From Pirellulales bacterium (GTDB lineage Bacteria; Planctomycetota; Planctomycetia; Pirellulales; S012-138): 33,231 nucleotides of DNA. Positions 1-33,231 of this stretch are shown piece by piece; position 1 is the stretch's first letter, and each line of letters opens with the position of its first letter. The DNA lies in assembly GCA_028066245.1 (NCBI GenBank), contig JALCBR010000056.1, positions 1 through 33,231 on the forward strand, read 5' to 3'. Made by a program: the position numbers and the translations under genes. A model generated the notes under the pieces. It saw nothing but the letters and a program-made list of their open reading frames with translations. It did not search any database and was not told where the DNA came from.

Positions 1-450
1 TTCATGAAGCCCGTGGACTGCCCTTTTCAAGCAATGGAGCGTGTGCTTGCAGCCCTTCCCTCGGCAACCAAAGTTATTTTGGTGGACTTGCATGCGGAAG
101 CGACAAGCGACAAGCAATTGATGGCGCGATACTTGGACGGCCGGGTTTCCGCCGTGCTGGGAACTCATACGCATGTAGCAACTGCTGACGAACAAATCTT
201 GCCGGGCGGCACAGCTTTTCAATGTGATGTTGGCATGACGGGGCCGCACGATAGCATTCTGGGCCGCCGCATAGACCGAGTTCAGCAGACGACACTGACG
301 TTTGAACCGACGCCGTTTGACGTCGCCACGGGAGACATTCGCCTGTGCGGGGCGATCGTGCAGATTGATGAGCAATCCGGTAAGGCAACCACGATTGAAC
401 GCATTTGCTGTCGGGAGGGTGACCTCCTTCAGCAACCTCCATCCAACTGA
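1..450 (+). CDS. YmdB-type (TIGR00282) metallophosphoesterase, C-terminal part
   Basis: The reading frame is open from the first base and ends in TGA at 448-450, so this is the last 149 or so residues of a longer protein that starts outside the window. The methionine at position 4 is internal: the context FMKPVDCPF is a conserved interior segment. The family is the dinuclear-metal phosphoesterase related to Bacillus YmdB, a 2',3'-cyclic nucleotide phosphodiesterase of about 260-280 residues. Visible family motifs are VDLHAEATSDK, the YLDGRVSAVLGTHTHV block whose histidines bind metal, the ADEQILPGG segment and DVGMTGPHDS. The C-terminal tail (after about residue 120) is variable. The neighbour downstream is a DUF2752 protein 136 bases away, with no sign of an operon. 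The family call is firm; the physiological substrate is not. Confidence 0.93.
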   Translation, partial: FMKPVDCPFQAMERVLAALPSATKVILVDLHAEATSDKQLMARYLDGRVSAVLGTHTHVATADEQILPGGTAFQCDVGMTGPHDSILGRRIDRVQQTTLTFEPTPFDVATGDIRLCGAIVQIDEQSGKATTIERICCREGDLLQQPPSN

Positions 451-586
451 ACGCTAAGTTGGGCAAGAAGTAATCACTTTCGCCGTCCGAATGCATGCAG
501 GCATTGTCCGTCGGTTGCGCCTACAATGCATTCAGATAGGACACCTGCCCTTTGAAGTGATCTTGAGTCGGTCCCCGTGACTCACT

Positions 587-1048
587 ATGCTCCGCCGCCT
601 TTTCCTGAAAAACGATGACTCATCCAGACCGCTTTCGTGGTGGTCTCGGCTCCTGTTGGCCGGACTTGGGTTGGCATTGGCAGTACCACTGACCGTGGCA
701 TGTATGCTGAAGCCGGACCCCACTGGCAAGGGATACGGCACGCATGAACAACTTGGGTTGCCGCCCTGTACGTTCACAACGGTAGTCGGCATCCGCTGTC
801 CTTCCTGTGGCATGACCACGAGTTGGGCATTTTTCATGCGGGGACGAGTCGATCGAGCGATGATGGCGAACACAGGCGGAACACTGTTGGTGCTGATTGC
901 TGTCGTTACCACCCCGTGGGCTCTAGCGACAGGTGCCAGAGGTCGATTCCTGTGGGGAAGGCCTACCGACATTGCAATTGCACTGGGCACTGCGGTGGTG
1001 CTTGTTGTCACGCTTCTGGACTGGGCAGTTCGCCTGGCCGTGGGCTGA
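587..1048 (+). CDS. DUF2752 family membrane protein
   Basis: A 153-residue integral membrane protein. The DUF2752 signature is present: Cys61 after a short loop (LPPCTF), then the GIRCPSCGMTTSW block with Cys71 and Cys74, then a G-R-hydrophobic segment and Asn95 (residues 85-96). Hydrophobic segments lie at about 22-40, 97-113 and 127-147. The function of DUF2752 is unknown. In many bacteria such proteins sit near other small membrane proteins, but here the neighbours are a phosphodiesterase end and a lipoprotein, which gives no clue. No clear Shine-Dalgarno is seen before the ATG. This start leaves the first hydrophobic helix complete, so it was kept. Confidence 0.88.
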   Translation: MLRRLFLKNDDSSRPLSWWSRLLLAGLGLALAVPLTVACMLKPDPTGKGYGTHEQLGLPPCTFTTVVGIRCPSCGMTTSWAFFMRGRVDRAMMANTGGTLLVLIAVVTTPWALATGARGRFLWGRPTDIAIALGTAVVLVVTLLDWAVRLAVG

Positions 1049-1112
1049 GCCCGCGGATGGCAAGATCGGCAACTCAATCTTACCAGAAGAATTCAATAAC
1101 CAAGGTGTCGCG

Positions 1113-1775
1113 ATGGATCGCAATCGCCGAGGATTGTTCCGGCTCCGCTTGTCAATCATCTTGCTGCTCGCCGTATGTATGTTTCAAGCCGGATGTCTAG
1201 ATCTGATCACGACTTCGTTTTACATGCTGAAAGGATTTCAAACGCCTGCCGCATTTCCAGGCCTGAAAGAGAAAACCGTGGCCGTGGTTTGCCGTAGCCC
1301 CCGCAGTGTCAATCCGGATCAGGAGATTGCCGTCCGTCAGGTTCCTGCCCGCGTGAACAGCCTGCTATCAATCAACGGCAAGAAGATTAACGTCATTGAC
1401 CAGCGAAAGATTGAACGTTGGATCGATGAAAATGGCATCGATAGCTTCGTTGATGTTGGCGAGGCGCTCAATGCGGAGATGGTGGTGGGGATCGAACTGG
1501 AAGACTATAGCCTGTATCGCAGTTCCAGCATCTTTCAGGGGAACGTACGAGTGCGGGTGAAGGTCTATGATATGACTGACGGAAACCGGCTTGTCTTTGA
1601 AGCGCCGGTCGAGCAGATCAAGTTCCCGCCCGCCGGCGGGACGGCGACCAGCGAGATCGCCAGGCCTGAGTTCAACAACATGTTCGTCGATGTGATTGCC
1701 GAGAAGATTGGCATCAACTTCTATGACCATGATCATACCGCCTCGTTTGCTGGCGATAGCAAGGTTCTGCGATAA
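1113..1775 (+). CDS. Exported lipoprotein of unknown function
   Basis: A 220-residue protein with a basic N-terminus (RNRRGLFRLR), a hydrophobic core and the lipobox FQAG-C at residues 24-28, so Cys28 is the expected lipidated residue. The frame stays open upstream to 933, but only the ATG at 1113 puts the signal peptide at the N-terminus. After a linker, residues 55-200 look like an alternating alpha/beta domain: a VAVVCRS strand, a segment VIDQRKIERWIDENG, then GEALNAEMVVGIELEDYSL, a long VRVRVKVYDM strand and FEAPVEQIKFP. The order (name or time stamp, newly assigned helper, then hydrophobic GIELEDYSL strand) recalls CsgG/LpoB-like outer-membrane lipoproteins, but this is an impression from pattern only. 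It lies 117 bases before an exported oxidoreductase in the same direction. Confidence 0.8.
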   Translation: MDRNRRGLFRLRLSIILLLAVCMFQAGCLDLITTSFYMLKGFQTPAAFPGLKEKTVAVVCRSPRSVNPDQEIAVRQVPARVNSLLSINGKKINVIDQRKIERWIDENGIDSFVDVGEALNAEMVVGIELEDYSLYRSSSIFQGNVRVRVKVYDMTDGNRLVFEAPVEQIKFPPAGGTATSEIARPEFNNMFVDVIAEKIGINFYDHDHTASFAGDSKVLR

Positions 1776-1892
1776 CCAGTTAGCCGCCCAGAGATGAGCA
1801 GGCCCTCCAACGCGGTCTCGATATGCGCGGAGCCCAGGCCTTGGCGGTGATTGCTCGACGTGACTTCGTCGAGTCTTTAGACTCAACGGGCG

Positions 1893-3572
1893 ATGAGCAT
1901 CTCCCTCTCACGCCGTGAAGTTCTCGCTGCATTCCTGACGGCCCCAGCAGCCACGTTTCTAGGTTGCGGGTCGATGGGATCATCATTGCCTGTCGCCGGT
2001 GAGATCATCGGCACGTCTCAGGGCATTGGTCATCGCCTGCGTCAAGGATTTCGCCCACAGCCGACTGAAAACAGCTGGACGGAGGCCGATGTCGTCATCG
2101 TGGGTGGCGGGATGGCAGGGCTGTCCGCAGCCTGGCGACTTTCCGCGCTAGGGATTCAGGACGTTGCCATTTTGGAGTTGGAGCCCCGTCTAGGAGGAAC
2201 ATCGGCAAGCGGTGTTTCCAACCTCGTCCGCTATCCCTGGGGAGCGCATTACGTTCCAGCGCCCACAAGCCGCAACCGTGTCTTAGTCACGCTGTTCGAA
2301 GAGCTTGGCTTGCTGGAGGGTTTTGACGAAGATGGCGAACCCGTGATCGGCGAGCCGTTCTTATGTCGTGATCCTGAGGAGCGCCTCTTTCACAACGGCA
2401 CTTGGCATGAGGGACTCTATCCCTATTCCGGCGCAAGCGAAGATGATCTGGCACAGCTCGCGCGGTTCGAGAGCGAGATCGAACGATGGGTCGCCTGGCG
2501 AGACTCAACAGGTCGCCGCGCTTTCACGCTGCCAATAGCGGCATGTTCAGATGAGGCGGACGTGCGAGCCTTAGATGAATTGACCATGTCGGATTGGCTT
2601 GCCGAGCACGATCTGACATCTGCCCGTTTGCGCTGGTTGGTCAATTATTGTTGCAAAGATGACTACGGTTTGATGGCGGATCAAACGAGCGCTTGGGCGG
2701 GTTTGTTTTACTTCGCATCTCGGATCCGAGTGCCCGGGGGAGCACCGCAACCGTTGGTGACGTTTCCCGAAGGGAACGGGCGCTTCATTCGCTATTTCCA
2801 ACAGGTGCTGTCCAGTAAGATTCACACAGGGATGGCCGTCAGCGAAATCCGGCTGGCTTCTGGAGGAAATCGCGAGAGAGATGCACGGTCAAGCGAATCT
2901 GCCCCGCTGCGTGAGATTATCTCCGTCTCACACGATGGCTCGACCGTACGGGGATTTCGCGCGCGGAACATGGTCTTTGCTGCTTCGCAGTTCCTGGGAC
3001 CGTACTTGATCTCGGACCTGAGCGAATCGCGCCGCCAGGCAGCGCGCGAGTTTCAGTATGGTTCCTGGCTCGTCGCCAACCTTCATTTGAACGATCGGCC
3101 TGAGGACGAAGGTTTTCCCCTTGCGTGGGACAATGTGCTCTACGACAGCAAGTCATTAGGCTACGTTACTGCCACGCATCAGCGCAATCTCGAATTCGGA
3201 CCCACGGTCCTGACGTACTACTATCCATTCTGCGATGCCGAACCGGCGGTTTCGCGGCAGCGGCTGCTCGACCTGACTTGGGAGGACTGCGCTGAGATCG
3301 CCCTTGCGGACTTGCAAACGGCGCATCCGCAAATCCGCTCGCTGACGACGCGGCTTGACGTCATGAAGTGGGGGCACGCGATGATCCAACCACGCACGGG
3401 TTTCGTGTTTCATCAGGCCCGGCGGACGGCCGCAAAGCCTTTCGCGGGCATTCATTTTGCCAACACGGACCTGTCCGGCGTCGCGCTGTTGGAAGAGGCG
3501 CTATACCATGGCGTTCGCGCGGCGGAGGAAGTCGCTACGGCACGTGGACGACAGTTTACGTCGCTGATTTAG
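1893..3572 (+). CDS. Exported FAD-dependent amine-oxidase-like oxidoreductase
   Basis: A 559-residue flavoprotein. The N-terminus has a twin-arginine-like signal (SRREVLAAFL, residues 6-15) that runs into TFLGC, so it may be a Tat-exported lipoprotein with Cys25 modified. The Rossmann dinucleotide motif is VVIVGGGMAGLSAAW (residues 67-81), followed by Glu95 in ILELEPRLGG, the usual ribose-binding acid plus the Arg-Gly-Gly motif of the amine oxidase/protoporphyrinogen oxidase superfamily. The C-terminal FAD-closing segment is GIHFANTDLSG near residues 516-526. The middle part carries a substrate domain with no recognisable signature. The substrate is unknown. It stands at the end of a loose + strand series and faces the PilZ gene convergently. 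Confidence 0.88.
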   Translation: MSISLSRREVLAAFLTAPAATFLGCGSMGSSLPVAGEIIGTSQGIGHRLRQGFRPQPTENSWTEADVVIVGGGMAGLSAAWRLSALGIQDVAILELEPRLGGTSASGVSNLVRYPWGAHYVPAPTSRNRVLVTLFEELGLLEGFDEDGEPVIGEPFLCRDPEERLFHNGTWHEGLYPYSGASEDDLAQLARFESEIERWVAWRDSTGRRAFTLPIAACSDEADVRALDELTMSDWLAEHDLTSARLRWLVNYCCKDDYGLMADQTSAWAGLFYFASRIRVPGGAPQPLVTFPEGNGRFIRYFQQVLSSKIHTGMAVSEIRLASGGNRERDARSSESAPLREIISVSHDGSTVRGFRARNMVFAASQFLGPYLISDLSESRRQAAREFQYGSWLVANLHLNDRPEDEGFPLAWDNVLYDSKSLGYVTATHQRNLEFGPTVLTYYYPFCDAEPAVSRQRLLDLTWEDCAEIALADLQTAHPQIRSLTTRLDVMKWGHAMIQPRTGFVFHQARRTAAKPFAGIHFANTDLSGVALLEEALYHGVRAAEEVATARGRQFTSLI

Positions 3573-3638
3573 AATGCCCGGTCGAGAGAAAGTCGCAATG
3601 CCGGAGACTCAGGTGCACGCGTTGCATATTGACATGCG

Positions 3639-4067
3639 TTAGGTAACAAACTGCTCAATCTCGCATCCCACCGTTTGAGCTCCGATTGCGTAGCAGCACT
3701 CACCGAGATATCGACAGTGCACAACCTCAATCATCGCCTTCTGGTCAGGCAGCCAGATTTCGCAAAGCTCGCAGGGATAAAGCTGCTCAGAGTGGAGAAA
3801 CCCAACACCCGACCGGGAAATATTGCGCGTGTAGATCTGGTGAGTGACGCGACGACGCGAAATGCACGGCATGGACTTTTGGATGTGCAAAATAGCCCGT
3901 GTCCGTACCTCGACGCGAACGTGCCGTCGCCGCTCATCATAGGCTGTGGGCTGCACGCCACCCCTTTCCACGAAGAACGTACCAGCCCACTTCTCCGGCA
4001 AACGGATGCGGCAATCGACTTCCTCAAGCATGGCTTTTAGCTGTGTTTGATAGTCGTCAACCAGCAT
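3639..4067 (-). CDS. PilZ-domain protein
   Basis: A 142-residue protein with a PilZ core. It has RRHVR (residues 47-51), matching the RxxxR c-di-GMP motif, and NISRSGVG (82-89), matching the [DN]xSxxG motif, followed by strands ending in HCRYLGECCYAIGAQ. The first 45 residues are a short helical lead. The ATG at 4067 has GGAG eight bases upstream, inside the HD-GYP gene, giving a 31-base overlap. An alternative ATG at 4031 would begin just after the HD-GYP stop, but it lacks a good ribosome site. The overlap indicates translational coupling with the preceding HD-GYP gene, so sensor or effector and hydrolase are likely made together. The residues expected to bind c-di-GMP are intact. Confidence 0.87.
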   Translation of the reverse strand: MLVDDYQTQLKAMLEEVDCRIRLPEKWAGTFFVERGGVQPTAYDERRRHVRVEVRTRAILHIQKSMPCISRRRVTHQIYTRNISRSGVGFLHSEQLYPCELCEIWLPDQKAMIEVVHCRYLGECCYAIGAQTVGCEIEQFVT

Positions 4068-5011
4068 TCGAGAATCTCCGGATCGAAGATGATTTCACGC
4101 GCACGCTTCATAATGTCTCCAGCATTTGAGAGAGACATGCGTTGCCGATAGGGACGGTCAGAAATCAACGAATCAAAGGCGTCAATGACGGTGCAAATCC
4201 GCGCCCACGGATGGACATCAACCGCCGGGCATCCGACCGGGTAGCCACCGCCTTCAAATCGTTCGTGATGCTGATAAACCATCATCAACTGCCCATACGT
4301 GATGTCGCTACGATGGCAAAGCTGGTGATAAACACCGTGGGTGTGGCGTTTGATCTGATCGTAGTCACCAGGTGTGGGGCTCTCTGGCCGGGTCAAGACG
4401 TGAGTCGAGACATCGCGTTTGCCGAGGTCGTGCAGTAACCCTCCGAGGCCAATCTGGCGCAGATCGCCCAATCGCGTAATGCCAAACTCTTTTGCCAAGA
4501 GAATGCACAGAAATGCCGTGTTGGTTGCGTGAGTGTGTGGGCTATCGTCGTGGTGGAGCGCGGCAATCAGCTCAGCGGGAAGATATTCGCCTTGCGACAA
4601 CAAGACAGCGCATTGATGAACGAGTGCTCGCCCCTGTTTGATCACCTGTTCGACGTCGCCAGAACTAAACGCCGCTGCGATTGCGTCTCGTGCAACCTCG
4701 CTCAACGTTGCTAACCGCAAGTCAACGGATGCGGAGTCATCTTTGAGTAGCGATGCAAGGCTTTTCCGCAACAGGTGCTGAAAACCGCGATAGTCCGATC
4801 TGGCGACATACAGCATGCCATCGCCTTGCTCCATCAGCCATTGACGCTCGCCCGACTCTAAACGTGAAGCGCCGTTCCGATAAACGCTTAGCTTTTGCGT
4901 TTCTGAATCTTGGAGGAAGAGCTTCACGTCAACGCACTCGCACGCACCCAACGTGTTCACGTGGATTGGCAAGTATTCACTCGAGTCCAGGTTGCTCGTA
5001 GCAGTGGACAT
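4037..5011 (-). CDS. HD-GYP domain protein, probable c-di-GMP phosphodiesterase
   Basis: A 324-residue cytoplasmic protein with no transmembrane segment. Residues 12-85 form a small N-terminal domain of the kind often found before HD-GYP (a VKLFLQD strand, then VYRNG, then MLYVARSDYRGF). The HD-GYP domain covers about 150-315: His161, the HD pair His194-Asp195 with Lys198 (LLHDLGK), His223 (KRHTHG), then His248-His249-Glu250 and GGGYP (254-258). The family consensus HHERxDGxGYP reads here HHERFEGGGYP, so Asp is replaced by Glu. All metal-binding residues are present. HD-GYP enzymes hydrolyse c-di-GMP or, in some members, cGAMP. The 3' end overlaps the PilZ gene. No REC domain is attached, so control must come through the N-terminal domain or expression. 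Confidence 0.92.
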   Translation of the reverse strand: MSTATSNLDSSEYLPIHVNTLGACECVDVKLFLQDSETQKLSVYRNGASRLESGERQWLMEQGDGMLYVARSDYRGFQHLLRKSLASLLKDDSASVDLRLATLSEVARDAIAAAFSSGDVEQVIKQGRALVHQCAVLLSQGEYLPAELIAALHHDDSPHTHATNTAFLCILLAKEFGITRLGDLRQIGLGGLLHDLGKRDVSTHVLTRPESPTPGDYDQIKRHTHGVYHQLCHRSDITYGQLMMVYQHHERFEGGGYPVGCPAVDVHPWARICTVIDAFDSLISDRPYRQRMSLSNAGDIMKRAREIIFDPEILECWLTTIKHS

Positions 5012-5318
5012 GGGGGCTTGGGCGGGGCCACATCAGCGCTGGTAAACTCAGCTCATAAACGCTAGTTCACGAACCTGCGTGCAGCTCAGGAAGGCCGTGA
5101 ATCCAAGCCGCTCCTCTACCATCAGTTTTGACGATTATTCCGGTGGCGCGGAACGACCGTGTTTCGCACGGGCTGTCATCAAGCAACGCAGCGCCCCCGA
5201 GAAAGTAGAAAACAAAGCAAGTGCAGAAGGCGCGATCCTAGCTACTTTAGGGTACCGCCCAGATTCGTGTGAAAATACACGCTAAGAAACCGAATCGGAC
5301 CGGGTAGCTGCATCATTC
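5012..5318. other. Intergenic stretch, no gene seen
   Basis: This 307-base stretch lies upstream of the HD-GYP gene and downstream of the small membrane protein. The only frame in it that stays open (68 codons, +) has no family resemblance, ribosome site or protein-like pattern. A small inverted repeat, CGTGT-N6-ACACG, sits at 5266-5281. It is too short to call a terminator. I looked for a c-di-GMP riboswitch fold on the - strand and did not see one. Confidence 0.4.
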
Positions 5319-5678
5319 TCATGTTTGATTGTGGTCGGCTGTCGATGCCATGATCTTTTCAACGCCTAGAAACGAACGCACGATTGCGGATACGGCGAAT
5401 CCAGTTGCGAACCACATCGCCCCTCCAGCGAATAAAAGCAACATGAGATACCTGCCGGAAACCTCGGGCATTCCAAGGGCCGCGTGGATGGGGTAGTCGG
5501 CGAAGTAAAGAGCCATCAAAAGAGCGAATGATGGACTCATGTCGTTCCAATTCGGGTCCGCGAAAGCGACCAGAATAACGAGGCATGAGTGAATGCCCAA
5601 CAGAGTCAACGGGAGTTTCAGGCGACGCATCTTGCTTCTTTCGTCCTGGCGTAAGTGCGGTTTATTGTTGTCAGACAT
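5319..5678 (-). CDS. Small membrane protein of unknown function
   Basis: The ATG at 5678 gives 119 residues. A GTG at 5705 and an ATG at 5630 (MRRLKLP) are alternatives. A charged N-terminal 25 residues (DNNKPHLRQDERSKMRR) precede three hydrophobic segments: LTLLGIHSCLVILVAF, FALLMALYFADYPIHAALG and a longer YLMLLLFAGGAMWFATGF stretch. This gives a three-helix membrane protein with a short polar tail. I recognise no family. It is followed downstream by nothing in the same direction for 300 bases, and preceded by the metallopeptidase gene 243 bases away. Real coding is supported by the consistent hydrophobic pattern rather than homology. Confidence 0.6.
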   Translation of the reverse strand: MSDNNKPHLRQDERSKMRRLKLPLTLLGIHSCLVILVAFADPNWNDMSPSFALLMALYFADYPIHAALGMPEVSGRYLMLLLFAGGAMWFATGFAVSAIVRSFLGVEKIMASTADHNQT

Positions 5679-5921
5679 CGATGCGACAAATTTTGCTTTC
5701 AGCACCTTTGGTTCGGATTAAGCCCAACATAACCAAGAAAGGATGAGTTGCGACCAAACGGAGCAAGATACGGTGTCGCGACCGGCAATCACTGCCCCAG
5801 GCTGTGAGGCTTGGGCAAGGCGACGCATCGAGACCTCGGATAACGATCCATTTGAGTGGGCTGTCATCCAAATTGGGTGCGACCTCGACAATACGTCCTG
5901 TTTCAAAATCAAGCATGTTGT

Positions 5922-7166
5922 TTACTTGGCGAGAGACGTTTTGACCGTGACAGTGCCAGAGTTGTCCGCCAGTTCGGCCCATGCATCTTTGCAGCGGAGA
6001 TAGAGCTGTCCATCAACTTGCGCTGTGAACGTGGATTCGGGGCCGATGTCAAAAGGTTCCGTCAGTTGATAGTCCTTCGTCAGCAAAACCGCCTGTAGCA
6101 TCCCCAAGCCCCCTTCGTTCCCTGCTGGCGAAACAAGGTCGGCATCTTTGCTCAGGCGCCAATTCCCCGTGGCGTTCACGGAATAAGACTTTCCCGCCTT
6201 GACCTGGGCAAGCCCTGGTTGCCAACCTCGGTTAGCATCAATCCTTGCTGAAAGCGTTCGTTGTCCAGAGACCAATGTAAAACGTTTGGACCAATCCCAC
6301 GCACACAGGTCCGCACGGAGTCCGCTTTCAAGGTGTTGCAGGAAGAAACGGTACTCAAAGTCGAGTTGTTCTAAATCACGGCCATAGATCGATCTGAAAC
6401 TGGCCTTACGGCCGGCCAGATAGCGTAGCCCCAGCGAGCGAAACTTGCGCCGGTAGTTGGGATTGACTTCCAGGACATGACACAACGCCCAACGCCATGC
6501 ATAGTCCTGCCAGCTATCGCCAGTCCGCGAATTTTTTCCTTGTTCGTCGACAATCTCCTGGACACTGCGCGGCTCGCTCTGCTGCAAGTACTCAATAACA
6601 TTGTCGTCGGCGTTCACGGAAAGATCATCCTTGACCCAATATTGGCCCATCTCCGCCATCCCTTCGGAGTACCAAACAGGTCCGACGGCTCCAAACGTTT
6701 GATGGCAATAGGCGTGAACCGCCTCGTGCCGCGCGACGCCCCGTTCTGCAACTGCGTAAACAACCGCTTTGGCAACGAAAAGATTCCCGCGAGTCATTTT
6801 TTGTGAAATGGTCACGCCGGCGCCGCTTTGAATTTTGGCCAGCCCCACCGGATGGATGGCATCATCCGGCCAGTTCTTCAAGTCGCGAACGACGTACATC
6901 TCGATGGTTCCGGAGGGTGCTCTGCCCCAATAAGCGGCGATCAACCCGAGCATGGTCTCAAGTTTCTGTAATTCTTCCTGGGCTTCCTCTTGGGGAAGAT
7001 CTGTATGCATCAGGAAATGACGTGAGGTGTAATCCCTGGGCGCATTGCTCTTGGCCGCGTCCGCATCTTGTTGCAGCGCGGATCCGGCGATCGTGGCAAG
7101 GGGAGATTTCCACGCACCTAGACAAAGGGTAAGAACTATCAGGCAAAGAACGCTCAGTCTTGGCAT
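5922..7166 (-). CDS. Exported gluzincin metallopeptidase with C-terminal LecA-like domain
   Basis: The start at 7166 gives 414 residues and puts a signal peptide first (MPRLSVLCLIVLTLCLGAW). The frame is open to 7274, but that would bury the signal. The peptidase part has HEAVH (residues 147-151) and a downstream Glu168 in SEGMAEM, the HExxH...E arrangement of gluzincins. Similar planctomycete proteins carry DUF1570-type domains. Residues 285-410 look like a PA-IL/LecA-type jelly-roll: a run of ARIDANRGWQPGLAQVKAG, GNWRLSKDADLVSPAG, a glycine-rich loop with a MLQAVLL strand, FDIGPESTFTAQVDGQLYLR and ADNSGTVTVK. This suggests a surface or periplasmic protease with a carbohydrate-binding module. 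Substrate is unknown. The next gene upstream is divergent. Confidence 0.82.
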   Translation of the reverse strand: MPRLSVLCLIVLTLCLGAWKSPLATIAGSALQQDADAAKSNAPRDYTSRHFLMHTDLPQEEAQEELQKLETMLGLIAAYWGRAPSGTIEMYVVRDLKNWPDDAIHPVGLAKIQSGAGVTISQKMTRGNLFVAKAVVYAVAERGVARHEAVHAYCHQTFGAVGPVWYSEGMAEMGQYWVKDDLSVNADDNVIEYLQQSEPRSVQEIVDEQGKNSRTGDSWQDYAWRWALCHVLEVNPNYRRKFRSLGLRYLAGRKASFRSIYGRDLEQLDFEYRFFLQHLESGLRADLCAWDWSKRFTLVSGQRTLSARIDANRGWQPGLAQVKAGKSYSVNATGNWRLSKDADLVSPAGNEGGLGMLQAVLLTKDYQLTEPFDIGPESTFTAQVDGQLYLRCKDAWAELADNSGTVTVKTSLAK

Positions 7167-7408
7167 CATGCTCTGTTTCAACTGGTCACAAGGGGCGGTG
7201 CTCTGGCACAACGGCGCGTATCCGCCATGCCGGTCGGTGTGCTCAATGTACCCTAGATGCACTTTGCCGCTCAAATAACGTGTTGATGACCCACGCGCGT
7301 ACCATCACAGCGCCAGCGATTGCGACGTCGGAAAACTCAATTCGGGCCTCTTTCATCGCGGATTACAGCACGGACAATAGAAACTTCCGACGCAACTTGT
7401 CCCGTTGA

Positions 7409-8158
7409 ATGCCCACTCACATGCCTCAACCGAGCGAAGATCAACTCAAAGCTCAGTACGCGGAAATCGCCGTGCTGGCAGGCCAGCTAGCGCACGAGAT
7501 CAAGAATCCGTTATCGACGATCTCGTTGAACATGGAGCTTCTGCGGGAAGACTTGGCGAATACACCGGAGACGCCCCAAACGCGCAGGGGGCAGGAGCGG
7601 ATTGACCGAGTACGCCGTGAGTGCCAGCGGCTGGAAGGGTTGCTGAACGACTTTCTTTCCTTCGCACGGGCACAAGCCGGGCGGATGGAAGCCGTCGACA
7701 TGAACCAGATGATTGAAGAGTTGCTGCAGTTCTTCCATCCGCAGGCGGAAGCAGCACAGGTTGAGGTCGTACAATTGCTTGATCCTTTTGTACCAGCGGT
7801 GGCGATCGACCGTGAGCAGATGCGGGCGTCTGTACTCAACTTGTTGATCAACTCCGTGCAAGCCATGCCGGATGGTGGAAGGATCTCCGTGCGAACACGC
7901 CGGATCGGCGAGAATCTCGTTCTTGACTTGATTGACACAGGTGCGGGAATGGATGCACAAACCATATCTCAAATCTTTGATCCCTTCTTCTCAACCAAGC
8001 GAGGAGGTTCAGGCTTGGGATTGCCCGCCGCCAAGAAGATCATTGAAACGCACGGGGGCACCATTCGCGTTCAGAGCGAGGTCGGTCGTGGAACGCAAAT
8101 CACTATTGAACTTCCACCTGCCCTGGAGGGTCCAAAGTTGCTGGAACAAAGGCGATAG
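7409..8158 (+). CDS. Soluble sensor histidine kinase
   Basis: A 249-residue kinase (an ATG at 7421 is an alternative start) made almost only of the HisKA and HATPase_c domains. The phosphorylation site is His29 in LAHEIKNPLS. The ATPase has the N box NLLINSVQAMP (Asn148), the G1 box DTGAGM (176-181), the F box IFDPFFSTK and the G2 box GGSGLGL (199-205). There is no PAS, HAMP or transmembrane segment, so the signal must arrive from a partner protein. The sequence is NtrB-like. No response regulator lies next to it, making it an orphan kinase. It is divergent from the metallopeptidase across about 240 bases that should hold both promoters. Confidence 0.93.
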   Translation: MPTHMPQPSEDQLKAQYAEIAVLAGQLAHEIKNPLSTISLNMELLREDLANTPETPQTRRGQERIDRVRRECQRLEGLLNDFLSFARAQAGRMEAVDMNQMIEELLQFFHPQAEAAQVEVVQLLDPFVPAVAIDREQMRASVLNLLINSVQAMPDGGRISVRTRRIGENLVLDLIDTGAGMDAQTISQIFDPFFSTKRGGSGLGLPAAKKIIETHGGTIRVQSEVGRGTQITIELPPALEGPKLLEQRR

Positions 8159-8268
8159 GGCAAAACACGGTCGCTTGGGCGCGATGAAATCCCGTTGACG
8201 TGACGTCAGAACACTTGTTAGCGTCGATGGTGGTTGTCAACTGACGGTCACATACGGTTAGCTTCCGA

Positions 8269-9063
8269 ATGGTCGCCAGAGCCCAGGCTGGCGTAGGTGA
8301 TGCAATGGTCGATCAGTCCGCGTTCGTCGGCGGGAAATTGACGCCAGTCGCGTTCAGCGCAACTGACGGGCGCACAAATCATGACATCGTCAACCGCGCC
8401 TTTTGCCCCGGCTGTGCACGGCTTCTTGCTACGCCACTGGCCCAGCAGTGTTTCCACTGTGGGTTAGCCTGGCACAATGGCGAGCCACGACGCCTGGCGA
8501 CTGAGCAAACCAGCACTCTTTCAGAGGGTAATCCGGGCGATCGCTTGGTGACTCGCCGGAGTTGGCTGCGGCAATTTGGCCGGTTATTGGTTGCTACCGT
8601 CGCGGCGCAAGCAGCGGCGCTGATGATCATTGTACTGTTGTTTCAAGAGCCACGTTCGTTTCTGTTGGCGATGATGATCGGGGTGCCATCTTACCTCTGG
8701 CTCGACGTTCGACTGGGACGTTTGGCTGACGCACACCGTTGGACGGCAAGTTTGGGAAAACTGCTGGCGTTGTGCGCTGGCATCTTAGCAATCGTCTTGC
8801 CGCAGCAGTTTTTGCCGGTGGTGATTGGAGGTTTGCTGGTCACCGCTGGCATCGGTTGGTTCTCCGATCGGGACACGCTGAGGAAGTCAGTCATCCCAGT
8901 GCGATCGTTAATCTTGGTAGCCTCCATCTTGGCAGCTTGCCTATGGTTGGATGTTGGAAACGCAGTCGTCGGCTGCCTTCTGGCCACACTCTCGCTCTTG
9001 GAGTTTGGCAGCCTGATGTTGGCGCTAGACGCTTGGGAAAAACGAGCACGCGTCAAGGTTTGA
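8269..9063 (+). CDS. Zinc-ribbon membrane protein of unknown function
   Basis: A 264-residue protein (ATG at 8305 is an alternative). A cytoplasmic-looking N-terminal segment carries FCPGCARLL at residue 45 and CFHCGLAW about 17 residues on, a CxxC...CxxC zinc ribbon. A basic linker (RRSWLRQFGR) leads to about five to six hydrophobic helices between residues 108 and 255, and the tail is basic (EKRARVKV). This layout, a zinc ribbon followed by a membrane domain, is common among uncharacterised planctomycete and actinobacterial proteins, and the function is unknown. It lies 110 bases after the histidine kinase gene in the same direction and could be cotranscribed. Confidence 0.7.
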   Translation: MVARAQAGVGDAMVDQSAFVGGKLTPVAFSATDGRTNHDIVNRAFCPGCARLLATPLAQQCFHCGLAWHNGEPRRLATEQTSTLSEGNPGDRLVTRRSWLRQFGRLLVATVAAQAAALMIIVLLFQEPRSFLLAMMIGVPSYLWLDVRLGRLADAHRWTASLGKLLALCAGILAIVLPQQFLPVVIGGLLVTAGIGWFSDRDTLRKSVIPVRSLILVASILAACLWLDVGNAVVGCLLATLSLLEFGSLMLALDAWEKRARVKV

Positions 9064-9095
9064 TTGAGCGTGGTCTAACGGGGAGTCAAGCCGTG

Positions 9096-9299
9096 TCAGT
9101 GTGCGTCCCATTCCATTGCCAGCGGTAGCCAGTCGTCCCCCACGTGTTCTTCCACCCAGCGCAAGATGCCGGGGTAGTCGCGGTTCATTCGAACAACGAA
9201 TGCTTTTGCATCTGCCAATGTCGTTGGTTGAAAGTACCCGCTTTGACCTGTGTCATTGTTACTCCAGGCCACCCGGTAAGTTCTTTCCGATGAAATCAT
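9096..9299 (-). CDS. Small hypothetical protein (67 residues)
   Basis: A 67-residue protein with an ordered composition: a YRVAWSNNDTGQSGYF strand segment, a helix ADAKAFVVRMNRDYPG and an acidic, Trp-rich end (RWVEEHVGDDWLPLAMEWD). The ATG at 9299 has an AGGGG purine run five bases upstream on the - strand, which supports translation. It ends 32 bases from the end of the convergent membrane protein gene. I recognise no family; the pattern looks like a small alpha/beta protein. Upstream lies the AT-rich stretch 9390-9420, a plausible place for its promoter. Confidence 0.55.
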   Translation of the reverse strand: MISSERTYRVAWSNNDTGQSGYFQPTTLADAKAFVVRMNRDYPGILRWVEEHVGDDWLPLAMEWDAH

Positions 9300-9835
9300 G
9301 ATTGCCCCTGTTCATGCGACGTACATGCAACATGAATAACCCCGCAGTCATTCTCACCGACCGCATGGCTACGCCCCGCAACCGAATGGTAAATAAATTT
9401 TGATACCTTAAATTAATCGCTGCAATTTGGAGTGGGATGCGCCTTTTTCATGTGGTTTTCAGAAAAGCGCAATCAGGCGCCCGAATATGGCAATAATGCG
9501 CGAAGAGGTTGCCGAAAAGCACAAGAGTTTCTCTGAGGGATTGCGGAATTCTGCAGCTTCGTTCCCGCAACGCCAGCCGCCTGAAAGAGAGCGTTTTCAA
9601 AGCCATCAACTGAAACATTTCATCAGACGGTCTAAGTTCGCCTTTCATGGACTTCACTGACCGGTGTTGTTCGTTCAGTGGGCTCAACACGGTCGGGGCT
9701 ACGAAAAGCAATAAGGACGACGCAGAGGTCGCACAGTTGGTTCGTTGCATGACGGCGCTCGATTGATGGCATCGAAAAGGAACGATAGGCTGAGGACGCA
9801 ACGAAGCCGCGCTTGCGCAATCGCTAGAGCACCTG

Positions 9836-10348
9836 TCCGATTGCTGGTCCGCTGGCCCGAACGGACGCTGTCATGTCATCCCGCGCCAGGAAGTCACACG
9901 GCCTGCCTCAGGCGTACGGGCGAAATTGACATTGGTCAAATTTGGGGGGTGTTTCGTGCCGCCCTGCGCGCTGCCGAGCGCCATAGGAGGTTGACGGTTA
10001 ACAGGCTACTGAACGTAACGTCAGGATTGTCGGTGATGTTTGCGGTCCCATTGCTGGTTAATTGCTGGGCATGAAGCATTTGCGCCACCCCCCTGGAGGA
10101 TGGAGAAATTTGACCAATGTCAATTTCACCTGTACGCGTGAGAGCATGGTGCGCGGAGAACGCCACGGCAATTCCATTACGCACCCGCGAAGCGATCGAG
10201 ACTGCTGACGAAAAGACACCATCAAGGAGATCTTCTCGAGTGCTTTGTTGATTCCTGCTCTGCGCGCAGTCGCGTGCCGTCCAACACTTCAGCAACATCC
10301 GAATTCATCAATGTTGGCGACGGAACGTCAACAAGAAAAGCGCTCTAA
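9836..10348 (+). repeat. Dispersed modular repeat, longest copy (copy A)
   Basis: It contains four matching modules in order. Module 1 (9836-9885) recurs at 12441-12482 and, inverted, near 17949-17991. Module 2 (9907-9943) recurs inverted within the same copy at 10106-10142 and identically over 37 bases at 33119-33155. A core (10031 to about 10240) matches the reverse complement of 33027-33231 with roughly 80-85 percent identity by eye. Module 3 (10329-10348) is a 20-base block found inverted without mismatch at 17874-17893. No open reading frame fits the element, so it is non-coding. Confidence 0.8.
9907..10142. repeat. Long inverted repeat pair inside copy A
   Basis: The 37-base arms 9907-9943 and 10106-10142 are reverse complements with three mismatches, separated by 162 bases. 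Each arm itself holds a short palindrome, TTGAC-N4-GTCAA. The whole 236-base block has the form of a non-autonomous terminal-inverted-repeat element, or could fold as a long hairpin if transcribed. I did not identify a target-site duplication. Confidence 0.7.
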
Positions 10349-10454
10349 ACGCACGAGGCGTGGAGTTTCATACTTTGAAGCGATCACACTACCTGCGGAG
10401 CACCGTTCACAAGACTAGCCCGCTCATCTCATTTACTGGCATTCCGTTGTCATC

Positions 10455-11246
10455 TTGACTCGCTCACTGCAACCGCGCTGGAAGTTAGCGCCCGGCATCT
10501 CGCCGGGGACATCGGAGTATCTCCGTGACGAGGAGATTGCCGACCAATACGATACTTACTTCCAAGATCACCCTTTGTTCGCGTTCGATGAACAGTTGCT
10601 GGCCGGCGTTTTCCAACCGCCGGGCGTTTTGGCTGATTTAGGTTGCGGTACGGGGCGGCTGGCAGTTTCTTTCGCCCAACGCGGATATCATTCGATTGCG
10701 ATTGATCTTTCGTCAGGCATGCTTCGCGTCGTTGAAGAAAAATCACGGGCCGCTGCGGTCAACGTCGACTTGCTTCAGGCCAACCTCGTAGAGTTGGACG
10801 CGTTGGCTGATGCAAGCGTGGACTACGCGGCTTGCTTGTTCAGTACATTGGGAATGATTCGCGGCGCGGAGAATCGCGCTCAAGCTCTTGCCCATTTCGC
10901 GCGGATTCTCAAGCCCGGGGGACTGGTGGTTCTACACGTCCACAACCGTTGGCGGAATCTGTTGTTACCGGACGGCCGCCGCTGGGTGTTGGCAAATCTG
11001 TGGCAAGCTTTCCGCGGCCGCTCGCAAGCTGGCGACAAATACTACCCTTACCGGGGCATCCGGAATTTCTATCTGCATGTCTTCACGCGGCGAGAACTCA
11101 CCGGTGCGCTACGAACTGCCGGTTTGACAATCGAACGGCTCGTCTCTTTGGATGCTCGTGTCGGCGATTCGCTGGCGCGATCATGGTTTTTTCCGAGCTT
11201 AAGGGCTTCTGGGTGGATGGCGATTGCACGAAAGCCCAAGTGTTGA
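10455..11246 (+). CDS. Class I SAM-dependent methyltransferase
   Basis: A 263-residue protein. The reading frame opens with a TTG at 10455, and there is no in-frame ATG before the conserved part, so TTG is the probable start. Motif I is LADLGCGTGRLA (residues 59-70) with the acidic strand end Asp84 (IAIDLSSGML), then a motif IV-like YAACLFSTLGMI and motif VI LKPGGLVVLHVHNRW. These are the standard Rossmann methyltransferase elements. The C-terminal third (LHVFTRRELTGALRTAGL) is the usual methyltransferase 11/25 lid. The substrate cannot be read from sequence; the nearest relatives by pattern act on small molecules. It stands alone between the repeat-rich stretch and the isomerase gene 157 bases downstream. 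Confidence 0.88.
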   Translation: MTRSLQPRWKLAPGISPGTSEYLRDEEIADQYDTYFQDHPLFAFDEQLLAGVFQPPGVLADLGCGTGRLAVSFAQRGYHSIAIDLSSGMLRVVEEKSRAAAVNVDLLQANLVELDALADASVDYAACLFSTLGMIRGAENRAQALAHFARILKPGGLVVLHVHNRWRNLLLPDGRRWVLANLWQAFRGRSQAGDKYYPYRGIRNFYLHVFTRRELTGALRTAGLTIERLVSLDARVGDSLARSWFFPSLRASGWMAIARKPKC

Positions 11247-11403
11247 AGGTTCCAAGTGCTTGCTGTGAGAGCAATTGGTGGCATTTGCCGGGCAGGCAAA
11301 GCATAATGCTGCTGGCTCCTCCAGGCTGACGCGCCTCAGCAGCGTCTTTGCCCCAGCGAGTTTGTTTTCCCGGCACTCATTGCTTCGCACATAAAGATCT
11401 CCC

Positions 11404-12339
11404 ATGACAGAAAAGACTAATCGACGTTCATTTCTCGGTACGGCCACTTGGGGAGCCGCAGCGATCGGCGCGGCTGGCGCTGCTTTGGGATCGTCATCTT
11501 TGAGTACCGCGCAGGAGCGTGAAGTTGCCAGCGATGATCAGATCGAACTCAGCAAACTCGGCAGCAGTGGCAAGACACGTTTCGCCGTCAACGTTGAGAT
11601 GTGGTGGCGACGGGAGCCCTTTCTCAATCGTCTGCGCAAAGCAGCCGAGTTGGGCTTTCCAGCCGTCGAGTTCTGGGAGTATGGCCGCAAAGACATTGAT
11701 GCAATTGCAAGTTTGGCCAAGGAACTGAATCTCCAGATCGCTCAATTCACGGCATGGGGTTTTTCACCCGGCCTCAACAACCCGGACAACCATGCGGACT
11801 TTGTGGCCAGAATCAAGAATGCGTGTGAAGTCGCCAAGAAGCTTGATTGCGACAAGATGACTGTTGTCGGCGGGAACGACCAGCGTGGCATGACACAGGC
11901 AGAGATGCATGACAATATCATCGCCGGGCTGAAACAAGCAGCCCCCATCGCGGAAGACAACGGAGTGATGATGATTCTGGAGCCGATGAACATCCGCGTC
12001 GACCACAAGGGTCATTGTCTGTACGGCAGCCCGGATGCCGTGAGGATTTGCCAAGAAGTCGACAGCCCCATGGCTAAGATCAATTGGGATCTGTACCACA
12101 TGCAGATCAGCGAAGGCGATCTCACGCGGCGCATGCGAGAAGGCTATGACCAAATCGGATATCTGCAACTGGCAGACAATCCCGGCCGCCATGAGCCTGG
12201 TACCGGCGAGGTTTATTACAACCGCGTGCTCAAAGAAGCCTATAAGTTGGGCTATCGAGAATGCGTCGGCTTGGAATGCTCACCGGCCGGCGATGAGATC
12301 ACAGCCGCCAAGCGAGTCGCCGCGGCAGATGTTTGGTAG
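11404..12339 (+). CDS. Tat-exported hydroxypyruvate-isomerase-like TIM barrel
   Basis: A 311-residue protein with a twin-arginine signal (NRRSFLGTATWGAAA, residues 6-20) and an alanine-rich hydrophobic core up to about residue 36. The rest is an AP-endonuclease-2/xylose-isomerase TIM barrel close to hydroxypyruvate isomerase. The four expected metal ligands are in place: Glu193 (LEPMN), Asp229 (WDLYH), Gln255 (LQLAD) and Glu291 (GLECSP). His263 lies in GRHEPGTGE, the family active-site loop. Hyi in Escherichia coli is cytoplasmic and interconverts hydroxypyruvate and tartronate semialdehyde, whereas planctomycetes have many exported relatives of unknown substrate. It has no operon partners here. 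The fold and metal site are firm, the reaction is inferred. Confidence 0.9.
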   Translation: MTEKTNRRSFLGTATWGAAAIGAAGAALGSSSLSTAQEREVASDDQIELSKLGSSGKTRFAVNVEMWWRREPFLNRLRKAAELGFPAVEFWEYGRKDIDAIASLAKELNLQIAQFTAWGFSPGLNNPDNHADFVARIKNACEVAKKLDCDKMTVVGGNDQRGMTQAEMHDNIIAGLKQAAPIAEDNGVMMILEPMNIRVDHKGHCLYGSPDAVRICQEVDSPMAKINWDLYHMQISEGDLTRRMREGYDQIGYLQLADNPGRHEPGTGEVYYNRVLKEAYKLGYRECVGLECSPAGDEITAAKRVAAADVW

Positions 12340-12440
12340 GCGAACGACCGGGGATTGAGTGCGCGGGCGGGGACGCGAGGACTTCGTTCCCTCTTTCCTC
12401 AGCGCCGCGTTTACTGGTGACGCAGCCAGTGGTCAGAATG

Positions 12441-12482
12441 CCTGTCCGATTGTTGTTCTGCTAGCCAGACGGACGTTGTCGG
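12441..12482 (+). repeat. Dispersed repeat module 1, isolated copy (copy D)
   Basis: This block matches 9832-9873 at most positions, including the start CCTGTCCGATTG, and also matches the reverse complement of 17949-17991. It contains a TCCG...CGGA inverted pair. It lies in the 146-base gap between two convergent genes, and no module 2 or 3 accompanies it, so it is a fragment or a minimal unit. Confidence 0.6.
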
Positions 12483-12485
12483 CGA

Positions 12486-13241
12486 CTATCGTGCATACGT
12501 CCAATCTCGTTTGGCGTAGCGTTCGGCGACGAGCTTGGCCACGTGATGTACCGGCCAGCTTTCCTGGATCTTGTCTGCATCAAAGGCAGCGATCAATGCC
12601 TGGCGGATTTCTGCTTGGGTCGCAGAAAGGTTGGCCAAGAACTCCTTGTGTGATCGCCCGTTGCGATAGTCCGGCGCTCGCGGTGGCATCCGCAACGCGC
12701 TCTCGATCTTCTCCAACGGGAACTCGTAAAGCAGCGTGCCGTGGTAGAGCAAGTAGTTTCTCCGGCAGCGGAGAGCGTTGCCAGAGAACTTACGGTTTCC
12801 GATCACCAGATCGCTTGTTCCGCACGTTGTTGCCCCCGAAATCACGGAAGCTAGGCGACCGAGCACAAAATCATGTGCCACAGAGAGCTCTCGCAAGTCC
12901 GGACGCGCATCATAGCTCAGCAAAACGGAGTACATCAGACAGCCAGGGCCGATTAGGACGGTCGCTCCGCCGCTCATCCGGCGGAGGATGGGAATACCTT
13001 GTCGTTGACAATAGTCCAGATTGACCTCTTCTTGGACCTTGGAGTGCCGGCCCAGGATGACCGCAAGCGACGTTGGCGACCAAAGCCGCAACAGTTCATG
13101 ATCGCTGGCGCGGGATTCCTTTTGTGGATCGACTTTGTCCGCAGCAGATTCCGCTTCGTTCAAGAGGGCCTCGTCCAGGGCAAGGTTCTCTTCAGGCGTT
13201 GGTCGCGTCAGGTCGAGAACACGAAGCGATTGGTGTGACAA
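12486..13241 (-). CDS. Lipoate-protein ligase A family protein (LplA/LipM type)
   Basis: A 251-residue biotin/lipoate ligase-family (BPL/LPL) protein. It has NLALDEALL (residues 19-27), the RRMSGGATV loop (87-95), a core SDLVIGNRKFSGNALR (143-158) with the family lysine Lys151, and YHGTLLYEF (166-174), the segment that closes the active site. These match the lipoyl-transfer superfamily (LplA, LipM, LipL). It should transfer lipoate or octanoate to the E2 or GcvH lipoyl lysine. Which activity it has cannot be told: LplA activates lipoate with ATP, LipM transfers octanoate from acyl carrier protein through a catalytic Cys (Cys140 in TTCGTSD is a candidate). It is the last gene of a - strand series, after a membrane protein with a 35-base gap. 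Confidence 0.9.
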   Translation of the reverse strand: MSHQSLRVLDLTRPTPEENLALDEALLNEAESAADKVDPQKESRASDHELLRLWSPTSLAVILGRHSKVQEEVNLDYCQRQGIPILRRMSGGATVLIGPGCLMYSVLLSYDARPDLRELSVAHDFVLGRLASVISGATTCGTSDLVIGNRKFSGNALRCRRNYLLYHGTLLYEFPLEKIESALRMPPRAPDYRNGRSHKEFLANLSATQAEIRQALIAAFDADKIQESWPVHHVAKLVAERYAKRDWTYAR

Positions 13242-13276
13242 TGTGGGTTACTTTCCTGGACGTGACGTTGGCCGCT

Positions 13277-13735
13277 TCACAGCTCTAACTGGTCGCTGCT
13301 GGCGACAAGCAACGTGATCAGATAAACGGCCACGAGCGACCACAGGGTTACCCTGACAATGAGCTCTCGCGCGCCGAGAAAACTGGAGATAACGAACAAG
13401 AGAAACAGTAGCGTTCCCAGCACCGCAGCGTAGACGGGAAGGGAAAGGAAACCAGCAGGCGTTAGAACCAGGGAGATCGCCGTCACGACAACGAGCAGTC
13501 CGGAAATACTGATTTGCCGGCGTTCCAACTCGTGTGGCGTCAATGAACCAGGCTTCCGCGGAAGGTTTCTTTTGGCGCTAATGAAGGCAGCCGGCAAAGG
13601 AGGTTCTTCCGCCGGCGCAAGATTAAACACACCGTCGTCTTCCGTCACGCTTTGATCAGCTGCACTCTCCGCGCTGTTGGTCGTCGGAACCTCTTCGCTT
13701 GCAGAATCGTGTTGCACCAAAGCGATTGGCCTCAC
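13277..13735 (-). CDS. Membrane protein of unknown function
   Basis: A 152-residue protein. The first 60 residues are polar and acidic, followed by a basic KRNLPRKPGSLTPHELERRQ segment, then three hydrophobic helices near residues 75-92, 96-115 and 120-145, and an acidic end. The arrangement, a disordered cytoplasmic tail plus three helices, fits a small membrane protein. No family is recognised. It ends 35 bases before the lipoate ligase gene and starts 132 bases after the Cys-repeat gene, all on the - strand, so they may form one transcription unit. No functional link between them can be read. Confidence 0.65.
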   Translation of the reverse strand: MRPIALVQHDSASEEVPTTNSAESAADQSVTEDDGVFNLAPAEEPPLPAAFISAKRNLPRKPGSLTPHELERRQISISGLLVVVTAISLVLTPAGFLSLPVYAAVLGTLLFLLFVISSFLGARELIVRVTLWSLVAVYLITLLVASSDQLEL

Positions 13736-13867
13736 ACTGCGAGCCGTCGCATGAAAATCCTAGAATCTTTGATCCAAACCAACTAGGGACCGCAACTTCA
13801 TATTCTAACAAATACGAGGGCTCGGTGGATTGCCGGTGGCGCTGGCCGCCGCGAGAAGCTGATACGG

Positions 13868-15313
13868 TCAATCCCAGACGCCGAGTATCTCCGCTTGTTC
13901 TTCCACGGAATCGACAGGCGTCCATCCACGGCGCAGGCCGCCTTTGGCGAGACAGCGAACTTGCATGGTCTGTTTCTCGATGACCAGCAAAATGCGTCGC
14001 AAGCCCCGCCAGGCTGTGACAATGAAACTCGTCTCGGTCTCGGCCAGCCGCCAGCGTCCCCAAGAATCCAGCCTGGGGTATTCGTCAAGAATCAACGAGA
14101 GCCGAGCGTCGCTCTTTTTCACGCTGAGGAGATTGCGACACCCTTCGCAGTATGCCCCGGTCAACTGGGCGGGGCTGACTTGTTGCTGGCACGTCGGACA
14201 TGCCTGGAGTGCGTCGGATAGCACAGGGGCGTTGGAAACGGCGCACCGGCCCATGAACTCCAGCAGGACGCGCTGACCGGTCAAACTGCATTGTGCGAGT
14301 TCGCTTTCGAGCACACGGCATCCGGTGCGGTCACAACTGGTGATGGACTCGAATGCCGCCAAGCGGTCATCATCTGTCGCAGCGAGGTGCCGCGTCTTGC
14401 GCCCTGTGCGGGGACATTCAATCAAAGGTGGATGCAAACATTGAGCCCAACCGGAGAACGTCGCATCCACCGTCTCGCCAGCTAAAGAGAAGCGGAGCTT
14501 GCCACTCACCCAGCGGGTCCTGATGATCACAAATCTGGCGACTTGGCCAAGCGCGCTGAGCGAGTTCTCAATATCGTTCTGCGCGCTTTCCGCGGCTGTA
14601 GCCACTGGCGCACCTACGCTTGCGTGACCGTTGCTCGTGTTGTCGCGCTGTCGCTGGATCATCAAGTGGCGTATGCCAGCGACGATCTGCGAAGGAACGT
14701 TTTCCGCCAGACCGGAGAGCGGCGCAGTTGTTGCCTGTCCATTAGGGGAATCAACTTTCAGATTCCCAACCCGCAGATGACAACGGAGATCTTCGGGCAA
14801 CGTGTCACAACGATCGGTGAACAACAACTCATCTTCCGCCAGACCTTGAGCTGTTTGTTCCGGCTTCAGAACGGGATGCACAACCCAGCGGTCTTCAAGG
14901 CTGCATCCGGCCAAGTGGACTGAACCACTGTCAAGTTTGTACGCGGGGAACAAACGGGCGGTGACCTCGGAGACGTTTTCAGGTTGGTCCACCGGCGCGG
15001 CTTGCTCGATGACGCCCTCCGTCAGGCCCTGTTCAAACAGCCACCGAAAGAATCGATGACCAGGCGCTGCAAAGTCAAGATCGTTCTCCGCCGCGGTGTC
15101 GTAGCGCTCTGCGTCAAAGGTGAACAAGATCGTAGAACGGTTCTCAAATGCGCTGCGATGCTCATCGCTTAACCGCAATTGGTAGAGACCTTCCGCGATA
15201 ATGGCGTACGGAACCTCCAGACGATCCAAAAGCCACAAAGTGAAGGCACGCAACTCAGGAGCAACAAAACGCTCCGCAGCCGGTCGTGTTGGTAGGGAGA
15301 CAGAAAGTGCCAT
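13868..15313 (-). CDS. Cys-repeat protein of unknown function
   Basis: A 481-residue cytoplasmic protein I do not recognise. Residues 15-100 form a compact N-terminal domain (FTLWLLDRLEVPYAII, then TILFTFDAERYD and APGHRFFRWLFEQG) that resembles the accessory segment following SNF2/RapA-type helicase cores, but no helicase motif is present. Residues 160-290 are a beta-rich linker with Cys169 and Cys178. The striking part is residues 327-386: four consecutive 15-residue units start with Cys327, Cys342, Cys357 and Cys372, then come Cys375, Cys389 and Cys392. The C-terminal 80 residues (LILDEYPRLDSWGRWRLAETE, then ILLVIEKQT) look like a second alpha/beta domain. The Cys pattern suggests stacked zinc-binding units. 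It heads the - strand series with a membrane protein and a lipoate ligase. Confidence 0.72.
   Translation of the reverse strand: MALSVSLPTRPAAERFVAPELRAFTLWLLDRLEVPYAIIAEGLYQLRLSDEHRSAFENRSTILFTFDAERYDTAAENDLDFAAPGHRFFRWLFEQGLTEGVIEQAAPVDQPENVSEVTARLFPAYKLDSGSVHLAGCSLEDRWVVHPVLKPEQTAQGLAEDELLFTDRCDTLPEDLRCHLRVGNLKVDSPNGQATTAPLSGLAENVPSQIVAGIRHLMIQRQRDNTSNGHASVGAPVATAAESAQNDIENSLSALGQVARFVIIRTRWVSGKLRFSLAGETVDATFSGWAQCLHPPLIECPRTGRKTRHLAATDDDRLAAFESITSCDRTGCRVLESELAQCSLTGQRVLLEFMGRCAVSNAPVLSDALQACPTCQQQVSPAQLTGAYCEGCRNLLSVKKSDARLSLILDEYPRLDSWGRWRLAETETSFIVTAWRGLRRILLVIEKQTMQVRCLAKGGLRRGWTPVDSVEEQAEILGVWD
14156..14335 (-). repeat. Four 15-residue Cys units in a coding region
   Basis: Inside the 481-residue protein, residues 327-386 divide into four units with exactly 15-residue spacing: CDRTGCRVLESELAQ, CSLTGQRVLLEFMGR, CAVSNAPVLSDALQA and CPTCQQQVSPAQLTG. 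The common pattern is C-x2-[TSC]-x3-V-[LS]-x3-[LM]-x2. The DNA of the units is diverged, so the repeat is old and kept at the protein level. Confidence 0.7.
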
Positions 15314-15785
15314 TGGGGCTAATCGTGCATCAAAATCCGAATCTGTTATCGCCGGCTGCGGCTCAAGAATGTGCCGTCACAGCAGCCGCCAGCGTGGAAC
15401 CGCCAAACCACGGCATGTCACTGCCAGAGTTTGTCAACAAGCGATCTTGGGAGCCAATTGTTGAGGGAAAATTCAGGCAGACCGGGCTTCTGCCCTGAGT
15501 TGTCTGCTTCGCTCTGGATGTATCAGCGGAACCCTGGAAGAGGTTCGTGTGGCCAATGCCGATACTATTCAATGCTATTGAACGAATCAGACTTTCATTT
15601 TGCTTCTGAGTGGTTGGAGAATCAACACCTGGATTGTGCTGAATCGATCCAGCGCCACCGGGACTGCAACTGTAACACTGCGGACATCATCGGTTTAGAG
15701 CTAAGACTTGCCTGAGATCGAATTATGCGCGACGTTTGGGTACCCATGACAGACGCCTTAGGGCGTTGTTCACTTCAAACATCTC
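15314..15785. other. Intergenic stretch between divergent genes
   Basis: This 472-base stretch separates the divergent Cys-repeat gene and the glycosyltransferase gene, so both promoters should lie here, but I see no convincing consensus pair. A hairpin with arms GGCAGA and TCTGCC around a 7-base loop is at 15476-15494. A 114-codon + frame (15371-15715) has a random-looking, Cys/Ser/Arg-rich translation and no family match, and I do not call it. Confidence 0.45.
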
Positions 15786-16559
15786 ATGACCCTCAGAATC
15801 GGGATGACTTCTGTGACCGACAAAGACAATCACCCTCGAATCCTGGTCACGGTCGCCACGTACAACGAGCGTGAAAACCTGCCGTTGCTGTTGGATGAGA
15901 TTCAGCAGTACGCGCCTGATGCAGACGTGCTAGTAATTGACGACAATTCTCCGGACGGAACGGGCCAATGGTGTGAGGAGCAAGCCAAAGCCACCCCGCA
16001 ACTTCATTGCCTACACCGTGAGGGAAAGCTTGGCTTGGGAACGGCCATTGTGGCAGGCATGCAATATGCCTTGAGTCACGGCTATGATTATGTGTTGAAC
16101 ATGGACGCGGATTTCAGCCATCATCCGCGCTATTTACCAGATTTGATCGCCGGTATGAATCCCGCGGAAAGCCAAGCGAGAGACGTGATGATCGGCTCGC
16201 GTTACATCGACGGTGGAAAGATCGAAGGCTGGGGATTCAAAAGGCATTTCATGAGCAAGGCGATCAACTTCTACTCACGTTGGCTCCTGTGGCTTTCGCC
16301 GAAAGATTGCAGCGGCTCTTTTCGTTGCTACCGAACGGAGTTGCTGAAAAAAGTTGATCTCACCAAGATTCGCTCGCGTGGATACTCGTTTCAAGAGGAG
16401 ATTCTCTGGCTATGCCGCCGTGCTGACGCCCGCATGGCGGAGACGCCGATTACGTTCGCCGATAGGGAACGCGGTGTCTCCAAGATTGATAACGGCGAGG
16501 CACTTTCCGCCTTGTGGATCATCTTTTCACTGGGCTTACGTAACCTGTTGCCGGGATAA
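15786..16559 (+). CDS. Polyprenol-phosphate mannosyltransferase-like GT2
   Basis: A 257-residue glycosyltransferase family 2 protein (an ATG at 15804 is an alternative start). It follows the dolichol/polyprenol-phosphate mannose synthase pattern: VTVATYNERENLP (residues 21-33), IDDNSPDGTG (51-60), HREGKLGLGTAI (77-88), the metal-binding DAD (107-109 in NMDADFSHHP), IGSRYIDGGKIEGWG, CSGSFRCYRTELL and ADRERGVSKI near the C-terminus. Such enzymes pass mannose or glucose from a nucleotide sugar to polyprenyl phosphate at the inner face of the membrane. No C-terminal membrane helices are present, so it is the short, soluble form. There are no glycan-export or GT-C genes beside it. A short tandem repeat follows its stop. 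Confidence 0.9.
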   Translation: MTLRIGMTSVTDKDNHPRILVTVATYNERENLPLLLDEIQQYAPDADVLVIDDNSPDGTGQWCEEQAKATPQLHCLHREGKLGLGTAIVAGMQYALSHGYDYVLNMDADFSHHPRYLPDLIAGMNPAESQARDVMIGSRYIDGGKIEGWGFKRHFMSKAINFYSRWLLWLSPKDCSGSFRCYRTELLKKVDLTKIRSRGYSFQEEILWLCRRADARMAETPITFADRERGVSKIDNGEALSALWIIFSLGLRNLLPG

Positions 16560-16645
16560 TCTCGCTAACGTCCATCGCAGCGAAGACAACGCCCGCCTGG
16601 AGATCTGTCAGGTCGTTGGGGATTGGCATGCGTCAGATACCCACG

Positions 16646-16687
16646 AACATGTTGCGCGGAGAAAACATGTTGCACGGAGAACATGTA
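16646..16687 (+). repeat. Short tandem repeat, 18-base unit
   Basis: Two adjacent 18-base copies, 16646-16663 and 16664-16681, differ at one position, and the next few bases (ACATGT) begin a third partial copy. The unit contains the palindrome ACATGT. It lies between the convergent stops of the glycosyltransferase and PrcB-like genes. Confidence 0.7.
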
Positions 16688-16698
16688 CGCTATGGCTG

Positions 16699-17634
16699 CT
16701 ATTCCTTAAGCGGCTCGAAACGTCGATCTTCTTTCCAGATATCCGGCCCGCCAATCAAGCCCTGGCGATCGCGCTGAATCACGTACGGCTTATCTGTCAT
16801 TCGTGGTAGGACATATATTCCAAACGGATGCTCTGGTGGCGGATTCGCGTCAGATTGGTATGTCCGTGCCGAAACGCGGACCACGAATTTTTCATCGCTC
16901 TCAAACGCACCGGCGACGCCGAAACCGCGGCAATTGGTTGTCTTGCCACCGTAGTAGACTAGCAAGGCCTCCTGAGAGAAGTCGACGTTTTTGATGCCAT
17001 CGGCCGCGGTGTTCGCTCCAGCGAAGAGCTCCTGATAAACCCTTGCCCATTCTTCTTTCGTGCTCACGATTTGGTACAGAGGCTCGTCCTTGTTGCCGCC
17101 GGATCCCGACCATGTCTGGCGAAGCTGTACGGCAGTGCCAGGGTTTTCCTCCTCGCCAACGAGCTTGATGAACTTGCCGGTTCGTAAATCGTGATATTCC
17201 GCGAACTGTTCATGTCGCGATGAACGCAAGACCACGGCCCAGGACTTCTCGTCTTGGCCTTCGGCCTCGATTTCTTCGATGGTGTACTTGTCCCAGAATG
17301 CGCTCGTGCTCTTGCCCCACAGGACTTTCGTGTCGTCATCTTCGTCGACAGCAACCAGGTGCCACAGCAGGCCCAAGTAGACGCGCACGCCTTGACCTGT
17401 GATGCTTTGATCAACGGCAACGCGAGATCCGCTAGGAAGCGTAATCCACTTGTTGGAACGGCGAACGCCTTGGACCCGAACAGGTGGCGGCGGAGGCGGT
17501 GTCTGACGTACAGCCCTCTGTAGTTGGATAAGTTGCTGCCCTGTTGCCGGGGAGTGCTGGGCTTGTGCGGCCGACGACAGCATCGCAAAAGCCATGGCGG
17601 CTATTACGACACCCATTCGAATTCGTACTCGCAT
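16699..17634 (-). CDS. Exported PrcB-like protein of unknown function
   Basis: The ATG at 17634 gives 311 residues and a clean signal peptide (MRVRIRMGVVIAAMAFA, cleavage about AQA at 23-25). The frame is open to 17691, but that leaves the signal internal. A proline-rich linker (TPPPPPPVRVQG) follows. Residues 55-165 form a beta-rich domain with no known family. Residues 180-300 resemble the PrcB C-terminal domain (IVSTKEEWARVYQELF, then NVDFSQEALLVYYGG, CRGFGVAG, FGIYVLPR), a fold found in accessory proteins of spirochaete protease complexes and many secreted hypothetical proteins. The function is unknown. Two nested inverted repeats lie in its upstream region. Confidence 0.72.
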   Translation of the reverse strand: MRVRIRMGVVIAAMAFAMLSSAAQAQHSPATGQQLIQLQRAVRQTPPPPPPVRVQGVRRSNKWITLPSGSRVAVDQSITGQGVRVYLGLLWHLVAVDEDDDTKVLWGKSTSAFWDKYTIEEIEAEGQDEKSWAVVLRSSRHEQFAEYHDLRTGKFIKLVGEEENPGTAVQLRQTWSGSGGNKDEPLYQIVSTKEEWARVYQELFAGANTAADGIKNVDFSQEALLVYYGGKTTNCRGFGVAGAFESDEKFVVRVSARTYQSDANPPPEHPFGIYVLPRMTDKPYVIQRDRQGLIGGPDIWKEDRRFEPLKE

Positions 17635-17708
17635 GGCTCTTCCTGTCGTAGTTGGTGGCAGACCGTTTTGCCGTTCGGTGAGAGCGACCACTTGCGACCG
17701 CAGCGGTC

Positions 17709-17746
17709 CTCACGTAACGTGAGAACAATACGCGAAACGTTCTCAC
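17709..17746. promoter_or_regulatory. Two overlapping perfect inverted repeats, possible operator
   Basis: CTCACGT-A-ACGTGAG at 17709-17723 is a perfect 7-1-7 palindrome. GTGAGAAC (17719-17726) and GTTCTCAC (17739-17746) form a perfect 8-12-8 inverted repeat that shares bases with the first. They lie about 75-110 bases upstream of the PrcB-like start, in a place suited to a dimeric regulator site. No T run follows, which argues against a terminator. Confidence 0.4.
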
Positions 17747-17873
17747 AGCAGTGTAACGGACGTGTAACTCACCCACGGGAATCAAACCACGTCCACGTAG
17801 CGAGTCTCTCGAAAGCCGAGATCCCAAAATGCAGGGTCATGACTGCGAATTCAAACGGCGCTCGGGCGAACGG

Positions 17874-17991
17874 TTAGAGCGCTTTTCTTGTTGCCTGCGG
17901 TGTTTCCCGTACGCGTGAGAGCAGGGCGCGTGACCTCCCATCGCGAGATGATTTGACAGCATCCGTTCGGACGAGCGGAACAGCAATCGGA
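17874..17991 (-). repeat. Dispersed modular repeat, compact copy (copy C)
   Basis: Read on the - strand, the order is module 1 (17991-17949), the outer part of module 2 (17930-17906) and module 3 (17893-17874), the same order as in the copy at 9836-10348 but in 118 instead of 513 bases. Module 3 is identical over 20 bases, and the module 2 part differs from the 33 kb copy at one of 25 bases. Confidence 0.7.
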
Positions 17992-17999
17992 GTGGTGTT

Positions 18000-18929
18000 C
18001 TAGCTGCCAAGTACCTGGCTCAAGGTCTCACGCAAGACGCTGGCGCTGCGCTGGATGCCAGAGATCTCTTTCGGCCAAAGCTCAATTTCAGAAGTGCCGA
18101 TGACTCCTGCCCGGCCAATAACTGTTGGCACAGAGAGCGCAACGCCGTGAATTCCATAGCAGCCTTGTTGAAGACTGCTGATTGGCAGTACACGTCGGCG
18201 ATCTAACGCGATGCTCTCAATGACTTCGCGAATGGCAATGCCCACAGCAAATCCAGCGCCCTCTTTCTTGGCAATCACTTCAGCACCGGAACGCTTGGTC
18301 TGCTCAAAGACGTCCGAGGCAACGCTGGCCGTCCACCCAGGGAACTTCTCCAGCGGCAAGCCGCCGATGGTGGCGCTGCTCCAGATGGGCGTCATGCTAT
18401 CTCCGTGCTCTCCCAAAACTAATGCCGAAACCTGTGTGGCAGGCGCAGTGAGCTGCCGTGCAATCAATCCACGGAAACGAATTGTGTCCAAAACGGTGCC
18501 GAGCCCCAAAATCCGGCTGGGGGGCACCGGAAGTCTTTGGGTTGCCAGATAGGTCAATATATCGACAGGGTTGGAAACAACGAGCACGATCGCGTCATCG
18601 CGCAGCCTGGCGGTGATGACCTGCTGAAGAATATCTTCGAAGAGGGCAACATTGCGATTGATCAGATCCAGCCGGCTTTCGTCTGGCTTGCGGCGGAGCC
18701 CCGCAGTGATGCAGATCAGGTCGCTGTTGGCGATGTGCTCGTATCCACCAGCGGCAATCTGTTGGTCAGCACACAAAGTTGCCCCGTGGATTAGATCCAA
18801 CGCGTGACCGACAGCCATGTCTTCATTGACGTCCAGTAGCGCCAGCTCACGGACTATCCCGCTGGTCTGGAGTGCGAATGCAGCACACGAACCGACGAGT
18901 CCGCCACCGCCAATGATGGATACTTTCAT
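18000..18929 (-). CDS. LDH-like malate dehydrogenase
   Basis: A 309-residue NAD-dependent 2-hydroxyacid dehydrogenase of the lactate/malate family. The glycine motif is GGGGLVGS (residues 7-14), and Asp33 in LLDVNE sets NAD preference. Catalytic residues are Arg86 (ESRLDL), Asn120 (SNPVDIL), Asp148 and Arg151 (LDTIRFR), and His175 (GEHGDS). The residue that decides the substrate, Gln102 in lactate dehydrogenases, is Arg80 here (AGLRRKPDE), as in malate dehydrogenases. The rest of the sequence is lactate-dehydrogenase-like (GTVLDTIRFR, GEHGDSMTPIWS), so it fits the LDH-like MalDH group, converting malate and oxaloacetate. It follows the radical SAM gene by 152 bases on the same strand. No other citric acid cycle gene is near. 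Confidence 0.9.
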   Translation of the reverse strand: MKVSIIGGGGLVGSCAAFALQTSGIVRELALLDVNEDMAVGHALDLIHGATLCADQQIAAGGYEHIANSDLICITAGLRRKPDESRLDLINRNVALFEDILQQVITARLRDDAIVLVVSNPVDILTYLATQRLPVPPSRILGLGTVLDTIRFRGLIARQLTAPATQVSALVLGEHGDSMTPIWSSATIGGLPLEKFPGWTASVASDVFEQTKRSGAEVIAKKEGAGFAVGIAIREVIESIALDRRRVLPISSLQQGCYGIHGVALSVPTVIGRAGVIGTSEIELWPKEISGIQRSASVLRETLSQVLGS

Positions 18930-19081
18930 GGTTCTGTTGGATGCCCGGCAGGAATGTAGCGGTCGGACAAGCTCAGCTCGAGATCAACGAGGGCAGGCCG
19001 TCACGGAAAAATCTCCCAGAGGGTGTGATAGCTGCCACATCCACATTTGAACAGCGCGCCATGAAAGGTAAATGGCTTGCT

Positions 19082-19984
19082 TTAGAAAAAACATTTTGTG
19101 CAATCTTTGCACAACGAGATCTCGTCCTGGCGGCTGTCGCGATGCAGCTTGCGCAGTTCCTTGTAGCGGTCGTTCTTCCAGATTTCCTCCATGGGGGCTT
19201 CATTGACATTGCCCAGGATGACCTTGCCAGTGTAATCCAGACAGCAAAGCGCAATGTCTCCGTTGACGAGCACGGTCATTGTGCGCCACAGACGGTCACA
19301 CGGTTTACGGACCCGTTTGACTTGCTTTCCGCCCAGCGCTCCGCCCCAGTTGTGAATCCGGCTGAAATCGATGTGGTCAACAACGCCATCAAGCATTTCC
19401 TCCGTTTGTTTCTGGTTCGAGGTTTGGCAAGTTGCCGCCACAATACGCGGGAAGATTTTTCCCGATTCATCCCGCAGTTTGCGGAACGCGGTGACGTTCT
19501 CCAATACTTTGGCGTGATCCAGTCCGGCTCGCAGCAGGTTGAACTCTTGGGAATCAGCGCCGTCAATGCTGATCTTGATTTCGTCCAGGCCACTTTCAAG
19601 CAACTGTTGGGCCGTCTCACCCCGCAGCAGGTCTCCGTTGGTGAAGATCTTGACTCGCGGAATCCCAAACTGTTTGCAATAAGCGATTCGCTCCGCCAGT
19701 CGTTTGTCGAGCAGGGGTTCGCCAAAGCCATGCAAGTGCAGGAGCCGCGCGCCGCCAACAACACATTGCTGAACCACAGTCTCAAACAGCTCCTGCGGCA
19801 TGAAGCCTTTGTCTCGTCCGATGGTTGATCGCGGGCAGAAGGAGCAATCGGCCTGGCAGTGGTTGGTGGTTTCAATCCGCACCGTTTTGGGAAACGCTGT
19901 CCGGACCAGGTTCATTGAGTCTGCGATCACGTACGAGGCGACCGAACCCATGGTCCCCAAAAACGTTTGTCCTAACGCGGCCAT
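19082..19984 (-). CDS. Radical SAM protein with SPASM-like C-terminus
   Basis: The start at 19984 gives 300 residues and has AAAGGA six bases before the ATG. The frame opens at 20068, but those 28 residues have no conserved feature. The radical SAM cluster motif is Cys43-x3-Cys47-x2-Cys50 (NHCQADCSFC), followed by LHGFGEPLLD (the GGE-like motif), a KIFTNGDLL strand and KISIDGAD. The C-terminal part (from about residue 235) has CDRLWRTMTVLVNGDIALCC, DYTGKVILGNV, EEIWKND and a final CKDCTKC, a SPASM or Twitch arrangement for extra Fe-S clusters. Such enzymes modify peptides, proteins or small molecules. It sits 137 bases downstream of a methyltransferase gene on the same strand. The substrate is unknown, and no precursor peptide gene is seen nearby. 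Confidence 0.9.
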   Translation of the reverse strand: MAALGQTFLGTMGSVASYVIADSMNLVRTAFPKTVRIETTNHCQADCSFCPRSTIGRDKGFMPQELFETVVQQCVVGGARLLHLHGFGEPLLDKRLAERIAYCKQFGIPRVKIFTNGDLLRGETAQQLLESGLDEIKISIDGADSQEFNLLRAGLDHAKVLENVTAFRKLRDESGKIFPRIVAATCQTSNQKQTEEMLDGVVDHIDFSRIHNWGGALGGKQVKRVRKPCDRLWRTMTVLVNGDIALCCLDYTGKVILGNVNEAPMEEIWKNDRYKELRKLHRDSRQDEISLCKDCTKCFF

Positions 19985-20121
19985 CCTGATTCCTTTCGCA
20001 GCGGCTGCTGGGGCACCGATTTCATGCGCGGCACCGCAGTCTGCCCAGCCTTGGATATGAGCGCGCAAGTCGTATCACATCAGGAATTTGCTGTAAATTG
20101 CAGTTCGCCAGGAGGACGTCG

Positions 20122-21072
20122 CTAGCTTGCACGCCGCCGCAGCCTGAACTTGCTGGCTTGATATCGCAAATAGTTGCGATAGGCTTCGCCACGGCTGTAG
20201 AGTTCGGCCGTTAACCTTGCGCCTTTGCGGGCTAAATCGCCATCTTGCGAAGCCATGGTGTCCCCTTGCACGTCGCCCTTTTGAAAGATGATTCCTGTCC
20301 CGGAGATCACACGCTTGGGCTGAAGTCCCACAATGGCCGCTGCGAGCAGCAAGTTGTAATGGTTGAAGCCCAACACGTGGGCAAAATGCAATCCGCCGAA
20401 ACCCTTGTTGCGATCCCGAATTCCCATATCGGGAACTTCGAGATAGGCCAACCCGGCAGGCTTAAGCCATTGAACAATCCGTTGCAACGCGGCAATCGGG
20501 TCACGTAAATGTTCCAGTACGTGAAAGCAAGACACCAAATCGAACGGTCCCGCGTAATCAACGGCCTGCCAGCAAGCAATGCGAATGCGTTCTCCTAACT
20601 TGCGTCGTGCATATTGACCATAGGCGGTGCCCGGCTCAAAGCCATGGGCGTCGTACGCCAGTGCGGTTAGTTGTTCCACGAGTTCCCCGGAGCCACAGCC
20701 AAAATCGAGTGTGCGGGCGTTAGCTGGAAGCAACCCTTCCAAATCGGCAATTCGTCCTTCTGCTTCGTTCGTTCGTTTGCGAACGTGCTTGTTGCTGGGC
20801 TCCTGAGCAGCCATCTGGTAATCAAAGCGATAGAGCTGCTCATAGTACGTTTCGAGCTCTGCTTCCGTCGGCATCGGATTGGTAAAAAGCAATCCGCAAG
20901 CGGGGCAAGCGACGGTAGGCAGTCGCTTCAACCGGCGGTCGAGGCCTGCAATCGGTGTGGCAGGTGGTTCACCACAGACAGGGCAGGCGATTTGCCTGCC
21001 GACATAGGGGTAGCGCGTCAGCGGCAAAAAGTGCTTAAGGACATCAAGCTTCAGCAAACCACCCAGTGCCAT
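20122..21072 (-). CDS. Methyltransferase with N-terminal zinc ribbon
   Basis: The ATG at 21072 has GGAGG five bases upstream and gives 316 residues (the frame opens at 21111). Residues 28-65 form a zinc ribbon: Cys30-x2-Cys33 and Cys56-x2-Cys59 (VACPACGLLFTNP). A class I methyltransferase domain follows, with motif I TLDFGCGSGE (121-130), FHVLEHLRDP, LKPAGLAYLEVPD and a region GGLHFAHVLGFNHYNL, typical of the methyltransferases linked to polysaccharide and sugar modification. The C-terminal part (SRGEAYRNYLRYQASKFRLRRRAS) is basic. It heads a - strand series whose next gene is the radical SAM protein. A role in glycan or nucleotide sugar methylation is possible but unproven. Confidence 0.88.
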   Translation of the reverse strand: MALGGLLKLDVLKHFLPLTRYPYVGRQIACPVCGEPPATPIAGLDRRLKRLPTVACPACGLLFTNPMPTEAELETYYEQLYRFDYQMAAQEPSNKHVRKRTNEAEGRIADLEGLLPANARTLDFGCGSGELVEQLTALAYDAHGFEPGTAYGQYARRKLGERIRIACWQAVDYAGPFDLVSCFHVLEHLRDPIAALQRIVQWLKPAGLAYLEVPDMGIRDRNKGFGGLHFAHVLGFNHYNLLLAAAIVGLQPKRVISGTGIIFQKGDVQGDTMASQDGDLARKGARLTAELYSRGEAYRNYLRYQASKFRLRRRAS

Positions 21073-21361
21073 ACATGCCTCCCCGAGGCGGAAGCGGCCA
21101 TGTGTCGACACAAACGTCGCCAGGTTTTGCCAGGCGACGGAAACCTGTCATTCGGCCGCGGAGCCGATAGCAAGCTGCCAGCTTTCTACCCCTAACGCCA
21201 CAATCGGCAAAGGTCAGTTGCCATATTGGAGCTAGAACGCTTCGCTTGTTCAAAATCGCTGGAGAAAGGACAATCAATATGGCTACTATCCATTTCATGG
21301 CTGACTCAGCATGCGTCTTGCGAAGGTTGCGATACGACGCCGCGCCACGTCAGAGTAGAGC

Positions 21362-22132
21362 ATGCCCGGGCCTGCGTCAGCTCATCGTCCGACGCAGCTT
21401 ACTGTGTTCGACCTCATTGCCCTTGATCTTATGGCACTTTGTTACGACCCCGAGGAAGCTGTCGCCCATCTTTGCGCCAACGACAAGCGGCTTGGCAAGA
21501 TCATCAACGCGGCCGGCGCGTGCAATCTGGCATCAGACGACACGGAGAGCCCCTTTGATTCGTTGTTGCGGACGATCATTTACCAGCAACTCGCCGGAGC
21601 CGCAGCAGCCAAAATCCACGGCCGCGTTGCGGCATTGCTTCCCCAGGCCAAGACGAAGCGACCCACAGCATTTCTTCAGTTGCCGGATGAAGATCTCCGC
21701 AGGGCAGGCTTGTCTGCCAACAAACTCAAGTCGCTACGAGACCTTGCCACAAAGACGGTTGAAAAGACCGTTCCCACACGCGCCCGACTGCAGAAGATGT
21801 CCGACGAAGAGATCATCGAGCGGCTGACCTCGGTGCATGGGATTGGCGAGTGGACCGTCCACATGCTGTTGATGTTCCAACTTGGCCGACCGGATATCCT
21901 CCCGACCGGTGACTACGGCGTACAAAAGGGATTCATGCTGGTTTACAAGACGGCTGAACTTCCCAAACCAAAACAAATGATCGCGCACGCGGAGCGCTGG
22001 CGACCTTATCGCAGTGTTGCGAGTTGGTATCTGTGGCGGGCCGTCGATCTGGCAGGCCGAAAAAAGATAGTTTTACCGAATGCGTCATGCAGGAAGAAAT
22101 CAGCCGGCGCAAAAAAATGGAGAAAGCGGTAA
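21362..22132 (+). CDS. DNA-3-methyladenine glycosylase II (AlkA-type HhH-GPD)
   Basis: A 256-residue HhH-GPD base-excision repair glycosylase (a start at 21431 is possible). The conserved core has FDSLLRTIIYQQLAGAAA (residues 65-82), a helix-hairpin-helix LTSVHGIGEWTVHML (155-169) and the catalytic Asp184 in LPTGDYGVQKG. There is no iron-sulphur Cys cluster, in line with the MAG/AlkA branch rather than EndoIII. It removes alkylated bases such as 3-methyladenine. The tail is Lys-rich (RKKSAGAKKWRKR). The gene is monocistronic and ends before a strong terminator shared with the convergent protease gene. No ada or ogt gene accompanies it. Confidence 0.92.
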   Translation: MPGPASAHRPTQLTVFDLIALDLMALCYDPEEAVAHLCANDKRLGKIINAAGACNLASDDTESPFDSLLRTIIYQQLAGAAAAKIHGRVAALLPQAKTKRPTAFLQLPDEDLRRAGLSANKLKSLRDLATKTVEKTVPTRARLQKMSDEEIIERLTSVHGIGEWTVHMLLMFQLGRPDILPTGDYGVQKGFMLVYKTAELPKPKQMIAHAERWRPYRSVASWYLWRAVDLAGRKKIVLPNASCRKKSAGAKKWRKR

Positions 22133-22267
22133 CAACTGGGATTGGCAACCACTCCATCGGCAAGCGTCCTGCACCTTGCGTGCGAGCTTGTCTTCATCGT
22201 ACGTTTCCTATGGCGTGTGTTCACCGTGGCGTAGTAAGGCATCGATTCTGCTGCGGACGTGAAAATG

Positions 22268-22304
22268 AAAAACGGCCCGGACGACTAATGTCCGGGCCGT
22301 TTGT
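22268..22304. terminator. Bidirectional intrinsic terminator
   Basis: A perfect 13-base stem, AAACGGCCCGGAC at 22270-22282 and GTCCGGGCCGTTT at 22290-22302, has a 7-base loop and is flanked by A-rich sequence on the left and T bases on the right. It lies between the convergent AlkA-type and protease genes and suits both. Confidence 0.88.
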
Positions 22305-22380
22305 GATTCGGAACCGCAGTGATGGAATGTGGCCGCTGGGTGCGGCAATTGTTGTGGGTTGCGGTCCGATGTGGTTGCGG

Positions 22381-24690
22381 TTACTCCGCAAAAAAGTAGA
22401 CGAAGGTGTCCCAGCTTTCGGGCTCGTAGTCAGTTGTAATGTAGCCGGAAGTGGAAACCAATTTCACGTCCGCCGATTCCCATTCGGTCTTGTCCGCGGC
22501 GACGGCCGCAATTTGAATGCGTCTGGCGTTAATGCGGAATTCATCGTGATACACGTTGACCTTTTGGCCAGGCTCAAGTTCGTAGATGAGTCCACCGCCG
22601 TCATCAGCGCCAAACCATTGCCAGGTACCTTCTGTGGTCATGGTTTCGTACTTGAGGACCACCGTGATCTTCTGCTCCGTGCGGTTTTCAAGTTGCAGGA
22701 AGCGGCGGAACTGACGTTTGAACGTGGTGGAGTCCATGCGTTCCGCCCGATCGTAGTCCGGCTGGGCGGCTTCAGCGTCGCCAGCGAACTCGCGGATCTG
22801 GCCACGGAGAAAGAAGAACTCCGGGTCGCTCTTGTCCAAGTGGATCGCTCGATCCATGTCAGCGATTGCGGAGGAATAGTCATCAACCTTGCTGTAGGCA
22901 TGACCACGATTGCGAAAGTAAACAGCGTTTTGATTGTCACGTTCAATCGCCGCGTCAAAGGCTACGATCGCGTTCTGATAGGCTTCACCTTGGAAGAACG
23001 TGATGCCAAGTTCGTTGGCCAGGTCGCTGTTGTCCGTGTGCCGGTCAGCCCCTTCGGCAAGGGTTTCTGCGGACGACTTGAGTTGGTCCTGTGTTCGCAG
23101 AAGTTGGCCCAGTGAGCGATAGAATTGCGGATCGGACTGGTCGTTCTCAATGACGGCCTTATAGAGTTGGACGGCCTTGTCCAGGTCTCCATTGCTTTCG
23201 TGGACGCTGCCGATCTTGAACAGGATATCCCAGCGACTGGGAGCTAGATCCAGCGCCGTGTCATACCGCTTCATCGCGTCTTCCAGGCGATCCAACCCCA
23301 TCAGCGCGTCGCCACAGTTGACGTGAAGCTGAGCCTGATCGCGTTCGATCTCGACCGCTCGCACCAACTCGGTGAAGTTGCCAAAGTTGCCGCCATCTTG
23401 TTCGGCGAGTTCCGCGGCACGTTCGAAGTCAACCAGAGCGTCAGCATAGTTCTCCGCCCAGTATTGTGTGATCCCGCGTTCGTTGTAGAGGTTGTAGAGC
23501 GTGTCCGATCCGTTGTCGCGACGGATGGCTTCGCTCATGTCGCGGAGCGATTCTTCAACGTTGTTCAATTCCCGGTGGACGATTCCGCGTCCTTGCCAGG
23601 CGTCAGTCAGTGTGGCGTCATGGCGAATGGCGTCAGAGAAATCACCCAACGCGATTTGGTACTCACCGTTTTGCATTTGTGCCCAGGCGCGATTGGAGTA
23701 AGCGTCGCCCAATTCGCCATCGAGACGCAAGGCGGCGTTGAAATCACTAATCGCCTGGTCGTACCGTCCCTCAAAGTAGTGCCGCAGTCCGCGCGTGTTG
23801 AAGTTGTCTGCGGTTTGCGGATCGACAAGTGGGAGGACGATTTCCAGGTAGTTGTGGATTTCTTTCTGATCGATGAACGATTCCACAGAGTTTGCAACAG
23901 ACGAGCCACTGGAGATCACGGCGATCACTTCGCCGTGGTCGTCCAAAACGGCGCCGCCGCTGTTGCCACGGTTCACGGCCGCCTGAGCTTCGACGACTCG
24001 TGCGAAGACGACTTGATTATCTGAGAGTTGGGATCGCTTCTTGTATACTTGCTTGACCACACCGGTGGTGTAGACCCACAACGCCTGGCTGCCTTCAGCC
24101 AATCCCGCCACCGTGTGGATGTGCGAACCTGGGCGAGGACTCTTGGTGGCGATCACAGGATCTTTCACGGTGTCCGGCACAGAGTTCAACTGAATGAGCG
24201 CCAGGTCCTTGGAGGAGTCGCTGTCGATGACGGTGCCACGGACGGGGGTAATGTTTCGCTCATAGTGAATGTGGTCATTGAGCAGTTCGCCGTCTTCTTC
24301 CGTCGGGAACCAGATCAGCACGTCATTACGTTTGCCAGTCCCGGATTCGATGACGTGATGGTTGGTCATGACCAGTTTGCGTTCTTTATCAACCACCCAG
24401 CCTGTTCCCATCGAAGCGCCTTCCCCGTCAGCGCCCGGCACTTTGATCCAGCAGGTGAAGTCCAAGGCCCGTTCGTAGATGTCCGTTTCAGCCATGCGAA
24501 CGCGGGCCGAGGCTGCCGTGATCTTGACCGGATCTCGCAGGTCATTGGCTTCTGCGATGGCGGAGAACCCACCAGAACTCAACATCGAGACGGCCAGCAG
24601 GATTCCGGCCGTCCATCGACGCCAACTGCTGCGGACCTTGCCGGCGGTGGTTTGGATTTGGTTCACTTGGGCAGGCAATGTGGTATTCAT
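22381..24690 (-). CDS. Exported trypsin-like serine protease with TPR array
   Basis: The start at 24690 gives 769 residues, with GGGGAA before the ATG. The frame is open to 25038, but the signal peptide (RRWTAGILLAVSMLSSGGFSA) sits at residues 24-45 of this start. The protease domain (about 75-270) has the HtrA-type triad: His112 (TNHHVIES), Asp162 (SKDLALIQL) and Ser244 (NRGNSGGAVLDD). No PDZ domain follows. Residues 290-660 are a run of roughly nine TPR-like units (GRYDQAISDFNAALRLD, GEYQIALGDFSDAI, DDYSSAIADMDRAIHLD). The C-terminal 110 residues form a beta-rich domain with many aromatics. This suggests a periplasmic or surface protease whose TPR array binds partner proteins. Targets are unknown. 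It stands alone between a terminator and the divergent ArsR operon. Confidence 0.92.
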   Translation of the reverse strand: MNTTLPAQVNQIQTTAGKVRSSWRRWTAGILLAVSMLSSGGFSAIAEANDLRDPVKITAASARVRMAETDIYERALDFTCWIKVPGADGEGASMGTGWVVDKERKLVMTNHHVIESGTGKRNDVLIWFPTEEDGELLNDHIHYERNITPVRGTVIDSDSSKDLALIQLNSVPDTVKDPVIATKSPRPGSHIHTVAGLAEGSQALWVYTTGVVKQVYKKRSQLSDNQVVFARVVEAQAAVNRGNSGGAVLDDHGEVIAVISSGSSVANSVESFIDQKEIHNYLEIVLPLVDPQTADNFNTRGLRHYFEGRYDQAISDFNAALRLDGELGDAYSNRAWAQMQNGEYQIALGDFSDAIRHDATLTDAWQGRGIVHRELNNVEESLRDMSEAIRRDNGSDTLYNLYNERGITQYWAENYADALVDFERAAELAEQDGGNFGNFTELVRAVEIERDQAQLHVNCGDALMGLDRLEDAMKRYDTALDLAPSRWDILFKIGSVHESNGDLDKAVQLYKAVIENDQSDPQFYRSLGQLLRTQDQLKSSAETLAEGADRHTDNSDLANELGITFFQGEAYQNAIVAFDAAIERDNQNAVYFRNRGHAYSKVDDYSSAIADMDRAIHLDKSDPEFFFLRGQIREFAGDAEAAQPDYDRAERMDSTTFKRQFRRFLQLENRTEQKITVVLKYETMTTEGTWQWFGADDGGGLIYELEPGQKVNVYHDEFRINARRIQIAAVAADKTEWESADVKLVSTSGYITTDYEPESWDTFVYFFAE

Positions 24691-24878
24691 GGGTTCCCCG
24701 TGGCTGGTCCCGCGACCGCGGCTTGAATCCTGCCTTGCCGCTGGGTCTGGTGTGTGGCGTTTTCGGGGCCGATCCTTGGCTGGGTCATCATTGGGAAATC
24801 CGCCTGCTAGCGGACAGATTGAGCCAAGAAAATGTAGTGCGCAGCCGCCCGAGCGAGCGGCAGCTCCCACAAGGCTAG

Positions 24879-24909
24879 ATATAATTCGACATAAACCTTT
24901 GTTTTTCAA
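24879..24909 (-). promoter_or_regulatory. Possible promoter of the protease gene
   Basis: On the - strand, TTGAAA (24909-24904) and TTATAT (24884-24879) resemble a sigma-70 -35 and -10 pair, but the 19-base spacer is long. The pair is in the most AT-rich patch of the gap, about 190 bases before the start codon. Confidence 0.25.
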
Positions 24910-25126
24910 TGGATTACGTCGATCTATCTGGTCGCGTAGCGGGTTCATCTTACGCCATGTCATTCCGTTGGCTTTGGGGAGTTTTTCATGGACTAAATGA
25001 CGGGATTTGCCATGGGACTTGGGGTCCGCAGCAGGCACAAAGCCGCGGTATGTATGGCCAACGCCCTACTTTTTTCGCTGAGCGTGGCCTGATTCACGCT
25101 CGAAAGAGAATCTCTTGCCCAGCCCG

Positions 25127-25154
25127 TTGACCGACCAATGCCAAGAACTAAACT
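25127..25154 (+). promoter_or_regulatory. Probable sigma-70 promoter of the arsR-like operon
   Basis: TTGACC (25127-25132) matches five of six bases of the -35 consensus, and TAAACT (25149-25154) matches four of six of the -10, with a 16-base spacer. The expected start point is about 25161, inside the palindrome that follows, which is the usual layout of an ArsR-repressed promoter. Confidence 0.5.
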
Positions 25155-25164
25155 CCGATTCAAT

Positions 25165-25183
25165 TGAATTGTTGTTCAATTCA
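25165..25183 (+). promoter_or_regulatory. Probable ArsR-type operator
   Basis: TGAATTG-TTGTT-CAATTCA is a perfect 7-5-7 palindrome, and the preceding bases (TTCAATTGAA at 25160-25169) form a second overlapping one. ArsR/SmtB operators are AT-rich interrupted palindromes near the start point of their own gene. This one starts 67 bases before the arsR-like start codon and covers the predicted transcription start. Confidence 0.55.
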
Positions 25184-25231
25184 TGTCTTGAGCGACAGAG
25201 AAGATCCTGATTGGAGACCTGACAGTCAGCC

Positions 25232-25546
25232 ATGCCTGTCCCACTTCCGCAACTCCAGACAGAGCAAACTTCGTGTGTGGACTTGCTTAAAGCCCTGGCG
25301 GACGAAACACGATTGGCGGTTGTGCGACAGCTGATGGGCGGGCCCATGCGGGTGGGCGAAATCAACGCAGAACTCCAGGTCGAGCAGACGTTGCTCTCGC
25401 ACCACCTCAAAGTGCTACGCGATGTCGGACTGGTCAGTGCCGAGCGCGACGGCAAGGCCGTGATCTATCGCCTCGCGCCACATGTTGAAGCTGGGAAGCC
25501 GGGCCCAGGAATTAATCTGGGGTGCTGCTCTCTTTCGTTTGAGTGA
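25232..25546 (+). CDS. ArsR-family transcriptional repressor
   Basis: A 104-residue winged-helix regulator. The DNA-binding core is LLKALADETRLAVVRQLM (residues 18-35), the recognition part VEQTLLSHHLKVLRDVGLV (50-68) and a wing ERDGKAVIYRLAPH. The classical ELCVCDL metal motif is absent (here MRVGEINAEL). Instead the C-terminal tail has adjacent Cys98 and Cys99, and Cys15 lies near the N-terminus. Acidithiobacillus ferrooxidans ArsR binds As(III) through adjacent Cys95, Cys96 and Cys102, so Cys98-Cys99 may form a similar site, but a third tail Cys is missing. It should repress its own operon. It is followed 50 bases on by the aquaglyceroporin gene. Confidence 0.92.
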   Translation: MPVPLPQLQTEQTSCVDLLKALADETRLAVVRQLMGGPMRVGEINAELQVEQTLLSHHLKVLRDVGLVSAERDGKAVIYRLAPHVEAGKPGPGINLGCCSLSFE

Positions 25547-25596
25547 CTGATCCTGGCGAGAGTATATCGATCTGCAACTGAGAGACAGGAAAGCTG

Positions 25597-26445
25597 ATGG
25601 CCAACACCTCCCCCACGCTGCCTCGCAAGATCGGCGCCGAGATCGTCGGCACGTTTTTGCTGGTGTTTCTTGGTTGTGGAGCGGTGCACAGCGCCGTGCT
25701 GACGGATAGCTTGACGGGCTTGTTTCAAGTCGGGATTGTTTGGGGCGTCGCCATCATGATGGCCGTGTTCACGGTCGGCCGCATTAGCGGAGCGCACATC
25801 AACCCAGCCATCACCTTGGGAATGGCGACATGGCGGATGATGAAGTGGCGGGAAGTTCCCGGTTATGTCTTTGGGCAAATGTTGGGGGCTTTTCTGGCAG
25901 CTGCCGCATTGTTTGTGATCTTTCACGATGACTTGATGGCAAAGGAAGCGGACAAGGGCGTCTCCCGCGGGGAAGACAAGAGCATCATCACAGCCATGTG
26001 TTATGGAGAATACTTTCCCAACCCCAGTGGAATGGCAGGCCAGAAAGGCCCACTCACGGACGAACAATTCCAAGCCTGGTCCGATAGGCGCAATCACTTG
26101 GCGGCATTCCTGGCCGAGCTTCTCGGTACGGCGATTCTGGGTTTTGTGGTTGTCGGCGTGACTGATGCGAAAAATTCAGGATCGCCAGGCCAGATGGCGC
26201 CGGCCATTATCGGCATGACCGTTGCCGTATTGATTTGCGTACTTGCGCCAATAACGCAAGCTTGCTTCAATCCGGCGCGTGACTACGGGCCCCGCCTGTT
26301 CGCTTATGTCGGAGGATGGAAGGAAGCGGCCATTCCTGGCCCCAACGGGATCGGGATGGTCACCGTCTATCTGGTTGCGCCCATCCTCGGTGCGATCTGC
26401 GGAATGGGTTTGTACCACGGGCTCACCTGGCAGAAAGCTGAGTGA
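25597..26445 (+). CDS. Aquaglyceroporin (MIP family), possible metalloid channel
   Basis: A 282-residue channel with six hydrophobic segments. The two NPA boxes are INPAITLG (Asn69) and FNPARDYGPRLF (Asn225). Asp229 after the second box is the aquaglyceroporin mark (GlpF has NPARDFGPR), so it should pass glycerol and related neutral solutes, including As(OH)3. The loop between helices 3 and 4 (residues 112-165) is longer than in GlpF and rich in charged residues. AGGAA lies five bases before the ATG. The position directly after an ArsR gene recalls AqpS in the Sinorhizobium meliloti ars operon, where the channel takes the place of an arsenite pump. No arsC or glpK gene is present here. Confidence 0.93.
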   Translation: MANTSPTLPRKIGAEIVGTFLLVFLGCGAVHSAVLTDSLTGLFQVGIVWGVAIMMAVFTVGRISGAHINPAITLGMATWRMMKWREVPGYVFGQMLGAFLAAAALFVIFHDDLMAKEADKGVSRGEDKSIITAMCYGEYFPNPSGMAGQKGPLTDEQFQAWSDRRNHLAAFLAELLGTAILGFVVVGVTDAKNSGSPGQMAPAIIGMTVAVLICVLAPITQACFNPARDYGPRLFAYVGGWKEAAIPGPNGIGMVTVYLVAPILGAICGMGLYHGLTWQKAE

Positions 26446-26506
26446 TCTCTCCAAGAAAGTCAGAACAGAGTTCAGGAACAGATTTCCGAGGCAAAGGAGA
26501 AGCGAG

Positions 26507-27742
26507 ATGAAAATGTTTGCTGGGTTGGTCGCGGTTTCATGCGCCACGGTTTTTGGGCTCGGGTTGGCTGCTGCCGGGATTCAACCTGAACAACAACTTG
26601 ACACCTCTGCCGCGCGTTTGACTGAAAGAACGCCTGCGACGTCAAGCCACCTTGACCAAGATGTTGTTCATACCGCTGGAAAAGCCGTTCTTAGCGACCC
26701 GATCACACATGAGGTGGACTTTGTTGTTACAGTGACGCCGCCGTATGGATGCAAAGTGCTCAAGGTTTGGCTTCCTCTACCACCGACTAATGACGGTCAG
26801 GAAATTTCGGCCAGTGAGTTGACGACGTTTCCCATGGACGTGACTCCGCGAATTGCAACCGAACACGTCTACGAAAACACGTTTGCCTATTTCGAGTTCG
26901 AGAATCCCCAGGGCGCGCAAGTCATTCGCCACAAGTTCACGGCCAAGGTTTGGAATCAGAATTGGAACGTCGATCCCCAGCGGGTGCAAAATGTCGCGAA
27001 TTGGCCCAGCGAATTCACGCCCTATCTGCAACCACAAGCCCTCAAAGCGGCCAGCGAATTCGACGAAGTCCTTGGCACCCTAAGTGGAGGGCCCAATCTC
27101 GACGCAAGTGCCATGGATCAACTCCTGCGAGCGATGACATGGGTGGACAGCAATCTGACTTATGACCATCTCAATGCATCATTGACCGCGGACGCCAACC
27201 ACGCCTTTGAGCTTCGCCGAGGGCATTGCAGCGACTATCACGGACTGTGCGCCACCATGGGCCGAGCCATGGGTTATCCCGCGTGCGTGACTTACGGGCT
27301 TGCCCTCTATCCCAAGGCTTCTCCGTCTCATTGCAAGATGGATGTTTACTTGCCGCCATATGGTTGGGTCAGCTTTGATATTTCTGAAACACAAAAGATG
27401 GTTGCGGCGATTGCCGGGAACGATGAACTTTCCGGGCCGGAAAAGGAAGCGTACATGCAAGCTGCCCGCGATCGGCTCCATTCTGGATTCCGCGAAAACA
27501 GTTGGCTGCTGCTCACGCGTGGCACCAACTACGAACTTGCCCCCAAGGCGTCTAAGCCAGTCCGCCTAATACGCACGATTTATGCGGAAGCTGACGGCGT
27601 GGCGCTCCCGGAGCCTGACCCTTCTAACCATGAGCAGCAAGCTTTCGCCTGGATGACCGCGCACAAGTACACCGCGGACAAGGAGTTCGCCAAGCCGTTC
27701 AAGGAAATCAAATCCCTCAAGATTGGGCCCACCTCCAACTAA
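26507..27742 (+). CDS. Exported transglutaminase-like protein
   Basis: The ATG at 26507, with AAGGAG before it, gives 411 residues and a signal peptide (MKMFAGLVAVSCATVFGLG, cleavage about AAAG at residue 24). The frame is open from 26279, but that part overlaps the channel gene. The N-terminal half (60-190) is a beta-sandwich-like domain seen before many transglutaminase-like domains. The catalytic triad is Cys241 (RRGHCSDYHGLC), His275 (SHCKMDVY) and Asp291 (GWVSFDIS). The fold is the papain-like transglutaminase superfamily, which includes proteases and amidases. The substrate is unknown. It begins 61 bases after the channel gene stop and is followed at 15 bases by the CobW-like gene, so it is part of that operon. 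Confidence 0.9.
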   Translation: MKMFAGLVAVSCATVFGLGLAAAGIQPEQQLDTSAARLTERTPATSSHLDQDVVHTAGKAVLSDPITHEVDFVVTVTPPYGCKVLKVWLPLPPTNDGQEISASELTTFPMDVTPRIATEHVYENTFAYFEFENPQGAQVIRHKFTAKVWNQNWNVDPQRVQNVANWPSEFTPYLQPQALKAASEFDEVLGTLSGGPNLDASAMDQLLRAMTWVDSNLTYDHLNASLTADANHAFELRRGHCSDYHGLCATMGRAMGYPACVTYGLALYPKASPSHCKMDVYLPPYGWVSFDISETQKMVAAIAGNDELSGPEKEAYMQAARDRLHSGFRENSWLLLTRGTNYELAPKASKPVRLIRTIYAEADGVALPEPDPSNHEQQAFAWMTAHKYTADKEFAKPFKEIKSLKIGPTSN

Positions 27743-27757
27743 CTCCCGTTAACGCTT

Positions 27758-28852
27758 ATGCAGTTCATTCTCCTGGGTGGCTTTCTGGGCGCCGGCAAAA
27801 CCACAACTATCGCCCGGATTGCCGCCACGTATCAGCAGCAAGGGCGGAAGGTTGGCATTGTCACCAATGACCAGGCAGCCGATTTGGTCGATACGCATAC
27901 GCTGCGGTCGCAAGGCTTTGACGTTGGCGAAGTTGCCGGGGCGTGCTTCTGCTGCAACTTCAACGAACTGACCGATGTCGTTGCCAACTTGGAATCCGAG
28001 CAGCAGCCGGACGTGATCCTGGCGGAGCCGGTCGGCAGTTGTACCGATCTGGCGGCGACAGTGATCCAACCAATCGTGCGACTCCTCGGAGAGAAGTTTG
28101 AAGTTGCCCCGTATGGCGTCATCCTCAAGCCCTCTCACGGATTGCGGATCTTGCGAGACCGCGATGGTGGCGGATTCTCGCCCAAAGCTGCCTACATTTT
28201 TGATAAGCAACTCGAAGAGGCAGATTTCGTCATCATCAATCGCATTGACCAACTCGCCAAGACGGAAGTTGACGACCTGGAGAGATTGATTCAAGAGCGT
28301 CATCCTGATGTGCCCGTGTTGCGGACGTCAGCAAAATCTGGCGAGGGATTCGACGCCTTGTTGGAGATGCTTGCGCGGAAAGGCGCCTTTGGCCGTCGTA
28401 TTTTGGATATCGATTACGATGTCTACGCGGAAGGCGAAGCTGAACTTGGCTGGCTGAACAGCAATTTCCACGTCACCAGTGAATCAACGTTCGATCTGGA
28501 TCAATTGTTGCAAGAGATTGTCGGGCGGATGAAGAGCGACCTCGCAGCCGAAAAGGCCGAAACAGCCCACCTCAAGGTCATCGGTCTCTGGGAAGGATTC
28601 TACGGGGTGGCCAATCTGACCAGCAGCGACACGCCTGCGGAGTTGTCACTTCCTTCCCACTGTCAAACAAAAGAAGCGGACCTGGTGGTGAATGCGCGCG
28701 TGGCCATTGATCCGCAACGTTTGGAGCAGCTTGGTGCTGCGGCAGTCAATGCTGCAGCGAAATCGCAAGGCGCGGTTGCCCAAGAAAAAGTAGCTCGCTC
28801 ACTCCGTCCCGGGCGTCCCGTACCAACGCATCGTTTTGCCGAGCCACTTTGA
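27758..28852 (+). CDS. CobW/P47K (COG0523) GTPase, metal-chaperone type
   Basis: A 364-residue G3E GTPase. The Walker A motif is [10 protein letters not shown] (residues 7-16), the metal motif CxCC is Cys63-Phe-Cys65-Cys66 (GACFCCNF), the family signature EPVGSCTD lies at 90-97, and the NKxD-like guanine motif is NRID in [12 protein letters not shown]0523 members pass metals (Zn, Co, Ni, Fe) to target proteins. The C-terminal CobW_C domain is unusual: the His-rich stretch of zinc-linked members is missing, and residues 230-330 (a [15 protein letters not shown] segment) look different. It is the last gene of the operon, 15 bases after the transglutaminase-like gene, pointing to a metal or metalloid role for the whole unit. 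Confidence 0.92.
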
Positions 28853-28962
28853 TGCCCTGGTGTATCCATTCTTGTCTATGTGCGGTGCCTGGGCTAGGGC
28901 GAGCAATCGCGGGCGTTCTTTAGCGGGGGCCCATGTCTTCGCGCGGCACGGCATTGAGTGAG

Positions 28963-29892
28963 TTACTCGACAACATCCACGGCCCGTACTCGTCGCACAA
29001 GCAAGAAGGTGCAAATCGTGCAAACAATCACCAGCACGCTGCAGGCTGCAATGGCATGATTCATCCCCACGACAAGCCCATCATTGCGTTCGGGAAATAC
29101 GCCGAAGAACATTCGCCCCGTGAACAGGATGTTGCTCCACAGATCCAGCAAGAGCCAATGTGAGTTGCCTGTTTCTCGTGCCATTTTCACAGCGATTGTC
29201 TTGAGCAGCACGAACAAGCAAGACCAGGTAATGGCGATGGGCGCCATTTTCTGCAAATAGGCGGAAATTGTCGTCAGCATCAGGCTGAGTGTAAAACACA
29301 TCACGGCTCCATAACCCAGCACCGCTGGGATGACTTGCCAGTTGGCCAACCAATATTCGCGCCCCGTAGTGAATGCCCCATATTCAAAGAACAGCAGCAA
29401 CGCCGGGAGGACCGTCAAAGCGGAGATCAATGTGCTAACGGCGAGTAACTTGCCAACAATATATTGGCCGCGATCGATCCTGCGCGACAGATAGAATGTC
29501 AGCGACCTCAAACGAAAGTCCGCTCCCACCAGTTGGCTACCGGAAAGCGCTAACAGCAGCATCACGACCACGCTTTGCTGGTTCATAAATTGGACATAGC
29601 CGCTTTCAACGCCGGGCGTTGGACTGACGTTGAACTGAAACCGGCTGAGAATCTGTTCGCTAAACTCAGGCAGATTGAGCTGAGCCAAGGCATAGATTAG
29701 TGACCAGTAGATCAAGAACATTGAGAAGCCCAACGCCAGCACTAGCCAATACAATTTGCGGCGGATCACTTGCAGCAAGGAAACGCGCACCATGGCCAAG
29801 CAACCAGCCCACCGGTTGCGCAACGTGCCGTGCCAGCCATGGTAGCGAGCTAGGTCAATACCACTGGATTGTTCTGATGGTGAGAGGGACAT
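28963..29892 (-). CDS. ABC-2 type exporter permease
   Basis: A 309-residue integral membrane protein with six hydrophobic segments: about 46-70, 105-127, 146-168, 183-205, 215-235 and 283-302. The pattern of a cytoplasmic N-terminus, one helix, a large external loop (71-105, with FQFNVSPTPGVESGYV) and then a helix bundle fits ABC-2 membrane domains such as those with an NosY-like layout. Its start lies 23 bases after the stop of the ATPase gene on the same strand, so the two form one exporter. The substrate is unknown. The convergent gene downstream is the CobW-like gene, 110 bases away. Confidence 0.85.
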   Translation of the reverse strand: MSLSPSEQSSGIDLARYHGWHGTLRNRWAGCLAMVRVSLLQVIRRKLYWLVLALGFSMFLIYWSLIYALAQLNLPEFSEQILSRFQFNVSPTPGVESGYVQFMNQQSVVVMLLLALSGSQLVGADFRLRSLTFYLSRRIDRGQYIVGKLLAVSTLISALTVLPALLLFFEYGAFTTGREYWLANWQVIPAVLGYGAVMCFTLSLMLTTISAYLQKMAPIAITWSCLFVLLKTIAVKMARETGNSHWLLLDLWSNILFTGRMFFGVFPERNDGLVVGMNHAIAACSVLVIVCTICTFLLVRRVRAVDVVE

Positions 29893-29915
29893 CCTAGATT
29901 AACTCGGTCTTATCG

Positions 29916-31016
29916 CTAAGCACTGTCATGGGAGTTGGATTCACCAAGTTCAAGCGCAGGTGAAGGTAAACCACGGAATTGATCCAGAGAATCATGCGCT
30001 GTAACACGGAGGAATAGATCGTGCAGGTTCTCCTCGACCGGCTTGAGCCGCCGGAGTATGATCCCGCTTTCTTTGGCCATTTGAAAGAACGAATGGGTGG
30101 CCCAATCTCGTTCAACCGTCACGCGGATGGTGTTGGCGTTGCGACCGCGCAAATTCCTGCTGCCTTGGATGCTTGGCGAGCTGTTCTCCGATTTTGTGTC
30201 GGTTTCGGGGTCTTGCGTCGCATGGAGACTGTTGGGGGAATTGGAGCGAGTTGACAACGTGGAGATTTCCGTTCCGGCTCGTTTCAGCGCTCGCACAAAC
30301 TCCGTTCCGTCGCCGTCCCACATCAAGTCATAGCACCGCGACGTTGCCTGTTTCAGATTGTCCATCTTGCCGGACAGGATGACCGTACCTTCGCGGAGCA
30401 CAACAATCTGCTCGCAAATCCGCTCAACATCTCCAAGCAGATGGGTGCAGAGAATGACGCTCTTACCGGTTTCTGCGATCAAGTCCTCCACGGTTCGCAG
30501 CATCGCTGTGCGCCCGCTGGGGTCGAGGCCGTTGGTGGGCTCATCGAGCAAAAGCAGTTGGGGATCATGCACCAACGCCGCGGCGAGCTTCAATCGTTGA
30601 AGGTTTCCCGATGAATACTCATCCAACCGCCTGTAGCGCAGTTCTCCTAGGCCAACGTAGTTCAGCACTTCGTGTGCGCGCCGCCGGGCTTCGCGATGGG
30701 GCATGCCATAAAGATCTCCGGAGAGCGTGACAAATTCCGCACCTTTGAGCAGCGGAACGGTCGCCGTAATCTCCGGCATATAGCCGACGAGGCCGCGAAC
30801 TCGAGCGGTCTCGTGCAAAATGCTGAGGTCGAGGATTGAGCCATCGCCAGCGTCCGGTCGGAGCAGGCCGAGCAGCACTTTGAGCAACGTGCTCTTGCCG
30901 GCTCCGTTGTTTCCCACCAATCCAATGGCGCCGGGTTCCAGTCGAAGCGAGACATCGCGCAACGCCTGGACGCGGCCGTAGCTCTTGGCAAGATTGTGTA
31001 ACTCAAGAAACGCCAT
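29916..31016 (-). CDS. ABC transporter ATP-binding protein
   Basis: The start at 31016 gives 366 residues (the frame opens at 31133 with non-conserved residues). The Walker A motif is GNNGAGKST (35-43), the Q-loop region is YMPEITATVPLL, the signature is YSSGNLQR (134-141) in place of LSGGQ, Walker B is LLLLDEPTNGLD (154-165) and the H-loop is His192. After the nucleotide-binding domain comes a C-terminal extension of about 130 residues with a Ser/Asn/Thr-rich low-complexity segment (SNSPNSLHATQDPETDTKSE) and a final alpha/beta part. It is the first gene of the pair with the ABC-2 permease. ABC-2 exporters move lipids, antibiotics or polysaccharides, or act in membrane protein assembly. Confidence 0.9.
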   Translation of the reverse strand: MAFLELHNLAKSYGRVQALRDVSLRLEPGAIGLVGNNGAGKSTLLKVLLGLLRPDAGDGSILDLSILHETARVRGLVGYMPEITATVPLLKGAEFVTLSGDLYGMPHREARRRAHEVLNYVGLGELRYRRLDEYSSGNLQRLKLAAALVHDPQLLLLDEPTNGLDPSGRTAMLRTVEDLIAETGKSVILCTHLLGDVERICEQIVVLREGTVILSGKMDNLKQATSRCYDLMWDGDGTEFVRALKRAGTEISTLSTRSNSPNSLHATQDPETDTKSENSSPSIQGSRNLRGRNANTIRVTVERDWATHSFFQMAKESGIILRRLKPVEENLHDLFLRVTAHDSLDQFRGLPSPALELGESNSHDSA

Positions 31017-31447
31017 CAGCTTGATCGATCTTCCCGACCTGGCTAAACGACCGTCGTGAGCGGATTCGCCTGCGCTGATTCGGGTGCAAGGATGGGTGAA
31101 TTCTTCGGAACAGCGTAAGTTTGGGCGATCCAATCCCCTGCGATGCGTGAGATTCGCCCAGTGAGTGCGATTATTGCCGCGCGAGTAAAATTAGGGAAGT
31201 AACGGGATCTGGCGGTAGTTCCAACACTTTGTGTGCGATAGTCACCGGCGGGACTCCGACCGATGTGAGTGCCGACGGATTTGATCCCAACTGGGAACTT
31301 TTGCCGTGACCGAACGTCGAATGCCGATAGACTAGCCGCGGTCATCCAGTCCGAAATGCGCAGCTCTTTCGAAGCACATGGGAATTTCGCCAGCCCCATT
31401 GAAGACAACGGGTTGTGAATTGAACACATGACAGCAGGACTCAAGCC
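31017..31447. other. Intergenic stretch between divergent ABC exporter and DUF2330 genes
   Basis: This 431-base stretch should hold two divergent promoters. I see no convincing -35/-10 pair, hairpin or repeat in it, and the open frames that cross it (for example 31043-31633 on the - strand) read as non-coding. Confidence 0.45.
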
Positions 31448-33028
31448 ATGAACTCTATTCGCCGACCGATCCCAGCTAAAGAAACCAGAGCCAAAAAAAG
31501 TATGGTTTCCCGGAAGTTGTTCCGGGCCATTGGTCTGGGAGTGATCGGAGTTGTCGTTTGTCTCCCAATCGCAGGTGATCATTTTGCAACGGATTCCAAA
31601 GCTGACCCTTGCGGTATGGTGCCGCCGATTCAAATGAATGATGCTGGCGCCCTTGCCCGAATTGGCCTGCAGCAGACCTATGTCTTCTACAAGGATGGTG
31701 TCGAATCATTCGTGATTCGCCCTGGCTTTGTTGGCAAAGTTGAAGAGTTTGGCATGCTGATTCCTTTCCCAACTCCGCCTGCGTTGCGGAAGGTGGGTGA
31801 TGAGATTTTTCCGCACATCGAACGGGCGATTGATCCTCCCGAAATCACCGTCTATGCAGGCATCGGACTGCAAAAGAATGGGATGGTGCTCGGCGCCGCT
31901 ATGCAGGGCATGCGGCAAGACAACTTCAAATTAGAAGTCAACGAAGTGCGCGTGGTCAATCAGGAAGCCGTCGGCATGTATGAGGTGGCCGTCTTGGAGG
32001 CCGGCAGCACGGCAGCACTGAAAGGCTGGATGCATGACCATCAGTACCGTTTTCCCGAAGGCATGGAAGCGTGCTGTGACGACTATGTGCAGGATGAATG
32101 GTGCTTTGTGGCGGTGAAGACGCGCGTGGGCCCCAAGAGGAACGTCGACCCTCGCCCTGGAATGCGGAATGCCAATCCTGGTTTGCCAGCGGGGGCATCC
32201 TTTGACGGACATGTTCAGGCGATGGGGTTCCGTTTTCACACGGATGAACTTGTCGTTCCCATGCGATTGTCCGCCTTTAACGCCGGCGAACTTCGCAACA
32301 TTGTCTATATCCTCTCGGATGGTCCGCGAAAGATCCGCGCTATCCCCGAAGAGTACGTTGTGCGGCAGATCGGTGGTAAGCAACTCACCCAAAACGTTAC
32401 TGAACTTCTGCCGATTCGCGTTGTCGGAGGAACGATCAACGACATTCCGGAGTACCGCAAGCAATCCCTACCGCAAGAACGCAATCCGGCGCCACATAAC
32501 GGTTTGGCCAAAGATCTCTTCGCCAGCGATCTTTTGACCGCCGCAACGGGAACGCTTTCGCATTCGCATGAAGAGAAAGAGAAAATGCTGCTCCGCATTG
32601 GAGAAAGCCTTCAACTCCGTGGTCAGGAAATTGACCAGGTCAACTATCAGGCCCTGGCGGAAAACCGAAAAGCCAACTTGACGCATGCGCTGGCAGACCT
32701 GAATGAAATGACGCTGACGGTCGTTGATGGCGATTTCCCCCGCGAAGTTCTGGGTGCAACAAACCTGACCTTTGCCGAGTATTCGATGCCATCCCGTCGC
32801 AACAATCCGGAGAGCTATAGCGTGCCTCAACACGCTCCGCGCGGAATGGACCCTCAAGGCAAACTCTATCGCGGTGATTTGCAAGCCCTGCTCCGCAAGT
32901 CGGACCAACCCCGGAGCGACTCATCTCCATGGACCACGGTCACTGGAGCGGTGCTCGGTTTGTTGGCGGGCGGGCTCATCTTCGCCCGCAGCGTGAACCG
33001 GCGTCGATCGCTTCGCTTGCGGGACTAG
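31448..33028 (+). CDS. DUF2330 domain protein, exported and membrane-anchored
   Basis: A 526-residue protein. The first ATG has AGGA eight bases upstream; an ATG at 31502 (MVSRK) is an alternative start. A hydrophobic signal segment (FRAIGLGVIGVVVCLPIAG, residues 25-43) precedes the mature part beginning at DPCGMVPPIQ, the conserved Cys-Gly of the family. The DUF2330 signature follows: YVFYKDGVESFVIRPGFVG, FGMLIPFPTPPAL and a set of beta strands up to about residue 330. A Pro/Asn-rich segment leads to a single C-terminal helix (TVTGAVLGLLAGGLIFA) and a basic end (RRRSLRLRD), so the protein is anchored with the bulk outside the cytoplasm. The function of DUF2330 is unknown. A repeat copy begins right at the stop codon. 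Confidence 0.9.
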   Translation: MNSIRRPIPAKETRAKKSMVSRKLFRAIGLGVIGVVVCLPIAGDHFATDSKADPCGMVPPIQMNDAGALARIGLQQTYVFYKDGVESFVIRPGFVGKVEEFGMLIPFPTPPALRKVGDEIFPHIERAIDPPEITVYAGIGLQKNGMVLGAAMQGMRQDNFKLEVNEVRVVNQEAVGMYEVAVLEAGSTAALKGWMHDHQYRFPEGMEACCDDYVQDEWCFVAVKTRVGPKRNVDPRPGMRNANPGLPAGASFDGHVQAMGFRFHTDELVVPMRLSAFNAGELRNIVYILSDGPRKIRAIPEEYVVRQIGGKQLTQNVTELLPIRVVGGTINDIPEYRKQSLPQERNPAPHNGLAKDLFASDLLTAATGTLSHSHEEKEKMLLRIGESLQLRGQEIDQVNYQALAENRKANLTHALADLNEMTLTVVDGDFPREVLGATNLTFAEYSMPSRRNNPESYSVPQHAPRGMDPQGKLYRGDLQALLRKSDQPRSDSSPWTTVTGAVLGLLAGGLIFARSVNRRRSLRLRD

Positions 33029-33231
33029 AACATCTCCTTGATGGTTTCTGTTTGTCGGTAGTTCCCGTCGCTTCGCGGACGTGTGATTGAATTGCCGTGA
33101 CATTCCGCGCGCCCTGCTCTCAGGCGTACGGGCGAAATTGACATTGGTCAAATTTTTCCATCCTCCAGGGGGGTGGCGCAAACGCTTCACACCCCTGCAA
33201 TGGACCAGCAACGGGACCGCAAACATCACCG
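33027..33231 (-). repeat. Dispersed modular repeat, copy running off the window (copy B)
   Basis: Its reverse complement matches 10031 to about 10240 with roughly 80-85 percent identity by eye over some 205 bases. It contains module 2 (33119-33155), identical over 37 bases to 9907-9943. One end touches the stop codon of the DUF2330 gene, and the other end lies beyond the window. Confidence 0.8.

Follow-up and report, generated by a model that had tools for sequence, protein, structure and literature searches.

The locus and its control region

The window analysed here, a 33,231-nucleotide stretch of contig JALCBR010000056.1 from a Pirellulales bacterium, contains four genes on one strand, encoding in order an ArsR-like repressor, an aquaglyceroporin-type channel (MIP), a transglutaminase-like protein (TG), and a COG0523 GTPase (Table 1). 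Open reading frame coordinates and sequence scans agree with the initial annotation, which had described four same-strand genes with gaps of 50 (ArsR/MIP), 61 (MIP/TG), and 15 bases (TG/GTPase) behind a promoter with a palindrome. Its statement that arsC, arsB, and glpK are missing was likewise borne out among the four genes and their neighbours, glpK being located elsewhere in the genome.

Table 1. Features of the four-gene locus (positions within the window).
Feature	Coordinates	Strand	Evidence
Probable operon promoter, TTGACC-16-TAAACT	25127..25154	+	Sigma-70-like consensus scan
Probable ArsR operator, ATTCAATTGAAT-N5-TTCAA	25158..25179	+	Just 3' of -10 box; unique in genome; kept in relatives
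arsR-like repressor, 104 aa, C15 + C98-C99	25232..25546	+	PF01022 (HTH_5, 1.8e-14), NF033788
MIP channel (GlpF-like), 282 aa, filter W-I-A-R	25597..26445	+	PF00230 (MIP, 3.2e-46), TIGR00861 above cut-off
Probably exported transglutaminase/papain-fold protein (TG), 411 aa	26507..27742	+	PF01841 (Transglut_core, 2e-15)
COG0523 (G3E) GTPase, CFCC, 364 aa, without CobW_C domain	27758..28852	+	PF02492 (cobW, 1.9e-22) only

The palindrome upstream of arsR reads AATTGAA-6-TTCAATT with overlapping arms. An inverted repeat of equal quality was reached in 100 of 500 shuffles and is not rare by itself, so that the weight of the putative operator falls wholly on its cross-species position and its genome-wide uniqueness. 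Across the 4.94 Mb genome, the pattern ATTCAATTGAAT-N5-TTCA is matched exactly only once, in the promoter region of this operon; the next-best match overlaps that site on the opposite strand with one mismatch, and all others carry three. Three genomes share the TTCAATTGAA element behind the -10 box, namely the window's own and those of the compared loci L148 and L154, where a matching layout of TTGACA, TAAAAT, and then TTCAATTGAA lies 5' of the orthologous arsR; the 2.1 Mb of fetched loci contain no further TTCAATTGAA sites. A regulon extending beyond the operon was rejected, given that the genome showed no second good operator and the region upstream of its ArsM-like gene likewise showed none.

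The repressor is an ArsR/SmtB winged-helix protein with three conserved cysteines (C15, C98, and C99), which may form one binding site. Every one of the 17 ArsR rows near module genes, drawn from 15 distinct genomes, has the helix-1 cysteine and the C-terminal Gly-Cys-Cys. The selectivity filter of the channel was read from an alignment to GlpF, and W-I/V-A-R was found in 52 of 55 module-type MIPs. The W-I-A-R filter would be compatible with the conduction of As(III). Plant NIPI channels, whose filter is W-I/V-A/G-R, gave no As(III) conduction when expressed in yeast (PMC2442057), and the filter is thus no proof of arsenite passage.

The probable catalytic triad of TG, C241-H275-D291, is invariant and aligned with that of 3isr, the nearest solved fold to the AlphaFold2 model (pLDDT 84), and its position on the core fold places the protein in the transglutaminase/papain-fold superfamily. 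C276, H240, and H245 are also invariant, and the hydrophobic N terminus suggests that the protein is probably exported. The GTPase combines a G3E P-loop domain with the CxCC motif of the COG0523 family, as had been read earlier from the sequence; the three cysteines (C63, C65, and C66) are invariant in an alignment of 20 relatives, as is a further motif of ten residues. No Pfam match to CobW_C was obtained in its C-terminal part, and its NCBIfam scores lie below the cut-offs for CobW (40 versus 332 bits) and ZigA (41 versus 600 bits), the HypB equivalog score being also far below cut-off. The nearest folds to its model (pLDDT 91) are YjiA, followed by HypB and UreG.

Recurrence of the module and its arsenic neighbours

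The comparative set consisted of 80 named loci found with TG as the only query. In 39 of these, a same-strand MIP of the same subfamily is encoded no more than 1.5 kb from TG; the GTPase is near TG in 28, and ArsR is found within 3 kb in 11, about half of the loci having TG without a MIP. One genome carries TG and a MIP-GTPase pair at separate places. Operons of ArsR-MIP-TG-GTPase in the same order occur in three other genomes (L154, L194, and L203), one of which has 4-base overlaps at every junction, and the MIP and GTPase genes are fused in two genomes (L159 and L161). The MIP-TG pair is also present in Armatimonadota and one verrucomicrobial genome, and recurrence extends over three phyla with changed gene order; Verrucomicrobiota as a second large reservoir was rejected (1 of 289 genomes). 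The co-occurrence in other genomes for which the initial annotation had called was hence observed.

The TG tree requires no fewer than 15 changes of the MIP link, which the GTPase link tracks in 6.7 versus 0.1 independent pairs (median p 0.016). Of the 16 genomes that carry the MIP, 11 also have TG, compared with 8 of the 101 that lack the MIP (Fisher 2.6e-7, not corrected for descent). These observations support the conclusion that the four genes belong together as a real unit, one which recurs across Planctomycetota and partly in Armatimonadota. An orthologue of the GTPase is also widespread without the module and without arsenic context, its neighbours there including, by eye, a DegT aminotransferase, SurE, and a dehydrogenase, with no common theme.

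In four lineages, the module adjoins genes for the arsenic methyltransferase ArsM, the arsenosugar radical-SAM protein ArsS, or arsenosugar glycosyltransferases. The L161 run comprises an ArsM-like gene, ArsS (445 bits, cut-off 300), the MIP::GTPase fusion, TG, and a TIGR04282::TIGR04283 gene; L221 shows TG-MIP-ArsS, L222 ArsM-MIP-TG-TIGR04283, and L205 an arsenosugar-type ArsM followed by MIP-TG-GTPase. In L316, the module is headed by a MerR fused to an ArsE-like thioredoxin domain. The window's genome encodes an ArsS over cut-off next to an ArsM-like gene on another contig, while the window locus has arsR as its only arsenic gene and does not gather ArsM, ArsS, and glycosyltransferase as an arsenosugar cluster does.

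ArsM was over cut-off in 10 of 36 module genomes and missing from 26 at the threshold used, many of these genomes being incomplete; ArsS was absent from 11 of the order's 16 MIP-bearing genomes, and its enrichment in module genomes was weak (p 0.03 to 0.2). On these counts, a strict dependence of the module on ArsM or ArsS was rejected. Mutual exclusion of the module and Acr3 gave no signal (3 of 16 versus 24 of 101), and Acr3 was not found in the window's own genome. A literature search for a link between the DGC domain and arsenic found none.

A proposed route for arsenicals and its alternatives

The four genes are best explained as a single operon, representing a conserved MIP-TG-GTPase module that would handle arsenicals, whether arsenite, methylated or sugar-linked forms, or several of these; we consider this explanation somewhat likelier to be right than wrong. 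Support is given by the conservation of the module, its gene order and fusion, the conserved operator, the repressor cysteines, and the ArsM, ArsS, and arsenosugar glycosyltransferase genes linked to it in relatives. The MerR fusion in L316, the filter unlike that of glpK-linked MIPs, and the MIPs that act as sole transporters in ars operons also speak for it. Counting against it are the lone arsR at the window locus, the sparse ArsM and weakly enriched ArsS of module genomes, the NIPI result in yeast, the unfamiliar cysteine layout of the repressor, and the occurrence of the GTPase outside the module and of TG without a MIP. Without arsenical, ArsR would occupy the ATTCAATTGAAT operator immediately 3' of the -10 box and block the promoter, to be released once a trivalent arsenical is bound by C15 together with C98/C99. 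Through the W-I-A-R aquaglyceroporin, neutral As(OH)3 or a small organoarsenical would then leave along its own gradient. The cytoplasmic CxCC GTPase is envisaged as a thiol carrier or metallochaperone at the inner mouth of the channel, in analogy of role and not of descent to ArsD/ArsA serving ArsB, and TG would act outside as an exported thiol enzyme on the solute or a surface target. The roles of the GTPase and TG are the weakest steps of this model. In a bolder and rather improbable version, the CxCC motif would carry arsenical thiolates and deliver them to the MIP, or gate it, for directional export of arsenite or organoarsenical, with the periplasmic thiol enzyme completing the step and ArsR representing a further type of three-cysteine site; were it true, an otherwise passive channel would gain direction.

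One alternative would have the module as a dedicated accessory of arsenosugar or other organoarsenical biosynthesis. Here the channel would carry an arsenical in methylated or sugar-linked form, or the glycerol-like part of it, while biosynthetic or maturation steps would fall to TG and the GTPase. The direct adjacency of ArsM, ArsS, and TIGR04282/TIGR04283 genes in L161, L221, L222, and L205 and the ArsM-like/ArsS pair in the same genome as the window speak for this proposal, which deserves some weight despite being unlikely; yet most hosts appear to lack ArsM or ArsS at the counts given above, so that the module seems to work there without the arsenosugar pathway. Alternatively, the MIP could serve the cell as its everyday facilitator for glycerol or a comparable small polar solute such as urea or lactate, in which case ArsR would respond to a different signal and TG and the GTPase would be incidental partners. 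The channel falls on the GlpF side (NPARD; best PDB match GlpF) and is the only MIP found in a genome that encodes glycerol kinase elsewhere, which is why it may have a side role in glycerol entry, and a plant channel of the NIPI class, bearing the W-I/V-A/G-R filter, transports lactic acid (PMC2442057). However, the glpK-linked MIPs of the same order belong to a different subfamily with the filter W-G-Y-R, no module MIP was found next to glpK, and linkage to ArsM/ArsS and a three-cysteine ArsR would be unexpected for glycerol uptake; the facilitator proposal is accordingly given a small probability. The locus lacks both the adjacent glpK and the W-G-F/Y-R filter of a glycerol facilitator (glpF-glpK) locus, and the difference in pore filter supports the earlier claim that this is not a standard glp operon.

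Homeostasis of a transition metal such as zinc is less probable still. The ArsR/SmtB protein would here sense the metal, and the GTPase would load it into an enzyme that might be TG or some partner in the cytoplasm, in keeping with the metal-chaperone function of COG0523 proteins, some of which are tied to zinc (PMC2770081), and with the YjiA, HypB, and UreG folds. A ZIP-like protein (by eye only) also follows MIP-GTPase in L123. Against this, MIP channels carry neutral solutes and not metal cations, the CobW, ZigA, and HypB scores fall far short, the regulators show a three-thiol pattern, and the outgroup modules adjoin arsenic genes instead of metal transporters, none of which was seen to recur beside the module apart from the ZIP-like protein of L123. 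The annotated, putative metal- or metalloid-responsive unit with an ArsR-controlled channel is partly supported: it recurs, and arsenic links beyond the view of the initial annotation came to light in relatives and in the same genome, whereas a general role in transition metals has little positive support. Chance or shared-drift neighbourhood of genes with separate functions is hardly credible: TG and the GTPase are each also found alone, but the proposal is already contradicted by the module's reappearance in three phyla in altered gene orders, by its 4-base overlaps and fusion, and by linkages that are correlated on the tree.

Only a handful of gene arrangements for dealing with arsenic have been described so far. 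A MIP-TG-GTPase module common to Planctomycetota and Armatimonadota, and lying partly inside arsenosugar runs, points to an undescribed step in moving or finishing organic arsenic, and provides a COG0523 subfamily and a transglutaminase-like family with a concrete set of partners.

Comparison with known systems

The gene set ArsR-MIP-TG-GTPase was not found described in the open literature searched, in line with the initial annotation, and its likenesses to known systems are partial. The repressor shares the HTH_5 fold and three conserved cysteines with the As(III) sensors (R773 type, AfArsR, CgArsR1, and ArArsR) and with SpArsR, which responds to MAs(III). The site layouts described for ArsR are C32-34-37, C95-96-102, C15-16-55, and C41-80-82 (PMC11868830), none of which is matched by C15 + C98-C99, a combination of one helix-1 cysteine with a C-terminal vicinal pair. 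The closest known proteins to TG are 3isr, a putative cysteine protease of Cytophaga hutchinsonii, and the periplasmic domain of TgpA; the TG model and 3isr share a two-part fold of a beta domain and a transglutaminase core with Cys-His-Asp, but are 12% identical, and in TG the motifs GHCSDYH and SPxHC, which contribute additional Cys and His residues, are invariant. The GTPase shares the G3E P-loop, CxCC, and a YjiA/HypB/UreG-like domain with CobW, YjiA, ZigA/ZNG1, and the nitrile hydratase activator, and differs from them in the C-terminal part unmatched by CobW_C and in being linked or fused to a MIP channel.

With ArsD/ArsA and ArsB, the module would share a division of labour in which a cytosolic nucleotide-dependent thiol carrier feeds a membrane exit; the two are not homologous as systems, the GTPase and MIP replacing the ATPase and ArsB, and the energy coupling is hypothetical. 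The arsenosugar biosynthesis genes (ArsM, ArsS TIGR04167, and TIGR04282/TIGR04283) share one gene run with the module in some relatives, although none is at the window locus and most module genomes appear to be without them.

The MIPs found in ars operons were in every case the sole transporter there (PMC4435449). The one-strand adjacency of arsR and MIP sustains the annotated resemblance of this core to the AqpS type of arsenite resistance, since the window locus and the AqpS-type operon of Sinorhizobium meliloti have in common an ArsR beside a MIP as sole transporter, with no adjacent ArsB/Acr3. The S. meliloti operon reportedly includes arsC and arsH; neither is present among the four genes or their neighbours, and in their place stand TG and the COG0523 GTPase, here and in other genomes too.

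The recurring operon

The open reading frames bore out the four genes of the initial annotation, with their order and gaps, and Pfam confirmed each proposed family; its promoter and palindrome were recovered as a promoter-like pair with a palindrome immediately 3' of the -10 box. None of the flanking genes was seen adjoining the MIP-TG-GTPase gene set (the module) among the other loci listed.

Coordinates of the features discussed
Locus	Position	Feature
Window	22384-24693	Trypsin-like protease with TPR repeats
Window	25127	Start of promoter-like pair
Window	25232-25546 (+)	arsR
Window	25597-26445 (+)	Aquaglyceroporin-type channel (MIP)
Window	26507-27742 (+)	Transglutaminase/papain-fold protein (TG)
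Window	27758-28852 (+)	COG0523 GTPase
Window	28966-31019	ABC transporter pair
Window	31448-33025	DUF2330 protein
L159	306-2336	MIP::GTPase fusion
L161	5782-7824	MIP::GTPase fusion
L144	7330-9247	Module-type MIP (filter W-I-S-R), then protein of another family
L145	1131-3519	As L144
L251	3065-6043	MIP between PadR regulator::GcvH/lipoyl domain fusion and double DGC-domain protein
L316	4953-5624	MerR regulator::thioredoxin-like domain fusion
L318 (own genome, contig C116)	8017-10293	ArsM-like gene and ArsS

With the TG protein alone as bait, clear orthologues (48 to 59% identity) were found in 17 of 117 related genomes, the own genome not counted, and a broken one in G096 of that set. Scanning the TG alignment against the GTDB genome collection yielded at least 80 named loci; among the 80 listed, a window-subfamily MIP lay within 1.5 kb of TG in 39, every time on the same strand, the GTPase was near TG in 28, and ArsR was at most 3 kb away in 11. 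A MIP within 1.5 kb of TG was present in 28 of the 59 loci with at least 1.5 kb of sequence on both sides. The proposed co-occurrence of all four genes held, the complete window order recurring on a single strand at L154, L194 and L203, the last with a 4-base overlap at every junction. Rearranged variants included MIP-GTPase-TG, TG-MIP-GTPase, divergent GTPase and divergent ArsR. On a quick TG tree, the MIP link changed at least 15 times and was tracked by the GTPase link (median p 0.016, independent pairs).

At L159 and L161, which belong to different genomes, MIP and GTPase are joined in a single open reading frame. The module is also carried by Armatimonadota (L226/L317, L227, L314, L316 and L315, whose contig includes only part of TG) and by one Chthoniobacterales genome, apart from which it is rare in Verrucomicrobiota. 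At L144 and L145, the protein following MIP has a transglutaminase-like core, recognised by eye; the partner enzyme was possibly replaced by a different family. At L227, a free lipoyl-domain protein sits between MIP and TG. In one genus (L036, L041, L042, L051), the TG orthologue lies in a different, conserved gene run and a MIP-GTPase pair at a separate place in the genome.

Links to arsenic genes and the regulator

The best-supported reading is an operon inducible by arsenicals. L161 carries, all in one direction, an ArsM-like (arsenic methyltransferase) gene, ArsS (arsenosugar radical-SAM protein; TIGR04167, 445 bits, cut-off 300), the fused MIP::GTPase gene, TG and an arsenosugar glycosyltransferase gene that joins TIGR04282 to TIGR04283 (TIGR04282::TIGR04283). 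Related runs are TG-MIP-ArsS (L221), ArsM-MIP-TG-TIGR04283 (L222) and arsenosugar-type ArsM-MIP-TG-GTPase (L205; ArsM 395 bits, cut-off 400). Two DGC-domain genes lie 5' of MIP in L227, L315 and L316; the MerR fusion heading DGC-DGC-MIP-TG in L316 has a thioredoxin domain resembling the MTH895/ArsE family, scoring below the family cut-off. These arsenic-gene neighbours belong to outlying lineages. The own genome encodes ArsS above cut-off on a contig other than the window's, directly adjoined by an ArsM-like gene scoring below curated cut-offs, upstream of which the module operator is absent. ArsM exceeds its cut-off in 10 of 36 module genomes, and ArsS enrichment among module genomes is weak.

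A helix 1 cysteine and a C-terminal Gly-Cys-Cys (C15, C98 and C99 in the window) are shared by all 17 aligned ArsR-like proteins, which come from 15 distinct genomes and in a few cases lie near TG or GTPase without MIP. We infer that the three thiols come together in one site. Since the described As(III) sites of ArsR have other cysteine layouts (PMC11868830), this may represent a further site type. Three copies of the element TTCAATTGAA are present in the 2.1 Mb of loci retrieved, always 5' of an arsR with this cysteine pattern and 3' of a TTGACA/TAAAAT-like promoter, and the longer element has one exact site in the own genome; at the sequence level, the position and conservation of the putative operator are shown.

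Channel and enzymes

The selectivity filter is W-I/V-A/S-R in 55 of 55 aligned subfamily MIPs (W-I-A-R in 47, W-V-A-R in five), compared with W-G-F-R in GlpF; glpK-adjacent MIPs of the same order, unlike module MIPs, have W-G-Y-R. As(III) passes E. coli GlpF and mammalian aquaglyceroporins, and methylarsonous acid transport via aquaglyceroporins is reported (PMC1440775). Plant NIPI proteins, which share a W-I/V-A/G-R filter, failed to conduct As(III) when studied once in yeast (PMC2442057), so the module filter argues more against an ordinary glycerol facilitator than for arsenite.

The predicted TG structure is of good quality (pLDDT 84) and comprises a beta domain and a transglutaminase core, with 3isr as the closest solved fold; in the alignment the triad corresponds to C241, H275 and D291, and C276, H240 and H245 are also invariant. 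The COG0523 GTPase has an invariant CFCC and C95, no Pfam match to CobW_C, and YjiA, HypB and UreG as closest folds. Many genomes of the order encode this GTPase but lack the module, so it probably has a broader function, or else was recruited.

Proposed role and known systems

In an arsenical-inducible operon, MIP would provide an exit, or a two-way path, for a neutral arsenical, with the GTPase working at the inner face of the channel and TG acting on the outside; repression, ligand, flux and the roles of both enzymes are what we infer here. In ars operons with MIP, this is always the sole transporter (PMC4435449), and ArsR with MIP is already a known kind of arrangement. In line with the earlier remark, whose author knew of no described system with this gene set, the open literature searched yielded no description of it. 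The present arrangement differs from the known kind in its TG and GTPase partners, its MIP::GTPase fusion and its association with arsenosugar genes.
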